From assembly GCF_012720115.1 (NCBI RefSeq), contig NZ_VNWN01000007.1:248001-312000 (forward strand): 64,000 nt of DNA. Direction: 5' to 3'. Numbering within the stretch: the stretch's first letter is position 1; every line of letters starts with the position of its first letter. Shown here one piece after another: positions 1-64,000 of this stretch. A model generated the notes under the pieces. That model was given only the letters and a program-made list of their open reading frames with translations. It was not told the origin of the DNA and did not search any database. Source of the DNA: Sneathiella chinensis (GTDB lineage Bacteria > Pseudomonadota > Alphaproteobacteria > Sneathiellales > Sneathiellaceae). The position numbers were made by a program, and so were the translations under genes.

Positions 1-144
1 GGCAAGGAACGCATTCTGGTGGGCCGGGATGCGGTGATCATTTCCCTGCTGCAGCGGTTGATGCCGCAAGGCTACAAACGATTGCTGATGAAGGTTTTAT
101 GGAAACAGGGGCGCAAAAAACCGGCCGAGCCCCGCCCCGCCTGA
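1..144 (+). CDS. Short-chain dehydrogenase/reductase, C-terminal fragment (partial)
   Basis: Open from the left edge to a TGA at 142-144, giving the last 47 residues of a protein whose start lies outside the window. The fragment has the usual tail of an SDR-family oxidoreductase: a GKERILVG-Da segment, then a hydrophobic LLQRLMPQGY stretch and a basic end (KVLWKQGRKK). In classical SDRs this part closes the substrate pocket after the Rossmann fold. The cofactor motif and the Ser-Tyr-Lys triad would lie upstream and cannot be checked, so substrate and subfamily are unknown. The family call rests on resemblance of a short tail only. Confidence 0.5.
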   Translation, partial: GKERILVGRDAVIISLLQRLMPQGYKRLLMKVLWKQGRKKPAEPRPA

Positions 145-250
145 AAAATCAGGGACGGGCAGCGGGCCACTGGCAGGCCCATCCGGGCAAACGGCCTTGC
201 CCCTGCCCCGTCCGCCCCTATCCTTGAAAGGAAGAGCCGCGCCATGACAG

Positions 251-295
251 GAACCGCATAAACCGCATGAACCGCACAAACCACACGAACCGCCC
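251..295 (+). repeat. Five degenerate 9-bp tandem repeats
   Basis: Five consecutive 9-mers of the pattern (G/A)AACCGCAT are visible, with the first base alternating G, A, G, A, G, so an 18-bp higher-order period is also present. The repeat holds the start codon and first nine codons of the small downstream gene, so a change in copy number would alter its N-terminus (Asn-Arg-Thr-rich) in steps of three residues. Confidence 0.75.
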
Positions 296-503
296 ACAGC
301 AGCCCCCCCTGATCCGGGGCCGCCGCCAGTATGACGAGATACTGGAACGGCAGGAAGCCCAGCTGAACGCCCTGAACGAGGCGGGCGATGATGCCTATCA
401 GCGCCTGTTCGTCCGCGACCGGAAATTTGGCGGCGGCTCGCTGTTTCTGGCGCTGCTGATTGCGGCGGCGGTTGCCGCGCTGATCGTCTCGCTTATGCCG
501 TAA
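267..503 (+). CDS. Small tail-anchored hypothetical protein (78 aa)
   Basis: Not recognised. The product has a basic, polar N-terminus (about 1-20) encoded by a 9-bp tandem repeat, a charged amphipathic helix (about 21-50, YDEILERQEAQLNALNEA), and one hydrophobic C-terminal helix (about 57-76), which predicts a cytoplasmic domain anchored in the inner membrane by its tail. There is no good ribosome-binding site right before the ATG at 267. A strong one (AAAGGAAGAG, 227-236) instead precedes a six-codon mini-ORF at 244-261, so translation could depend on reinitiation. The 3' end overlaps the convergent anmK stop by 11 bases. The domain logic supports a real gene, but the start is uncertain. 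Confidence 0.5.
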   Translation: MNRTNHTNRPQQPPLIRGRRQYDEILERQEAQLNALNEAGDDAYQRLFVRDRKFGGGSLFLALLIAAAVAALIVSLMP

Positions 504-1617
504 GCTGTTCTTGCTCGCCCGCTTGTCCCGCTTGCGGGCGGAACAGGACACCGCCCTGCATGGGGGCGCGGACGCCGGTTGTTTGCGGCAGGCTAAGCGG
601 TTGCCCGTTCAGGCTGCGCACCGCCAGAAAGGCGAAGGCCTCTGCCTCCAGTTCATCGCCGCGCCAATTGACGGCTTCCACCGGTTCCACCGGAACGCCC
701 AGTTCCTGCGACAGCCGTTCCATGATCCAGTTGTTATGGCGCCCGCCGCCGGTCACCAGCCAGCGCCGTGGCGGCCGGGACAGATGCTCGCCTGCCCGGG
801 CAATGGACTGGATCGTAAAGGCCGTCAGGGTTGCCGCCCCGTCCGCCGGGGACAGATGCGCCACGGGCGCGGCGGAAAAATCATCGCGGTCCAGACTTTT
901 CGGCGGTTTCCGATCAAAATAGGGATTGTCCAGCAACTGTTCCAGCGCCGCGGCATCAACCGTGCCGGATCGGGCCAGCGCCCCCCCGGCATCATATCCC
1001 TGCCCCGTATGGCGCATCACCCAGTCATCAATCATGGCACTGGCCGGGCCGGTATCGAAGGCAATGATATCCTCGCCGTCCAGCCATGTGACATTGGCCA
1101 CGCCGCCCAGATTGAGAACCGCAACCGGCTGATCCAACCCGGAGGCCAGCGCCCGGTGATAAAGCGGCGCAAGCGGTGCGCCCTCGCCGCCGGCCTGCAC
1201 ATCCGCCGTCCGAAAATCCGCGACCACATCAATACCGGTCAGGTCGGCCAGCAACTGCCCGTCCCCCACCTGCACGGTGATGCCGTTCTCCGGTTCGTGA
1301 TACAGGGTCTGACCGTGAAAGCCGACGGCCCGCACCTCAGACCGGTCCAACCCGCTTTTGTCCAGCAGGTCCAACGCAAGGGCCGCATGCTGGCGGGTAA
1401 ACTCCGCCACCAGTTCCGCCGGGGCAGAACGCTGCCCGAGGCAGGCCCGGAACTGTTCGCGAAAGCCGGGATCATAAGGAATGGACAGGGCCGGGCCAAA
1501 TTCCTGCACCTCGGTCCCGTCCGTTTTCAGCAACGCGGCATCCACCCCATCCATTGAGGTCCCGCTCATCATGCCGATGGCCCACTCTGCCTTGGCGCCT
1601 ACTGTGTCCTTCTTCAC
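493..1617 (-). CDS. anmK: Anhydro-N-acetylmuramic acid kinase
   Basis: AnmK opens the 1,6-anhydro ring of anhydro-MurNAc and phosphorylates it to MurNAc-6-phosphate, a cytoplasmic step in recycling cell-wall sugars. The 374-residue product is of normal family length and has the N-terminal nucleotide-binding signature GMMSGTSMDGVD (about 15-26), the central GGVANVTWL loop, FDTGPASAMID, and the second phosphate-binding stretch VTGGGRHN near 289. The start is a GTG at 1617 with AAGGAG seven bases upstream. It is divergent from tyrS, a common alphaproteobacterial arrangement. The family assignment is firm. Confidence 0.95.
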   Translation of the reverse strand: MKKDTVGAKAEWAIGMMSGTSMDGVDAALLKTDGTEVQEFGPALSIPYDPGFREQFRACLGQRSAPAELVAEFTRQHAALALDLLDKSGLDRSEVRAVGFHGQTLYHEPENGITVQVGDGQLLADLTGIDVVADFRTADVQAGGEGAPLAPLYHRALASGLDQPVAVLNLGGVANVTWLDGEDIIAFDTGPASAMIDDWVMRHTGQGYDAGGALARSGTVDAAALEQLLDNPYFDRKPPKSLDRDDFSAAPVAHLSPADGAATLTAFTIQSIARAGEHLSRPPRRWLVTGGGRHNNWIMERLSQELGVPVEPVEAVNWRGDELEAEAFAFLAVRSLNGQPLSLPQTTGVRAPMQGGVLFRPQAGQAGEQEQLTA

Positions 1618-1713
1618 ATCCCTGCTCCTTCGTTTTAATCCGGTACTTCCAATCCCATGGGAAAGTATGGTACAGGAACGGCTCTTTCAACGTAATCAGC
1701 AAAAGTAGTAAAA

Positions 1714-2967
1714 ATGACTAATCTACGCTCTGACTTTATGCAAATGTTCCTGGACAGGGGATACTTCCACCAATGCACCGACATCGAAGCATTGGACAAG
1801 TCTCTGTATGATGGACCGGTCACAGCGTATATTGGCTTTGACTGTACGGCCCGCAGTCTTCACGTTGGTAGTCTCATGCAGATCATGATCCTGCGCCGCC
1901 TGCAACAGGCTGGCCACAAGCCCATCGTGCTGATGGGCGGCGGGACAACCAAGGTGGGAGACCCCACAGGACGGGATGAAAGCCGCCCCGTGATCACGGA
2001 CGAGATCATCCAGGACAACATGGATGGCATCAAGAAGGTGTTTGAGAAATTCATCACCTTTGGCGATGGCCCGACCGATGCGATCATGGTGAATAATGAC
2101 GACTGGCTCAGCAAACTGGAATATATCCCGTTCCTGCGCGAATACGGCCGTCATTTCTCGATCAACCGCATGCTCACCTTTGACAGTGTGAAGCTGCGCC
2201 TTGAGCGGGAACAGTCCATGAGCTTCCTGGAGTTCAACTACATGATCCTGCAGGCCTACGACTTTGTGGAGCTGCGCAAAAAATACGGTGTGACCCTGCA
2301 GATCGGCGGCTCCGACCAGTGGGGCAACATTGTCAACGGTACCGAGCTTGGTCGCCGGACCAACAGCTTTGAGCTGTATGGCCTGACAACCCCGCTTCTG
2401 ACCACCGCATCCGGCACCAAGATGGGCAAGACCCTGTCCGGTGCGGTGTGGCTGAACGAAGACATGCTGTCCCCGTACGAGTACTGGCAGTTCTGGCGCA
2501 ATACCGAGGATGCGGACGTTGGGAAATTCCTGCGCCTGTTCACCGAATTGCCGCTGGACGAGATCGCCCGTCTTGAAAAACTGGAAGGCGCAGAGTTGAA
2601 CGAGGCCAAGAAGGTCCTCGCCAACGAATGTACCGCCCTTGCCCACAGCCGCGAAGCGGCGGAAGCGGCAGCGGAAACCGCACGCAAGACGTTTGAACTT
2701 GGGGAACTGTCCGAGGACCTGCCGACAACGGAAATCCCGAAGGCGGAACTGGATGAAGGCATTCCGGCCTTTGCCCTGTTCAACCGGGTTGGCCTGTCCG
2801 CGTCCAGTTCCGAGGCCAGAAAGCTGATCAAGGGTGGCGGTGCCCGCCTGAATGATGAAAAGATCAGTGATGAAGGACTTGTCCTGACTTCAGCCGATGT
2901 GAATACATCTGGCCGGATCAAGCTGTCCGCAGGCAAGAAGCGGCATCACCTGATCCTGCCGGCCTGA
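1714..2967 (+). CDS. tyrS: Tyrosyl-tRNA synthetase
   Basis: TyrS attaches tyrosine to tRNA-Tyr in the cytoplasm. The 417-residue class I synthetase carries its HIGH-type motif as HVGS (residues 50-53) after the [13 protein letters not shown] segment, the tyrosine pocket region with [12 protein letters not shown] near 200, and a KMSKS-type loop as KMGKT near residue 236. An S4-like RNA-binding domain closes the protein (about 350-417; [14 protein letters not shown]). Length and motif order match the proteobacterial TyrS group. It is transcribed divergently from anmK and ends before a strong intrinsic terminator. Confidence 0.97.
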
Positions 2968-2997
2968 CCGACAGGCGTTACATCATGACCTGATACG

Positions 2998-3033
2998 CGG
3001 GAAGGAAGCCTCAGGGTTTTCCTTCCCGTTTTT
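2998..3033 (+). terminator. Intrinsic terminator after tyrS
   Basis: Perfect 10-bp stem CGGGAAGGAA / TTCCTTCCCG (2998-3007 and 3019-3028) with an 11-base loop, followed by TTTTTC on the plus strand. The hairpin overlaps the last codons of the convergent AsmA-like gene, so the end of that gene is part of the tyrS terminator. Confidence 0.85.
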
Positions 3034-6000
3034 CTTCTTCCCCCGGAAATGCCGGTCCCAGCGGTTCATCCGAACCGTTTTCCGATCCCTCCCACGGTTC
3101 AAAGAACATGCGGCGCAAAATCCCCGGCGCCAGCGCAGACACCGGATTGACGGAAATATCCGGATCGGAAACATCCCCCTCGGCCTTATAGGAAAAGCCA
3201 AATATTCCTTCGCCCTTGCGGCCCACCAGCAGGTTGCCCAGCAACGGGATATTCCCCAGAATGGAATTCAGGGTATAGGACGGGATCACCGTTCCAAACG
3301 CATCCATGGTGCCTGTATTCTGGTTCACATCCCCCGAAAAGGTCAGGCCGATGGACCCGACCGCCCGGAAGTCCTTGGTGGAAATCACGCCATCCTTATA
3401 GGTGAACGGTCCTTCGACCTTGGCAAAGGTCATGCCCTCGTTGCGCAGCAAATCAACAATGCCGCCAAGCGAGCCCAAGGTCAGCAACTTGCCAAGGAAA
3501 GGGGCATTGACCACGCGGATATTCCGCATGTCCACAACACCCTTGGCCTCAACCTCTGGTCCCGCGTCATTCATGGTGGCGGAAATCCGCAAGGTTCCCT
3601 CGCGGATATTGTCATAGATATCCAGCCCCTTCAGCAGCAACCCTGCCTGATTGGTGGTAAATTCGGCCCGGCGCGGTCCGGTGTCACTGCGGACCACAAA
3701 CTTCACCATGTCGGTTTCGGAAAACTTGCCCAGAATATTGGCCGATACAATCCGGTCCTGTTCCAGATTAACCAGCCCCACCACGCCCGACAGCGTCACC
3801 CCCTCGTCCATCAAAACCCGATCAAACGCAAGGGAGAACCGGAGATCCGGCCCGATCGGGGCCTCCTTTTCAGGGGCGGGTTCTGCCGCTGGTTCTGCCG
3901 CCCCCTCCGCCTCGACCTCCCGCGCCAGATAGGGCAGCAGGTCAAACTGCGCCCCCGATGCCGTTACCTTGTAATCGTTGGCGGCAAGACGGCTCACCTC
4001 AAGCTGGAAACGGTTGCGGCCATAAATCACCTTGTCGGACAGGAACGACAGCAGCCCCCCCTTGTCCAGCGTGGCCCGGCCCGTCACCTCGATCCCGGTG
4101 GCGTCCAGACGCATGTCCGAAAGGGTGGTTCCCCCGTCCGGGCGGGTGGAAAAACGCGCCCCGAACGAGGCGGGCTCGCCTTCCGGCTTTTCAAGTTTCA
4201 GGGCGGGAATGTCCAGCACCGCGTTATTCAGGCTGACCGTGAAAAGGCCTTCTGCCGACCCATCGGGCAGCACATCCACATCCAGCGAAATGGGGGTTTT
4301 GCCTTGCACATAGTCAAACGCCACGTCCAGCGCCTGCCGCCCCTCATCATCCAGCGCGGATTGAACTTCGTACCGTTTGTGGCCTTTTTCCTTGCCCCGG
4401 AACCATGTCTGGAACTTGACCCCGGATTCCGACCCGTTCAGCCGCGCAATCCCCGCCACCTCCAGAAGGTCCGGGTTTACATGCACGGAAAGCGCCCCTT
4501 CCGACAGATCGACACCCTCGAAAACAGCGGGAATGAAGGCGTCCGTAAAATTGCCCTTGGCATCAAACACGACGTTGGTCATGTCCAGATCATGCAGCAA
4601 CGGAAAGACGAAGCGGGCCTCCACTTCCCCGGTGCCCTGCATCTGCTCTGCCGAGACACCATATTCCGCTGACAGTTCCAGCGGTTTTCTGTCCAGAAAG
4701 CCAAAGATGCTGCGGCTGTCACCGGTCACCTTGATGTTGATATTGGCAATCTGGTCGTGTTTGTCGAAGTCGGTAATCAGAACATCGCCAAAGGGAAGGC
4801 TCATATCCTGCAGCGTGCCGACCATATCAAAGATGTGGATCTGCTTTTCATCCAGAATGGCCTTGCCCGTAATGTTGGTGACCGGGGGAAGCGGTGCGAA
4901 ATAATCGGCCGTGGCCCCCTCGATATCGAAGGCCAGCCGAATAGACTGGTCGGGGATTTCGCCGCTTTCGATGGCACCGGGCGGCAGGGAAACCCGGAAG
5001 GTTACATTGGTGGCCTTGCCATCACGAATTTTTGTCGTCACCCAGTTATAGGCATCCACCGCCGCAGAATAGGGCCAGTAATCGCCAAGGGTATTGACCT
5101 CAAGTTCCGGGAAACTGCCCTCGATATCCAGCCCCACCCCTTCTTCCTTCAGGGCGATTGACCCGCTCATCTTGATGTCGGGGCCGGCGCTGTCGATATC
5201 GACAATGTTGAAATTCACGCTGTCAAACGGGGCAAGGCTGTGCCCTTTCAGGGCCACCCGGTTTAACTGCAACGGCTTTTTATAAAGATCGGGCAGGCCC
5301 ACACTCCCCTCGCCCGTATACAAATCAAAGCTGACCTGTTCGGGCTGGAAGGCGGTATCAAGGGACAGGTTGATTTCTCCCGATGCCAGCAGGTCCACCC
5401 CCTGCATCATGGCAAGGTCCGGCGCTTCCTTGCCAAGGATCGGCAACGGAAAATCCTCCACCCGCGTATTTACCACGGTTTTCCGGCTCTCGGCATCGAA
5501 GGCCGCGTTGGCGACCAGACTCACCGCCTGATCCCCGAAATGGGCATCCCCCTGCACATGACCGGCCAGCCCATCCTCGGACCGCCAGATCACCACATTG
5601 GCCGATGTCACCCGCAAAAACCGCTTGGAAAGCTCATCCTCCAGATACAGCCGGGACTGGTAAATCTCCAGCCGCTCCAGATAGGAGGTCAGTTCCGACC
5701 GGTCTTCCCGGCGGCCCAGTTCGGACACAATCTGGCGGATAACTTCAACCGTGCTGTTGTCGCCGTCGGCCTCGCTTTCGGTCTCGGGTGCCGCATCCGC
5801 TTCTGTATCATGTCCGGCATATCCCAGACTGACCGTGCCATCCTCCTGCCGGGACAGACGCAACCGCAGGCCCCGGAACTCCACCGCCGACGGGGCAATC
5901 ATGCCGCCGATCAGGGCCTCGCCGCTGAAGGTCACCGTCACATTGGGGATCGAGGCGATATTGCTGCCCTCTCGCGCCAAGTCCACCGACCGCAGGGCCA

Positions 6001-6226
6001 GATCCAGGTTCTTGTCGCGATTGTCCCACGTCAGGTATAATTCATCAAAATCCAGTTGGTATTCAGGATACTGGCTGGCCAGCACCTGTTGCAGATAGGG
6101 TCCGGCAAAAGTGACCGACAACGGCCCCTGGCTCAGGGCCGCCACAAGTGCCAGCACGGCAAGGCAAACGAGAACCACAACGCTGAGGACGATACGCAGC
6201 AGTAATTTTGAAGTTGCTTTTACCAA
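3011..6226 (-). CDS. AsmA/YhdP-like giant envelope protein (DUF3971-type)
   Basis: The 1071-residue protein has one N-terminal membrane helix (about 7-30) and a long beta-rich body with repeated short-period strands, the layout of the AsmA/YhdP/TamB superfamily. These proteins span the periplasm as hydrophobic-groove bridges and are thought to move phospholipid between membranes in Gram-negative bacteria. The middle (about 150-600) resembles the DUF3971 part of YhdP and the C-terminal 250 residues resemble the AsmA-like C-terminal domain (GVVDMRNIRVVNAPFLGKLL, then FGFSYKAEGDVSDPDISVNP). An Ala/Glu/Pro-rich linker sits near 770-790. Assignment to YhdP rather than another AsmA clade is by overall layout, not a diagnostic residue. 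Confidence 0.8.
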   Translation of the reverse strand: MVKATSKLLLRIVLSVVVLVCLAVLALVAALSQGPLSVTFAGPYLQQVLASQYPEYQLDFDELYLTWDNRDKNLDLALRSVDLAREGSNIASIPNVTVTFSGEALIGGMIAPSAVEFRGLRLRLSRQEDGTVSLGYAGHDTEADAAPETESEADGDNSTVEVIRQIVSELGRREDRSELTSYLERLEIYQSRLYLEDELSKRFLRVTSANVVIWRSEDGLAGHVQGDAHFGDQAVSLVANAAFDAESRKTVVNTRVEDFPLPILGKEAPDLAMMQGVDLLASGEINLSLDTAFQPEQVSFDLYTGEGSVGLPDLYKKPLQLNRVALKGHSLAPFDSVNFNIVDIDSAGPDIKMSGSIALKEEGVGLDIEGSFPELEVNTLGDYWPYSAAVDAYNWVTTKIRDGKATNVTFRVSLPPGAIESGEIPDQSIRLAFDIEGATADYFAPLPPVTNITGKAILDEKQIHIFDMVGTLQDMSLPFGDVLITDFDKHDQIANINIKVTGDSRSIFGFLDRKPLELSAEYGVSAEQMQGTGEVEARFVFPLLHDLDMTNVVFDAKGNFTDAFIPAVFEGVDLSEGALSVHVNPDLLEVAGIARLNGSESGVKFQTWFRGKEKGHKRYEVQSALDDEGRQALDVAFDYVQGKTPISLDVDVLPDGSAEGLFTVSLNNAVLDIPALKLEKPEGEPASFGARFSTRPDGGTTLSDMRLDATGIEVTGRATLDKGGLLSFLSDKVIYGRNRFQLEVSRLAANDYKVTASGAQFDLLPYLAREVEAEGAAEPAAEPAPEKEAPIGPDLRFSLAFDRVLMDEGVTLSGVVGLVNLEQDRIVSANILGKFSETDMVKFVVRSDTGPRRAEFTTNQAGLLLKGLDIYDNIREGTLRISATMNDAGPEVEAKGVVDMRNIRVVNAPFLGKLLTLGSLGGIVDLLRNEGMTFAKVEGPFTYKDGVISTKDFRAVGSIGLTFSGDVNQNTGTMDAFGTVIPSYTLNSILGNIPLLGNLLVGRKGEGIFGFSYKAEGDVSDPDISVNPVSALAPGILRRMFFEPWEGSENGSDEPLGPAFPGEEEKREGKP

Positions 6227-6322
6227 AACGTGTTATTCACTTTACCAAAAGGTTTGCATTATGAATTGGTTCCATAAGATCGAACGATGGAACCACTATG
6301 CCCGATTTTAGGACCCATGAAC

Positions 6323-9310
6323 ATGTCAGACAGTGAATTTTTTCCTTTATTAAACGAAGTTAGCCGATTTCCGAAAGCCGGAAATGCCGACTGGCTTCGT
6401 ATCGGGAATGAAAACTGGTCCGACACCCTTCTAGTTAACCCCGAATATGGCAAATTTGCGGAAGCCTTTCCGGCCCATCCAAAAGGTCGGCGCCTGCTGG
6501 ATGCGCTATTTGGCAACAGCCCCTATCTCAGCCACTGCCTGCTCAGCGATCCGGCCTTTTTCAAGACCCTTGCCGAAACCGGCACCGATGCGGCCCTTGC
6601 CTTTATCTATGCCGAACTGGACGCGGCCATAACACCGGACAGTGATACGGCCCAGATCATGCGCCTGCTCAGGATTGCCAAGCAGCGCATCGCCCTGATT
6701 ACGGCGGTTGCCGATATTACCGGCATCTGGCCCCTTGGCACCATCACCCGAACCCTGTCCGATTTTGCCGCGAAGGCGGTGGATATCTCGGCCGCCCATC
6801 TGCTGCTGCAAGCCCACCGGAAAGGGGATATCGTCCTGCCCCACCCAGACGATCCAACCCGCGATAGCGGGCTGATTATCCTTGGCATGGGCAAGCTGGG
6901 GGCGTATGAGCTGAACTATTCCAGCGATATCGACCTGATCGTCCTGTTTGATTCCCGGAAAGTCACCTATACCGGCCGCAAGTTCATGGATGACTGCTTC
7001 ATCCGCCTGACCCGCGATCTGGTCAAGATCATGCAGGAGAGAACCGCCAACGGCTATGTGTTCCGTACCGACCTGCGGCTTCGTCCCGACCCCGGCGCCA
7101 CCCCCATCGCCCTGCCCCTTGGGGCCGCCCGCGCCTATTATGAAAGTCAGGGCCAGAACTGGGAACGGGCCGCCATGATCAAGGCCCGCCCCATTGCCGG
7201 GGATATCGAGGCCGGTCTCGAATTCAAGGAATTCCTGCGGCCTTTCGTGTGGCGGAAATTCCTTGATTTCGCCGCCATTGCCGACATCCAGTCCATCAAG
7301 TCGCAAATCCACGCCCATAAAGGGTTCGGCAAGATTTCGCTGGAAGGCCACAATATCAAGATCGGGCGCGGCGGCATTCGCGAGATCGAGTTTTTCTGCC
7401 AGACCCAGCAATTGATCGAGGGGGGGCGCAATCCCACCCTCCGAAATCCATCCACCCTGCAAACCCTGTCCGATCTGGTGGAGGCCCAAAAGGTCAAGCC
7501 GGAGGTGCGGGATGATCTGGTCAAGGCCTATGAGTATCTGCGGACCCTTGAGCATCGCCTGCAGATGATCCACGACAACCAGACCCAGCTTCTGCCGGAA
7601 GCCGCCGAGGATTTTGCCCAGCTCGGCGTTTTCATGGGTCATGCGGACCCGGAAGCCTTCCGGCTGGAACTAAAACTGACGCTGGAAACGGTGCAGGCCC
7701 ATTATGATGCCCTGTTCGCCTTCGAGGAGGAACCGGACCGCAAGGCCGGACGGCTGGTGTTCACCGGGGCCGAGAACGACCCGGAAACCCTGAAATCCCT
7801 TGAAAATCTGGGCTATACGAATGTGGACAATATCTCGCAGATTGTCCGCCAGTGGCACCATGGCCGATACCGCGCCACCCGCACGGAACGGGCGCAACAA
7901 CTGCTGACGGCGCTGATGCCGACCCTGCTGGAACGGTTAGGCGATACGGCCGACCCAGATGCCGCATTCATGCGCTTTGATGCGTTTCTTAAAAAACTGC
8001 CTGCGGGGATTCAGCTTTTCTCGCTGTTCACGGCCCATCCCAGCCTGCTGAAACTGCTGGCAAAAATCATGGGGATGGCCCCCGGACTGGCCAACCGGCT
8101 GGCCAACAACCCGCGCCTTCTGGATGGGGTGCTGTCACCGGATTTCATGGGGCCGCTGCGGGACCGGGACGAACTGGTGGCCGATCTGGACCTGATGCTG
8201 GGCACCGCCCGCGATTTTCAGGATGTTCTGGAAATCTCGCGCCGCTGGGTCAATGACATCAAGTTCCGCATCGGCGTGCAAATCCTGCATAATATCGACC
8301 ACGGAACCGGTCTTGGCGGAACCGTAGCCGCAGGCCCGGCCCTGACCATGCTGGCCGAGGTGACCCTGTCCCGTATCCTGCCCGCCGTGGTGGCGGACCT
8401 TGGGGAAAAGCACGGCACCGTTCCCGGCGGCGAGTTTGCCATTCTGGGCGCGGGCAAGCTGGGCAGCCGGGAAATGACCCCCGGATCGGACATGGACCTG
8501 ATCTTTCTGTTCCGCACCCCTGAACAGGACATGATGTCCGATGGGCCGAAACCCATTCCGGCGGGCCTCTATTACACCCGCCTCAGCCAACGGGTGATTA
8601 ACGCCCTCAGCGCGCTGACCGGCGAAGGGTATCTGTATGAAGTGGACATGCGCCTGCGCCCCCACGGCAAGGCCGGCCCCATCGCCATGACCCCCGACGC
8701 CTTCCAGAAATACTACGAGGAGGAAGCCTGGACGTGGGAGCATATGGCCCTGACCCGGGCGCGACCGGTGGCCGGGGATCTGTCCCTGCAACAGGAAGCG
8801 GAACGGATGATCCGTCATATCCTGACCCTGCCCCGGGACGGCGAGACGATTGCCGCCAATCTTTATGACATGCGGGACCGCCTGCAGAAGCAACATGCCG
8901 ACAAATCCTTCTGGGCCATCAAGCATCACCGGGGCGGCATCATGGATCTGGATTTCATCGTCCAGTATCTGAAACTGATCCACGGCAAGGACCATCCGGA
9001 AATTCTGGACACCAATACCCATGCCAGCCTCATGGCCATGAAGGCGGCGGGCATTGTCCCTGCTGACAGTCTGGACCAACTTTACCAATCCATGCGATTT
9101 TATATTAATTTGCAGGGCCTTACGAGACTGTCTTTAAGTAAGGGCGTAATTGCGGATACGGCCCCGGACGCCTTCAAGGAGGTCCTGGCAGAGGCCGGGG
9201 AGGTTGAGAATTTCGAGGCCCTGACCATCCGCCTGCAAGAGGTACAGGCCTTGGTGGACCGGGTCTTTTCACAGCTTGTCCCGAAGCCGCAAACCGATTT
9301 GCCGGACTGA
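6323..9310 (+). CDS. glnE: Bifunctional glutamine synthetase adenylyltransferase / adenylyl-removing enzyme
   Basis: GlnE switches glutamine synthetase off and on by adding or removing AMP, under control of PII protein, and so ties nitrogen assimilation to glutamine level. About 995 residues with two nucleotidyltransferase domains: the N-terminal removase (GKLGAYELNYSSDIDL, about residue 193) and the C-terminal transferase (GKLGSREMTPGSDMDL, about residue 708), each with the metal-binding Asp-x-Asp pair. Both half-domains look intact. I chose ATG 6323 because AGGA at 6310-6313 is nine bases upstream; in-frame ATGs at 6287 and 6317 are worse placed. Divergent from the AsmA-like gene. Confidence 0.96.
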   Translation: MSDSEFFPLLNEVSRFPKAGNADWLRIGNENWSDTLLVNPEYGKFAEAFPAHPKGRRLLDALFGNSPYLSHCLLSDPAFFKTLAETGTDAALAFIYAELDAAITPDSDTAQIMRLLRIAKQRIALITAVADITGIWPLGTITRTLSDFAAKAVDISAAHLLLQAHRKGDIVLPHPDDPTRDSGLIILGMGKLGAYELNYSSDIDLIVLFDSRKVTYTGRKFMDDCFIRLTRDLVKIMQERTANGYVFRTDLRLRPDPGATPIALPLGAARAYYESQGQNWERAAMIKARPIAGDIEAGLEFKEFLRPFVWRKFLDFAAIADIQSIKSQIHAHKGFGKISLEGHNIKIGRGGIREIEFFCQTQQLIEGGRNPTLRNPSTLQTLSDLVEAQKVKPEVRDDLVKAYEYLRTLEHRLQMIHDNQTQLLPEAAEDFAQLGVFMGHADPEAFRLELKLTLETVQAHYDALFAFEEEPDRKAGRLVFTGAENDPETLKSLENLGYTNVDNISQIVRQWHHGRYRATRTERAQQLLTALMPTLLERLGDTADPDAAFMRFDAFLKKLPAGIQLFSLFTAHPSLLKLLAKIMGMAPGLANRLANNPRLLDGVLSPDFMGPLRDRDELVADLDLMLGTARDFQDVLEISRRWVNDIKFRIGVQILHNIDHGTGLGGTVAAGPALTMLAEVTLSRILPAVVADLGEKHGTVPGGEFAILGAGKLGSREMTPGSDMDLIFLFRTPEQDMMSDGPKPIPAGLYYTRLSQRVINALSALTGEGYLYEVDMRLRPHGKAGPIAMTPDAFQKYYEEEAWTWEHMALTRARPVAGDLSLQQEAERMIRHILTLPRDGETIAANLYDMRDRLQKQHADKSFWAIKHHRGGIMDLDFIVQYLKLIHGKDHPEILDTNTHASLMAMKAAGIVPADSLDQLYQSMRFYINLQGLTRLSLSKGVIADTAPDAFKEVLAEAGEVENFEALTIRLQEVQALVDRVFSQLVPKPQTDLPD

Positions 9311-9330
9311 TCGTATATTCCCCTTGTAAT

Positions 9331-9361
9331 GTTCCCCCATCCTTCTTAATGAAGGGGGAAC
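9331..9361 (+). promoter_or_regulatory. Hairpin in the glnE-bcp gap
   Basis: Inverted repeat GTTCCCCC / GGGGGAAC (8 bp perfect) encloses 15 bases in which CTTC/GAAG can extend the pairing. No U-tract follows, so it is not a classical terminator; it lies only 23 bases before the bcp start and could act as an mRNA 5' stabiliser or processing site. No function is shown by sequence alone. Confidence 0.5.
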
Positions 9362-9384
9362 CCACAATCAGAAGAGGATGCACC

Positions 9385-9846
9385 ATGCTTGAAGAAGGAC
9401 AGAAAGTACCTGCCTTTACCATGCCGACCGATACGGTTGGTGACATCACCGCCGCGTCTTTGGCCGGCCAGAAATACGTGATCTACTTCTATCCGAAGGA
9501 CGACACCCCCGGCTGCACCAAGGAGGCCATCGGCTTTTCCGAACAGGCCGCCGATTTTGATGCCCTTGGCGTCAAGGTCATCGGAGTGTCCCGCGACACC
9601 ATCGAAAAACACGCCAAGTTCCGGGCCAAGCATGACCTGTCCGTCATTCTTGCCGCCGACGTCAATGAGGATGTGTGCGAGAATTTCGGCGTCTGGGTCG
9701 AGAAAAACATGTATGGGCGTAAATATATGGGGATCGAACGGGCCACATTCCTTGTGGACGAGACCGGAACGATCCGCAACATCTGGCGCAAGGTCAAGGT
9801 GAAAGACCATGTGGCCGCCGTTCTGGACGCGGCCCGGGCCCTCTGA
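9385..9846 (+). CDS. bcp: Thioredoxin-dependent peroxiredoxin, Bcp/PrxQ type
   Basis: Cytoplasmic thiol peroxidase that reduces hydrogen peroxide and organic peroxides using thioredoxin. The 153-residue product has the peroxidatic site YPKDDTPGCTKE with Cys44. The resolving cysteine found five residues later in many Bcp proteins is absent (Ile49); the only other cysteine is Cys98, in a DVCENFGVW segment seen in alphaproteobacterial relatives. It may therefore work as a 1-Cys enzyme or use an atypical resolving Cys. Start ATG 9385 has AGAAGAGG seven bases upstream. Only three bases separate it from the next gene, so the two are probably cotranscribed. Confidence 0.92.
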   Translation: MLEEGQKVPAFTMPTDTVGDITAASLAGQKYVIYFYPKDDTPGCTKEAIGFSEQAADFDALGVKVIGVSRDTIEKHAKFRAKHDLSVILAADVNEDVCENFGVWVEKNMYGRKYMGIERATFLVDETGTIRNIWRKVKVKDHVAAVLDAARAL

Positions 9847-9849
9847 TCC

Positions 9850-10656
9850 ATGACGACCCTGTCCGATCTTGCCCTGACCATCCTGACCACGGCGGACGCC
9901 GCGGAAAAGGCACGGCTGAGCCGGGAGGCGGCGGCGCTGTGGCGCGCCGCTCCGCATATGGAGATCGGACAGGTCTGTCCGCCGGACCATCCGGCGCGTC
10001 CGGAAAAGCCCGAATTGCTGCCGCCCACGGAGATGCCCCGGCGGCGGGGCACCTCGGACAAGGCCCGTGCCGCCCTGCTTCATGCGGTTCAACATATTGA
10101 ACTGAACGCTATTGATCTGGCATGGGACATGGTCGCCCGCTTTACCGACGAGGGTTTCCCCCGCGCCTTTTATGACGACTGGGTTCAGGTCGGCGACGAG
10201 GAAGGCAAGCATTTCCTGCTGCTGCGCGACCGGGTTGCGGAACTGGGATATGAATATGGCGATTTCCCGGCCCATAACGGCCTGTGGGAAGCCGCCCATT
10301 CCACCCGTGACAACATCGCCGCCCGACTGGCGGTGGTGCCCATGGTGCTGGAAGCACGCGGACTGGATGTAACCCCGGCCATGATCGAGCGATTCGGCAA
10401 TTTGGGGGACACGGCCAGCGTGAGTGTCTTGAAAGTCATTCTTTCGGAAGAAATCGGCCATGTGGCCACAGGCAACCGTTGGTTCAAATTCATTTGCCAA
10501 AAACAAGGCCGGGAACCGAAGGCCTATTGGCAGAAAATGGTACGCGAAAACTTCCGGGGCCTATTGAAACCGCCATTTAACGAAGAAGCACGCAGCGCCG
10601 CAGATTTCCCGCCCGACTATTATGTCCCCCTCTCTGCGCCGCAAAACGCCTCCTGA
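9850..10656 (+). CDS. Ferritin-like DUF455 family protein
   Basis: The 268-residue helical protein has the hallmarks of the DUF455 group of ferritin-like proteins: an LLHAVQHIELNAIDL helix, GDEEGKHFLLL, VPMVLEARGLDVTP, and EEIGHVATG. The Glu and His residues in these helices are laid out like the carboxylate-bridged di-iron site of ferritin-like enzymes. Relatives include a tRNA-modifying hydroxylase-like group, but the substrate of this family is not established. Immediate placement behind bcp suggests a shared link to oxidative stress or iron, which is inference from context. Confidence 0.85.
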   Translation: MTTLSDLALTILTTADAAEKARLSREAAALWRAAPHMEIGQVCPPDHPARPEKPELLPPTEMPRRRGTSDKARAALLHAVQHIELNAIDLAWDMVARFTDEGFPRAFYDDWVQVGDEEGKHFLLLRDRVAELGYEYGDFPAHNGLWEAAHSTRDNIAARLAVVPMVLEARGLDVTPAMIERFGNLGDTASVSVLKVILSEEIGHVATGNRWFKFICQKQGREPKAYWQKMVRENFRGLLKPPFNEEARSAADFPPDYYVPLSAPQNAS

Positions 10657-10735
10657 CGCAGACAGCCCCGCCGGGGGCCGCCCGGTCTTGCAGAGTTGCA
10701 GTTTATGTTAAAATTAGGTTAATAAAGGTCCAGCT

Positions 10736-12235
10736 TTGGCCTTGAAAACGAAGAAACAGAGCCGTACGGGGAGACTCATGAAACTACAAAAATGCCTGGA
10801 AAAAGTATTTTCCGACCGGCAAATCATTGTCAGTTCCAACAGTCAGCTCAAATCCTTTACCCTGACCGCCCGACATCAGGTCGGCATGGCGGTTGGTGCG
10901 TCCGTGGTGCTTGGCCTTGTGGGATTTCTGGGGGTTCAGAATAGTCTCCAGAAAAGCGAACTGGCCCTTCAGGAAAATACATTGGCCCAGATGCAGGACA
11001 AGGTCCGCACGGTCTCGCTGAAACTGATGCAGGAGAAAGTCTCCCTCGCCCGCACGCAAGGGGAACTGGAACAGCAATATGCCCGGCTTGAAGACATCCT
11101 CACGGAACGCAAGGCGCTTGAGCATACCCTGCAGGAAGCCACGACCGATCTCAAGTCAACGGAAACCGCCCTAGACAGCCGCGACCAGTATGCGCGGGAA
11201 CTGGAAAAACGCATTTCCATGCTGAGTGCGAAGCTCAAGCATACCAATACCCGAAGCGAGGATTTGTCCCTGCAGATCACCAAGATCAACAAGGAACTCT
11301 ATCATACCGCCGCCGAACGGGACCAGATCGCCAAGGACCAGATCCTGTCCCAGAAGAAGCTGGGGTCCCTGAAACGGGAATTGCAGCTTTTCCAGACCTC
11401 GAAAGACCAGATCTATAACGATCTGCAACAGGCCAAACAGCAACTCAGCGCGTTTCATCTTGAAAGCCGGGAGCAGAAAAACCGGGAAAAAGCCCTGCAG
11501 GCGGAAATCACGGACCTGAAAAGCCGCTTGGCCTCAATCGCCACGGAAAACCGCGAGCTGATCACCCGGGTTCACGAACAGGCGGAACAAAGCATTGTCT
11601 CCCTGAAGGAAACGATCACCCTGACCGGCCTCAACCCGGATACCATTTTCGCCCCCGACCTGCATGAAGGCCGCGGCGGTCCGTATCTCGCCTTCCGGAT
11701 GCCCGATGACCTGCTGAAGGCGGAACAGGACTATTACGAGGATGCAGCCAAGATGGAATTGATGCTGGCCAAGTGGACCACCCTCAACTCCCTCATGAAC
11801 AACATCCCCCTCGCCCGGCCGACCGATGTGGGCTATGTCTCGTCCAGCTTTGGCACCCGGCGCGACCCCATCAAGAAGAAGAAATCCTTCCATGCCGGGA
11901 TCGATATTGCCGGACCGAAAAACACGGCCGTCTATTCCACAGCCCCCGGTCAGGTCAAGGTGGCCGGATACAAGCCCGCCTATGGGGTCATGGTTGAGAT
12001 CGACCATGGACAAGGCTTCGTCACCCGCTATGGCCACCTGAAAAAGACCTATGTGAAGAAAGGCGATATCATCGACTTCCGCACAAAAATCGGCCTGATG
12101 GGATCGACCGGGCGCAGCACGGGACGCCATGTTCATTACGAAATCATGTATAACGGCAAACATCAGGACCCGGCCAATTTCTTCAAGGCGGGGAACTATG
12201 CGTTCAAGCCTGTCCCGAAACCCGCTGACGACTGA
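10736..12235 (+). CDS. M23 family metallopeptidase with long coiled coil (cell-wall endopeptidase)
   Basis: Predicted periplasmic peptidoglycan endopeptidase anchored in the inner membrane. A short cytoplasmic N-terminus and one membrane helix (about 47-68) are followed by a long coiled coil (about 70-290) and a LytM/M23 domain (about 360-485). The zinc ligands appear complete: HAGID (His386, Asp390) and HVH (His465, His467), so it should be catalytically active, unlike EnvC-type activators. The start is ambiguous: TTG 10736 has AAAGG seven bases upstream (499 aa), while ATG 10778 has GGGGAG just before it (485 aa). The bactofilin gene follows 24 bases later; bactofilin-M23 pairs are known to shape the cell wall together. 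Confidence 0.9.
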   Translation: MALKTKKQSRTGRLMKLQKCLEKVFSDRQIIVSSNSQLKSFTLTARHQVGMAVGASVVLGLVGFLGVQNSLQKSELALQENTLAQMQDKVRTVSLKLMQEKVSLARTQGELEQQYARLEDILTERKALEHTLQEATTDLKSTETALDSRDQYARELEKRISMLSAKLKHTNTRSEDLSLQITKINKELYHTAAERDQIAKDQILSQKKLGSLKRELQLFQTSKDQIYNDLQQAKQQLSAFHLESREQKNREKALQAEITDLKSRLASIATENRELITRVHEQAEQSIVSLKETITLTGLNPDTIFAPDLHEGRGGPYLAFRMPDDLLKAEQDYYEDAAKMELMLAKWTTLNSLMNNIPLARPTDVGYVSSSFGTRRDPIKKKKSFHAGIDIAGPKNTAVYSTAPGQVKVAGYKPAYGVMVEIDHGQGFVTRYGHLKKTYVKKGDIIDFRTKIGLMGSTGRSTGRHVHYEIMYNGKHQDPANFFKAGNYAFKPVPKPADD

Positions 12236-12259
12236 TCCCCACAACAAGGAAGCCTGACC

Positions 12260-12688
12260 ATGTTTTCAAGAAACAGTTCCAAAAAGACAAACGGTGCGTC
12301 ATCGGCAACCGGTATGCCGTCGATCATTGCCAAGGGCATGGTTGTCACCGGCGATCTTGTATCCGACAGGGAAATCCAGATTGAAGGCGTGGTCGTCGGC
12401 AATGTGCGGGCGGAAAAACTAGGGCTTGGGGAAAGTGCCCATGTCACCGGTGATATCAATGCCGGTGAAATTGTGGTCCGGGGCAAGGTTGACGGCAATA
12501 TCCGCGGCGTGGATGTGGTCATCGCCGCCACTGCCAGCGTCAAGGGCAATGTAACCAACGCCACCCTGCAGATCGACCCCGGTGCCCGCATCGACGGTCA
12601 CTGCACCCACAGCGAAAACCCCCGCGACCTGACCGACCCGGTCGCCCTGTTTGACGGCGCGCCCGCAGAAACCGCCCGCGCCGACTGA
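12260..12688 (+). CDS. Bactofilin
   Basis: Bactofilins are nucleotide-free cytoskeletal polymers of a right-handed beta-helix that scaffold cell-wall enzymes. The 142-residue product has a disordered Ser/Asn/Lys-rich N-terminus (about 1-20), then the core repeat with regularly spaced Gly and Val (GMVVTGDLVSDREIQIEGVVVGNVRAEK, continued by GDINAGEIVVRG and GNIRGVDVVI), and a charged tail. Start ATG 12260 has AAGGAAG upstream. Its position directly after an active M23 endopeptidase strongly suggests the two form one morphogenesis operon. Confidence 0.93.
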   Translation: MFSRNSSKKTNGASSATGMPSIIAKGMVVTGDLVSDREIQIEGVVVGNVRAEKLGLGESAHVTGDINAGEIVVRGKVDGNIRGVDVVIAATASVKGNVTNATLQIDPGARIDGHCTHSENPRDLTDPVALFDGAPAETARAD

Positions 12689-12734
12689 CCCCAAGCGCTT
12701 TTTAATCAGCCGCCTTTCCAACCGGAAAAGGCCA

Positions 12735-12761
12735 CAAAAAAGGCCCGGAAAACCGGGCCTT
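12735..12761 (-). terminator. Intrinsic terminator of ndk
   Basis: Perfect 9-bp stem AAGGCCCGG / CCGGGCCTT with a 4-base loop (12740-12761). Read on the minus strand it is followed directly by a run of T (A-tract at 12735-12740 on plus). It serves ndk and may also stop plus-strand transcripts from the bactofilin operon. Confidence 0.85.
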
Positions 12762-12792
12762 GTTCGTTTCTGCGTTTCCGCAACCGTTCGGA

Positions 12793-13215
12793 TTAGCCGA
12801 CCAGTTCGGAACCTGCGAAGAAGTAGGCGATTTCGATCGCTGCGTTTTCTGCACTGTCGGAACCGTGAACAGAGTTGGCTTCGATGTTTTCCGCGAAAGT
12901 TTTGCGGATGGTGCCTTCAGCAGCTTCTTCCGGGTTTGTTGCGCCCATAACCTCACGGTTTTTGGCAATCGCGTTTTCACCTTCCAGAACCTGAACAACA
13001 ACCGGACCGGAAGTCATGAATTCAACCAGTTCGCCGAAGAACGGACGTTCCTTGTGAACAGCGTAGAATGTTTCCGCATTTTCGCGAGTCATGCGAATGC
13101 GCTTCTGGGCGACGATGCGAAGGCCGGCGTCTTCCAGCATGGCATTGACCTTGCCAGTCAGGTTACGACGGGTTGCATCTGGCTTGATGATTGAAAACGT
13201 ACGTTCGATTGCCAT
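12793..13215 (-). CDS. ndk: Nucleoside diphosphate kinase
   Basis: Ndk balances NTP and dNTP pools by moving the gamma-phosphate between nucleotides through a phosphohistidine. The 140-residue protein has the normal bacterial length, the N-terminal [11 protein letters not shown], the nucleotide loop with RPFFGELV, and the active-site NSVHGSDS with His117. I use ATG 13215 with GAAGAG just upstream; a longer reading frame to 13284 adds 23 residues unlike the family. Divergent from the ABC-F gene. Confidence 0.97.
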
Positions 13216-13342
13216 TCTCTTCACTCTGTTTATGTGGGAAAAAAGATATTGGCGCCTTATAAACGCACATTGGCGTCCCTGCAACCGATTTACGGCATTT
13301 TACGACGCAAACCCCCATTTTTCACAGATTTGAAATAGAGTC

Positions 13343-13371
13343 TGGACCGACGCAAAGACTGGCCCTATACG
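13343..13371 (+). promoter_or_regulatory. Candidate promoter for a leaderless ABC-F transcript
   Basis: TGGACC (13343-13348), 17-base spacer, TATACG (13366-13371). The -10 hexamer ends six bases before the ABC-F start codon, so transcription would begin at or next to the ATG. No Shine-Dalgarno sequence is present before that ATG (GTTCCAC), which fits a leaderless message. Confidence 0.4.
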
Positions 13372-13377
13372 TTCCAC

Positions 13378-15312
13378 ATGCTTCAGATCAATGACCTTAC
13401 ATACCGTATTGCCGGCCGCACCCTTCTGGATGACGCCTCTGTTCACATTCCAATGGGCCACAAGGTCGGCCTTGTGGGGCGGAACGGAACGGGCAAATCA
13501 ACCCTGCTGAAACTGATCACCGGGGAAATCCACCATGACAGCGGCAGCCTGCAGCTTCGCAACGGCGCGCGCCTTGGCGTCCTGCCACAGGAAGCCCCCG
13601 GCGGCCCGGAAAGCCTGATCGAGACGGTATTGGCCGCCGATCTGGAACGCGCCTCCCTGCTGGAGGAAGCGGAAACCTGCGAGGACCCGGAGCGGATTGC
13701 CCATATCCATATCCGCCTTGCCGATATCGACGCCCATTCAGCGGAAAGCCGCGCCGCCCGCATTCTTGCCGGTCTCGGCTTCGATCATGAGGCCCAGCAA
13801 CGGCCCTGCTCCTCCTTCTCCGGGGGGTGGCGGACCCGTGTGGCCCTTGCGGGAACCCTGTTTGCGGAACCGGACCTGCTGCTGCTGGACGAACCCAGCA
13901 ACTATCTGGACCTTGAAGCGACCCTGTGGCTGGAAAGTTTCCTGCGCAATTACCAGCGCACCCTGATCATCGTCAGCCATGACCGGGACCTTCTGAACAA
14001 TGTGGTCAACACCATTGTCCATCTGGATCAGAAGAAACTGGTCAAATATACGGGCAACTACGACTTCTTCGAGAAGACCCGGGCTGAAAAGCTGATGCTG
14101 GCGGCCATGACACAGAAGAAACAGGATGCGAAACGCAAGCACCTGCAATCCTTCGTGGACCGTTTCCGCGCCAAGGCCTCCAAGGCCCGTCAGGCGCAAA
14201 GCCGTATCAAGATGCTGGAAAAAATGAAGCCGGTCGCCTCGGTCGTCGAGGAATATTCGGTCGAGTTCAACTTCCTGTCCCCGGAACCGCTGTCCTCGCC
14301 CATCATTTCCATGGAGGAATGCGCTGTCGGGTATGAGGAAGGGAAGCATATCCTGAAGCACCTGAACCTGCGCATCGACATGGATGACCGGATCGCGCTG
14401 CTGGGGTCCAACGGCAACGGTAAATCCACCTTTGCAAAACTGATCGCCGGTCGGCTTGGGAACCAGCTTGGGACCCTGCATAAATCGGGCAAGCTGAAAA
14501 TCGGCTTCTTCGCCCAGCACCAGCTGGACGACATGATCCCGACGGAAAGCGCCTATCAGCATCTGGCGGCAAAGCTGCCCCACGCCACGGAACCACAGGT
14601 CCGCTCCCGCCTTGGGCAGTTCGGCTTTTCCAAGGACAAGTCCGATGTGGCGGTTCAGCAGCTTTCCGGCGGCGAAAAGGCCCGCCTGAATTTCTGCCTG
14701 CTGTCGGTCGAAAAACCCCACCTTCTGATCCTTGACGAACCGACCAACCATCTGGATGTGGAGGCCCGCGAGGCCCTGATCGAGGGTTTGAACATGTTCG
14801 AGGGCGCCGTGTTGCTGATCAGCCATGATCCGCATCTGGTCAGCCTTGTTGCCGACACCCTGTGGCTTGTGGCAGGCGGCGGCGTCAAGGCCTATGACGG
14901 CGACATGCAGGATTACAAGAAGTATGTCCTTGAGGCGGCGCGTGCGGCCTCATCCGGGAAACGGCCCGACCCGGCAGCAGAAGACTCAAACGAGGCTGCT
15001 GCCGAAAGCCAGAACAAGCTGAGCGGCAAGGAAGCCCGGCAGGCCCGCGCCGCCGCCCGTGCCGCCCTTGCCCCCAAACGCAAGGCGGTCAAGGCGCTTG
15101 AAAACGCGGTGTCCAAGCTGGAAGAGAAAAAAGCCAAGCTGGAAGAGGAACTCGCCGCGCCCGAAACCTATGACAAGGGTACGGAATTCCAGTCGCAACT
15201 GGCGCTGAAGCTGGGCAAGATCAAGGCCGATCTGGAAGACGCGGAAGAGACATGGATGGCCGCCCTTGAGGAACTGGAAGCGCTTGAGAAAGAGGGGCGC
15301 GTCGCGTCCTGA
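13378..15312 (+). CDS. ABC-F family ATPase (Uup/YheS-like)
   Basis: Soluble tandem ABC ATPase without membrane segments; ABC-F proteins act on the ribosome, relieving stalls or setting translation state. Of 644 residues, domain 1 has Walker A GRNGTGKS (34-41), signature SFSGGWRTR and Walker B LLLLDEPSNYLD; a basic linker follows (about 240-310); domain 2 has GSNGNGKST, LSGGEKARL and LLILDEPTNHLD. A long C-terminal Ala/Lys/Glu coiled coil (about 530-644) is typical of the Uup/YheS type. Both ATP sites look functional. The exact ABC-F subfamily is not resolvable by eye. Confidence 0.93.
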   Translation: MLQINDLTYRIAGRTLLDDASVHIPMGHKVGLVGRNGTGKSTLLKLITGEIHHDSGSLQLRNGARLGVLPQEAPGGPESLIETVLAADLERASLLEEAETCEDPERIAHIHIRLADIDAHSAESRAARILAGLGFDHEAQQRPCSSFSGGWRTRVALAGTLFAEPDLLLLDEPSNYLDLEATLWLESFLRNYQRTLIIVSHDRDLLNNVVNTIVHLDQKKLVKYTGNYDFFEKTRAEKLMLAAMTQKKQDAKRKHLQSFVDRFRAKASKARQAQSRIKMLEKMKPVASVVEEYSVEFNFLSPEPLSSPIISMEECAVGYEEGKHILKHLNLRIDMDDRIALLGSNGNGKSTFAKLIAGRLGNQLGTLHKSGKLKIGFFAQHQLDDMIPTESAYQHLAAKLPHATEPQVRSRLGQFGFSKDKSDVAVQQLSGGEKARLNFCLLSVEKPHLLILDEPTNHLDVEAREALIEGLNMFEGAVLLISHDPHLVSLVADTLWLVAGGGVKAYDGDMQDYKKYVLEAARAASSGKRPDPAAEDSNEAAAESQNKLSGKEARQARAAARAALAPKRKAVKALENAVSKLEEKKAKLEEELAAPETYDKGTEFQSQLALKLGKIKADLEDAEETWMAALEELEALEKEGRVAS

Positions 15313-15368
15313 CCGCCTCTTGCCTCTGGCATTTTTCACAGGCCTCCGCTATACGGTAGGCATACTCC

Positions 15369-15388
15369 GGTCTCCCTTCGGGGAGGCT
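15369..15388 (+). terminator. UUCG-tetraloop hairpin after the ABC-F gene
   Basis: GTCTCCC-TTCG-GGGAGGC forms a 7-bp stem (one G-U pair) capped by a stable UUCG loop at 15370-15387. Only a weak T-rich stretch follows some bases later (CCTTCTTTCC), so termination or 3'-end stabilisation is plausible but not certain. Confidence 0.45.
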
Positions 15389-15442
15389 GAACCTTCTTTC
15401 CCCTGATCGGGCCGCGTATCCGGTCAGGCCGCTGCCAACCGA

Positions 15443-16162
15443 ATGATCCCTATGTCAAGTTCCTCCCCCGGCCTCAACACGGCGTCCTTTACCGCAGAAG
15501 GTGTCCTGAAGGGGGCCCGTACGCTGTTCCCGTTCGCGATTTTCCTGACACCGGTCGGTATTGCCTTTGGCGCGGCCGCCACCGAAACCGGCCTGCCCCC
15601 GCTGCAAGCCTTGCTGACAAGCGGTACGGTCTTTGCCGGGGCGGCCCAGTTCGCCGCCCTTGACCTGTGGCAGGTGCCCCTGCCCTATCTGTCCATTGCG
15701 CTTGTGGTTCTTGCCGTCAACGCCCGCATGATCATTCTGGGTGCCGCCCTGTCGCCGTGGATCAACGCCCTGCCCGTCCATAAACGGGTTCTGGCGATCC
15801 TGCTGCTGACCGATGCCAATTTCGCCGATTCTTATGCGTTCCTGAAACGCGGCGGGCTGGATGTGGGCCGCCTGCTGGGCGGGGGGATCATTATCTGGAT
15901 CATGTGGATGGCGGGCACCACCGCGGGGATTTTCTCCGGCAGCCTGATCGGCAATCCCCAGACCTATGGCATTGATGTGGTCATGGTTTCCTTTTTCGCG
16001 GCCTTCCTGATCGGCGACCTTCGGTCCGGATCTTCCATCTTTCCCATCATTGTGTCTTGTATTGTGGCCATTGCCACGCTGGACGTGCTGCCCACCGGAT
16101 GGAACATCATCGCCGCCGCCCTTGCCGGGGGCATTACAGGAGTTATCCGCCATGCCCGATAG
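15443..16162 (+). CDS. azlC: AzlC family branched-chain amino-acid exporter, large subunit
   Basis: AzlC with AzlD forms an inner-membrane exporter for branched-chain or related amino acids. The 239-residue product has about five to seven membrane helices and the family stretch FLTPVGIAFGAAATETGL (about 31-48), followed by GTVFAGAAQFAALDLW (typical AzlC FAGASQF motif) and NARMIILGAALSPW. In-frame ATGs at 15443 and 15452 are both possible; neither has a clear ribosome-binding site. The gene overlaps azlD by 11 bases, so the two subunits are translationally coupled. Confidence 0.9.
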   Translation: MIPMSSSSPGLNTASFTAEGVLKGARTLFPFAIFLTPVGIAFGAAATETGLPPLQALLTSGTVFAGAAQFAALDLWQVPLPYLSIALVVLAVNARMIILGAALSPWINALPVHKRVLAILLLTDANFADSYAFLKRGGLDVGRLLGGGIIIWIMWMAGTTAGIFSGSLIGNPQTYGIDVVMVSFFAAFLIGDLRSGSSIFPIIVSCIVAIATLDVLPTGWNIIAAALAGGITGVIRHAR

Positions 16163-16457
16163 CCTGTCCGCCTATCTGGCCATTTTGCTGATGGCTGCCG
16201 TGACCCTGCTGACCCGCGCGCTTGGGCCCCTGATCATGGCCCGCGTTGCGGTCTCGAAACGGGTGGAACATTTCCTTGAGGCCCTGTCCAGTTCGGTGCT
16301 GGCGGCCATTGTGGCAACGGCCCTCTTTCAGGGAGGCCCCCGCGAGGCAACTGCCGTTGCCATTGCCGGGGCTGTCATGCTGCTGACCCGCAAATCCATC
16401 GCCGCCATGGGCGCAGGCATGGCTGCAGCGGCCCTTTGGTCGCTGTTTATCGACTGA
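16152..16457 (+). CDS. azlD: AzlD family branched-chain amino-acid exporter, small subunit
   Basis: The 101-residue product has three to four hydrophobic helices and the AzlD pattern: LTRALGPLIMARV near the N-terminus, then a VEHFLEALSSSVLAAIVA segment. It partners AzlC. The start ATG 16152 lies inside the 3' end of azlC, a normal arrangement for this pair. Any longer reading frame upstream would be azlC in another frame. Confidence 0.9.
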   Translation: MPDSLSAYLAILLMAAVTLLTRALGPLIMARVAVSKRVEHFLEALSSSVLAAIVATALFQGGPREATAVAIAGAVMLLTRKSIAAMGAGMAAAALWSLFID

Positions 16458-16532
16458 TTTTCCGGGATAAAAAACGGTACCGGGTAAAGCGGGCAGGACC
16501 GAAAAAGCAGGCGGGATCGCAACGGGCGCCCG

Positions 16533-16982
16533 TCAGGCCCTTTTCTGCCAGCCTTCTGGCCCCTGCTGCCAATAAGTCACCTGAACGCCTTCGTCCTTGA
16601 AACTTTTCCAGCGGGCGCGCGCCGCCTGAAGCAGGGCGTCGTCATTGCCATCAAACATATAAAGGCAGCGATCGAAATCGGCCACATCCGCCGCCGCGGC
16701 ATCCTCCAGCAGGACCAGCACGGTGGGATTGTTGGCGGGCTTCTCCCCCTCCAGCCCCAGTGTGACCGGATAATGGGCCGCCTGTTCGTCCCCATTGGGG
16801 CCATGCGGCAAAAAGGACGGCCCGGACCAGGTCCAGAGTTGCTCATCCAGCAGGGTGAGCAACCCTTCGGTCCTGAGCCTGACAAACGTCCGCAAGCCCC
16901 GCTCGTTCACCTTGTCGAGCAAACGGGGCAGCGCACGTTCCAAAGGTTCAGCTTGCAAATGATAAAAGCTGACTTCTGTCAT
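16533..16982 (-). CDS. holC: DNA polymerase III chi subunit
   Basis: Chi joins the clamp loader to SSB during replication. The 149-residue protein starts MTEVSFYHLQAEPLERALPRLL and has the family's two hydrophobic beta-strand cores (FLPHG, then PTVLVLLED) and the YMFDGNDDALLQAARARW region. I use ATG 16982, eight bases after the pepA stop. The pepA-holC pair is a conserved neighbour set in alphaproteobacteria and supports both calls. Confidence 0.92.
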   Translation of the reverse strand: MTEVSFYHLQAEPLERALPRLLDKVNERGLRTFVRLRTEGLLTLLDEQLWTWSGPSFLPHGPNGDEQAAHYPVTLGLEGEKPANNPTVLVLLEDAAAADVADFDRCLYMFDGNDDALLQAARARWKSFKDEGVQVTYWQQGPEGWQKRA

Positions 16983-16990
16983 CGGAGGGG

Positions 16991-18499
16991 TTACTTGCCT
17001 TCCCACACATCCCGGACATACTGATCCAGAAGACGGACGCCATAGCCGGTTCCGCCCTTCGGTGTTGTCGGAGTTGCGGTCTTGGACCATGCCATACCGG
17101 CAATATCCAGATGGGCCCACGGAACATCATTGACAAACTTCTTCAGGAATTCCGCGGCCACAATGGACCCGGCCCCACGTCCGCCCGTGCCGATATTCTG
17201 AAGATCGGCAATGGGGGATTTGACCATCTTGGCGTATTCCTTGGACAGCGGGAAGCGCCACACGCCTTCCTTCACAACCTTGCCCGCCTCGAAAAGCTGG
17301 TTGGCCAGATCGTCGTTGTTGGAGAACAGGCCCGCATTTTCATGACCGAGAGAAATAATGATGGCCCCGGTCAGGGTCGCAAGGTCGATCATGACTTCCG
17401 GGTTGAAGCGATCCTGCGTGTACCAGAGCGCATCGGCCAGTACCAGACGCCCTTCCGCATCCGTATTGAGGATTTCAATGGTCTGCCCGGACATGGAGGT
17501 GACAATATCGCCCGGACGCTGCGCCTTGCCGTCCGGCATGTTTTCAACCAGACCGATCACACCGACCACATTGACCTTGGCCTTGCGACCGGCAAGGGCT
17601 TTCATCAGGCCCGTGACCGTACCGGCACCGCCCATGTCCCATTTCATTTCTTCCATGCCGGGTCCCGGCTTCAGGGAAATACCGCCCGTATCAAAACAGA
17701 CCCCCTTGCCAACGAAGGCAATCGGCTTGCTGGCGGTTTTCTTGCCGGTGGCGCCATTCCACTGCATGACGACCATCTGGCTGGGCCGCTCGGACCCCTG
17801 CCCGACACCCAGCAAGGCCCCCATGCCCAGCTTTTCCATTTCCTCTTCGCCCAGAACCTCAACCTCGACACCAAGGCTGGTCAGTTCCCGGCAGCGTTCG
17901 GCGAAACTTTCCGGATACAGGGTATTGGCCGGCTCGCTGACCAGATCACGGGTCATGAAGACCCCTTCGGCAACCGCTTCAAAATCGGCGAAGACCTTGC
18001 GGGCCCCGGCGGAGTTTTTGCAGGCCACGGTCATGCGGGTCAGGGTCGGCGCGCCGTTATCCTCATCCTCGGTCTTGTACTTGGTGAACCGGTAGTTGCC
18101 CAGCATGGCCCCGAAGGCCACCCGTGCGGCAAGGTCGCTTTCCTTCAGGCCGGAAGCCTCCAACCCGTCCAGAATAACCGTTACGCTGCGGGCACCGGCG
18201 CTGTTCAGCTTGCCCACCAGCGTTCCGCCAAGATCCTCGATGCTGGTCTGGGTGATCTCCTTGACATCGCCAAGACCGAACAGGACAACGCGGGAAACTT
18301 CCAGCCCGTTCGGCGCCAGAATTTCCAGAACCTCCCCGGCCTTTCCCTTGAAGCGGCTGTTTTCGATCGCCCGCTTGAGGACGCCGCCCGTGGCGCTGTC
18401 CACCTCGTCGGTGATTGCCGGAAAGACAGTATCGGCCAGAACCGGAACCGCAAGAGAGCCACGCTTGGGAATGGAGATTTCGGAGAACGCGAATTTCAT
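16991..18499 (-). CDS. pepA: Leucyl aminopeptidase (M17)
   Basis: Cytoplasmic hexameric di-metal aminopeptidase that trims N-terminal residues from peptides; some relatives also bind DNA in site-specific recombination. About 502 residues with an N-terminal macro-like domain and a C-terminal catalytic domain holding the metal and active-site residues: VGKGVCFDTGGISLKP (Lys and Asp), MKWDMGGAG (Asp), and the M17 signature NTDAEGRLVLADAL (Asp and Glu). I use ATG 18499, with AGGT about seven bases upstream, rather than the GTG three codons earlier. Divergent from lptF. Confidence 0.95.
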   Translation of the reverse strand: MKFAFSEISIPKRGSLAVPVLADTVFPAITDEVDSATGGVLKRAIENSRFKGKAGEVLEILAPNGLEVSRVVLFGLGDVKEITQTSIEDLGGTLVGKLNSAGARSVTVILDGLEASGLKESDLAARVAFGAMLGNYRFTKYKTEDEDNGAPTLTRMTVACKNSAGARKVFADFEAVAEGVFMTRDLVSEPANTLYPESFAERCRELTSLGVEVEVLGEEEMEKLGMGALLGVGQGSERPSQMVVMQWNGATGKKTASKPIAFVGKGVCFDTGGISLKPGPGMEEMKWDMGGAGTVTGLMKALAGRKAKVNVVGVIGLVENMPDGKAQRPGDIVTSMSGQTIEILNTDAEGRLVLADALWYTQDRFNPEVMIDLATLTGAIIISLGHENAGLFSNNDDLANQLFEAGKVVKEGVWRFPLSKEYAKMVKSPIADLQNIGTGGRGAGSIVAAEFLKKFVNDVPWAHLDIAGMAWSKTATPTTPKGGTGYGVRLLDQYVRDVWEGK

Positions 18500-18689
18500 C
18501 TGAAGCACCTGTGAAAGTGGGTTGGATTTATCATTTCCTTTTACTTGGTTACTAGACTTAGTCCCGACCCCCGCCCCAAGTCAACCGCCAACGCACACCC
18601 ATCCCGCGCAAAGCGGCGCCGACCTGAAGCCCCGGCCCGGGTCCGGCGCCCCGCGACGGCGCCTTCATGGCCATTGTTCAGGTTAACAA

Positions 18690-18718
18690 TTGACCGGGAT
18701 TTCTCGCTTCTTTATAGC
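18690..18718 (+). promoter_or_regulatory. Sigma-70-type promoter for the lptF operon
   Basis: TTGACC (18690-18695), 17-base spacer, TATAGC (18713-18718), about 32 bases before the lptF start. This is one of the best consensus matches in the window and fits the divergent pepA/lptF layout. Confidence 0.7.
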
Positions 18719-18749
18719 ACTTCGAAAATCATTCGTTATACTCTCGGCC

Positions 18750-19883
18750 ATGAACAAAATTAACCGGTACATGATGCGGCAGTTCGCTGTCCCGACCCTG
18801 TTTATCACCTTTGCGTTGACAGGGGTTGTCTGGCTGTCCCAGTCCCTTCAGTTTGTTGAGAAACTGATCAACGGCCTGCCGGTTGGCACCTTTCTTTACC
18901 TGACCCTGCTGCTGCTGCCCGGAATTCTGAAATACACCCTGTTGCTGGGGCTGTTCTTTGGCACCCTGTTTGCGTTCAACAAACTGTATACGGACTCCGA
19001 ACTGGTGGTCATGTGGTCTGCGGGCCTCAGCAAGTGGTCACTGACCCGCCCGGCCCTCTATCTGGCGCTGATCGTGACGCTGGGCCTGTATTTCCTTGGC
19101 TTTGTGTTGTCTCCGTTTGGCCTTCGCACCATTACCGAGCTGCGGGTGGAATGGCGGGACAGTCTGGCCTCGGTCGTACTGCGCGAAGGGGTGTTCAACA
19201 CCCTGTCCCGCGATGTCACCGTCTATATCCGCGAGAAAACCTCCAATGGTGAGCTTCTTGGCATTCTGGTGCATGACGAACGCAACCCGGAAAAGCCCAT
19301 GACCTACATGGCGGAAAAAGGCGCCTTCATCAATACGGAGGCAGGCCCCCGCTTTGTCATGCAGAAGGGCAACATTCAGGAAGTGCAGAAAGATCAGGCC
19401 AAGCTCAGCATCCTGTATTTCGATGACTATACCCTGGATGTCAGCCAGTTTGAAAAGGCGCCCGGCCTGATCTGGCTGAAACCGGAAGCCCGCTACCTGA
19501 ACGAATTGCTGTTCCCCGGCGATGACGCGGTGACCCAGCGCAACCTTGGCAAGATACGATCCGAACTGCATCAGCGGTTCGTCCTGCCGCTCTATGCGCT
19601 GGCCCTTGTCTATATCGCCTCGGCGGGGGTTCTCAGCGGGGAATTCACCCGCCGCAGCAAGGGCCGCAAGCTGCTGATTGCCGGGGCCAGCGGCATCGGG
19701 CTGATCATTATCGCCATGGCCCTGTTCCGGGTTTCCGACTTCAACATTTTCCTGATCCCGCTGCTTTATGGGGTGCCGCTTGTGGCCGCGGGCATTGCCG
19801 CATGGCTGGCATCGGGCGGCACGTTCCGCCTTCGGTCCCGCCGGGGTCAGCCGCCCCTCGCACTGGCAGAGGGGGATGAATAA
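18750..19883 (+). CDS. lptF: LPS export ABC transporter permease LptF
   Basis: LptF and LptG form the inner-membrane channel that lifts LPS from the inner membrane to the periplasmic bridge, powered by LptB. The 377-residue product has the YjgP/YjgQ layout: N-terminal helix after MNKINRYMMRQF, helices near 55-80 and 95-125, a periplasmic beta-jellyroll of about 130-260, and three C-terminal helices (ALALVYIASAGVLSGEF region). ATG 18750 is chosen from the usual start of the family. Its stop TAA shares a base with the lptG ATG. Confidence 0.94.
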   Translation: MNKINRYMMRQFAVPTLFITFALTGVVWLSQSLQFVEKLINGLPVGTFLYLTLLLLPGILKYTLLLGLFFGTLFAFNKLYTDSELVVMWSAGLSKWSLTRPALYLALIVTLGLYFLGFVLSPFGLRTITELRVEWRDSLASVVLREGVFNTLSRDVTVYIREKTSNGELLGILVHDERNPEKPMTYMAEKGAFINTEAGPRFVMQKGNIQEVQKDQAKLSILYFDDYTLDVSQFEKAPGLIWLKPEARYLNELLFPGDDAVTQRNLGKIRSELHQRFVLPLYALALVYIASAGVLSGEFTRRSKGRKLLIAGASGIGLIIIAMALFRVSDFNIFLIPLLYGVPLVAAGIAAWLASGGTFRLRSRRGQPPLALAEGDE

Positions 19884-20977
19884 TGCGGCTCAGCGGTAAC
19901 CTGTCCCTGTATCTTGGTCGCCAGTTCCTGAAAAATGTGGGGCTGATCTGCGGCATTCTTGTTTCCATCATCTTTCTGGTGGATTTTATCGAACTGCTGC
20001 GCCGGGCCGGTGACAAGGAAAACATCACCATCGGTCTGGTGGTGCAAATGACCCTGATGCGGCTGCCCGACCTGACCCAGAAACTACTGCCCTTCATGGC
20101 CCTGTTCGGCGGAATGCTGACCTTTTTCAGGCTGTCCAAGACCAGCGAACTGACCATCATCCGGGCGGCGGGTGTCTCCGTCTGGCAGTTCCTGCTGCCG
20201 TCACTGGTGATCGCCTTCCTGACCGGGGCCTTTGTCCTGACGGTTTTCAACCCCCTTGCCGCCACGATGGAAGCCCATTTCGAACAGTTGGAAGCCAAGT
20301 ATCTGGAACAGCGGTCCAACCTGCTTCAGCTTTCCTCGAAAGACCTGTGGTTGCGTCAGGTGGACCCGGACGGACTGTCGGTCATTCACGCCCGCGGCGC
20401 CCTCAATCAGGGCATCGACCTGACCGAGGTGATCATCTTCAAATATGACCGGGACGAGCAGTTTACCAGTCGCATCGAGGCCGACCGGGCCCGCCTTCGG
20501 GACGGGTACTGGGACCTGACCGATGTGCTGATGACCAGCCCGGACCAGCCGGGCACCGTGCTTGACACCATGCGTCTGGACACCTCGCTGACCGTCAACC
20601 AGATTCAGGAAAGTTTTGCGTCCCCCAAGACCATTTCCTTCTGGGAACTGCCGCAATTTATCAACACCCTTGAGGAGGCCGGCTTCTCTGCTGTGCGGCA
20701 CCGCCTCTACTGGCACAGCCTGCTGGCGGCGCCGGTCCTGCTGGCGGCGATGGTGCTTGTGGCTGCCACCTTCAGCCTGCGTGCCCAGCGTCAGGGGCGC
20801 ACCGGATTGCTGGTCATGGCTGGTATTGCCACAGGATTTGTGTTTTATTTCTTCACGGATATCGTGTATGCCCTTGGAATGTCGGGAGGATTGCCGGTTC
20901 AACTGGCAGCGTGGACCCCGGCAGCCACCATTGCGTTGTTTGGATTGTCAATGATGTTCCACCTGGAGGACGGGTAG
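19883..20977 (+). CDS. lptG: LPS export ABC transporter permease LptG
   Basis: Partner of LptF in the LptB2FG extractor. The 364-residue product starts MRLSGNLSLYLGRQFLKNV, has an N-terminal helix, LPFMALFGGMLTFFRLSKTSELTIIRAAG (coupling helix region for LptB), a periplasmic domain (about 125-270) and three C-terminal helices. The start overlaps lptF by one base (TAATG) and has GGGGGA upstream. lptD follows after three bases, placing the extractor and the outer-membrane translocon in one transcript. Confidence 0.94.
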   Translation: MRLSGNLSLYLGRQFLKNVGLICGILVSIIFLVDFIELLRRAGDKENITIGLVVQMTLMRLPDLTQKLLPFMALFGGMLTFFRLSKTSELTIIRAAGVSVWQFLLPSLVIAFLTGAFVLTVFNPLAATMEAHFEQLEAKYLEQRSNLLQLSSKDLWLRQVDPDGLSVIHARGALNQGIDLTEVIIFKYDRDEQFTSRIEADRARLRDGYWDLTDVLMTSPDQPGTVLDTMRLDTSLTVNQIQESFASPKTISFWELPQFINTLEEAGFSAVRHRLYWHSLLAAPVLLAAMVLVAATFSLRAQRQGRTGLLVMAGIATGFVFYFFTDIVYALGMSGGLPVQLAAWTPAATIALFGLSMMFHLEDG

Positions 20978-20980
20978 TTT

Positions 20981-23143
20981 ATGAGGCGACATTTAGTTCA
21001 GTTACTCGCTTCCACCTTCCTTGTGGCAACGGCGCCAGCCCTTGTGTCCGCACAGCAGGTCGAAAAAGACTTCGATCTGGCCAAGGAAAGCCTGTTCAGC
21101 GCCGACAATATTTCCTATGACCGGGAAAATGAACAGGTCACCGCCATTGGCAATGTTGAAATCGTTCAGGGCGAACGTGTCCTGAAAGCCGACCGGGTCA
21201 CCTATTCAGTGCGCGAGGACCAGATTGTCGCCAAGGGCAACATCGTCCTTCTGGAACCCACCGGCGAGGTCCTGTTTGCCGATGAAATCGAACTTCAGAA
21301 CGAACTGAAAACCGGCGCCATCCGGGATATCCGGGTCCTGTTCACGGACAATTCCCGCCTTGCCGCCCAAAGCGCCGTCCGGGTCGATGAAAACTCGACC
21401 GTCATGAACAACGCCGTTTTCAGCACCTGCGCCCTGTGTGAGGAGGACAAGAACGCCGCCCCCCTGTGGCAGGTCAAGGCCCGCAAGGTCAAGCATGACA
21501 AGGCCGAAAAACAGATCACTTACCGCGATGCGGTCATGGAATTCTACGGTGTTCCGGTTCTCTATACCCCCTATTTCTCGTTCCCGGATCCGACCGTGGA
21601 CCGGAAAAGCGGGTTTCTTCCGCCGACCATCTTTGATTCCTCTTTCCTTGGCTACGGCGCGACTGTTCCCTATTACTATGTCATTTCCGACGACAAGGAC
21701 CTGACCATCTCCCCCACCATGACCTCCAAGGAAGGGGGGCATCTGGCCCTTGAATACCGGCAGGCGGTGGAGCGCGGGGATTACACACTCGACGGGTCCA
21801 TCACCTATGTGGACGAGCGGGACTCAAACGGGGTCAAGACCGGGCGCGAAGAATTTCAGGGCCATGTCCGCGGCGTTGGCGAGTTTGACCTTGATGATAC
21901 ATGGGCATGGGGCTTCGACTTCTTTGCCACCTCTCATGATACCTATCTCGACAAATATGATATCAGCAACGAGGACAGCCTGACCTCAACCGCCTATGTG
22001 CAAGGCCTGCGGGGACGCAACTATACCCGCCTCAGCGCCTATACCTTTCAGGGCCTGAAAGCGGAAGACGTGACTGGCGAAACCCCGTTTGTGCCGGCGT
22101 GGCTGGAATATTCCTATGTGGGTGAGCCAACCCGCCTTGGCGCCCGCTACAGCCTTGATGTGGACGCCCTGACACTGGTCCGGACGGAAGGTCAGGACAC
22201 CAACCGGGTGTCCGTAAAAGGCGGCTGGCACCTGCCCTATACCTCCCCCTCCGGGCAGGTTCTCAGTCTTGATGCCTCGCTGCGGGGCGATGCCTATTAT
22301 GCGCTCGACCAGTTGGAGGACCCCTATGACACCTCCAGCGAGACACAAAGCCAGTTTACCGGTCGGGTGATCCCGTCCCTGTCCATGAAATGGAGCTATC
22401 CGTTCGTGCGGCAGGCCGGTTCCGTCCGCCAGTTGATCGAACCGGTGGTCGAAGGCGTCTGGTCCGAGTCCCTTGGCAGCAAGGAAACACCCAACGAGGA
22501 CAGCCTCAGCTTTGAATTCGACGATACCAACCTGTTTGGCGACAACCGGTTTGCCGGTCTGGACGCCGTCGAGGAAGGTACGCGGGTCAATTACGGTGTG
22601 AATTTCGGCTTCTATGGGGCTGAAGGCGGATATACCACCCTTCTGGTTGGACAGACGGCCCATCTTGCCGGTGACAACCGGTTTGGCGAAGGCAGCGGGC
22701 TTGAGGATCGCTGGTCCGACTATGTGGCCCGCCTTGAAATCCAGCCCATCGACTATTTCAAATACACCCACCGGATCCGGCTGGATGAAGACGATCTGGA
22801 ACTGGCCCGCAACGAGATTGAGGCTCTTGTCGGAACCGAGGAAAACTGGCTCAGTCTCGGCTATGTGCGGATCGGTGATGAAATTACCAATGCCGGGCTT
22901 GAGAAGCGGCAGGAAATCTTCACACAGGGCCGCGTCAAGCTGGCGGATTTCTGGAGCGCCTATGGCTCCTACCGCCGGGACCTGACTGATGGCGGCCGCT
23001 CCGTTGAAGCCACCTTCGGGCTGGAATATCTGGATGAGTGCTTTGGTTTTGCCATCGAAGGCCAGCGAAGCTTCACCCGGGATCGGGATGTGGAACCATC
23101 CACCAGCATCGGTTTCAGAATCCGCCTGCTTCCCTTTAACTGA
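20981..23143 (+). CDS. lptD: LPS-assembly outer-membrane protein LptD
   Basis: LptD is the beta-barrel that, with lipoprotein LptE, inserts LPS into the outer leaflet. The 720-residue precursor has a signal peptide (cut probably after LVSAQ, about 24-25), an OstA-like N-terminal jellyroll (about 40-140: ISYDRENEQVTAIGNVEIVQGERVLKADRV pattern) and a large C-terminal barrel. I see three cysteines: Cys150 and Cys153 (STCALCEE) and one near 689 (DECFGF), enough for an N-to-C disulfide. The final residues GFRIRLLPFN give an aromatic barrel end. No lptE is visible in the window. Confidence 0.95.
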   Translation: MRRHLVQLLASTFLVATAPALVSAQQVEKDFDLAKESLFSADNISYDRENEQVTAIGNVEIVQGERVLKADRVTYSVREDQIVAKGNIVLLEPTGEVLFADEIELQNELKTGAIRDIRVLFTDNSRLAAQSAVRVDENSTVMNNAVFSTCALCEEDKNAAPLWQVKARKVKHDKAEKQITYRDAVMEFYGVPVLYTPYFSFPDPTVDRKSGFLPPTIFDSSFLGYGATVPYYYVISDDKDLTISPTMTSKEGGHLALEYRQAVERGDYTLDGSITYVDERDSNGVKTGREEFQGHVRGVGEFDLDDTWAWGFDFFATSHDTYLDKYDISNEDSLTSTAYVQGLRGRNYTRLSAYTFQGLKAEDVTGETPFVPAWLEYSYVGEPTRLGARYSLDVDALTLVRTEGQDTNRVSVKGGWHLPYTSPSGQVLSLDASLRGDAYYALDQLEDPYDTSSETQSQFTGRVIPSLSMKWSYPFVRQAGSVRQLIEPVVEGVWSESLGSKETPNEDSLSFEFDDTNLFGDNRFAGLDAVEEGTRVNYGVNFGFYGAEGGYTTLLVGQTAHLAGDNRFGEGSGLEDRWSDYVARLEIQPIDYFKYTHRIRLDEDDLELARNEIEALVGTEENWLSLGYVRIGDEITNAGLEKRQEIFTQGRVKLADFWSAYGSYRRDLTDGGRSVEATFGLEYLDECFGFAIEGQRSFTRDRDVEPSTSIGFRIRLLPFN

Positions 23144-23229
23144 TATGGTTCACAACAGGGGGAAAGTAGTGCTATTCTCCGGCACGGCTCGTTGCGCCTG
23201 AACATGACAGACAGATTTGAGATATCCAA

Positions 23230-24498
23230 ATGACCGGTTTTCGCAAGTATATTGCCGCAGTTTTTGTAATCATGGCCACCTTCACCGCCGCCTCTGCCGT
23301 GCGGGCGCAGGATGTGCAACGGATTGTTGCCGTGGTCAATGACGAGGTGATCTCCGGCTATGACGTCTTGCAGCGGATCTCGCTGACCATTGCCATGTCG
23401 GGCTTTTCCAACGACAACGAAACCCGCCGCAGGCTGGTGCAGCCAACCATTACCCGCCTGATCGACGATCGCCTGAAACTGCAGGAAGCGGCCCGCTTCA
23501 ACCTGACCGTCTCCGATATGGAGATGAACGAGGCCATCGACCAGATCGAAAAGGCCAACAACATCCCGTCCGGCCAGATCGATGCCATGCTTGAAAATCG
23601 CGGGATCGATATTGAAACCCTGCTGGAGCAGGTCCGGGCCGGACTGGCATGGCGCAAGGTTGTCGGCCGCCGGATTGTCCCGCGCATCCTTGTTTCCGAC
23701 GAGGAAGTTGCCGCGGCACAGGCCCGGCTTCAGGCCAACAAGGGCAAGGATGAATATCTGCTCAGTGAAATCTTCATTCCGGTGGAAACCCCGTCCGACG
23801 AGCCCAATGTGCGTCGGGGTGTCAATGACCTGATCGCGCAGCTTCGCAACGGGGCATCCTTCCCCCGTGTGGCCAGCCAGTTCAGTCAGGGCCCCTCTGC
23901 GGCCAATGGCGGCAATATCGGTTGGACCATGGCCGAGGATGTGGACCCGGAAATCGCGGCCGTCCTGCCAAAAGCCAAAAAAGGCGGTATTTCGTCAGCC
24001 ATCCGCACCCCTGACGGATACTACATCGTTGCCGTTCGCGACATTCGCAAGATTCTGGACGAGGGGCCGGGCAATTCCCGCCTGACCATGAGCCAGCTTG
24101 CCATTCCCGTCAAACCGGCCGAAAGCCTTGGCAACGGCAAATCCCAGATGCAACTGATCAATTCCGTCAGCCGCTTTATCGGTAGCTGCGATTACGTCCC
24201 GGCCCTGCTGGAGGAAATCGCCTCACCCGGCAGTGGCACCATGGGAACGGTCAGCCTGAACGACATGCCGGAAAAATACCGGAACATGGTCAAGGATCTG
24301 AAACCGGGTCAGGCCAGCGCGCCGTATCTGGACGAGGATGTCTACCGCATTTTCATTGTTTGCGACCGTCAGGACGATATTGGCCGCAGCGACAGCGAGG
24401 AAGCCATCCGTCAGGATATCGGCAACCGCCGGATCGAGGCCCGCGCCCGCCGGTACCTGCAGGACCTGCACCGGGAAGCCACCATCGAGATGCGCTGA
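23230..24498 (+). CDS. surA: Periplasmic chaperone and peptidyl-prolyl isomerase SurA
   Basis: SurA escorts unfolded outer-membrane proteins, including LptD, to the BAM complex. The 422-residue precursor has a signal peptide ending near VRAQD (about 28), the N-terminal chaperone domain (VVNDEVISGYDVLQRI, LIDDRLKLQEA), a parvulin domain (about 175-275; LSEIFIP, GGNIGWTMAEDVDPEIAAVL, GGISSAIRTPDGYYIVAV), and a second, more diverged parvulin-like region after 285. It sits directly after lptD, as in many proteobacteria, so it is probably coexpressed with its key client. Confidence 0.93.
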   Translation: MTGFRKYIAAVFVIMATFTAASAVRAQDVQRIVAVVNDEVISGYDVLQRISLTIAMSGFSNDNETRRRLVQPTITRLIDDRLKLQEAARFNLTVSDMEMNEAIDQIEKANNIPSGQIDAMLENRGIDIETLLEQVRAGLAWRKVVGRRIVPRILVSDEEVAAAQARLQANKGKDEYLLSEIFIPVETPSDEPNVRRGVNDLIAQLRNGASFPRVASQFSQGPSAANGGNIGWTMAEDVDPEIAAVLPKAKKGGISSAIRTPDGYYIVAVRDIRKILDEGPGNSRLTMSQLAIPVKPAESLGNGKSQMQLINSVSRFIGSCDYVPALLEEIASPGSGTMGTVSLNDMPEKYRNMVKDLKPGQASAPYLDEDVYRIFIVCDRQDDIGRSDSEEAIRQDIGNRRIEARARRYLQDLHREATIEMR

Positions 24499-24525
24499 TC
24501 GCCTTATCGGCATCAAAGGACATAC

Positions 24526-25515
24526 ATGAACAGCATCCCTCCTCTTGCCATCACCATGGGTGATCCCGCCGGTATCGGAATGGAGATCACCGCCAAGGCA
24601 TGGGCCCAGCGCCATGAACTGGGGTTGGCCCCGTTCGCGCTGATTGCCAACCCGGAGCGGGTGAACGCCCGCCTCGCGCCGCTGTTTCCCGATCTGCCGA
24701 TCCGGGAAATTGCTCACCCGGCAGCCGCAGCCGAAATTTTTGACAGCGCCCTGCCGATCCTGTCCCCGGCCACCGGGGGCACCGCCGCCGAGGATACCGT
24801 TGCCGCCATCGAATACGGGGTCCGCCTGTGCCAGCAGGGAGAGGTTTCCGCCCTTGTCACAAACCCGATCCAGAAAAAGCGCCTCTATGATGCGGGGTTC
24901 ACCCATCCCGGCCATACGGAGTTTCTGGCTGACCTGACCGGTGCGCCCGGAAAGGCTGTCATGATGCTGGCCTGTGAGGCCCTGAAGGTGGTCCCGGCCA
25001 CCATCCATATCCCGCTGGCGAAGGTGTCCGCCGCCTTGAGCGCAGGGCATCTGGAACATGTCATCCGCACCACATGGGCGGACCTGACCGCAAAGTTCGG
25101 CATTGCCGCCCCGCGCCTTGTTGTGGCGGGCCTGAACCCCCATGCCGGGGAAGATGGCAGCATCGGACGGGAAGAACAGGACATGATTATCCCGCTGGTA
25201 CGGAAACTAAAGGCAGAGGGCCTCGGCGTGACCGGCCCCTTCCCCGCAGACAGCCTGTTTCACCCTGCCGCCCGCGCCCAATATGACGCGGCCATTTGCA
25301 TGTATCATGATCAGGCCCTGATCCCCATCAAGACCATTGATTTCGAGAATGGCGTCAATGTGACGTTGGGCCTGCCCATCATCCGGACCTCGCCGGATCA
25401 CGGAACCGCCGATGACATCGCCGGCAAGGGTATTGCCAACCCGGCCAGCCTGATCGCCGCCATCCGCATGGCAACCGATATGGCAAGGGCACAAAGGACA
25501 CTCCCCCATGACTGA
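24526..25515 (+). CDS. pdxA: 4-hydroxythreonine-4-phosphate dehydrogenase
   Basis: PdxA oxidises 4-phosphohydroxy-L-threonine with NAD in pyridoxal phosphate synthesis (DXP-dependent route). The 329-residue product begins with [13 protein letters not shown] and has the metal-ligand histidines in [17 protein letters not shown] and [11 protein letters not shown], in the right order. AAGGA lies seven bases before the ATG. It follows surA by 27 bases and overlaps rsmA by 8 bases, the conserved surA-pdxA-rsmA string. Confidence 0.96.
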
Positions 25516-26347
25516 CGGATCAAGCCTCCCTCCCCTTCGGGACGTGATCAATACCTATGGCCTTCGGGCGGAAAAATCACTGGGCCAAAATTTTCTTCTG
25601 GACCTGAACCTGACAGGGCGAATTGCCCGGTGTGCCGGTAGTCTTGAGGGCGAAACAGTTCTGGAAATCGGCCCCGGTCCGGGTGGCCTGACACGGGCCA
25701 TTCTGGCGGCAGGGGCCAAACAACTGATTGCCATCGAGAAGGACACCCGCTGCCTTCCCGCCCTTCAGGATGTAAGCGATGCCTTCGACGGGCGGCTGAC
25801 GGTGATCAACGGCGATGCCCTTGAACTGGACGAAGCGGAACTGCTGGGCGGGCAGCCTGCGCATATCATTGCCAACCTGCCCTATAATGTGGCGACCCCC
25901 CTGCTGATCAAGTGGCTGAACAAACGCCACCTGTTCAAGTCCATGACCCTGATGTTCCAAAAAGAGGTAGGCGACCGCATTACCGCCGCCCCGCGCACCA
26001 AGGCCTATGGTCGGCTTTCCATTCTCAGCCAGTGGCTGTGCCATACGTCACGGCAGTTTGACATTTCCCCCAAGGCCTTCACCCCGCCGCCCAAGGTGGT
26101 CAGCACGGTTGTGACCCTGGTGCCCCGGACGGAACCGGCCTTTCCGGCCGATCAGGCTATATTGGAAAAGGTGGTGGCGACCGCTTTTGGTCAGCGGCGC
26201 AAGATGCTGCGGGCCAGCCTGAAAAGTCTTGGCGGCCCGACAGAGGATTTGCTGGTCGAAGCGGGCATCAAGCCCACCAGCCGCGCAGAAGAACTCAGCA
26301 TTGAGGATTTCTGCACGCTGGCCCGTGTCTACGCGAAGGCTCAGTAA
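25508..26347 (+). CDS. rsmA: 16S rRNA dimethyladenosine transferase (KsgA)
   Basis: RsmA dimethylates the two adjacent adenosines near the 3' end of 16S rRNA as a late 30S maturation check. Of 279 residues, the SAM-binding domain shows [23 protein letters not shown] (about 59-72), and the catalytic NLPYN motif (about 123-127); the C-terminal domain has [12 protein letters not shown]. The start overlaps the end of pdxA by 8 bases, so expression is coupled. Its stop overlaps the convergent gmk stop by 7 bases. Confidence 0.96.
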
Positions 26348-26982
26348 CCCTCGCGCAGTTGCTCCACAAAGGTCAGAAGACCGGTCCGGCGGGTACGGCG
26401 AACCCGCTCTGCCTGCAGGATGGCCTTGACCTCGGCCCGGCAGCGGTTGATATCGTCATTGATGACGACATAATCATATTCAGCCCAATGACTGATTTCC
26501 TCGGACGCCTTTGACATGCGGCGGGCGACAACTTCGTCACTGTCCTGTGCGCGGGTTTTCAGGCGTTTTTCAAGGGCCTGCGTGGACGGCGGCAGAATGA
26601 AAATGCTGACCAGATCATCGCCCATCTTCTGGGCAAGCTGCTGGGTTCCCTGCCAGTCGATATCAAACAGGATATCCTTGCCGGCGGCCAGCGCCCGCTC
26701 CACCGGTTCGCGGGGGGTGCCGTAATAATTGTCGAACACCTTGGCGTGTTCCAGAAGTTCATCCCGGTTGATCAGCAGATTGAAGTCCACCGGTTCCATG
26801 AAATAATAGTCCTTGCCTTCCACCTCGCCGGGGCGCGGGGCGCGGGTGGTGGCGGAAACGGACATGGCAAGCTCGTCATCCTCGGCCAGCAAGGATCGGG
26901 AAATGGTTGTCTTCCCTGCCCCGGATGGGGACGACAGGACCAGCATCAGGCCACGGCGTTCAATTTCGATTGTTTCTGTCAC
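26341..26982 (-). CDS. gmk: Guanylate kinase
   Basis: Gmk phosphorylates GMP to GDP with ATP in the cytoplasm, feeding GTP and dGTP supply. The 213-residue product has P-loop [13 protein letters not shown] (about 17-29), the GMP-binding [17 protein letters not shown] region, [10 protein letters not shown], and the C-terminal lid stretch [12 protein letters not shown] type residues. It lies eight bases after yicC, the usual yicC-gmk pair. Confidence 0.96.
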
Positions 26983-26990
26983 GATCTTAC

Positions 26991-27887
26991 CTACTCAATA
27001 TTCTGTACTTGTTCCCGCAAACGGTCGATGACAACCTTCAGGTCCAACCCGATCTGCGTTAATTCCTTGTCATTGGCCTTGGAACAGAGGGTATTGGCCT
27101 CGCGATTAAACTCCTGACACAGGAAATCCAGACGGCGGCCAACAGGGTCCGTCCCGGTGCGGGACAGGATATCCCGCGCCGCTGTCACATGGCTTTTCAG
27201 GCGGTCCAGTTCCTCGGATACATCCGCCTTGGTGGCCAGCAGGGCCAGTTCCTGTTCCAACCGGTTGGCATCCAGTGCGTTTTCCCCGCCCAGCAGCAAG
27301 GCCATCTGTTCCTGCATCCGCCCCCGCACCTTTTCAGGGCGCAAGGAAGCGGAGCCTGCGGCCCGCAGGGTCAGGGCCTCGATTTCATCCACCTGCGTTG
27401 TCAGGACCGGTAACAGCAGGGCCCCTTCTTCGGCGCGGGCGGCCTCGAAATTGTCCAGCAATTGCCCAAGGCTGTCTGTCAGCGCCTGTTCCAGTGCCTT
27501 CTGCTCGTCATCATCCGCGGCTTCACGCTCTCCCTGATCAATGACGCCCTTCAATCCCAGCAGGCCGTCAATGCGGGCGGGTTTCGCCTTGCCATCGTGA
27601 ACATAGTCATTGGCAAGGTCGATCAGTTCTTCCAGAAAGTCCCGATTGATCACATAGGGCGCCCGTGCGGACGAGCGGCTCAGTTGAAGTTGCAGATTGA
27701 TGCTGCCCCGGTTGAAGCGGGCCTTCAAGCGCTTGCGGGCGATTTCCTCGACCCGGTCAAGCCCGCCCGGTGTCCGGCAGCGGATTTCAAGGCCCCGGCC
27801 GTTCACGCTTTTGATTTCCCAAAGCCAGGAATAATCTTCAAACTCTCCCTTGGCGCGGGCAAATCCTGTCATGCTCTGTAGGGTCAC
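26991..27887 (-). CDS. yicC: YicC family endoribonuclease-like protein
   Basis: The 298-residue protein starts with the family hallmark MTLQSMTGFARAKGEF, has the mid-region RGSINLQLQL, and the conserved C-terminal TGTDPVGRRLDFLCQEFNREANTLCSKAND segment. YicC of E. coli has been described as an endoribonuclease that influences small-RNA stability; stationary-phase roles are also reported. Neighbours gmk and mltG match the alphaproteobacterial gene order. Function here is taken from the family. Confidence 0.93.
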   Translation of the reverse strand: MTLQSMTGFARAKGEFEDYSWLWEIKSVNGRGLEIRCRTPGGLDRVEEIARKRLKARFNRGSINLQLQLSRSSARAPYVINRDFLEELIDLANDYVHDGKAKPARIDGLLGLKGVIDQGEREAADDDEQKALEQALTDSLGQLLDNFEAARAEEGALLLPVLTTQVDEIEALTLRAAGSASLRPEKVRGRMQEQMALLLGGENALDANRLEQELALLATKADVSEELDRLKSHVTAARDILSRTGTDPVGRRLDFLCQEFNREANTLCSKANDKELTQIGLDLKVVIDRLREQVQNIE

Positions 27888-27962
27888 GGCGGCCTCTTCC
27901 GTTATGTGAAAAGCCTAGTGTATATCGCCATTTTCCCCAGACAACAAGATGACATCCGTTCC

Positions 27963-29108
27963 TTAAAAGGGAGAAAACGAATACTGCTCCGACCGGTTCC
28001 GGGTCAATCGCGGAAAGCGATCCAGCAGAATACTGAACACAAAGCCTGTCACAAGGCCGACAGTAAAGGCCGCCAGAAATAACAGGATATCCGGGGCAAT
28101 CCCGACCGCGGCACCAGGGGACAGAAAAAACATCCCCACAAACGGGATCAGGCCCACTGTTCCGCCAACGGCTGCCCGCACCCCGGTTCCCCGGTACCAC
28201 AGGCGGCAATAGCGGCGCGCCCGCACATCCCGGATCATACTGCCCGCCACCCAGACTAGGGCCCCCGACGCCCCCCAGATGAAAGACACAAGCCCCGTTA
28301 TAAGCAGGGTCAGTTCATCCGCAAAACCGGCGACAAACATTTTCCCCGTCAGGGTCCGAAACAGCAACAGGAACGGAATGGCGACAAAAACCAACGCCGC
28401 CACCACCGCGGGCAAGCCCCACAGCAAGGGAACCGATCCCTGACTTTCCTGAAGTGTAAGACCGTTGACGCCGCCAGCAGAATAGCATTGCGCCGCCACT
28501 GCCCGGTAACAGTCCTTCAGGGTCTGAACCCGGTCCGGGTCAAGCCCGCCCGCTTCCAGCTCCGCCAGTATCCTGTCCAGTTGTCCAAGTCTGTCCCGGT
28601 CCACATCCGTGGGATGGTTGAGACAATAGTCCGCCAGCAACTGCGCCCGCTCCAGCAAAACGGGCAGGCTTGCCCCCGGTGCCGATCCCGGCCGCGTCCG
28701 GGCTGCCTCCTCCTGCCGGTAAAGACTTTCCTCCCCCGTCAGGGTGGGTCGTGCGCCCGATGCCACGCCTGAAGCGCCGCCGGACCTTGGCTGCGGCGCC
28801 GGGGGCGTTTCTGTCGCTGTTGGTGATGCCGGCGCTGCGGGTGTCTCTGCTGCCTCTGTTGCTGTCTTGTCTGTTTGTGCAGCCTCTTGCGGGGCTGCTT
28901 CTGTCTCTTTCTCGGGGACCTCCGGCAAGGACGGTGACACAACCATTTGGGCGGCTAAATCCTCTTCCTCGTCCTGCTCCAGCCCGTCAAGTTTCGCGCC
29001 GGCGGAACGGTTCAGGGCCGCGATTTCGGCACGCAGGTCCAGCAAGGCATTTTTAAGATCCTGCCGTTGCTTTAAAAGGGACTGAATAGACTGACTGGTG
29101 GCTGACAT
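27963..29108 (-). CDS. Unknown inner-membrane protein: coiled coil, disordered linker, four helices
   Basis: Not recognised. From ATG 29108 (AGAGGA upstream) it gives 381 residues: an N-terminal coiled coil (about 5-35, SIQSLLKQRQDLKNALLDLRAEIAALN), an acidic then Ala/Pro/Thr/Glu-rich disordered linker (about 45-145), a soluble helical part (about 148-205) with two or three cysteines, and four predicted membrane helices (about 226-250, 262-285, 308-328, 338-360). It sits between yicC and mltG, which are often direct neighbours, so it looks like an insertion in a conserved block of envelope genes. A role in cell-wall or membrane assembly is only a contextual guess. Confidence 0.8.
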   Translation of the reverse strand: MSATSQSIQSLLKQRQDLKNALLDLRAEIAALNRSAGAKLDGLEQDEEEDLAAQMVVSPSLPEVPEKETEAAPQEAAQTDKTATEAAETPAAPASPTATETPPAPQPRSGGASGVASGARPTLTGEESLYRQEEAARTRPGSAPGASLPVLLERAQLLADYCLNHPTDVDRDRLGQLDRILAELEAGGLDPDRVQTLKDCYRAVAAQCYSAGGVNGLTLQESQGSVPLLWGLPAVVAALVFVAIPFLLLFRTLTGKMFVAGFADELTLLITGLVSFIWGASGALVWVAGSMIRDVRARRYCRLWYRGTGVRAAVGGTVGLIPFVGMFFLSPGAAVGIAPDILLFLAAFTVGLVTGFVFSILLDRFPRLTRNRSEQYSFSPF

Positions 29109-29185
29109 CATTTCCTCTCGCATTCTTGGGAGTACTGAAATGACGTGCGCCGCGGCGTTTTGTGCCGCAACAGCCCGGGAGGAAA

Positions 29186-30172
29186 TTATTGGCTGCCGCC
29201 TGCCCGTTCCAGTTTGCGCCATGCCCGCACATTGCGGTTATGCTCGGCAAGGGTTCGGGCAAAGGCATGGCCCCCGGTGCCATCGGCCACAAAATACAGA
29301 TCCTTGGTGACCTTGGGGTCCACCACGGCCCGCAGGCTGTCAAGGCCGGGATTGCTGATCGGACCGGCAGGAAGGCCGCCGCGGGTATAGGTGTTATAGG
29401 GCGTATCGGTGGCAAGGTCCTTGCGGCTGATGGGGCGTCCCATATCCGCCTTGCCCTCGGTCACGCCATAAATCACCGTGGGGTCTGACTGCAACCGCAT
29501 GCCGATTTTCAGGCGGTTCAGGAACACACCCGCCACATGGGGGCGTTCCGACGCCAATCCGGTTTCCTTTTCCACAATGGAAGCAAGGACCAGCAAATCC
29601 TGTTTCGAGGTAATCAGCGGGTCCGGCTTGCGGCCATTCCACACGGTTTCAAGCGCATCCTTCATCGCGGATTTCATCCGCTTTACCAAAGCGTTACGCT
29701 GGTCGCCTCGGGTAAAGTGATAGGTTTCAGGAAGGATCGACCCTTCCGGCAGGGCCTCGGTCAGTTCACCGGAAAGCGGGTCCGCCTGTTCAATCAGGTC
29801 TCGGATTTCCCGGCTTTGCAAGCCTTCCGGGATGGTCAGGGAATGCACAACCCCCTTGCCACTGACCAGCAGGTTCATGATGGCAAGGCCGCTCATCCCC
29901 TCGGTAAAGCGATATTCACCGGCTTTCAGGTTCTTGGCCTGATCCTTGAGGCGCACCCCGAACACAAACACAAGATCGTTTCGGATGATCCCTGCCTCTT
30001 TCAGGCGGGTGGCAATGCCGCGCAGGCCGACGCCCTTGTCAAGAACAAGGACCGTTTCCTGATCCAGCGGGCCCGGCGCGTGAAACTGTTTCCAGCCATA
30101 AAAGGCCGTCCCGGCAAGGGCGAGGTTGAACAAAACAAACAAGGCCAGAACGAAGATAAAAAGACGCTTCAT
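29186..30172 (-). CDS. mltG: Endolytic murein transglycosylase MltG
   Basis: MltG cuts nascent glycan strands in the periplasm and sets their length. The 328-residue product has one N-terminal membrane anchor (about 5-25), a LysM-like subdomain, and the YceG core with the catalytic Glu201 in LASIVEKETG, followed by RLKIGMRLQSDPTVIYG and NTYTRGGLPAGPISNPG, both family signatures. It sits 40 bases after fabF on the same strand, the typical fabF-mltG link between fatty-acid synthesis and wall growth. Confidence 0.95.
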   Translation of the reverse strand: MKRLFIFVLALFVLFNLALAGTAFYGWKQFHAPGPLDQETVLVLDKGVGLRGIATRLKEAGIIRNDLVFVFGVRLKDQAKNLKAGEYRFTEGMSGLAIMNLLVSGKGVVHSLTIPEGLQSREIRDLIEQADPLSGELTEALPEGSILPETYHFTRGDQRNALVKRMKSAMKDALETVWNGRKPDPLITSKQDLLVLASIVEKETGLASERPHVAGVFLNRLKIGMRLQSDPTVIYGVTEGKADMGRPISRKDLATDTPYNTYTRGGLPAGPISNPGLDSLRAVVDPKVTKDLYFVADGTGGHAFARTLAEHNRNVRAWRKLERAGGSQ

Positions 30173-30212
30173 TCTGACCTCGTTTCATTCAATTTTCAAA
30201 AGGCAGGCGGGG

Positions 30213-31472
30213 TTATACCCGCTTCATCACCAGGCTGGCGTTGGTCCCGCCAAAGCCGAAGGAGTTGGACAGAACCGCGTCCACCTTCTTCTCCTGCGCC
30301 ACATTCGGCACAAGGTTGATGTCCAGACCCTCAGACGGGTTTTCAAGGTTGATGGTCGGCGGCAGAATGCCTTCTGTCAGCGCCAGAATGGAGAACACGG
30401 CCTCAACACCCCCGGCGGCACCCAACAGGTGACCGATCGCGGACTTGGTGGAGGACATGGCCAGTGTGTCCTTGGCATCGCCAAACAGACGCTTGACCGC
30501 GTTCACCTCGATTTCGTCCCCCAGCGGGGTGGAGGTACCATGCGCATTCACATAGCCGATATCTTCCGGGTTCAGGCCGGATTTCTTCAGGGCCATCTGC
30601 ATGGAACGGTACCCGCCGTCGCCATTGCTGGCCGGGGCCGTGATGTGGTAGGCATCGCCGGAAAGGCCATAACCGACCACTTCGGCATAAATCTTGGCAC
30701 CGCGCTTCTTCGCGTGCTCGTATTCCTCAAGAACCACAACGCCAGCCCCCTCGCCCATCACAAAGCCGTCGCGGGCCTGATCATAGGGACGGGAAGCCTT
30801 TGTCGGGTCATCGTGGAAGCCCTTGGAAAGCGCCTTTGCAGCGGCAAACCCGGCGAAACCGATCCGGCACATGGCCGCTTCGGCACCACCGGCAACCATG
30901 ACATCGGCATCATCCATGACAATCATGCGAGCCGCATCACCAATGGAGTGGGCGCCGGTTGAACAGGCGGTTACGACCGCGTGGTTCGGGCCCTTGTATC
31001 CGTGACGGATCGACACCTGGCCAGAAACCAGATTGATCAACGCCCCCGGAATGAAGAACGGGCTGATCCGACGGGGCCCCCGCTCTTTCAGAATAATGGA
31101 ATTTTCTTCAATGGACGGCAGACCGCCAATACCGGAGCCGATGGACACACCGGTCCGAATGGCGTCTTCTTCGGTTGCAGGCTCCCAACCGGAGTCCTTG
31201 ATGGCCTCATCCGCAGCGGCAATCCCGTACAGGATGAACTTGTCCACCTTGCGCTGTTCCTTCGGGGACAGAACATCGTCCGCCTTGAAGGCATCAGGGT
31301 GATCTTCATCGACAGGTACTTCGCAGCCGTATTTGACGGGCAAGTCGGTCGTATCAAATTTAGTGATGATACCAGCGCCGGATTCAGAATTGATAAGCCT
31401 GTTCCAACTTGGCTTAACGCCGTTTGCCAGAGGGGTAACAAGACCAAGGCCTGTGACTACAACACGTCGCAT
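30213..31472 (-). CDS. fabF: 3-oxoacyl-ACP synthase II
   Basis: FabF elongates acyl-ACP by condensing it with malonyl-ACP. The 419-residue thiolase-fold enzyme has the complete active site: Cys170 in VTACSTGAHS, His311 in VNAHGTSTPLGD, Lys343 and His348 in STKSAIGHLLGAAG. The C-terminus ends in the family's NSFGFGGTNASLVMK. It follows acpP by 54 bases on the same strand. Confidence 0.97.
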   Translation of the reverse strand: MRRVVVTGLGLVTPLANGVKPSWNRLINSESGAGIITKFDTTDLPVKYGCEVPVDEDHPDAFKADDVLSPKEQRKVDKFILYGIAAADEAIKDSGWEPATEEDAIRTGVSIGSGIGGLPSIEENSIILKERGPRRISPFFIPGALINLVSGQVSIRHGYKGPNHAVVTACSTGAHSIGDAARMIVMDDADVMVAGGAEAAMCRIGFAGFAAAKALSKGFHDDPTKASRPYDQARDGFVMGEGAGVVVLEEYEHAKKRGAKIYAEVVGYGLSGDAYHITAPASNGDGGYRSMQMALKKSGLNPEDIGYVNAHGTSTPLGDEIEVNAVKRLFGDAKDTLAMSSTKSAIGHLLGAAGGVEAVFSILALTEGILPPTINLENPSEGLDINLVPNVAQEKKVDAVLSNSFGFGGTNASLVMKRV

Positions 31473-31526
31473 GCTAAATACCTATCGATGAAAATAAAAG
31501 GATCGTCAGACTTTTCCGATTGCCAA

Positions 31527-31757
31527 TCAGGCAGCGGAAATAAAGTCGATCGCGTCTTTCACTGTCTGGATTTTTTCAGCAGCGTCGTCCGGAATTTCGA
31601 TACCGAATTCCTCTTCGAAGGCCATGACCAGTTCAACAGTGTCCAGGCTGTCTGCACCGAGATCGTCGATGAAGCTGGCGGTATCAGTAACCTTTGCTTC
31701 CTCTACGCCGAGGTGTTCAACAACAATTTTCTTTACGCTTTCTGCGACATCACTCAT
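31527..31757 (-). CDS. acpP: Acyl carrier protein
   Basis: The 76-residue acidic four-helix protein carries growing acyl chains. Ser37 in the [12 protein letters not shown] motif is the site for the 4'-phosphopantetheine arm. Length and sequence are those of the primary bacterial ACP. AAGGA precedes the ATG. A 199-base gap before it carries a probable promoter, so acpP-fabF can be made independently of fabD-fabG. Confidence 0.98.
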
Positions 31758-31820
31758 TAGCTTTATCCTTAGATAGTCCGGCAGTTAGTTAATAGTGTAT
31801 TCCTTACCCCCAGTGCGATC

Positions 31821-31848
31821 AAATTACAAGACGCAAACCGGCGGTCAA
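31821..31848 (-). promoter_or_regulatory. Candidate acpP promoter
   Basis: On the minus strand TTGACC (31848-31843), 16-base spacer, TAATTT (31826-31821), about 64 bases before the acpP start. The 5' leader would contain an AT-rich stretch and the AAGGA site. The -10 match is moderate. Confidence 0.45.
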
Positions 31849-31956
31849 AAAATCGTGGCGTTCCTATCATATTTTGACGACGATGCAAATAGAACGTGAC
31901 ATCGTCGCCACAGGTCCACCACAAAGTGGGATCTCATTATGGTCAAATTACGACCA

Positions 31957-32694
31957 TCAGATCATGGCCATACCGCCGTTCACATGCAGGGTCTGGCCGG
32001 TAACATAGGCTGCCTCGTCCGAAGCAAGATAGAGAACCGCCGCAGAAATATCCTGCGGATCGCCCAGACGACCGGCAGGAACGGCACCCAGCAGGTTTTC
32101 CTTCTGGCCATCGGACAGTTCATCGGTCATGGCGGTCTTGATAAAGCCCGGCGCAACGCAGTTTACGGTGATACCGCGTGCGGCCACTTCCTGCGCGAGG
32201 GACTTGGACATCCCGATCATGCCCGCCTTGGACGCGGCATAGTTCATCTGGCCCGGATTACCGGTCACACCGACGATGGACGTGATATTGATGATCCGCC
32301 CGGTCCGACGCTTCATCATGCCGCGCAGGCAGTTCTTTGACAGCTTGAACGCCGCCTTCAGGTTCACGTCCATGACGGAATCCCAGTCCTCATCCTTCAT
32401 CCGCATGGCAAGGCCGTCGCGGGTCAGGCCGGCATTGTTGACCAGAATGTCAAGCTGACCCATGGCTTCTTCGGCAGCCTTGATCAGGCCGTCTACGGCT
32501 TCCATGTCGGACAGGTTGCACGGCAGAACATGAACCCGGTCACCAAGCTCGGCTGCCACCTTTTCGAGGGCCTCCTTGCGGGTGCCGGACAGGGCAACGG
32601 TTGCCCCGGCTGCGTGCAGGTCTTTTGCAATGGCGGCCCCAAGACCACCGGAAGCACCGGTAACCAGCGCACATTTACCTGTAAGATCAAACAT
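31957..32694 (-). CDS. fabG: 3-oxoacyl-ACP reductase
   Basis: FabG reduces 3-oxoacyl-ACP with NADPH in fatty-acid elongation. The 245-residue classical SDR has TGASGGLG near the N-terminus, NNAG (LDILVNNAGLTRDGL), and the catalytic Ser, Tyr and Lys in ITSIVG and NYAASKAG; the end is GQTLHVNGGMAMI. ATG 32694 with GGGGAA upstream is preferred over the TTG one codon earlier. It lies 28 bases after fabD on the same strand. Context makes the housekeeping FabG call secure. Confidence 0.96.
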   Translation of the reverse strand: MFDLTGKCALVTGASGGLGAAIAKDLHAAGATVALSGTRKEALEKVAAELGDRVHVLPCNLSDMEAVDGLIKAAEEAMGQLDILVNNAGLTRDGLAMRMKDEDWDSVMDVNLKAAFKLSKNCLRGMMKRRTGRIINITSIVGVTGNPGQMNYAASKAGMIGMSKSLAQEVAARGITVNCVAPGFIKTAMTDELSDGQKENLLGAVPAGRLGDPQDISAAVLYLASDEAAYVTGQTLHVNGGMAMI

Positions 32695-32722
32695 CAATTT
32701 TTCCCCAATTCCCTGTAACAGA

Positions 32723-33676
32723 TCAAAGTGATTTCAAGAAAGTTTCAATATCGGTCGGGGACTGAACGGCACTGCCGGTCATGTCCTTGTTGATCCGGCG
32801 AACCATCTGGGTCAGCACCTTGCCGGTCCCCAGCTCTACCAGATCGGAAATGCCCTGCTCTCCCATGAACAGAACGGATTCACGCCAGCGTACCCGGCCC
32901 GTCACCTGCTCAACCAGCAGTTTGCGAATGGTTTCAGGATCGCTGACCTCACCGGCGGTCACGTTGGCGACAAGCGCAACGGACGGCGGCGCAATGGTGA
33001 CCTCGCCCAGTTTCTCGGCCATCACATCGGCGGCCGGTTGCATCAGCGGACAATGGAACGGGGCACTGACCGGCAGCATCATGGCTTTCCGAACACCCTT
33101 TTCACGGGCCAGTTCAATAGCTTTCTCGACCGCGCCCTTGTGACCGCTCAGGACCACCTGCCCATCGGCGTTGTCATTGGCGGCAACCACAACCTCGCCC
33201 TCATCGGCGGCGGCGGTGGCTTCCTTGACCAGTTCCTCGACCGGCTCAATATTCATGCCCAGCAGCGCCGCCATGGCGCCAATGCCGACGGGAACCGCCT
33301 GCTGCATGGCCTGCCCGCGCGCTTTCAGAAGCCGGGCCGCATCGGCCAGTTCCAGAGCCCCTGCCGCTGTCAGGGCGGAATACTCACCAAGGGAGTGTCC
33401 GGCCACAAAGCGGGCCACATCGGCCAGGCGAAGATTTCCTTCCTGCTCCAGGACACGGGCAACCGCCACACTGACGGCCATCAGAGCCGGCTGGGCGTTT
33501 TCGGTCAGGGTCAGGTCCTCAATGGGCCCTTCATACATCAGCTTTGTGAGACTTTGACCGAGGGCGTCATCCACTTCTTCGAATACCTGCGCCGCCAGCG
33601 GGAATGCCTCGGCCAGTTCCTTGCCCATGCCGACGGCCTGACTTCCCTGCCCCGGAAAAACGAATGCACGTGTCAT
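32723..33676 (-). CDS. fabD: Malonyl-CoA:ACP transacylase
   Basis: FabD loads malonyl groups on ACP. The 317-residue protein starts with the family FVFPGQGSQAVGMG, has the nucleophile serine in GHSLGEYSAL, the malonate-binding Arg region (KARGQAMQQAVP), and the catalytic His in VSAPFHCPLM. It is first in the minus-strand fab cluster and divergent from rpsF. Confidence 0.97.
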   Translation of the reverse strand: MTRAFVFPGQGSQAVGMGKELAEAFPLAAQVFEEVDDALGQSLTKLMYEGPIEDLTLTENAQPALMAVSVAVARVLEQEGNLRLADVARFVAGHSLGEYSALTAAGALELADAARLLKARGQAMQQAVPVGIGAMAALLGMNIEPVEELVKEATAAADEGEVVVAANDNADGQVVLSGHKGAVEKAIELAREKGVRKAMMLPVSAPFHCPLMQPAADVMAEKLGEVTIAPPSVALVANVTAGEVSDPETIRKLLVEQVTGRVRWRESVLFMGEQGISDLVELGTGKVLTQMVRRINKDMTGSAVQSPTDIETFLKSL

Positions 33677-33747
33677 AAATAGTGTCCAATCCAGTTAATA
33701 GATAATAGGAACAGTCATATTGACTGTATTTTTCCTGTCAAGCCTAC

Positions 33748-33775
33748 TTGCATAAAGCCGGGATTTCTGTATAGT
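33748..33775 (+). promoter_or_regulatory. Promoter of the rpsF operon
   Basis: TTGCAT (33748-33753), 16-base spacer, TATAGT (33770-33775). It predicts a start near 33782 and a leader of about 93 bases that folds as described in the next entry. Confidence 0.6.
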
Positions 33776-33795
33776 CCGCGACCTCAATACTCCTT

Positions 33796-33847
33796 GCCGA
33801 CGGAGGTCGGCTTCGTCTGTTCGGTTTCCCTTATGGAAACTCCAGAC
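33796..33847 (+). promoter_or_regulatory. Structured rpsF leader, candidate S6:S18 autoregulatory RNA
   Basis: Two stems are visible in the leader. Stem 1 is GCCGAC-GGAG-GTCGGC (33796-33811). Stem 2 is bipartite: GTCTG/CAGAC (33815-33819, 33843-33847) outside, GTTTCC/GGAAAC (33824-33829, 33835-33840) inside, with an asymmetric internal loop (four bases against two) and a 5-base apical loop. S6:S18 complexes repress their own operon in many bacteria through a leader hairpin with an asymmetric internal loop; the second stem fits that plan in outline. Match to the known consensus was not tested. Confidence 0.45.
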
Positions 33848-33874
33848 ACCCAATAGCCATAAGGAGCTTTATAT

Positions 33875-34297
33875 ATGCCTCTTTACGAGACAGTTATGAT
33901 TGCCCGTCAGGACATCTCCTCTCAGCAGGTTGAAACTCTGACCGAAACAATGTCCGGTTTTATCACCAATGCAGGCGGCACTATCGCCAAGGTGGAAAAC
34001 TGGGGTCTTCGCAATCTTGCCTACAAGGTCAAGAAAAACCGCAAAGGCCACTATGTTCTCCTGAACATCGACGCCCCCGTAGACGCCGTTAAGGAACTGG
34101 AACGCAACCTTCTTCTGAACGAAGACGTCCTGCGTCACATGACCATCCGCGTTGAGGAACTCGAAGAAGGCGACAGCGTCATGCTGCAGGCCAAGAGCGC
34201 CCGTCCGGGCCGTCGCTCTGCCGACTCTGATGACAATGCGTCCAACGAGTCCGAAGAGAAAACCAAAAACGCATCTACTTCAGAAGGGGAAGAATAA
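33875..34297 (+). CDS. rpsF: Ribosomal protein S6
   Basis: S6 binds 16S rRNA with S18 in the 30S platform. The 140-residue product has the normal core ([15 protein letters not shown], then [25 protein letters not shown] and [11 protein letters not shown]) and an acidic, Ser/Asn/Glu-rich C-terminal tail of about 40 residues, which resembles the polyglutamate-type tails of other S6 proteins. AAGGAG lies eight bases before the ATG. The stop shares a base with the rpsR start. Confidence 0.97.
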
Positions 34298-34533
34298 TGT
34301 CTGTTGCACAACGTCGACCGTTTTTCCGTCGTCCCCGCACTTGCCCGCTTTCCGGCGAAGGTGCACCGAAGATCGATTACAAGGACATCAAGCTTCTGCA
34401 GCGTTTCGTTTCCGAGCGTGGCAAGATCATGCCGAGCCGAATCACGTCAGTCTCCGCCAAGAAACAGCGGGAACTTGCAAGAGCAATCAAACGGGCACGC
34501 AATATCGCGCTGATGCCGTTTGTCGTAAAGTAA
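34297..34533 (+). CDS. rpsR: Ribosomal protein S18
   Basis: The 78-residue basic protein has the S18 pattern: [15 protein letters not shown] at the N-terminus, [25 protein letters not shown], and the [19 protein letters not shown] end. It heterodimerises with S6 on 16S rRNA. Only one cysteine (CPLS) is present, so this is not a four-Cys zinc-binding version. Start overlaps the rpsF stop (TAATG). Confidence 0.98.
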
Positions 34534-34579
34534 GGTACTTCCGGTAAGGCGGACCACCGCCTTTCCAGAGTAACGGGTC

Positions 34580-35536
34580 ATGATCAAGGCTGTAACGTCA
34601 AGTATTGCCCTCGGTGTTGTAAGCACCCTCTTCCTGTCGCTGTCGGTTATCGGCAATGCAGGCGGAAGCACTGCACCGGGAAGTGCTTTTCAGGCAATGG
34701 CCCTGATGACCTTGTCCCTCGTCCCCCTGTTTCTTTCAGGGTTGGGTCTGGGGGTCACAAGTGCCGCCCTCTCCGTTGCCGCCGGTGCGGTTGTTGCGGG
34801 GCTGACGGCAGGACCGTTATTCGGTCTGACTTATGTCGCAACCTGTGGTTTGCCTGTGATTTTTATCGTTCGGCAGGCCCTGTTATGGCGTGAGGCAGAC
34901 AACAAGATATTCTGGTATCCGGTAGACCGGCTTACGATCTGCTGGATATGCGTCTGTATCGCCCTGTCCATGATGGCAGCCTTGCTGCTCTACATGAACA
35001 CCTCCCTTCGGGAAGGCCTGATATCGCAGTTTGATGTCATTCTTCCGGAAGTTCGGAAAATGGGGGGTATATACGCAACCTTGAGCGCCGAGGAACTGGT
35101 CTGGTTCATACCGCAGGTCTTTGGCCCGTTCTGGGGGATCCTGATCCTCACGAGCGGAAGCCTTGCCCAAGGTCTGTTGGTACGGTTTGGAAAGAACCTG
35201 CGCCCCACCCCGGCCCTGTCCGGGATGGCAATGCCAAAATGGCTGGCCCTGGTAACCATCGGGATTGTCGCCCTGAGCTTCATCCTGAAAGATGCCGGTC
35301 CGGTTGTGGGGTCAGTGGTGGTTGTACTGGAGATCGCGTTCTTCCTTCAGGGAATGGCCGTGATCCACGGAGTATCTAGAAACTGGAATTACCGTCCCGC
35401 CATTTTGGCGGCCGTGTATTTGATAGTAATTGTAATGTTATGGCCGATACTGGTAATCACCTTACTGGGATTGGCTGATAGTTGGATTGGGTTTCGTGGC
35501 CGCCAAGCTGCGGCCCCCCACCAGGAGGATGACTGA
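34580..35536 (+). CDS. DUF2232 (YybS-like) integral membrane protein
   Basis: The 318-residue product is almost wholly hydrophobic with about eight predicted membrane helices, including [21 protein letters not shown] near 55 and two long ones after 210. DUF2232 proteins regularly lie between rpsR and rplI, as here, but their role is not established; the gene context is the main support. Its TGA shares a base with the rplI ATG, so it is translationally coupled to a ribosomal protein gene. Confidence 0.85.
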
Positions 35537-36111
35537 TGGAAATTGTACTGCTTGAGCGCGTTGAGAAACTCGGTCAAATGGGCGATGTCGTGACAGTTAA
35601 GAACGGTTACGCCCGCAACTTCCTGCTGCCACAGGGTAAAGCCCTGCGCGCCAGCAAGGATAATCTTGAAATCTTTGAAAAGCAGCGGGCTCAGCTTGAA
35701 GCTGACAACCTGAAGCGCAAAGACGAAGCAACTGCGGTTGCAGCAAAACTGGACGGCGAAACCGTTGTCCTGATCCGTGCCGCCAGCGAAAGCCAGCAGC
35801 TTTACGGTTCTGTAAGCACCCAGGACATTGCCCGGACTGTTACAGACGCCGGTTACACCGTGGATCGCAAACAGGTCATCATGGACAAGGTTCTGAAGAC
35901 CCTTGGCCTGCACGATGTCCGCATCCGTCTGCACCCGGAAGTTATCGTGTCCGTCACGGTCAACATTGCCCGCTCTCACGAAGAAGCTGAAATTCAGGCA
36001 CGTGGCGAGTCTGTTGAAGAAGCTGCGGAAGCAGCCCTCGACAACCGCGATGAAGCCATCAATGAAGTCTTCGAATCCAAAGCTGACGAACAGCTTATGG
36101 GCGAGGAATAA
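35536..36111 (+). CDS. rplI: Ribosomal protein L9
   Basis: L9 binds 23S rRNA and reaches across the ribosome surface. The 191-residue product has the N-terminal rRNA-binding domain with the L9 signature [21 protein letters not shown], a long connecting helix (about 42-75) and a C-terminal domain (to about 150). An extra acidic C-terminal extension of about 40 residues ([24 protein letters not shown]) is usual in alphaproteobacteria. AGGAGG precedes the start, which overlaps the DUF2232 stop. Confidence 0.97.
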
Positions 36112-36120
36112 GAGATACCA

Positions 36121-36183
36121 CCCGCCCTCGCGGCGGGTGACGATCAGAAAAAGCGGTGTCCCTTTCGGGATGCCGTTTTTTTT
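36121..36183 (+). terminator. Tandem hairpins ending the rpsF operon
   Basis: The first hairpin is CCCGCC/GGCGGG (36121-36137). The second is a 9-bp stem CGGTGTCCC / GGGATGCCG with two wobble pairs and a TTTC loop (36155-36175), followed by eight T. The second is a clear intrinsic terminator and separates the ribosomal genes from dnaB. Confidence 0.85.
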
Positions 36184-36246
36184 GTCCCCAGCCCGGACGG
36201 GGATAAAGGTCCGCTGAAGATCAAGGGTCTCTGCAAGATATCCCCG

Positions 36247-36279
36247 TTATCCCCAGCGTGTGGAAAAAACTTGTCCACA
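36247..36279 (+). promoter_or_regulatory. Cluster of three DnaA-box-like sites before dnaB
   Basis: TTATCCCCA (36247-36255), TTTTCCACA on the minus strand (36267-36259) and TTGTCCACA (36271-36279) each differ by one base from the DnaA box TTATCCACA. The last two form an inverted pair (TGTGGA ... TCCACA). A direct repeat CCCCAGCGTGT occurs at 36251 and again near 36287. The sites lie 65-100 bases before dnaB. Confidence 0.5.
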
Positions 36280-36344
36280 GTTTTTCCCCCAGCGTGTATT
36301 AAAAGCATCTGATCATTCTGAACCAGTTATGATAGGGTCCCGTC

Positions 36345-37823
36345 ATGGAAAGTACTGTCCTTAATCCCGATACCAGCAGTTCCGAGGGCTACTCCGCCGT
36401 AAAGTTCAGGAGCCTCCCTCACAACCCGGATGCCGAACGCGATTTGCTGGGTGCCATCCTGGTTAACAACGAAGCGGCATCGAAGGTCGGTGGGTTCCTG
36501 CGTGCCGAGCATTTTTTCGAACCGGTTCATGCTCGGATTTTTGATGCCGCCACCCTGCTTATCGAACGGGGAGAGATTGCGGACCCGGTCACGTTGAAGG
36601 CGTATTTCGACCGGGACGAAGCCCTCAGTGAGATTGGGGGAGCCCAGTATCTGGCTCACCTGGCGGCATCGGCGACGACCATTATCAACGCGGAAAACTA
36701 TGGCCGTATCATTTACGATCTGGCCTTGCGGCGCGAGCTGATCAACCTTGGCGAGGACATTGTCAACACGGCATATGAGTCCGATCTGAACCAGACCGCG
36801 AATTCCCAGATTGAAGATGCCGAACGGCAGCTTTTCGGTCTGGCGGAAAATGGAAGTCACGAAGGGGGCCTGATCCCCGTTAAAGTCGCTGTGGCGGAGG
36901 CCGTCAAGTCCATTGAGGAAGCCTTCCAGCGAGACGGCGACATTGTAGGTGTAACAACAGGGATGCGGGATTTGAACGCCAAGCTGGGGGGCTTGCACAA
37001 TTCCGACCTGTTGATCCTTGCGGGGCGTCCGTCCATGGGTAAAACGTCGCTGGCAACCAACATTGCCTATAACGCGGCCAAGGCCTACCGGGATACCGGG
37101 GGCAAAGAGGGCGCCCCGGTCGGGTTCTTCTCGCTTGAAATGTCCGCCGAGCAATTGGTTGGCCGTGTTCTGGCCGAGGCAACGGAAATCAGTTCCGAAA
37201 AACTGCGGCGCGGTGACCTGACCGATGACGAGTTTGCCAACAGGCTGGTCCCGCAAAGTGCCATGCTGTCCGAACTGCCCCTGTATATTGACGACACACC
37301 GGCCATCTCCATCGGCGCACTGCGCACCCGGGCCCGGCGCCTGAAGCGCAGCCACGGCCTTGGCATGATTGTGGTCGACTATCTGCAATTGATGAAGGGG
37401 TCCGGCCGGACCGACAGCCGCGTTCAGGAAATTTCCGAGGTAACGCAGGGCCTAAAGGCCGTGGCCAAGGAACTGAACATCCCGGTCATCGCCCTGTCCC
37501 AGCTCAGCCGTCAGGTGGAAAACCGGGAAGACAAGCGCCCGCAACTGTCCGACCTTCGTGAATCCGGGTCAATTGAACAGGATGCGGACGTGGTCATGTT
37601 CGTGTATCGTGAAGAATATTACGAAGGACGACGGGAACCCAGTGAGGGCACCCCGGAACACGCGGAATGGCAAGAACGCATGGCAAAGGTTCACAACATG
37701 GCCGAGGTCATCATCGGCAAACAGCGTCACGGCCCCATCGGGATCGTCAAGCTGCACTTCCAGCCGGAATTCACCCGCTTTGGCGATCTGGCTCTCGACG
37801 ATCACCTGCCGGAGCATATGTAA
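36345..37823 (+). CDS. dnaB: Replicative DNA helicase DnaB
   Basis: Hexameric 5'-3' helicase at the replication fork. The 492-residue product has the N-terminal primase-interacting domain (LPHNPDAERDLLGAIL), a linker helix, and a RecA-like motor with Walker A GRPSMGKTS (from Gly227), Walker B MIVVDYLQLM, the ALSQLSRQVENREDKRPQLSDLRESGSIEQDAD stretch, and the end region KQRHGPIGIVKLHF. No intein is present. The stop overlaps the alr start by one base. Confidence 0.98.
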   Translation: MESTVLNPDTSSSEGYSAVKFRSLPHNPDAERDLLGAILVNNEAASKVGGFLRAEHFFEPVHARIFDAATLLIERGEIADPVTLKAYFDRDEALSEIGGAQYLAHLAASATTIINAENYGRIIYDLALRRELINLGEDIVNTAYESDLNQTANSQIEDAERQLFGLAENGSHEGGLIPVKVAVAEAVKSIEEAFQRDGDIVGVTTGMRDLNAKLGGLHNSDLLILAGRPSMGKTSLATNIAYNAAKAYRDTGGKEGAPVGFFSLEMSAEQLVGRVLAEATEISSEKLRRGDLTDDEFANRLVPQSAMLSELPLYIDDTPAISIGALRTRARRLKRSHGLGMIVVDYLQLMKGSGRTDSRVQEISEVTQGLKAVAKELNIPVIALSQLSRQVENREDKRPQLSDLRESGSIEQDADVVMFVYREEYYEGRREPSEGTPEHAEWQERMAKVHNMAEVIIGKQRHGPIGIVKLHFQPEFTRFGDLALDDHLPEHM

Positions 37824-38941
37824 TGATGGCGCTCGCCCATGAACCCCGGTTGGCGGGCGGCTATTTGACCATTGATCTTGGCGCGCTGCGGGCCAATTAC
37901 AGGACCCTGCAGGAAAAACTGGGCGACACCGAATGCGCAGGCGTGGTCAAGGCGGATGCCTATGGCCTCGGGATTGAGCGGGTCGCCCCCGCGCTGGCCG
38001 AGGAAGGATGCCGAAAGTTCTTTGTCGCCCTGCCCGAAGAAGGGGTAACCCTGCGCCGCCTGTTGCCGGATGTGGAAATTTTCATCCTGAGCGGCCTGTT
38101 TCAGGACTGCGAAGAGCTCTATGTCCGGGACCGACTGGCGCCCTGCCTGACCAGTCTTGAAGAAATCCGGCGGTGGTCCGCTGCGGCATCCCGCCACGGC
38201 CCCCTGCCCTGCATCCTGCATCTGGACAGCGGCATTTCCCGCCTTGGCCTGATGGAAGGCCCACTGCGGGAATTGGCGGAAAACCCCGACTGGCTGGACG
38301 GTCTGGAGGTTGAGTATCTGATGAGCCATCTGGCCTGCGCCGACAGCCCGGAAAACAGCTATAACGAGTTCCAGTTGGAAAAGCTGAACACGGCCATCTC
38401 GCTGCTGCCACCTGCCCTTCGGGACACCCCGGTATCCTTCGCCAATTCCAGCGGAATTTTCCTGGGACCAGAGTTTCAGCGGGATCTGGCCCGGCCCGGT
38501 GTGGCCCTCTATGGCGGCAACCCGACCCCCGGAAAACCCAGCCCGGTGAGGCCGGTGATCCATTTGCAGGGAAAAATCCTGCAAGTTCATGACGTTGACA
38601 GCAATATAGCGGTTGGTTATGGTGCCTCCTATCGCACGGCTAAAAATGGCAGAATTGCAACGGTTTCCGTAGGCTATGCCGACGGATATTTCCGGGCTTT
38701 TGGCAATTCGGCATTTTGTGCGATACAGAACAGGAAAATTCCTGTGGTGGGGCGAGTTTCCATGGATATGCTCACGATCGACGTTACGGACGTGGAACCG
38801 GAGCTGTGCAAGCCGGGAGAATTGGTCAGCCTGATCGGCGGTGCCATCGACATCGACGAACTGGCGGACAAGGCAGGCACCATTTCCTATGAGTTGCTTA
38901 CATCACTGGGGCATCGGTATTATCGTCGATATATAGACTGA
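37823..38941 (+). CDS. alr: Alanine racemase
   Basis: PLP enzyme that makes D-alanine for peptidoglycan. The 372-residue product has the PLP lysine Lys43 in VVKADAYGLG, the catalytic tyrosine in VGYGASYRT, and the substrate-pocket stretch GRVSMDMLTIDVTD. I use ATG 37823, which shares a base with the dnaB TAA (TAATG) and has GGAG nearby; longer upstream reading is dnaB in another frame. The dnaB-alr pair is common in alphaproteobacteria. Confidence 0.96.
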   Translation: MMALAHEPRLAGGYLTIDLGALRANYRTLQEKLGDTECAGVVKADAYGLGIERVAPALAEEGCRKFFVALPEEGVTLRRLLPDVEIFILSGLFQDCEELYVRDRLAPCLTSLEEIRRWSAAASRHGPLPCILHLDSGISRLGLMEGPLRELAENPDWLDGLEVEYLMSHLACADSPENSYNEFQLEKLNTAISLLPPALRDTPVSFANSSGIFLGPEFQRDLARPGVALYGGNPTPGKPSPVRPVIHLQGKILQVHDVDSNIAVGYGASYRTAKNGRIATVSVGYADGYFRAFGNSAFCAIQNRKIPVVGRVSMDMLTIDVTDVEPELCKPGELVSLIGGAIDIDELADKAGTISYELLTSLGHRYYRRYID

Positions 38942-38960
38942 GTGGTGTAGGGTTAACCGT

Positions 38961-39737
38961 ATGGAATGGAACTTTCTGGCCAAGATTGGCCGCGTCACCC
39001 TCAACTTCATGAGGGCTGTCGGACATTTGACCATGTTCACCGGACACAGCGTCCGGCATGTGTTCCTTCCCCCGTTTTTCCTGCGCCTGTTCCTCAAGCA
39101 ACTCATGAGCATCGGCTATTACTCCCTGCCTGTGGTGGGCATGACGGCCCTGTTCACCGGCATGGTCCTTGCCCTGCAAATTTATGTGGGATCCTCCCGC
39201 TTCAATGCGGAAAGCGCGGTTGCCACCATTGTGGTGATCGGCCTGACCCGCGAGTTGGCCCCGGTCCTGAGTGGCCTGATGGTGGCTGGCCGGGTCGGTG
39301 CGGCCATTGCCGCCGAAATCGGCACCATGCGGGTCACCGAACAGATTGACGCCCTCGTCACCCTGTCCACCAACCCCTATAAATATCTTGTCGCGCCGCG
39401 CATTCTGGCCGGCATGATCACCCTGCCCGCCCTTGTGCTGATCGCCGATATCATCGGGGTATCCGGCGGCTTTCTGGTGGCGACGGAATCCCTTGGCTTC
39501 AACGCCAGTTCCTACATGAAGAACACCTTTGATTTCCTTGAAACCCGGGACGTGGTGTCCGGCCTGATCAAGGCTTCCGTGTTCGGCTTTATTGTCTCCC
39601 TGATGGGATGTTACCACGGCTTCAATTCCACCGGCGGAGCCCAAGGCGTTGGACGGGCGACAACCAATGCGGTGGTCTCCTCCTTCATCCTGATCCTGAT
39701 CAGCGACTATTTCCTGACCGTTTTGCTGCTTGACTGA
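38961..39737 (+). CDS. mlaE: MlaE/YrbE-type lipid ABC transporter permease
   Basis: Inner-membrane permease of the Mla family that moves phospholipid between the membranes and preserves outer-membrane asymmetry. The 258-residue product has the MlaE hallmark GLTRELAPVLSGLMVAGRVGAAIAAEIGTMRVTEQIDAL (about 93-132) followed by LVAPRILAGMI, and five to six helices. It is 20 bases after alr and four bases before mlaF. No mlaD, mlaC or mlaB lies next to it, so those parts must be elsewhere or differ. Confidence 0.93.
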   Translation: MEWNFLAKIGRVTLNFMRAVGHLTMFTGHSVRHVFLPPFFLRLFLKQLMSIGYYSLPVVGMTALFTGMVLALQIYVGSSRFNAESAVATIVVIGLTRELAPVLSGLMVAGRVGAAIAAEIGTMRVTEQIDALVTLSTNPYKYLVAPRILAGMITLPALVLIADIIGVSGGFLVATESLGFNASSYMKNTFDFLETRDVVSGLIKASVFGFIVSLMGCYHGFNSTGGAQGVGRATTNAVVSSFILILISDYFLTVLLLD

Positions 39738-39741
39738 CGCC

Positions 39742-40518
39742 ATGACGGAACACGCCAAGATCAGCCTGAACAATGTGTGCAAGTCCTTTGGCCGCAAACA
39801 TGTTCTCAACAACCTGACGCTGGATGTGAAGGCCGGGGAATCCGTTGTTGTGATCGGCGGATCGGGAACCGGCAAGTCGGTCATGCTGAAATGTATTCTG
39901 GGCCTGCTGACCCCGGAAAGCGGCGAGATTTATATCGACGGAAAGCAGATCGTCGGCCTGCCCGCCAGCGAGCGGGAAGCCTCGTTGCGGAAAACCGGGA
40001 TGCTGTTCCAGTATGCGGCCCTGTTCGACAGCCTGCCGGTCTGGGAGAATGTGGCCTTTGGCCTGATACAGGCGCATGGCATGAAGCGGTCCGACGCCCG
40101 CGATGTGGCCATTGAAAAGCTGGCCCTTGTGGGCCTTGGCCCGGACATGGCCAACCGCAACCCGTCGGAACTGTCCATTGGCATGCAAAAGCGCGTTGGC
40201 CTTGCCCGCGCCATTGCCACCAATCCCGAAATCATTTTCTTCGATGAACCCACCACGGGGCTGGACCCCATCATGGGCGATGTCATCGACAACCTGATCC
40301 GGGATTGCACCCGGCATCTGGGGGCCTCCACCCTGACCATTTCCCACGACATGGAAAGCGCGCAAAAAATTGCCGATCGGATCGCGCTGATCTATAAGGG
40401 AGAGGTCGTCTGGGTGGGGCCGGCGGATGAAATTGAACACTGTGGCAATCCATATGTTGAACAGTTCGTCCGAGGCGATATAAAGGGCCCCATAGAACTG
40501 GATATACTGAAACCCTAG
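39742..40518 (+). CDS. mlaF: MlaF-type ABC transporter ATPase
   Basis: ATPase partner of MlaE. Of 258 residues from ATG 39742: Walker A GGSGTGKS (39-46), Q-loop LFQYAALFDSLPVWENV, signature LSIGMQKR (144-151), Walker B IIFFDEPTTGLDP (164-175), and His in TISHDM. The signature has Ile at the third place, where LSGG is usual. The ATG is preferred to the in-frame TTG four codons upstream that overlaps mlaE. Function is inferred from pairing with MlaE and from the MlaF-like GLDPIM region. Confidence 0.92.
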   Translation: MTEHAKISLNNVCKSFGRKHVLNNLTLDVKAGESVVVIGGSGTGKSVMLKCILGLLTPESGEIYIDGKQIVGLPASEREASLRKTGMLFQYAALFDSLPVWENVAFGLIQAHGMKRSDARDVAIEKLALVGLGPDMANRNPSELSIGMQKRVGLARAIATNPEIIFFDEPTTGLDPIMGDVIDNLIRDCTRHLGASTLTISHDMESAQKIADRIALIYKGEVVWVGPADEIEHCGNPYVEQFVRGDIKGPIELDILKP

Positions 40519-40585
40519 AGCAGTCTGTGGCCTCGACCATGCCCCGCGCTGCCCTGGCATATTTTAAAGGCGATCAAGGCCCATA

Positions 40586-41962
40586 ATGGCACGAGTTACG
40601 GAACAATATGCCTGCCAGACCTGCGGAAGCACCTATCGCAAATGGCAGGGAAAGTGCGATGCCTGCGGAGAGTGGAACTCCATCACCGAGGACACCACGA
40701 ACCAGGTTGTTCCCAAGGGCCTGTCCTCTGGCAAGGGCCGCCAGATTGTTTTCACTTCACTTGATACGGAAACCGCCGATTATGCGCGCTCTGTTTGCGG
40801 CCTGTCCGAACTGGACCGGGTGCTGGGCGGCGGTTTTGTGCCCGGCTCGTCCGTCCTGATCGGCGGCGATCCCGGCATCGGCAAATCCACGATCCTGCTG
40901 CAGGCCGTCGGACGGATGGCCAAGTCCGGGTATAAATGCACCTATATCTCGGGCGAGGAAGCGACCCGGCAAATCTCCATGCGGGCCCGGCGGCTTGGTC
41001 TTGCCGACAGCCCGGTCAAGCTGGCGGCGGCGAACTCGCTGCGCGATATCATTTCCAGCCTTGAGAAAGAAGAGCCCCCCCATCTGCTGGTGATCGACTC
41101 CATCCAGACCATGTATGCGGACAATCTGGACAGTGCGCCCGGAACCGTCTCGCAGGTGCGCGCCTGTTCGCAGGAATTGATCCGCCTTGCCAAGAAACTG
41201 AACACAGCGGTCATGCTGGTCGGGCATGTCACCAAGGACGGCCAGATTGCCGGCCCCCGCGTGCTGGAACATATGGTCGATACGGTGCTCTATTTCGAGG
41301 GGGATCGCGGCCACCAGTTCCGCATCCTGCGGGCGGTCAAGAACCGCTTTGGCGCCACCGACGAAATTGGCGTATTCGAGATGACCGACAACGGTCTTCA
41401 GGAAGTCAACAACCCCTCCTCCTTGTTCATTACCAACAAGGACAAGGAAATCAGCGGCGCGTCGGTCTTCGCCGGGATGGAGGGAACCCGCCCCCTGCTG
41501 GTGGAAATACAGGGGCTTGTCGCCGCCTCGCAGCAGGCGACGCCGCGCCGGGCGGTGGTGGGCTGGGATTCCAGTCGCCTGTCCATGATTTTGGCCGTTC
41601 TGGATTCCCGTTGCGGTTTGTCGCTGGCCGGAAATGAAGTATACTTGAACGTGGCGGGTGGCCTGCGTGTCAGCGAGCCTGCAGCCGACCTTGCGGTGGC
41701 GGCGGCCCTGATTTCATCCGTGTCCGACATACCGGTCCCGGAAAACAGTATCATCTTCGGCGAGATTGGCCTGTCCGGGGAAATCCGCCCTGTCAGTCAG
41801 ACGGATAGCCGCCTGAAGGAAGCCGCGAAACTGGGCTTTGATAATGCGATCATTCCCTTGGGCAGCAAGATCAAGGACCCGACGATCAAGATTATCGAAG
41901 TCGAACATCTGAGCGAAATTGTCAGCCTGTTCACACAGGCCAAGTCCCAGACCGGGAATTGA
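40586..41962 (+). CDS. radA: DNA repair protein RadA
   Basis: RadA is a RecA-like helicase that extends recombination intermediates. Of 458 residues: a four-Cys zinc finger at the N-terminus (CQTCGSTYRKWQGKCDACG), Walker A GDPGIGKST (about 94-102), the RadA-specific KNRFG motif (KNRFGATDEIGVFEM), and a C-terminal Lon-protease-like domain (AVVGWDSSRLSMILAVLDSR onwards). Length and domain order are complete. Start of a radA-cvpA-purF group. Confidence 0.97.
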   Translation: MARVTEQYACQTCGSTYRKWQGKCDACGEWNSITEDTTNQVVPKGLSSGKGRQIVFTSLDTETADYARSVCGLSELDRVLGGGFVPGSSVLIGGDPGIGKSTILLQAVGRMAKSGYKCTYISGEEATRQISMRARRLGLADSPVKLAAANSLRDIISSLEKEEPPHLLVIDSIQTMYADNLDSAPGTVSQVRACSQELIRLAKKLNTAVMLVGHVTKDGQIAGPRVLEHMVDTVLYFEGDRGHQFRILRAVKNRFGATDEIGVFEMTDNGLQEVNNPSSLFITNKDKEISGASVFAGMEGTRPLLVEIQGLVAASQQATPRRAVVGWDSSRLSMILAVLDSRCGLSLAGNEVYLNVAGGLRVSEPAADLAVAAALISSVSDIPVPENSIIFGEIGLSGEIRPVSQTDSRLKEAAKLGFDNAIIPLGSKIKDPTIKIIEVEHLSEIVSLFTQAKSQTGN

Positions 41963-41984
41963 ACACGAGGTTAGTAGCGCATCC

Positions 41985-42677
41985 ATGGAACAGTTACCGA
42001 TTAATATCACCGATGGCGCCATTCTGGTGTTGCTCGCCATTTCCGCGATCTTCGGTTTCATCTGGGGTTTTGCCAAAGGGGTCCTGACCGTTTCCGGCTG
42101 GGTCGGGTCGGTTTTCGCCACCCTGTACGCCTTTCCGCACCTGAAAGGATTTACCCGCGAGTTCATCCCCAACCTTCTGGTCGCGGATATTGTCACCGGC
42201 GCGGTCTTTTTTATTCTCTGTCTGGTCATTTTGTCCTATATCACCCATGCGATCTCGGAGAAGGTCAAGGCATCCGCCCTCGGGGCGCTTGACAGGACCT
42301 TGGGTATTTTCTTCGGCATGGCAGGTGCGATTGTTCTGGTGGGTATCGGGTGGCTGATTTTTGTGCAGTTCATCCCGCCGAAAAACCACCCCGAGGCCAT
42401 TATGGAAGCCAAGATGCTGCCCATTGTCATGGCAAGTGGTGAGTTTGTCGCCCGCCTGACCCCGCCGGAAATGCAGGAAAACCTGCTGGCGGCCCTGAAG
42501 ACCGGGCAGGACGCGGCAGATAGCGTGAAGCAAGGTTACGAGGCCATCCCCGAAGGCGTTCGTGACGATGTGGAGAAAAACGTAAAGGAAGCCCTTGAAA
42601 CGCTGGACAAAGGCTATGATTCCCAATCCCGTCAGCAGATGGAAAATCTCACTAAAGGTACTCAGGTAACCCAATGA
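41985..42677 (+). CDS. cvpA: CvpA family membrane protein
   Basis: The 230-residue product has four N-terminal helices (about 10-120) with the CvpA pattern ILVLLAISAIFGFIWGFAKGVLTVSGWVGSVFATLYAF, and a soluble Lys/Glu-rich tail. CvpA is linked to colicin V production in E. coli and to envelope stress, but its activity is not settled. ATG 41985 is used. It overlaps purF by four bases (ATGA), the conserved cvpA-purF coupling. Confidence 0.92.
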   Translation: MEQLPINITDGAILVLLAISAIFGFIWGFAKGVLTVSGWVGSVFATLYAFPHLKGFTREFIPNLLVADIVTGAVFFILCLVILSYITHAISEKVKASALGALDRTLGIFFGMAGAIVLVGIGWLIFVQFIPPKNHPEAIMEAKMLPIVMASGEFVARLTPPEMQENLLAALKTGQDAADSVKQGYEAIPEGVRDDVEKNVKEALETLDKGYDSQSRQQMENLTKGTQVTQ

Positions 42678-44143
42678 CCGAACATGTAACCTCCCTCAAT
42701 CTCTGCAACCCTTTTGATGACGACAAACTGCATGAGGAATGCGGTGTCTTTGGCATCTACGGCCATTCCGAGGCAGCCGCCCTTGCCGCCCTTGGCCTGC
42801 ATGCCCTGCAGCATCGCGGACAGGAAGCCGCCGGGATCGTCAGCCATGACGGGCGCCACTTCCACAGCCACAAGGCCATGGGAAAGGTCGGCGACAATTT
42901 CTCCTCCGAGGATGTGATCAAGAGCCTCAAGGGCGATGCAGCGGTCGGTCATAACCGGTATGCCACCACCGGCGGTACGGTGCTTCGGAATGTTCAGCCC
43001 ATCTTTGCCGACCTTGCCAATGGCGGCCTTGCCGTGGCCCATAACGGCAACCTGACCAATGCCTCCACCCTGCGCCGGCAACTGGTCGCGGAGGGCAGCA
43101 TCTTCCAGTCCACAATGGATACGGAAGTGATCATTCACCTTGTCGCAAACAGCAAGAAAATCAAGGTCGTAGACCGCATTGTTGATGCAATGCATAAAAT
43201 CACGGGCGCCTATTCCCTCGTTGCCCTGACCAGCAAGAAGTTGGTCGGTATGCGGGATCCGTTCGGGGTGCGCCCGCTGGTTCTTGGCAAGCTGGACGGG
43301 GCCTATATCCTGACATCGGAAAGCTGCGCCCTGGATATTATCGGTGCCGAATTTATCCGCGATGTGGAACCGGGCGAGGTCATTGTCATTGACGAGACAG
43401 GGATTTCCTCCACCTCTCCCTATACCAACCCGCAGAAGCGTTTCTGCATTTTCGAGCATATCTATTTTGCCCGTCCGGACAGTGTGGTGGAAAACCGCTC
43501 CGTCTATGATGTGCGCAAGGGGATCGGCCGTCAGCTCGCCATCGAGAACCCTGTCGAGGCCGATGCGGTCATCCCAGTGCCGGATTCCGGCACCCCCGCC
43601 GCCATCGGGTATGCCGAACAATCCGGCCTGCCGTTCGAGCTGGGCATCATCCGCAACCATTATGTGGGCCGCACCTTTATCGAACCCACCGACCAGATCC
43701 GTCACCTTGGCGTCAAACTGAAGCACAACGCCAACCAGGCCCTGATCAAGGGCAAGCGGGTTGTTCTGGTGGATGACAGCATTGTTCGCGGGACCACCTC
43801 CACCAAGATCGTACAGATGGTGCGCGATGCCGGTGCCGCCGAGGTGCATATGCGGATCGCCAGCCCGCCAACCACCCATTCCTGCTTCTACGGTGTGGAT
43901 ACCCCCAGCCGCCAGAAACTGCTGGCCGCCCAGTATGACATCGACGAAATGTGCAAGTTCATCGGTGCTGACAGCCTCAGCTTCATTTCCCTCGACGGCC
44001 TGTATGTGGCCATGGGAGAGAAAGGCCGCAATGCCGCCACCCCGCAATATTGCGATGCGTGCTTTACCGGCGAATACCCGATTGACCTTGTTGACCATGA
44101 CAGTGGCGCTGACAACGAACTGACGCTATTGTCCGAAAGCTAA
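42674..44143 (+). CDS. purF: Amidophosphoribosyltransferase
   Basis: PurF carries out the first committed purine step, making phosphoribosylamine from PRPP and glutamine. Of 489 residues: a 22-residue propeptide, then the nucleophile Cys23 (EECGVFGIYGH) of the Ntn glutaminase domain, HNGNLTN, and the PRPP-binding loop VVLVDDSIVRGTTSTK. Cysteines in CIFEHIYFA, CKFIGADSL and YCDACFTG are placed like the ligands of the [4Fe-4S] cluster in the Bacillus-type enzyme, so an oxygen-sensitive cluster is likely. Confidence 0.97.
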   Translation: MTEHVTSLNLCNPFDDDKLHEECGVFGIYGHSEAAALAALGLHALQHRGQEAAGIVSHDGRHFHSHKAMGKVGDNFSSEDVIKSLKGDAAVGHNRYATTGGTVLRNVQPIFADLANGGLAVAHNGNLTNASTLRRQLVAEGSIFQSTMDTEVIIHLVANSKKIKVVDRIVDAMHKITGAYSLVALTSKKLVGMRDPFGVRPLVLGKLDGAYILTSESCALDIIGAEFIRDVEPGEVIVIDETGISSTSPYTNPQKRFCIFEHIYFARPDSVVENRSVYDVRKGIGRQLAIENPVEADAVIPVPDSGTPAAIGYAEQSGLPFELGIIRNHYVGRTFIEPTDQIRHLGVKLKHNANQALIKGKRVVLVDDSIVRGTTSTKIVQMVRDAGAAEVHMRIASPPTTHSCFYGVDTPSRQKLLAAQYDIDEMCKFIGADSLSFISLDGLYVAMGEKGRNAATPQYCDACFTGEYPIDLVDHDSGADNELTLLSES

Positions 44144-44160
44144 CCTCCACAGGAACGAGT

Positions 44161-44871
44161 ATGTCCAAACGATTTTCAGACAAGATTGCCCTGGTCACCG
44201 GGGCATCACGGGGCATCGGTGCCGCCGTTGCAAAAGCCCTTGCCGCCGAAGGCGCCCATGTGATCATGATTGCCCGGTCTGTCGGCGCCCTCGAAGAGGT
44301 GGATGACGCCATCCAGAACGCCGGGGGCACAGCCACGCTGGTGCCCATGGACCTGACCGAGACAGACGCCATTGACGGCCTTGCCGCGCCGCTTCTGGAA
44401 CGCTGGAAGAAACTGGACATCCTTGTCGGCAATGCGGGCATGCTGGGCAAGCTGACACCGCTTCCCCACTATGACCCGAAATTGTGGGAAGATGTGTTCC
44501 GCCTGAATGTGCATGCCAACTGCCGCCTGCTGCGGGCCCTTGATCCGCTGCTGCGCCAAAGCGAGGCAGGACGCGCCCTGTTCGTCACATCAGATATGGC
44601 CGGACAGCACAAGCACTATTGGGGCGGCTATTCCGCGTCAAAACTGGCGCTTGAGGAAATGATCCGCACCTATGCGGCGGAAGTGTCCAAAACCAACCTG
44701 AAGGTCAATCTGATCGATCCGGGCCCAACCGCCACCAAGCTGCGCCTTGCGGCCTATCCCGGTGAAGATCAAACCACCCTGCCGACGCCAGAGGATCGGG
44801 CCCACCTGTTCCTGAACGCGCTTGCTGAAGATTTCACCGACAACGGTACCCTGATCCGGCAGACCGCCTGA
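44161..44871 (+). CDS. SDR family oxidoreductase (downstream of purF)
   Basis: The 236-residue classical short-chain dehydrogenase has TGASRGIG, the NAG motif (LDILVGNAGMLG), and the catalytic set in VTSDMAGQHKHYWGGYSASK (Ser, Tyr, Lys). It resembles the YciK-like group of SDRs. AGGA lies seven bases before the ATG and it is 17 bases after purF, a placement found in many alphaproteobacteria, but the substrate is unknown. It ends before a strong hairpin. Confidence 0.88.
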   Translation: MSKRFSDKIALVTGASRGIGAAVAKALAAEGAHVIMIARSVGALEEVDDAIQNAGGTATLVPMDLTETDAIDGLAAPLLERWKKLDILVGNAGMLGKLTPLPHYDPKLWEDVFRLNVHANCRLLRALDPLLRQSEAGRALFVTSDMAGQHKHYWGGYSASKLALEEMIRTYAAEVSKTNLKVNLIDPGPTATKLRLAAYPGEDQTTLPTPEDRAHLFLNALAEDFTDNGTLIRQTA

Positions 44872-44884
44872 TCAGGCCCTCTTG

Positions 44885-44915
44885 AGACCGCTTTCCTTGT
44901 TCGGGGAAGCGGTCT
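44885..44915 (+). terminator. Strong hairpin after the purF-SDR unit
   Basis: AGACCGCTT / AAGCGGTCT form a 9-bp perfect stem extended by three further pairs (TCC with GGG), loop of about seven bases. No T-tract follows (ACAATGCGG), so it may act as a transcript 3'-end stabiliser or Rho-assisted stop rather than a textbook intrinsic terminator. Confidence 0.5.
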
Positions 44916-44958
44916 ACAATGCGGACAAAACAACATTCCAAGAATGGAAGGTCCGCCC

Positions 44959-46014
44959 ATGACAACCACGCCCTCTCCCTCCCTATCCCCCATCAAGGCA
45001 CAGGCAGAAATTCACCACGCTTATCTGCTGGGCCTGCAATTGATGATTTCCACCCGCAAGGGGCCGGATGTAATGGAAGACTGGATGTTCCGCCTGTTCC
45101 GGCGCCAGCATCTGGACAAGTTCCTCAGCAGCTTCGACAAACTGGGCCTTCGAAACGAACCCGATGCGGTGGCCTGCGCCAAGTATCACGTTCTCTCCAA
45201 CTCCATCGGCGGTGTCCCCGTCGAGTATATGGAAGAAAACAGCAAGAAAGCATGGGTCCGCTTCCGCTATCCCCGCTGGATGTATCACGGGGCCACTATC
45301 TGCGGCGTGCCCATTGGCGTCAGCCGGGGGTTCCTGCGCGGCTGGTATGCCCATAACGGTGTGTCCCTCAAGAACCCGCGCCTTGGCTATGTCTGTGTAT
45401 CCGAGGACATGACTGGCGAGTTCGGCTTCTGCGGATATTTCAAGGAATATGACCACGACCTGACGGACGAGGAGCGCCTGCAATTCGCCAAGGGGGAATT
45501 ACCGCCGCCCTTCGATCCGGCCGCCCAACCCGCCCCCCCGGCACAGGAATGGAACGAGGTCCGGCTGGAAAAGGCCAACCGGAACTATGCCATGGATTAT
45601 ATCCGCAACGGGCTTGCCGAACTGGCCGCCGTGATCGGCGCCGAGGAAACCCGCACCCTTGGCGGCCTTGCTGCCCGCCTGATCGGCCTGCAATATTATC
45701 CTGAAACGGCCAAGATCGTGGAAGCAACGGACGGCACCCCGGAAGATGCGGCCCGCTACCTGATGTCCATGATGGAAGGAATGGGTGACGAGGTCCGCCC
45801 CCTGCCCGGCCAGAACGACAATCAGGCCAGCTTTGAGCATACAGGCCTTCGGGTCCTGCGCGGCCTGTCCGGTCAGGACCGGCATATCCTGCTCGCCTGT
45901 TGGAAGGAATTGTGGCTGGGGACCATCCGGTCCCATCGCCAGATGATGACCCTGGATATGGAACAGGTAAATGATGAAAAGCTGGTCTGGACCGTCCGCC
46001 GTCTGACAGCCTGA
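44959..46014 (+). CDS. Unrecognised soluble protein (351 aa)
   Basis: No family recognised. From ATG 44959 (GGAAGG seven bases upstream) it gives 351 residues without signal or membrane helices. An N-terminal helical part (KAQAEIHHAYLLGLQLMISTRKG) leads to a compact region rich in aromatic residues and Gly (about 80-170: WVRFRYPRWMYHGATICGVPIGVSRGFLRGWYAHNG, then GYVCVSEDMTGEFGFCGYFKEY), an acidic and Pro-rich link (about 175-200), and a helical C-terminal half (about 205-351). Several Cys and His are present but no known metal pattern. It lies alone between a hairpin and a convergent gene. Confidence 0.8.
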   Translation: MTTTPSPSLSPIKAQAEIHHAYLLGLQLMISTRKGPDVMEDWMFRLFRRQHLDKFLSSFDKLGLRNEPDAVACAKYHVLSNSIGGVPVEYMEENSKKAWVRFRYPRWMYHGATICGVPIGVSRGFLRGWYAHNGVSLKNPRLGYVCVSEDMTGEFGFCGYFKEYDHDLTDEERLQFAKGELPPPFDPAAQPAPPAQEWNEVRLEKANRNYAMDYIRNGLAELAAVIGAEETRTLGGLAARLIGLQYYPETAKIVEATDGTPEDAARYLMSMMEGMGDEVRPLPGQNDNQASFEHTGLRVLRGLSGQDRHILLACWKELWLGTIRSHRQMMTLDMEQVNDEKLVWTVRRLTA

Positions 46015-46082
46015 GACACCGGGGCGGATGCTCAGATCCGCTGAATTCCGCCCCTGTTCCCTGAATGGCCGCCCTTCAGCCG

Positions 46083-46484
46083 CTAGGAGGCCGCTTCGGC
46101 TTCCGTCGTTTTTCGCCGTCCCGCGGTAAACAGCATCACCGCGAACAGGGCCGTCCCGATAATGGTGACGATTGATCCTGTGGCGACCAGCCCCACATTG
46201 GTCGGATCATCACTGACCACCACCTTGCCTGCCACCAGCAGGACCGCCCCCACCTGATAGACCACCAGTTGCAGCATCCCGAGTTTGGGGCAAGCCACAG
46301 CCGGATACACCGCCAGTATCAGGCCAAACAGGGCCGATACGGCAAACCCCACCAGATTGGCGTGCGCATGCGGATTGGAATATTGAAAATTCTCGGTAAT
46401 GCCGAGCCATGTCCCAAAGATCATACCGCCCAGCAACCATAAAATGGCCAGCCGGATATAGATCAGACCCAGTTTCCGTCCCAT
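46083..46484 (-). CDS. Small four-helix membrane protein with HAHxNLVGF motif
   Basis: The 133-residue product (ATG 46484, GGGGGA upstream) has four predicted helices and a conserved-looking NPHAHANLVGFAVSALFGLI segment (about 36-55). Paired histidines followed by LxGF resemble the haem-ligand helix of cytochrome oxidase subunit I and of small standalone proteins related to it; whether haem is bound here is unknown. It ends with a Lys/Glu/Ala tail. It is a separate short transcript between convergent neighbours. Confidence 0.75.
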   Translation of the reverse strand: MGRKLGLIYIRLAILWLLGGMIFGTWLGITENFQYSNPHAHANLVGFAVSALFGLILAVYPAVACPKLGMLQLVVYQVGAVLLVAGKVVVSDDPTNVGLVATGSIVTIIGTALFAVMLFTAGRRKTTEAEAAS

Positions 46485-46673
46485 TGTCTTTCCCCCTTTT
46501 GCAATCATGCCCTGCGCCCACAATCAAGAATTCCCTAATACACCTATTCCTGAATATGAAAAAGATGTTTTCCGGGGGCCGCGAAAAAAGCACAAGGATG
46601 ATCGGGGGATTGACGGATGGGGATTTCAGGGGCGATGCAGGGCCAACGCAAGGGAGATACAAAAACCGGCCCC

Positions 46674-46706
46674 AAAACGAAAGACGCCCCGGCAATGCGG
46701 GGCGTC
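46674..46706 (-). terminator. Intrinsic terminator of the bamB-der unit
   Basis: Perfect 9-bp stem GACGCCCCG / CGGGGCGTC (46683-46691 and 46698-46706) with a 6-base loop. On the minus strand it is followed by TTTCGTTTT. It lies 20 bases beyond the der stop. Confidence 0.8.
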
Positions 46707-46726
46707 CTGTTCTTTGCAAGGATCGA

Positions 46727-48061
46727 TCAGGTATCCTTGGCGTAGGGGTTCTTGCCGGTGCGCGGCGAAATCCGGATTGGCACCGCCGGCATGTTGAAAT
46801 CCTCTCTCAACCCGTTGATCAGGTAGCGGATATAGGATTCCGGCAGTTCACCCCGTGATGACATGAACAACGAGAAGGTCGGCGGACGGGATTTCACCTG
46901 CGTCATATACCGGATCTTCAGGCGGCGTCCCTTCGCCATTGGCGGCGGATGCTTCTCAAGCATATGTTCCAGCCAGCGGTTCAGCTGCGAAGTGCTGATC
47001 CGCTTGTTCCACAGGCGGTAAACCTCGATCACCTGCGGCAGCAGTTTTTCAAGCCCCCGGCCCGTCAATGCGGACAGGGTGACCACCGGAACCCCGCGCA
47101 CCTGCGGCAGGGAAATTTCCAGCTTCTCGCGGATTTGCTTCAACATGGCCTGCCGGTCCTTGACCACATCCCATTTGTTGACAGCAACCACAAGGCCGCG
47201 CCCTTCCTCGATCACGTGGGCGGCAATGGTCAGGTCCTGCTTCTCGAAGGAGACATCCGCATCGACAACCAGAACGACCACCTCGGCCATCTTGATCACC
47301 CGCAGACTGTCCGCAACGGACAGTTTCTCCAGCTTTTGCTGAACCCGTGCGCGGCGGCGGATACCCGCCGTGTCCACCAGCTTGATCTTCTGGCCGTCAA
47401 ATTCCCATTCAACGGAAATGGCGTCCCGTGTCACACCGGCCTCGGGGCCGGTCAGCAGGCGTTCCTCGCCGATGATCTTGTTGACCAGTGTGGATTTACC
47501 CGCGTTCGGGCGGCCCACAATGGCCAGCGCCAGCGGCCGGTCCTTGGCGGCGATTTCCGGCTCGATCTCCCGCTCATAAGGCAGCAGCGCATCGAACAGT
47601 TCGCCCATGCCATCGCCATGCTCTGCAGACAACGGTAACGGATCGCCCAAACCCAGCTTGTACGCGGGAAAGAGTTCCGACTCGGCCTGTTTGCCCTCGC
47701 ATTTGTTGGCGACAAGGATCACCGGCACATCGGATTTCCGCAGCCAGTTGGCAAAATGCGAATCCAGCGGCGTGATACCCGCCCGGGCATCAAACAGCAT
47801 CAGGGCCACATCCGCCTCTTCCAGCGCCATTTCCGTCTGGCGTCGCATCCGTCCTTCAAGGCTGTCGTCGAACGCCTCTTCCAGACCGGCGGTGTCGATC
47901 ACCTTGAATTTAAGCGAGCCGATCCGGGCGTCCCCTTCACGACGATCCCGGGTCACGCCCGGCGTATCGTCCACCAACGCCAGTCGTTTCCCGACCAGAC
48001 GGTTGAACAGGGTCGACTTTCCCACATTGGGTCGGCCAATGATTGCAACTGTAAAAGACAT
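46727..48061 (-). CDS. der: Ribosome-biogenesis GTPase Der (EngA)
   Basis: Der is a tandem GTPase needed for 50S assembly. The 444-residue product has two full G domains: [22 protein letters not shown] and NKCEG in the first (about 1-165), [16 protein letters not shown] and NKWD in the second (about 175-345), then a KH-like C-terminal domain. It follows bamB by nine bases. The bamB-der pairing is widely conserved. Confidence 0.97.
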
Positions 48062-48070
48062 TTTTATAAA

Positions 48071-49426
48071 CTAGCGATATGCCACCAACTGGGCATCGTC
48101 CGTTAAGACAAACAACATTCCCCCCGCGACGACGGGCGCAATAGAGGCGTTGTCAGAGAGTTCCACTTTCCCCAGAATTTTACCGTCATAGGGGGAAACA
48201 GACACCGCAATACCGTAATTGGACACCAAAATCAAACGATCACTTGCAAGAATGGGCCCTGCCCACACAATCAGGCCTGATTTTTCTTCCGGGTCCTCGA
48301 ATTTACCCAGCGGACGGACCCAGCGAATCAGGCCGTTGCTGCGGGAAAGACAGACCAACTCACCGTCCGTTGTCACCACATAGATAAAGTCGCCCACAAC
48401 CCACGGGGTCTGTGTGGTTGAGATTTCCTGCACCCATTTACGGTTACCGGAGCGCAAGTCAATGCCCACCATCCGGCCGGAATAACTGGCCGCGAACACC
48501 ATGCCGCGATCGATTACCGGGAAACCGACAATATCGGAAATGGAAGACAGGGAGCTGTACCGGCGACGAGCCTGCAACTGGTCGGACCATGCCTGCTCTC
48601 CGTTGTCAGCCCGAAGGGCATAGAGCTCACCTGATGAGAACGGCACAACCACCGTGCCGCTGCTAACGGCCGGGCTGGCCGCGCCCAGAAGGCCGGTAAT
48701 TTCCATGCCCCCTTCATAGGACCATTCCACCTCACCGGTCAGCACATCAAGGGCAAACACCCGGCTGTCATAGGTAACGACGAAAACATGCCCTTCGGCG
48801 ATGGTCGGGGCGGAACGGATGGGCGCGCCGATATCCTGTTTCCAGTACATCCCGCCACTTTCCGGATCAAGGGAATAGACCTCGCCATAGGAGGTTGACG
48901 CAAAAACCCGGCCATATTCAGCGGAAACCCCACCGCCAACGACGCCATCCTCTTCCCCGCGCGGGGTCAGGTTGACGGCCCACAATTTCTTGCCATCTTC
49001 CTGCGAGAAGGCGCGAACCCGGCTTTCACTGTCCATGGCAAACACGCGGCCATCGGCAATGACCGGCGCGGTTGTCACCCGGTTTTCATCATCGGACCCC
49101 TGCCCGATACTGACGCGCCAGACCTCGTTCAGGTCATCGGCCAGTGTCAGGTGGTGCATGGCATGGCTGGCCGTTCCGCCGGATTGGGGCCAGTTCTCGT
49201 TCACGTAAGGCCCGGGCAGCCGAACGGTCAGGTCGGACAGACCTTCATCCGGCTCCAGCGACTGTTCCAGCGCCAGAATGGAAATCCGCTCCCCCGGCAG
49301 CGGCGGTGCTTGCGCCTCGCCCAGCCAGTCAGGCAGCATTTCACAGGCTGAAAGCACGATCAGCATTCCGCCGATCGATGCTGTTTTTACGGCATAAGCG
49401 ACTGTTTTCTTCACCACAGGCCCCAC
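48071..49426 (-). CDS. bamB: Outer-membrane assembly lipoprotein BamB
   Basis: BamB is an eight-bladed PQQ-like beta-propeller that supports BamA in folding outer-membrane proteins. The 451-residue product has a lipoprotein signal with lipobox LSAC (Cys28), then repeated blade motifs (AMDSESRVRAFSQEDGKKLWAVNL, SLDPESGGMYWKQDIG, ALDVLTGEVEWSYEGG and others). The start is a GTG: 49426, 49417 and 49414 are all possible; the last gives a neat MKKT signal. It is between the YfgM-like gene and der, a conserved order. Confidence 0.94.
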   Translation of the reverse strand: MGPVVKKTVAYAVKTASIGGMLIVLSACEMLPDWLGEAQAPPLPGERISILALEQSLEPDEGLSDLTVRLPGPYVNENWPQSGGTASHAMHHLTLADDLNEVWRVSIGQGSDDENRVTTAPVIADGRVFAMDSESRVRAFSQEDGKKLWAVNLTPRGEEDGVVGGGVSAEYGRVFASTSYGEVYSLDPESGGMYWKQDIGAPIRSAPTIAEGHVFVVTYDSRVFALDVLTGEVEWSYEGGMEITGLLGAASPAVSSGTVVVPFSSGELYALRADNGEQAWSDQLQARRRYSSLSSISDIVGFPVIDRGMVFAASYSGRMVGIDLRSGNRKWVQEISTTQTPWVVGDFIYVVTTDGELVCLSRSNGLIRWVRPLGKFEDPEEKSGLIVWAGPILASDRLILVSNYGIAVSVSPYDGKILGKVELSDNASIAPVVAGGMLFVLTDDAQLVAYR

Positions 49427-49470
49427 TCTTCAATTCATGCTCTGCATAACCGTCCCGGTCCGGGACAGGC

Positions 49471-50118
49471 TTACCCCTCGGCGATTGCCTTCAGGACCTC
49501 TTCCGCCCGTGCCTTGACACCTTGCGGTGCGGCGGCATCCTCTTTCAGTGCGGACAGAAGGCGACGCGCCTCGTCCCGGTTGCCATCCTTCAAATAGCTG
49601 AGGGCAACAATCTCCTGCGCACTGGCAAAGAAAACACTGCCCGGCTCGGTCAGGCCCTCGACGCGGGATCGCACATCGTCCGTGCTGCCGTTATCCAGCA
49701 GGTAATAGGCGGCCAGAATACGGGCAAGGCTGGAAAACTCCTTGCCCACTTCGCTATCGGCGGCCAGCGCATCATACACGTCCAGCGCCTCGGCGCCCTT
49801 GCCAGCGGACATCAGGGCCTCTGCCTGACGCAGGCGGGCCAGACCCCGGTAGCCGTCATTGCCGTTTTCGGCCAGATCCGCAAAGGCCGCACTGGCATCC
49901 TCGAATTTCTTGTCAGCAAGAAACACGGTGGCTTCATAGAACTGGTCGCCCTGCGCAGTTGCCTCGGACTGGCGATAATTCTGCCACCCGACCACAGCCG
50001 CCGTTGCCGCGACAATCAGGATAGAACCGCCAATGACAAAATTACCGTACTTCTTCCACAGTTGAAGGGACTTGTCTTTGCGGACTTCCTCGTCCACTTC
50101 GCTGAAAATATCGGACAC
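49471..50118 (-). CDS. YfgM-like TPR membrane protein
   Basis: YfgM-type proteins are single-span inner-membrane TPR proteins linked to the periplasmic chaperone network and to SecYEG. The 215-residue product begins SDIFSEVDEEVRKDKSLQLWKKYG (cytoplasmic), has a membrane helix (about 25-45) and TPR-like helical repeats (about 55-200) with Ala-rich packing. The start is probably GTG 50118, because GGAG is six bases upstream and the family begins at exactly this SDIF sequence; an upstream reading frame to 50214 would add 32 unrelated residues. It neighbours bamB as usual. Confidence 0.88.
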   Translation of the reverse strand: MSDIFSEVDEEVRKDKSLQLWKKYGNFVIGGSILIVAATAAVVGWQNYRQSEATAQGDQFYEATVFLADKKFEDASAAFADLAENGNDGYRGLARLRQAEALMSAGKGAEALDVYDALAADSEVGKEFSSLARILAAYYLLDNGSTDDVRSRVEGLTEPGSVFFASAQEIVALSYLKDGNRDEARRLLSALKEDAAAPQGVKARAEEVLKAIAEG

Positions 50119-50283
50119 AAAAAACTCCAGTATCGCTTGAATTTGCGGGATAAAATAAACCGCCTGATATGCAATGGCAAACACTGATCCTGTGGTGCCC
50201 GACAATTTCGACATAAAAAAGGCGATTTTACCTGTAGGCTAGTCGCACAAAACCGATTTCCAGCGAGGGGGAGACGAAAAACA

Positions 50284-50463
50284 ATGGAAGAACATCAGGT
50301 TTTGCGGCTGGTTGCCCTGATCATGGTCGCGTTTCTAGTCTTGCCCGGCGTTCTTTACTATGCCCGCCGCTCCAGCCGGCAGGCCCTGCTGCGAAGCATC
50401 GCCCTGTGGCTCGCCATCGCCTTCGGCGCGTCCATCCTCTATACCCTTCTCGGACCTCTTTGA
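50284..50463 (+). CDS. Small two-helix membrane protein (59 aa)
   Basis: Short gene with GGGGGAGA about 10 bases before the ATG. The product has two membrane helices (about 8-26 and 38-57) joined by a very basic loop (YYARRSSRQALLRS). The second helix, RQALLRSIALWLAIAF, resembles the membrane anchor that precedes the TIGR02281-type retropepsin-like aspartic protease domain in alphaproteobacteria, but no protease domain follows; the frame stops at TGA 50461. It could be a stand-alone anchor protein or the remnant of such a protease gene. Divergent from the YfgM-like gene. Confidence 0.65.
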   Translation: MEEHQVLRLVALIMVAFLVLPGVLYYARRSSRQALLRSIALWLAIAFGASILYTLLGPL

Positions 50464-51372
50464 TCCTCCCGCGCCGCTGCCATACCGCGCAACGCCATAC
50501 CTCGCCATACCCACGCCCCATGGCCGGTAAAAGCGACCAAAGACAACAACACCCGCACCGGCCTCCTGAAGCCGCCCCCTTTTCCGGGCCAGCGGCTTGG
50601 AAAAGCGCCTTGGGAAAGCGGCTCGCGAAGACGGGAACCTGACAGGAAGGCGGAAAGAACTTGCATAAAGGCAGTTACGACAAACCGGTTGAGCGTGGCG
50701 GAACGACTTCGATAAAATGATTAAGGGAGGAGCGGCGCAGGTAAGGTGTAGCCAATGAATTGCGTCGATGGAGTGCGGAATCAACTGGTCAAGACAGAGG
50801 ATGCAGGACTAGGGGTGCGGGACGGAGGGAGATGGGAGATGGGAGACAGAAGATAGAGCAACTCCCCATGGGGTGGACGCGTCAAACTTCGTCCGAGGGC
50901 TCCTCCCTGGGCGTGCAAAAGATTTTCGAAACCCCTCACCCTGAAACAGGCGTGAAGCGGTTTTTCAACCTCCGCGGTGCCAATTCACCTTCACCAGACG
51001 GGATGTCCTTGTTTTCCGCGCGGCGCCGAAATGGGCGTCCTCAAAATTTCATCCATATATCCGGTCTGCACCCCGCACCCATGGCACGACATGCACTTGG
51101 CATCGTTATGATTGGCTTTTGTGCCCCGGAAATCCTCGGAAAACTGCCTTTCCGTAACCGAAAAACAACCCCGAACCGGAACATCAGCCAATGACTAATA
51201 TATGGCATAAAACCGCGAAAATTTCAAGCATATCATGCCCTCAAAATAAACATCTCCCACCGCCAATCCGGCCCCGATGAATGTTTACTTTAATTTCATG
51301 ACTTTAACGGAATACCGGCCACGCTGGACATCCCCGCCACCAGTCAATTCGACTGACACGGCATGAACGCAC
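50464..51372 (+). other. 909-base stretch without a convincing gene
   Basis: The longest gene-poor stretch in the window. Open frames exist on both strands but none has a plausible ribosome-binding site with family-like sequence. It holds a purine-rich 7-bp triple repeat, a GC-rich left half and an AT-richer right half (from about 51190), after which coding composition also changes. No tRNA, integrase or clear attachment-site repeat was found. It marks the border between core genes and the accessory region. Confidence 0.6.
50827..50847 (+). repeat. Three tandem 7-bp purine repeats
   Basis: GGGAGAT, GGGAGAT and GGGAGAC in direct succession within an all-purine-rich tract (about 50817-50855). 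A short simple repeat in the gene-poor border region; no function visible. Confidence 0.7.
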
Positions 51373-53709
51373 TCACCGACCATGACATTTCTTATACTTT
51401 ACACCACTACCGCAGGGACACGGACTATTTCGCCCGACCTTCTTTCTTTTAACGGGCGAGAAGGTTTCGGTTGAGCGGTTAAGCTTGATCAATCGGTCCG
51501 ACCTCGCCATTCTCATTGCATCTTCGTAGATATGGGTGTTTCCCCCCGTCTTCCCTGCAGGTATGCGGACTTCGAAAGCCTCTGCCCGACGATAAACTCC
51601 ATCAACCTCTACTTCTGCAACAAGCCCGACAACTTTAGAAGCCTTGGTAGCAAGTGCAACTGCACTAGCCTTATCGTTGACCTGAGGCCAATCAATCTGG
51701 TGGCCAGACTTCTGCAACCAAACAAAAAGTGGCTCCCCCTCACCATAGAGAGTAAAATAACAAAAAGGATGCTGCTCCAAGGTTTGACGAAAATCACATA
51801 ACATTTTTGCGAAGTTATTGCGCCCCCCCTCCCCCAGATCACGAATATGGCTTTCCGCTTCAAGCCACCCCGGATATCGAGTGGCGTCCAGTGCCCCAAG
51901 CAACTTCCGCATCTCTTCCGGGATGTCCTGTGTTGGAAAAGATTCATTTTTCCAATTCATTCCCTCGAAAGCCTTATCAACGATATCGCTCATACCATCC
52001 AAGAAAAGCATGTTCGCTTTACCCGCCCCTAACATCCTGTCAAGGTCCAGATCGAAGCGATTTTGCATCAAGTATCCACCTAGGTGATCAAACTCGTCGT
52101 AGAGACGAACCCCCTTCATCCCTGCCAAGTTTTGCCGAACCTCCATATAATGAATGAACTCGCCGGGTGTCGGCAAAAGTCGCTTGAGCACGAACAAATC
52201 GTCAATTGAAAGTGAAACGAAGGCATGCTTGCCAAGTAGAGGACCAACCTGCGGCAATTCCTTGCAATACGTGGAGAAGGGCGAGAATGACTCGACCGTT
52301 AACCCAACTGGCACCATCACACGGTAGTCCGCGCAGCGTACATTCGCACACTTTTGGTATTTTCCCGCCACGAAGTGATAGAGAGGCACTTCATCTGCAG
52401 AATTTAGATAATTGAAGAATCGCTCACACTGCTTGTATGCCTTCAGAAACAAGTCCTGTACGGACTGAGCGTGACGGTCAAAATCAAGTGCTGGCGACGC
52501 AATGGTGGCAGCGGCGCCAGCCTTGGCTTCAACTAAGAACAACACGTCATCAATCAAGATGAGTGTATCATTTTCCGACCACTGCTTGCTGATCGGATCC
52601 TTGTAGTACACCTCCTGCAGAACCGTCGCTCCCGGAAGCTGGGCGGACAGAATGTCGACAAAGGCAGCTTCGCTCATCGCCTTTTGGCGCTCCTCGAAGG
52701 TCTTTTTGTAATCCGGCTTTCGTTGAAGGAGGTTATAGAGGAGTGCACGATATCCCGCATCGCGCGCAAAACAGAAGTCTAACGCGTAGTAATCTGACCC
52801 AATCTGAATTAGGGGTTTCTTACGTGCTGGCAGTGTCCGATAGGGTGTCCCTACAAAATCCCCCGCTGCAAAAAACTCGGTATCTTCTCCGCGCCGGTAC
52901 GACAAGTCCGCTAAAAGCGTTGATGGTAACTTCGTGTGACGACTTACATTAGCAACTCCACCGCGAAACATATCATCGATCGCCTCCTCGACCGCTTTTG
53001 AGTGTTCCGGATTGGACGCTTCCCAAACCTCAACAACGTCTTCCATAGACTTGCCTTGCGCTAGAGAAAAGGCTTGCACTGCCTTACAATCCTCCATAGC
53101 CACTGTTGCAGCATCCAAAATTCCGGAGCGCATGGATTCGGCCATCTCTTGAAAGCCTTCTGCAACCTCTGCAGAACCAATACCGTACACTTCCTCCAAG
53201 ACATCATTGTGAGGAGCTAGAACGTAATTATAGAACTCACCCTCCAAAACTTGATAACGATTTCCACGAATTGTGAGCCAAGCAGATTTCGCGTGAAATT
53301 CGATTTTGGCTGTACTAGGGCCAAAGATACCACCTCTAGCATCTGCGGAAGTGGCCATAGCAAAGACTATGGCCTGCTCTCTCAATTTTATACCAAGTTC
53401 AAGTAGTTGATTGCACCGGGCTTCATCGAATATCATATCTACAGGCTCCGCGTCAGATGCCAGAACCGCGTGTACGTATTCAAGTAAGAACTGTGTTTGG
53501 TTTTTTAAATCGCTAGGGGAGTTCAAATGCTGTTGCCCTTTGGGGGCGTATCCAGTTTCCTTCGGCTCTATCAGTAGCTGAGCGTAGATATAGCCGAGCA
53601 AATCAAGCGGAGGTATTGAGACAATCAACTCACGCATTTCGGCTGCAATGACTTCCATATTTTTTAACGAAGAAGTCGCAGCCAACTTTCTATTTTCTTC
53701 TCCATACAT
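51373..53709 (-). CDS. Large SEC-C protein with PD-(D/E)XK nuclease-like motif
   Basis: The 778-residue protein belongs to no family I can name. In its middle (about 350-400) it has a restriction-endonuclease-like signature: Glu366, then Asp381 (ENDTLILID), a hydrophobic strand and Glu394-Ala-Lys396 (FLVEAKAG). The C-terminus is a SEC-C zinc motif, GRNSPCPCGSGVKYKKCHGR (759-778). The N-terminal 300 residues are helical and acidic. No signal peptide or membrane helix. ATG 53709 has GAGG upstream. Base composition is more AT-rich than the flanking genes, which suggests transfer. A nuclease role, perhaps in defence, is inference from the motif and island-like setting. Confidence 0.8.
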   Translation of the reverse strand: MYGEENRKLAATSSLKNMEVIAAEMRELIVSIPPLDLLGYIYAQLLIEPKETGYAPKGQQHLNSPSDLKNQTQFLLEYVHAVLASDAEPVDMIFDEARCNQLLELGIKLREQAIVFAMATSADARGGIFGPSTAKIEFHAKSAWLTIRGNRYQVLEGEFYNYVLAPHNDVLEEVYGIGSAEVAEGFQEMAESMRSGILDAATVAMEDCKAVQAFSLAQGKSMEDVVEVWEASNPEHSKAVEEAIDDMFRGGVANVSRHTKLPSTLLADLSYRRGEDTEFFAAGDFVGTPYRTLPARKKPLIQIGSDYYALDFCFARDAGYRALLYNLLQRKPDYKKTFEERQKAMSEAAFVDILSAQLPGATVLQEVYYKDPISKQWSENDTLILIDDVLFLVEAKAGAAATIASPALDFDRHAQSVQDLFLKAYKQCERFFNYLNSADEVPLYHFVAGKYQKCANVRCADYRVMVPVGLTVESFSPFSTYCKELPQVGPLLGKHAFVSLSIDDLFVLKRLLPTPGEFIHYMEVRQNLAGMKGVRLYDEFDHLGGYLMQNRFDLDLDRMLGAGKANMLFLDGMSDIVDKAFEGMNWKNESFPTQDIPEEMRKLLGALDATRYPGWLEAESHIRDLGEGGRNNFAKMLCDFRQTLEQHPFCYFTLYGEGEPLFVWLQKSGHQIDWPQVNDKASAVALATKASKVVGLVAEVEVDGVYRRAEAFEVRIPAGKTGGNTHIYEDAMRMARSDRLIKLNRSTETFSPVKRKKVGRNSPCPCGSGVKYKKCHGR

Positions 53710-53849
53710 TTATACCTCACTATTCTTCTGGGGCTCTTGATTCTTATTTGTAATCATAAATATCAAATCACTTACAAACTTCCTCCAAAACATCTCCGAA
53801 ACTCCTAGAATTAGCTTGCCCCGACTGTCCTCCTAAGGCCCCACCCCCG

Positions 53850-56621
53850 TTATCGGATCTCTCGCCAGACGGGAGGGGAATAGTCGGAGTGTCGGCCGTC
53901 GGGGTGGGCAAGACGGGCTAGATAGCCGACCCAACGGGGAGCGGCGTTAGGATCGGGATCAGGGTTGGGGGCAGGTTGGTGTGACAGGCTGGAAAGTTGT
54001 GAGACCTCCATGGTTCCGATCGGTGCCTGAAACGGTATTCTGGCAATATCCGCGGGGGAATGGATGGCATAAATCTCAACAGTACCGCGCCCATTTGACG
54101 CCGGGAGGATGCTGGCCTGCCGGTTTGTCATGTCCACCGTCAATGATGGAACCGGCAACGGTTCCAGCGACCGCGCCCGGATAACGGAGAAATATTCGGG
54201 ACTATCCGGCCACGGGGCCTTCTGGCCGGTCGCACCGATAAATTCGGTGACAACCACCCTGAAATCCCGGCTGCCCGCTTTCATCACAACGTCATGCCAC
54301 GTAACGGTTTCGGGATAGCCCAGCGCCTCGGGCACAAAAGCCTGCGGCAGCGTAATCGCCAGTTGCTTCAGGGCCTCGGCACGGTCCGCATCCGGGAGGC
54401 GATAGTGGGTCTGTTTGTCCACACCGGCCAAGTTCAGAAGGCGGGTTTCCGAGGCACTTGATATCCGCGCTGCGGATGCCCCGTCCGGTAAGGTCCAGCG
54501 ACAGCGCCAGCGAACCTCGCCGACGGCATCGGGCCATGTGCTCCACTGTACATCGTCTGGCTGCTTGGGCGGTGTCGGCTTGATTTCATCCACCAGAATT
54601 GCCTGAACGGCCTGCGAGGGAACAGACAGGTTACCCGCCTGATCCTCTGCCAGACAAAGGGCGGATACCTGCCGCCGATATCCGTCACGGGCGGTATCCA
54701 GCGGCAGGTCATTGATCAGGGTAAGGCCTTCCGCGTCCCGCTCGACCCTTTGCCCCTGCGGCAGCGGCCAGTCAATGCGAAGATGCCCATCCCGCGCAGC
54801 CATGATCTCCTCTGCCTCGGCATAGCCTGACCGCCAGTAAATATGCAGGTATCGCAAATCCGGGGCCGCGGCAGCCATGGCATTGGTCCAGCGGAACCGG
54901 GACTGAGCCTTCGGAAAATGTTTCTCGTTCCCGGCGGAGGGATCCCCCAGCACCAGTTCCAGAGAGGCCGGTGCGGGCGGCGGCACCTCGTCCTCCACCC
55001 GGCAGGTGGTTGTCGCAATGGCGCTGGCCCGACCGAATATGTCCATATTGGCAGCCTGATACCTTTTGTTTCCATAATCCGTCAGGCTGGCGTCCCGCGC
55101 GCTCAGATGCAACTGGCCATTCTGCAATGTAGGCACCAGCAAGCCGGAGACCGGATCCGTGGGAGACAACGGATGCACAGCCCGCCCGTCTTTTCGCCAG
55201 AGCAAGGGGCGAACCGCGTGACTGTTGGGCAGGACCGTCACGGCCACCGCCGCCTGAACCGGGTTCCCGGTAGGGTCGTCAATCGCCTGCGCGCGCACCC
55301 CCGGCACGGGAACAGACGCAGGGCGCCCCGCCTTCTGATCCAGCGCACAGGCGAAAACGCGCCGGAACCCCTTCGGCACGGCGCCCCAGACTTTTGCGTT
55401 GGGGCCGTGCGCAACAAGCTGCGGCGGCAGACGCACCAGATTCATGGCCTCCCGCATGGCCGGGGTTAATTGCGAAATGTAGAGCCACATGGAGGAGACA
55501 ACCGCATCCACGCCATAGTCCCAGACCCCGCCTTCGGCGCTGTCCTCATCCCGATACCCCAGCCCCAGCAAGGCGGAGATATGGCTTTCAAAGGCCCCGG
55601 CCTGCAGCAGACCATAAAACGGAAAACCGATTTCCCCTTCCCTGCCGTCTTCATTCCTGAGCGGCTCTGCCTCCACATCATTGAGGAGGATCTGGCCGGG
55701 GGGAATCCGCTCTTCGATTTCCTGCCGGAATGCTTTTGTCTGGCTATCGGCCAGCTTTTCGGCTTGTCGGAGGACGGCCTTCTCGAACAGCATATGATCG
55801 CGCATGGACAGGGATCGTCCTGTGCCCGGCGCCGCCGGATCAGCGGGACGCTTTAGCGGGCGCATGTTTCGCAACCGTTCGAACGCCATTTGACGGAGAT
55901 CATCCGGCGCGACCACATCCGCCGTGCCTTCCCGGCAGAGCGGCGGCAGGATGGCAAGATCCTCCCAATCCCGCTGCTGATGCAGGTGGTCGGCGGTACA
56001 GTAGAGAATTTCGCGCACCACCAGCCCCCGACCGATTTGCAGTGATACGGACTGTAATTCAGCGGCGCTGATAAAAATGGCCCGGCGTAGAGCGCCGCGA
56101 TAGACGACGGGTGCAAGCCGCCGAAAGCTCTTGCGGACCGAGGCCACCTCAACGGTACTGTCCCCGCGCCGGGTGAACCCGCGCATGCGCACCATTGCCG
56201 CCAATGCCTTGCTGCCACCCTCCAGTATGACGGCGAAACGCACCCACGGCTGAAACACGGGATCCTCCCGTTCGCGCTGTTCATAGACAAATCGCATGGG
56301 CCTGCCCTGTTCACTTCGCAAGCCGAAATCAGAGGTAACGGTCGCCTGTTCGATTCGAAGCGGATGATTGGACAAATGAACCCCCGCCGCCGAGGTTGCC
56401 ACATTATGCCTTGTTATAAGAGCCCGAAAGGCCTCACTCTTTTTCCACGGCCATGTCGGTGCCGGACGGCGGCGGACACGGAACCCGGCATGAGGGAAAC
56501 CCAGTTCCGGTGACAGATGCCACCGCAAATGAGTGCCTGCGGGCAAGGCTGCATCTGCCCCGGCCTGCAACGGCAGGGCGGACAGAGATAACAAACCGGC
56601 ATCAGCCAATACTTTGGTCAT
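53850..56621 (-). CDS. Giant-protein operon, third gene: 923-aa unknown beta-rich protein
   Basis: Family not recognised. 923 residues, no signal peptide, no membrane helix. The N-terminus has a striking LPAGTHLRWHLSPELGFPHAGFRVRRR pattern (about 27-53). Further parts look like beta-sandwich segments: a region around 560-690 (SRFRWTNAM, YLHIYWRSGY, then QVSALCLAEDQAGNLS) and two near 700-900 resemble Fn3-type domains that begin with APASLEL or PLPVPSLTV edges and contain Trp-rich strands. A helical block lies near 270-320. GGAGG sits four bases before ATG 56621, and the start overlaps the stop of the 1776-residue gene (ATGA), so it is translationally coupled. Export, if any, would not be by the Sec signal route. 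Confidence 0.8.
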   Translation of the reverse strand: MTKVLADAGLLSLSALPLQAGADAALPAGTHLRWHLSPELGFPHAGFRVRRRPAPTWPWKKSEAFRALITRHNVATSAAGVHLSNHPLRIEQATVTSDFGLRSEQGRPMRFVYEQREREDPVFQPWVRFAVILEGGSKALAAMVRMRGFTRRGDSTVEVASVRKSFRRLAPVVYRGALRRAIFISAAELQSVSLQIGRGLVVREILYCTADHLHQQRDWEDLAILPPLCREGTADVVAPDDLRQMAFERLRNMRPLKRPADPAAPGTGRSLSMRDHMLFEKAVLRQAEKLADSQTKAFRQEIEERIPPGQILLNDVEAEPLRNEDGREGEIGFPFYGLLQAGAFESHISALLGLGYRDEDSAEGGVWDYGVDAVVSSMWLYISQLTPAMREAMNLVRLPPQLVAHGPNAKVWGAVPKGFRRVFACALDQKAGRPASVPVPGVRAQAIDDPTGNPVQAAVAVTVLPNSHAVRPLLWRKDGRAVHPLSPTDPVSGLLVPTLQNGQLHLSARDASLTDYGNKRYQAANMDIFGRASAIATTTCRVEDEVPPPAPASLELVLGDPSAGNEKHFPKAQSRFRWTNAMAAAAPDLRYLHIYWRSGYAEAEEIMAARDGHLRIDWPLPQGQRVERDAEGLTLINDLPLDTARDGYRRQVSALCLAEDQAGNLSVPSQAVQAILVDEIKPTPPKQPDDVQWSTWPDAVGEVRWRCRWTLPDGASAARISSASETRLLNLAGVDKQTHYRLPDADRAEALKQLAITLPQAFVPEALGYPETVTWHDVVMKAGSRDFRVVVTEFIGATGQKAPWPDSPEYFSVIRARSLEPLPVPSLTVDMTNRQASILPASNGRGTVEIYAIHSPADIARIPFQAPIGTMEVSQLSSLSHQPAPNPDPDPNAAPRWVGYLARLAHPDGRHSDYSPPVWREIR

Positions 56622-59600
56622 AGTGCCTCCAGCAATTCGTTGAGTTCCGGGACATTGGCCTGCAGCACATGCTGCCGGCCCTCAGCCGTGACGTGAAGGG
56701 TGATCGGGCCCGGCGCAATGGGCTGGGTCATGCAAACCAGCGCCCGCGTCCGTGCCACGTTGGACACGATGGCGGAAATGGCCTGAACGTGCGCATTCTG
56801 GCGGACCTCTATCTGCATTTCCTCCCCAAGAAGGGGTTCCGGCCCATCCAGCAGGATGGCTGCAACTCCATCCTCAAAAACCCTGATCTGCATCTCCGGG
56901 CTGTCTGGCGACGCAAAGGGAGAGAGCCCCAGATCCTCATAAAGCAATCCATCCAGCAAACCGTCATCCTCGCGGAAGAACGCCCCGTTTGACAGACGCC
57001 CGGACATGTGAAGGATTCGCTCGGCGGCGATACCCGGCTCGGGAATCGGCTTCACGGCGTGGGCTTCCATATGATCTTCAAGGGTCAGCCAGCGAGACGC
57101 AAGGAACCGCCATTCATGTAGCGTGACGGCAGGGCGCTGCCCCGCCGCGTCCCCCGCTACAAGCTCTGCCAGATACGCACCCGGCTCCAGCAGGGTATTG
57201 AACCGGTGGATCAAGGATATCCACACAGGGTCCTGCAGGTTCAGGCAGGGTTGTCCCTCCAGATAGTCGGACACAATGTCCTGCAACCGGGAGAGTTCCT
57301 CCTTCTTTTCAGAAAGCAGGATATCGGCCCGTTCCTGCAGCGACTGGCCGGACTCATGGGTCAGCTTCAACTGCAACTGCCTTTGGTGGGCGGCAATCCG
57401 CCCTGCGGTCAGGGCATCTGCAAAGGCAACCTGCAGGGCATTTTGCCGATAATGACACTGCCCCCTTGCCGGAACGGTATCCACCACCCAGGGGTCCGGA
57501 TCATCAGGGGCCCAAACGGGTGCCGGACTGCGCCCTCGCAAGGGATGCCTGATATCTGCCTCTGTGCGGAACCGGCCCCGGCGGGTAAATGTCTTGAACT
57601 CCGCTGCGATTTCAAGCGGCCCGTCATCATATTGCCGGGCGTGATGTGTCTGGACGGTGACCTCGATTTCATAGTCGGTATCAGGCTGCAACAGCCCTGC
57701 GGCCCCCCCGCTCGACCAATTCGCTGACTGCCCACAAAGTTCCGTAATCATTTCCACGGTTGCTTCCTGCTTGCGCTGCACCGCCTCCTGACGGGTCTGG
57801 AAATCCATATACCATTCCGCGCCAAGCATAAGCGCTCCGTAGAAACCCAGCGTCCCGTTCCCGACCGATCTGGACTGGAAGGCACTGACATTCAGGGTTT
57901 CAATACCCACTGGCAAGTGCAGCCGCCGGACCTCCCAGATTTCGCCGGGATTGATAACAAGCGTGCTGTTGAAAATGGCCTCAACCTCCAGTCCGGCTCC
58001 CTTCTCATCCCGGACGTCCAGAACAACCCCACGCCGAAGGGCAAAATACATGGATCGCCCATTCCCCCCTGCCGGAACATGCAATTGCAGCACCCCCGCA
58101 GGCGCCTGCATGCCGGCACCGCGCTGAAAGGCCTTCTGCATATCATTGTCGCGAGCGAAAACAGCCGTTGGCACTGTCAGGACAAACTTCTGGCTTTGCA
58201 GCGGCGCAGGCACCCGGAAGCGCAGGTCTTGCGGCCGGGTCAAAATCATCGACCGCAACAGGTCAAAGTTGGCCAGAAAAGCTGTATTCCCCGCACTCGG
58301 CGGCTGATAGCTGACACGGATATCCGGCCCCGGTTCTGGCGCATGCCGCTTCAGCCTGTACCACTGGTCCGCCAACAGATAAGCCGGCGACCGGGGCAGA
58401 AGCCGTTCTATCCCGAAGGTCCTTGGATCGGGCACCGTATGCGCAACGCCCAGTTCCTTGGGGCTGGGTACGATTTCACAGGCCCGCCAACTGGCAATGG
58501 CCTCACCCAGAACCTCTGCGCCGGTGCCATACCGTCGCTCCACGGGGGCATCCAGCGGTGCCATCAATGTCAGGGTGTTTCGAACCGCCTGACCGCCGCT
58601 TGCCTGATTGACGGACCCGTCCGTCGTTCCGGCAACCCCCTTGAAGGCCCATCCGCCCGGTATGGTTTTCGGCTGTCCGGCCTCTCGGATACGGATATCC
58701 GTCACAATGTGCCGCCATCCGTTTCGAACGGTGCGCCCGTCATTCGTGCGGCCAGTGGTTGCCACCTCCCAAACCGGGTCGGCCGCATCATCGGCCTGTG
58801 TCTTCACATCCCCCACAACAGGATGCAGGTTTCCAACCGACGTACGGAAAGCAACCAACAGGCCAGCATCGACGGGAACCCCTGTAACGGCACCGGCCTC
58901 ATCAATTACCTGACCGTCGAAACTGTCTCCCTGAAACAGTTGGGCGGTCCCTTGCGGGCGGGGGAATAGTGAAATGTCACTGATCGGGTTGTCGGGGTAA
59001 TGATAATCATCCGGCCAGCGGGTTTTCGCCCCCAGTCTGAAATCACCCGAAAAATTGATATCCGGCAGCGGCCACGGCAGGCCGACACTGATCCGGGCCT
59101 TGCCACTCAATTCAAAGGGATCCGGCGCAACCACCATCAGTTCTGTCCGAATACCCATATTCACCATCACACAGGCCAGACGGGCGACCAGACTGCCGTC
59201 AATAAAGACCTGCCCCACCATCATGGGCGGGCTGGCCAGACTGACCCCCAGATCAAAGCCGGCGTGAACGCTGAGTTTCAGTTCCGCAATCGCCGAGGAG
59301 AAACCGACAGACAGTCCCCCACTGCCACCATAGGCCATGGCAAAGCCCGGCAGGTTGATACCCGGCTGCGGGAAATCCTCAATTCCCTGCGTGGTGGCCA
59401 TGATATAGCTGGTCACTTCATACAGGCTCAGGGCCTTGCCAACCACCCGCGCATCCATGGGCTGGTACTGCCCCACAGACAGGGACATGTCCAGCGGTGC
59501 CCCCAGGCTGGCATCCACCTTGGCAGGGACATAGAGTTCCAGAAGACTGGTTCCCCCGGCGGCCACCTCGATGTCCGCCGTCAGTTCGGCTTTCAGGCGA

Positions 59601-61948
59601 TCATTCAAAAGGTCGAGAGAGATCGCAGCGGCAAACGGGGCGTTTACACTTCGCCCTGTGCCACCGGCAGGCAACGGCGGAGGCGGCGCAAAAAGCGATC
59701 CCTTTCCGGTAATGCCAATCACCGGGCCGGGCAAAAGGAGAAACAGACCGGCGGTGACATTCCACGATCGTCCGTCATCCGGTTGCGACCCCAGGGAAAC
59801 CGACGCACCAAAGCCCCAATGATCCCCTTTCGGCAACCATTTGGAAGCATGGGTGGTAAAGGCAGGATCTGTCCGCAGGAACCATCCCGGATAATCACCA
59901 TCCTCTGTATCCGGTCGGGCATTCTGCGCATAGGTCAACCCCATGCCATAAAGGGCGGTCCCCGTTGCCCCGAGCGGAATCCCCGGCTTGAACGACAAAT
60001 CGCCACTGAGCACAAGGGCCTTTAATCCGTCTTCCCGCGTCGAGGTCAGCAAGCCAAAATCCAGCGCGAAAAGATAATATTCCTTTTCCAGATGATGCTT
60101 TGGCAGCGTTGCCCGTCCGTCCCCGACCAGATAGGCCGTGAGAGCCGCCCGCAAGGTATCGCCCCAGGACAATTCCCCGACCTGCGGGAACGCTTCATCA
60201 CTGCGTTGCAACGATCCCTTGGCATAGAGAACACCCGGCACCAGCAGGGTCAGTTCCTGCCCGTCCCGCTTCAATTCCACCGTAAAGCGCGGCGGCGGAC
60301 CGGGGTGATAGACCAGTGACACCACGTTGGGCAGTCCGCCAATCATGAGATCCCCGGTCCCGTCAGTCTCGACCCCAAGCTCAATGACCAGCGCACCATC
60401 ATCCCGGCGCCGGAGTGTCAGCCGCTCAAGAGTGGCCTGCCCCCCGATATCCACATCCAGCGGGACCGCCAGATCAAGACGGTCGCTCAATTTCCAGTCG
60501 CTGCTGAACCCCTCGCCAGTGCGGTAGGACAGTTTTACATCCCCCGCCATCAACGACAACGGCACCGGATCGTCCATCACCTGCAATTCAGCATCCATCT
60601 CAAAGCCGAGACTGGCCAACAGGTCAAACCCATCCGCCCGCAGCGTACCCTCCATCGTCGCCTGCGTCAGGGCAAGCCGATCCCACGACAGCAAATCTGC
60701 GGCCTGCCCGGCGGACAAAGCCCCAAACAGCAGCGCCAGATCCCCTTCCCCCAGCATCGCTGCGGCGGCCGTCAGGGTTCCGCCAAGGGCAGCGGGTGGA
60801 TTATCGATGGCAACAACGGGCCCCCCCGGCGATTGGTCTGTCAGGGCCAGCATCAAACGCCACCGCGCTGACACCTCGGCAAAGGGGTCCAGTTCCAGAC
60901 GCGCCTCATATCCGACGATCCCCCCGTCCAGCGGATCAAGAGAAACCTGCCCCCCTGCCTTTGCTGTCAGGGGGTACCAGGTCCGATCGAACCCGATTTC
61001 AACGGTTTTGAGGGACAGGACGTCCCCTGCGGCCGGCGTCCGCTGCCAGCCAACGGTCCCGGTCAATCCCCGTGCATCAATGGCAAATCCTGTTGCCGTC
61101 AGTCGGGCATGCGCTGCGGCGGCGGCATCCTGTTCAGGACCGCCGGGGAAAACACGATCCAAATTCCAAACCGTCACCTCCTCTGCGAAAACACCGCGCC
61201 AGCTTTCATCGAACCCCTTATCTGCTCCCAAGGCGGCCACGCTGTTCGGCACAGGCCCATCGGCCAGTTTTACCGTCAGCGCCTTCAACTCGATCGCCAG
61301 CCCTGTTCCATCCAGCATCAAGGGCGGCAGCGTGAAACTGTCTTCGCCGTCAAACCCGACAGCCAGCCCCGCCCGGCCCGCTGTCACCGTCGCGTTCCCC
61401 AACGGAATGCGAAGCGGTCCCGCGGCGGGATCAGGCTCCACGGCAACCGACTGACCGGTAGCATCGGTGACATGCCGCCCCACCGTCAGGTAGTCACCGC
61501 CAATGACCAGTTGCACCGGAACCGGACCAAACGACACGGTAATATCCCCGAAATCAGTATCATAACGGCGGAACAATTCGTCCGGGTCCTGCAAATCCTC
61601 GTCCGCCAATTGTTCGGCCACGGCCTCCAGATCCAGTTGTCCGCTTGCAACAGCCAGCGCCGTCAGTACGGCATAAACCGGAAATGCGGCTGTTTCGATC
61701 ACAAACGGGATACGAAGAGGATCCCCAACCACCTGCCCGAAAACAACCTGAACCCCTAACAGTTCAACGGCGTTTTCTGTGTCCAGTATCACCTCACCGT
61801 GAAGGGTGACCCGGTCGCCCTGCCATTTCTCAACAATGAACTGGATCTGCGCAAAATCCGTCAGCGCGGCTAGAGCGGGAACATTCAGCAGAAACCTGTC
61901 CAGTTGTGACAGGAAACCAAGATTGCGAAGAATATGCGTTCTGTTCAT
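56618..61948 (-). CDS. Giant-protein operon, second gene: 1776-aa unknown beta-rich protein
   Basis: Largest gene here; family not recognised. 1776 residues without signal peptide. About 1-700 is a series of amphipathic strands with Leu/Gly/Asp periodicity (GGQVSLDPLDGGIVGYEARLEL style), about 620-1000 has Gly-rich strands (ALYGMGLTYAQNARPD, HWGFGASVSLGSQ, MAYGGSGGLSVGFSS) like a long beta-groove or beta-helix, with a PPPPLP spacer near 755. The C-terminal third looks like Fn3-type modules (LLQPDTDYEIEVTVQ, YRQNALQVAFAD, LHEWRFLASRWLTLEDH) with a coiled segment near 1510-1550. I cannot exclude a DUF6603-like relation. GGGGAGGGG precedes ATG 61948; the upstream gene ends 11 bases before it. 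Confidence 0.8.
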   Translation of the reverse strand: MNRTHILRNLGFLSQLDRFLLNVPALAALTDFAQIQFIVEKWQGDRVTLHGEVILDTENAVELLGVQVVFGQVVGDPLRIPFVIETAAFPVYAVLTALAVASGQLDLEAVAEQLADEDLQDPDELFRRYDTDFGDITVSFGPVPVQLVIGGDYLTVGRHVTDATGQSVAVEPDPAAGPLRIPLGNATVTAGRAGLAVGFDGEDSFTLPPLMLDGTGLAIELKALTVKLADGPVPNSVAALGADKGFDESWRGVFAEEVTVWNLDRVFPGGPEQDAAAAAHARLTATGFAIDARGLTGTVGWQRTPAAGDVLSLKTVEIGFDRTWYPLTAKAGGQVSLDPLDGGIVGYEARLELDPFAEVSARWRLMLALTDQSPGGPVVAIDNPPAALGGTLTAAAAMLGEGDLALLFGALSAGQAADLLSWDRLALTQATMEGTLRADGFDLLASLGFEMDAELQVMDDPVPLSLMAGDVKLSYRTGEGFSSDWKLSDRLDLAVPLDVDIGGQATLERLTLRRRDDGALVIELGVETDGTGDLMIGGLPNVVSLVYHPGPPPRFTVELKRDGQELTLLVPGVLYAKGSLQRSDEAFPQVGELSWGDTLRAALTAYLVGDGRATLPKHHLEKEYYLFALDFGLLTSTREDGLKALVLSGDLSFKPGIPLGATGTALYGMGLTYAQNARPDTEDGDYPGWFLRTDPAFTTHASKWLPKGDHWGFGASVSLGSQPDDGRSWNVTAGLFLLLPGPVIGITGKGSLFAPPPPLPAGGTGRSVNAPFAAAISLDLLNDRLKAELTADIEVAAGGTSLLELYVPAKVDASLGAPLDMSLSVGQYQPMDARVVGKALSLYEVTSYIMATTQGIEDFPQPGINLPGFAMAYGGSGGLSVGFSSAIAELKLSVHAGFDLGVSLASPPMMVGQVFIDGSLVARLACVMVNMGIRTELMVVAPDPFELSGKARISVGLPWPLPDINFSGDFRLGAKTRWPDDYHYPDNPISDISLFPRPQGTAQLFQGDSFDGQVIDEAGAVTGVPVDAGLLVAFRTSVGNLHPVVGDVKTQADDAADPVWEVATTGRTNDGRTVRNGWRHIVTDIRIREAGQPKTIPGGWAFKGVAGTTDGSVNQASGGQAVRNTLTLMAPLDAPVERRYGTGAEVLGEAIASWRACEIVPSPKELGVAHTVPDPRTFGIERLLPRSPAYLLADQWYRLKRHAPEPGPDIRVSYQPPSAGNTAFLANFDLLRSMILTRPQDLRFRVPAPLQSQKFVLTVPTAVFARDNDMQKAFQRGAGMQAPAGVLQLHVPAGGNGRSMYFALRRGVVLDVRDEKGAGLEVEAIFNSTLVINPGEIWEVRRLHLPVGIETLNVSAFQSRSVGNGTLGFYGALMLGAEWYMDFQTRQEAVQRKQEATVEMITELCGQSANWSSGGAAGLLQPDTDYEIEVTVQTHHARQYDDGPLEIAAEFKTFTRRGRFRTEADIRHPLRGRSPAPVWAPDDPDPWVVDTVPARGQCHYRQNALQVAFADALTAGRIAAHQRQLQLKLTHESGQSLQERADILLSEKKEELSRLQDIVSDYLEGQPCLNLQDPVWISLIHRFNTLLEPGAYLAELVAGDAAGQRPAVTLHEWRFLASRWLTLEDHMEAHAVKPIPEPGIAAERILHMSGRLSNGAFFREDDGLLDGLLYEDLGLSPFASPDSPEMQIRVFEDGVAAILLDGPEPLLGEEMQIEVRQNAHVQAISAIVSNVARTRALVCMTQPIAPGPITLHVTAEGRQHVLQANVPELNELLEAL

Positions 61949-61959
61949 GTGCCCCTCCC

Positions 61960-64000
61960 CTAAAGAACCAACCGGCGCAGCACATCATTGCGCACTTCTT
62001 CATAAACCGTGACGGACTGATTGCTGGTGGAAAGAGCGCCAATATCGGTGGCACTATAGTCCCGGCAGTTTTGGGTGCTTTCATGCAGCTTTAGAATTTT
62101 TCCCTTCTTTTCCGCATCCGTTTCCCGATTGGCCAAATTCTGTATTGCGTTCAGAACCGCCGCCGCCTCATCAATCGCGATATTCCGTCTGCCCCGGACC
62201 CTTCTGACAGCAGCCACGGCGTCCCCCACACTGAAATAGGGAGATCCACGAACCGCAAGCCGGACATAGACCGCCCGTCCCTTTTCCGTTCGAAAGTCAT
62301 TCGTGACACCCGATAATTTGCGCTTGATCCAATCCATTTCATACGCGAACAATACGGCCCGCAATGCCTGATCCTGCCGCAACGGCGCAATAAACCGATA
62401 AATCCAATGCCATGTCCGAAACCATTGCATATAAGACTGGTAAACGGCTTGTTGCCTCCGCTGCTGTGCAGAGCTCTGCTTATTCCAATCCGCACTCAAA
62501 TCAATCTTCGTCCCGTCGGCCTGTTCCACTTCGGTCAAGCCGCTAATCGTCACAATTCCTGTTCTCTCTGAGGTTTGTTCCAGCTCGCTGGCCCCCACCC
62601 CGAACCCCCCGAAGGCTCCGTGATAAATTGCCGCCAGCTTGTCCTTCAGCTTCCCTCGCAATTCCTCCACCTCGGACTGCTCGGACGGATACGGGGATGG
62701 AAAATCAGGCAATGTATCGGCCGTGACATCCGGGTAAATACTTTTCAGAAAAACGTCATCTGGCGCCTGCAACCAACGAATAAGGGGGGACATCAGGCCT
62801 GGGCGGGCCTTGTTATTCAGTTCACTCCCCGGCAAGCTCAATGTGTGATGGAAAGTCGGATATGAAAAGACCGAACTGTCATAAGCGTTTAAACCGTCAA
62901 AATGACCACGAGCCTCGACCTCCCCGACGGCAGCAAGCACCCGGAAGGCGCTCAGGAACCGCTCTCGCCGCTCCCGCTCCTTCCGCTCTGTTTCCGTTTC
63001 ATCCGGCCCCGGTGTCCCCGGTCTCCAGTCCGCCGCCGGCACACCAAGGATATTGTCCGGGGTCAGATCAACAGTCGGGTGATTTTTACCGCTGGCCGGC
63101 CCTCCCCAGCCACCAGTCCCATAGTATGCCAGAACTTGAGCCTGATCATCCGCCCCGAAATAGCCGGACCGGTCCACCACATACATACGATATCCATTAG
63201 AAGGGGCCTGATCCGTCTGCACCAGATTTTCTACAGGGGATTTAGGGATCGTAATCGTTTCCTCATCACTTATCTTCTTCTTCTCCATAGCCACACCATG
63301 CGGGTCATCATTAGAACCCGCAACGACCACAACCGGGTATCGCAACCGCTGGAACCGCCAGCGGCGCAGGTTTTCAGCTTCGCAAAGCCGCAGTTCACCG
63401 TTCACATTTTTACTAGGTGAATTCGATGCAACGCGCGTCTCAATGGACGTATCATTGTGCCGGGCAACCACATGTAGACGGTCTGTGTAATGCGGTTTTG
63501 CGTCCAGTCGTTCCGCAACATGATTGGGATAGCGAGACGCCAGTTGAAACTCCCGCACTGCCCAACCGGTATTCCCGGCCTTGAGCGCTTTTCTCAACGT
63601 CTCCCCACCGTCACTTGCAGGCCGATCGCCTGCCTTGCCGTCATACTTCTGCTTGCCGCTGCTCCAACGCCGATAGGCATAAAAGCCCTTGTCCTGAAGC
63701 CCCAAATCAATCCCAACCGCCTTCAGGTCATTCTGAAGTACAGCAATCAGATCATCCGCAGGACGCTTATCCGGCTGAGCCGTCCCCTGATAGACGGGAA
63801 CACCGGTATCCGCTTCATCAATTGCACGATCCCTGTCACCCGGCAGGAACTGAAACGGGCCATAGGCGGTCGGAAGAAGGCCGAAAGCCGCATTCAGGTA
63901 ATCCAGCGCATCATCGGAAATAATGCCCGCCAGAACATCATACTTGCTTGTTGGGCCTGCAAGATGCCGGCCCGTACGAAAAGGGACCGTTTCCAAGGCA
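61960..64000 (-). CDS. Giant-protein operon, first visible gene (partial): PG-binding-like motif protein
   Basis: Open to the window edge; at least 678 residues counting from a TTG at 63996, with the true start probably outside. Residues about 83-155 look like a peptidoglycan-binding-type fold split by an insertion: LIAVLQNDLKAVGIDLG ... NTGWAVREFQLASRYP. The remaining part is mixed: VVVVAGSNDD (about 225), a charged helix around 340-360 (ETERKERERRERFL), and a mostly helical C-terminal half with many Trp and Arg (WFRTWHWIYRFIAPLRQDQALRAVLFAYEMDWIKRKL). No catalytic signature recognised. It is 11 bases upstream of the 1776-residue gene and surely in the same operon. Confidence 0.75.
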   Translation of the reverse strand, partial: ALETVPFRTGRHLAGPTSKYDVLAGIISDDALDYLNAAFGLLPTAYGPFQFLPGDRDRAIDEADTGVPVYQGTAQPDKRPADDLIAVLQNDLKAVGIDLGLQDKGFYAYRRWSSGKQKYDGKAGDRPASDGGETLRKALKAGNTGWAVREFQLASRYPNHVAERLDAKPHYTDRLHVVARHNDTSIETRVASNSPSKNVNGELRLCEAENLRRWRFQRLRYPVVVVAGSNDDPHGVAMEKKKISDEETITIPKSPVENLVQTDQAPSNGYRMYVVDRSGYFGADDQAQVLAYYGTGGWGGPASGKNHPTVDLTPDNILGVPAADWRPGTPGPDETETERKERERRERFLSAFRVLAAVGEVEARGHFDGLNAYDSSVFSYPTFHHTLSLPGSELNNKARPGLMSPLIRWLQAPDDVFLKSIYPDVTADTLPDFPSPYPSEQSEVEELRGKLKDKLAAIYHGAFGGFGVGASELEQTSERTGIVTISGLTEVEQADGTKIDLSADWNKQSSAQQRRQQAVYQSYMQWFRTWHWIYRFIAPLRQDQALRAVLFAYEMDWIKRKLSGVTNDFRTEKGRAVYVRLAVRGSPYFSVGDAVAAVRRVRGRRNIAIDEAAAVLNAIQNLANRETDAEKKGKILKLHESTQNCRDYSATDIGALSTSNQSVTVYEEVRNDVLRRLVL

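Follow-up and report, generated by a model that had tools for sequence, protein, structure and literature searches.

We analysed a 64,000-nucleotide stretch of the Sneathiella chinensis genome, referred to below as the window, in which three genes, designated C, A and B, follow one another in the order C-A-B. C and A are separated by 11 bases. The features of the locus are as follows.

Window 50214 to C17:316729: variable guaA-yfgM interval, 18.5 kb.
L002:13698-16460, minus strand: SF1 helicase with a C-terminal DUF2726 domain, adjoining the set (Pfam/PADLOC).
61960 to 64000, minus strand, continuing upstream on the contig: gene C, related to peptidoglycan-binding proteins (BLAST, profile).
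56618 to 61948, minus strand: gene A, 1776 aa, a divergent and very probable DUF6603-superfamily protein (translation; family evidence).
60884 to 61372, minus strand: residues 193-355 of A, an N-terminal region common to relatives, with moderate support (hhalign).
58937 to 60265, minus strand: residues 562-1004 of A, the probable DUF6603-related core with amphipathic strands (hhalign).
56816 to 57700, minus strand: residues 1417-1711 of A, a conserved C-terminal region that includes WRF..SR..TLEDH (hhalign).
53850 to 56621, minus strand: gene B, 923 aa, with a 4-base overlap between its start and the end of A (translation).
51373 to 53709, minus strand: SEC-C neighbour, 778 aa, with a C-terminal SEC-C motif (Pfam SEC-C, 3.2e-9).

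Gene A starts with an ATG that is preceded by TTTAGGGGAGGGGCAC. The coordinates and length given for it in the initial annotation were exact, and the strand, which was missing there, is the minus strand. Genes A, B and C are uninterrupted frames of 1776, 923 and 1152 codons, respectively; the last figure is for whole gene C, counted from its ATG.

An accessory interval of 18.5 kb, bounded by guaA and yfgM-bamB-der, holds the set along with the genes for the helicase and the SEC-C protein. In all six genus relatives examined, the guaA-yfgM interval measured about 1.0-9.2 kb and held different genes, and none of the helicase, C, A, B and SEC-C genes was found in it at E 1e-5. The location of the set is accessory. 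The 3' end of guaA is a reported island site, and an 8-base core has been reported for GIsul2 (PMC9376610). In the interval and guaA end searched, this core occurred a single time, where guaA ends. The two ends compared had no exact repeat of at least 12 bases in common, so that the comparison revealed no element boundary.

Gene A is rare. It was present in 1 of 95 genomes, its own, with 23 others of the genus (several incomplete) in the panel; neither A nor B was found in any of these 23, and B was thus confined to 1 of 24 genomes of the genus. Profile searches of wider scope gave 2 of 385 genomes of the class with profile A2 (own and G027), 2 of 385 with PF20248, and 2 of 398 genomes of the phylum with profile A8 (own and G480). 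The G480 gene (5.5e-4) is a canonical DUF6603 gene by BLAST (4e-81 to L009). The own genome contained one match each for A and C, C having been searched there only. No phage matched, none of the viral contigs was confirmed in four scans, and a scan of genome contigs matched 219 stretches, 2 of which were confirmed (A. oryzae and R. tropici).

Searches of plasmid records with A by tblastn returned R. tropici pRtrCIAT899c (8e-3) and Azospirillum oryzae (1e-7), and a homologue in G027, a genome of the same class, was matched by profile (4.2e-20). Searches with these three homologues led to Mycetohabitans, Paracoccus aminophilus and Azospirillum thermophilum. BLAST of A against the resulting proteins gave 1.6e-14 (A. 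oryzae), 2.2e-13 (R. tropici), 1.0e-11 (M. rhizoxinica) and 2.0e-11 (M. endofungorum), with weaker values for G027 (1.5e-4), P. aminophilus (7.2e-4) and A. thermophilum (0.012). Most of the named relatives were drawn from a plasmid collection, and the frequency of plasmids among them is therefore not informative.

The relatives carry comparable sets. In R. tropici, A. oryzae, Mycetohabitans and G027, a homologous A is accompanied by two more genes, one of them also giant, but the order differs (A-B-C in R. tropici and A. oryzae, C-A-B in G027, B-C-A in M. endofungorum and M. rhizoxinica), as does the nature of the third protein, and the A of R. tropici differs further by an OmpA-like stretch (E 0.0021, below cut-off). 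Paracoccus has A-B but C on neither side: upstream, across the record start, lies repABC, and the genes downstream encode an ABC transporter; its A has a marginal OmpA-like stretch (E 0.079). In A. thermophilum, A-B is followed by a calcium-binding protein. The genes other than A were assigned to these sets partly by position, which for B follows from its slight similarity across sets: B matched the Paracoccus B at 1.5e-4 and the A. oryzae B at 0.02 over a 20-residue stretch only. The profile of B gave a short conserved N-terminal motif at residues 28-52 (94.1%, E 1.3e-7, 25 residues; reversed 0.3%) and 53.6% for residues 665-734.

Gene C belongs to a family whose members share a gene run with a DUF6603-superfamily gene at three loci (own, A. 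oryzae and Streptomyces longwoodensis). By BLAST it matched the A. oryzae C (8e-13), a peptidoglycan-binding protein of R. ruizarguesonis (9e-12), a Nonomuraea protein (3e-10) and the gene adjoining the canonical DUF6603 gene of S. longwoodensis (2.4e-5); against the set of homologues its profile reached 99.3% (E 2.4e-20; reversed 0.1%). Its label as related to peptidoglycan-binding proteins comes from these homologues, which match PG_binding_1 (R. ruizarguesonis 9.7e-9, S. longwoodensis 1e-8, Nonomuraea 4.8e-4, the last below cut-off), whereas the own C and that of A. oryzae had no Pfam match at E <= 0.1, PG_binding_1 included. C holds a conserved E.E..FD..N.YD segment, and E853, E855, D861, N864, Y866, D867, H877, W1023 and H1024 (numbered on a 1172-residue reading) are identical in all four aligned rows (own, A. 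oryzae, R. ruizarguesonis and Nonomuraea). For the presumed catalytic part, whose pattern may be lysozyme-like, the searches made returned neither a Pfam model nor a solved structure, and the R. ruizarguesonis homologue gave weak matches to solved structures in its PG-binding part only. On the R. ruizarguesonis plasmid this C-family protein (L019:11914-13476 and neighbours) stands beside two giant genes; the giant gene compared in frame was not recognisable as A, B or C.

The third proteins of R. tropici, Mycetohabitans and G027 had no BLAST match to the own C at E <= 0.05. The Mycetohabitans gene is annotated as phospholipase D-like. The R. tropici C matched it over 39-61 residues (E about 2e-4 to 3e-4), but Pfam found nothing in the R. 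tropici protein, which may thus or may not be of the phospholipase D kind, and a sequence search of solved structures returned nothing for it. The C of G027 resembles no other C by BLAST and is without a Pfam match; a pyroglutamyl-peptidase pattern seen in it by eye gained no support from Pfam or PDB sequences and was rejected.

Selection on the sets was estimated in relatives of the window genes by the Nei-Gojobori method with our own script. The dN/dS values of A, B and C were 0.133, 0.184 and 0.117 between two R. tropici strains, and 0.246, 0.251 and 0.077 between two Mycetohabitans species. A, B and C are under purifying selection in both tested pairs.

The initial annotation had suggested DUF6603 as one of the folds to be considered for A. 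Remote homology to this family was borne out, whereas membership by the curated Pfam cut-off was not. DUF6603 (PF20248) was the sole Pfam listing for A at E <= 1, with 13.4 bits (E 0.028) against a cut-off of 27, and the match sits at residues 310-394, outside the core of residues 562-1004 found by profile comparison. A profile of seven cores (A8) aligned with that of nine canonical DUF6603 proteins (A7) at an hhalign probability of 98.4% (E 9.5e-15, 370 columns), compared with 8.8% for reversed rows and at most 0.1% in 8 of 8 column shuffles. The value was 98.5% when the own row was left out, and 98.5% again after realignment (reversed 1.5%). The own A row alone reached 0.5% against canonical DUF6603 and its reverse 0.7%; being no better than its reverse, A is thus linked to DUF6603 by way of its relatives. 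To these it is joined firmly, residues 556-1060 alone giving 99.4% against six relatives (E 3.9e-21; reversed 3.7%). A is therefore very probably related to the DUF6603 family. The A of M. endofungorum carries DUF6603 in its record annotation, and Pfam at E <= 1 lists two other domains only.

Outside the core, the N-terminal region of A aligned with the N-termini of four relatives (68.5%, E 4.6e-5; reversed 0.3%) and residues 1417-1711 with five relatives (86.7%, E 4.4e-6; reversed 0.1%). The repeated Y.v.v/F.t strands and the WRF..SR..TLEDH segment, which had been read as part of Fn3-like modules, are present and fall in this conserved C-terminal region, but the Fn3 label has no Pfam support, since for the last 700 residues Pfam listed neither Fn3 nor any other Ig-type model at E <= 1. 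By eye the region has an Ig-like pattern, perhaps of the 'Ig-like, Big_5' kind. NCBIfam listed no model for A at E <= 1, solved structures searched by sequence with A alone gave none at E <= 1, and profiles of A and C found nothing credible among solved structures.

Canonical DUF6603 proteins and A have in common an alignable core and a place in runs of giant genes, and the S. longwoodensis locus has the same C family; A differs in its own conserved C-terminal region as well as in falling short of the Pfam cut-off. Between the own B or C sets and five canonical partner-gene sets, of 3-5 sequences each, no match exceeded 10%. The runs that hold canonical DUF6603 genes (L022, L023, L024, L026, L028, L010/L041) contain giant genes that are homologous by BLAST between Streptomyces, haloarchaea, Rhizobium lusitanum and genome G259, pairs more than 90% identical and pairs within one locus being omitted. 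In the few genes of these runs scanned with Pfam, PG_binding_1 and FG-GAP stretches alone were recognised. One gene of such a run (L010:14060-17113) has at its end a weak match to pre-toxin TG (E 0.017, below cut-off). Two plasmid runs (L024:1-2435 and L026:4247-8401) lie near sets of tyrosine recombinases, which suggests carriage by transposons. A Paenibacillus DUF6603 gene (L025:1-4272) lies about 7 kb downstream of genes for baseplate V, a GH-E nuclease and an ankyrin protein. Among open-licence papers, with subscription journals mostly outside the search, no paper naming DUF6603 or PF20248 was found.

The first 1000 residues of A had been described as a regular alternation of hydrophobic and polar residues. 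The alternation is significant (hydropathy autocorrelation at lag 2 of 0.146, z = 4.7 in 500 shuffles; with negative values at lag 1, z -3.2, and at lag 3, z -4.4), but it is not uniform: it is strong in residues 551-1050 (z 4.4), weak in residues 1-550 (z 2.0) and absent from residues 1051-1776 (z 0.1), as it is from three neighbouring proteins (z -0.5, -0.2 and -1.5; C taken as the 679-residue part within the window). The contrast between the two halves of A is genuine. The lack of an export signal had been called odd for such a protein. No clear signal was seen in A by a simple hydropathy scan run without threshold or positive control, but the oddness is weakened, as none was evident either in 23 proteins (A, B and C here, 13 from relatives' sets and 7 canonical DUF6603 proteins) inspected by eye and crude hydropathy, again without a positive control. 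The best 19-residue window of A, residues 82-100, has a mean hydropathy of 1.88, high enough for a possible membrane segment.

AlphaFold2 models from three-row alignments were of low confidence for both residues 1-1060 (pLDDT 33, pTM 0.31) and residues 556-1060 (pLDDT 39, pTM 0.40), with no residue reaching 70. Both show a run of long core strands, many of 11-18 residues, whose order would make them antiparallel. In 14 of 23 strands of the low-confidence model of residues 556-1060, the long ones of model residues 89-420 picked by hand, the two faces differ by 3.32 hydropathy units, whereas shuffling within the strands gave 1.26 +/- 0.25 and never so large a difference in 2000 trials. The test is partly circular because the model sees the same alternation pattern. 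Such two-faced strands would fit a belt, a groove, a barrel or a sandwich.

A might be a lipid-binding groove or belt (a bridge-like lipid transfer protein, an AsmA/TamB-like protein or a sheet like that of apolipoprotein B), serving to move lipids or to coat them, with B and C as accessories. The strongly two-faced strands speak for this, as does the top neighbour of the model in a VIA fold search, the beta belt of apolipoprotein B-100 (Z 15.0, rmsd 6.8 over 210 residues). That model, however, has a pLDDT of 39, outer-membrane barrels follow at Z 13.1 and below, Foldseek gave no match at E <= 0.001, and no AsmA, TamB or chorein Pfam model was listed for A at E <= 1. Because model confidence is low, the fold-search neighbours were not used as evidence of fold. 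We regard a lipid groove as doubtful.

A role of the set as one module of an anti-phage defence island, together with the helicase and the SEC-C protein, appears unlikely. The three share the variable interval, and the helicase matched MkoA (3.8e-46) and MkoC (5.7e-44) in PADLOC, matches that may reflect generic helicase similarity. Against this, none of A, B and C had a match in PADLOC or PHROGs; the G+C content of the helicase and SEC-C genes is lower (0.51 and 0.49, against 0.56-0.62); and neither of these two was found at E <= 0.01 in any of nine A loci of relatives (16.7-32.5 kb each), so that they look like separate cargo.

It is quite improbable that A forms a beta barrel in the outer membrane or is a surface protein. 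The Paracoccus homologue is annotated 'outer membrane protein', and barrels dominate the match lists of the weak model, but the signal scans described above revealed no evident signal peptide in A or its relatives, and Streptomyces, Paenibacillus and haloarchaea, all of which have canonical DUF6603 relatives, are organisms without a Gram-negative outer membrane. A decayed or non-functional remnant is highly improbable: although the set is rare and divergent, with no partner of known activity, and the own gene is without a close homologue to compare, its three frames are intact and tightly ordered, and the sets of two pairs of relatives are under purifying selection.

We favour the reading that A and B form a scaffold and that C is its envelope-directed partner, with a probability of roughly 0.4. 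It draws on the recurrent contiguity of the genes, their changing order, the selection on them, the varying third protein and the signs of peptidoglycan binding, these last being the C homologues and the subthreshold OmpA-like stretch in the R. tropici A. The weak pre-toxin TG match in a canonical DUF6603 run also speaks for it. Against it stand the Paracoccus locus without C, the slight similarity of B across sets, the C of G027 that resembles no other, and the missing Pfam and structure matches for the catalytic part of C. In this scheme A would be the chief structural subunit among the products of the three genes, which form a rare accessory set. A, which has the amphipathic beta core, would probably make up, with B, a large beta-rich scaffold not exported by an ordinary signal. 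C, with its peptidoglycan-binding kin and conserved acidic/histidine segment, would be the probable enzymatic partner, a role that a phospholipase-D-like or another protein may take in other lineages. The complex would carry or present C to an envelope, which in the likeliest case would belong to another, competing cell. We infer the physical complex, the enzyme activity, the envelope target and the antagonistic role from these features together. In the own genome, contractile-sheath and VipB models (PF04984 and PF05943) each found no gene, while controls were positive in 3 and 1 of 14 genomes; with no sheath or VipB gene and no evident signal, release might occur by lysis or an unrecognised secretion route, or the role might be intracellular.

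Mosaic toxin systems with exchangeable enzyme partners, such as polymorphic toxins and Tc-like complexes, likewise combine giant structural proteins with a variable third protein. The set here lacks a recognised toxin, immunity or delivery gene, and the likeness is one of logic only. It is a long shot that DUF6603-type proteins are the shells of undescribed giant leaderless particles, in which an amphipathic beta belt or cage would carry lipid or an envelope-degrading enzyme, the enzyme being swapped from one lineage to another across a range that runs from alphaproteobacteria to actinobacteria and archaea.

Within a family that is known but uncharacterised, A represents a new and divergent variant, and the gene set that includes it is rare and accessory. 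These results define a recurring three-gene unit whose third protein varies between lineages, and join a much more divergent branch to the DUF6603 family, very probably by remote homology. On the scaffold reading, the family would also gain a testable function, that of a scaffold for an envelope-acting partner.
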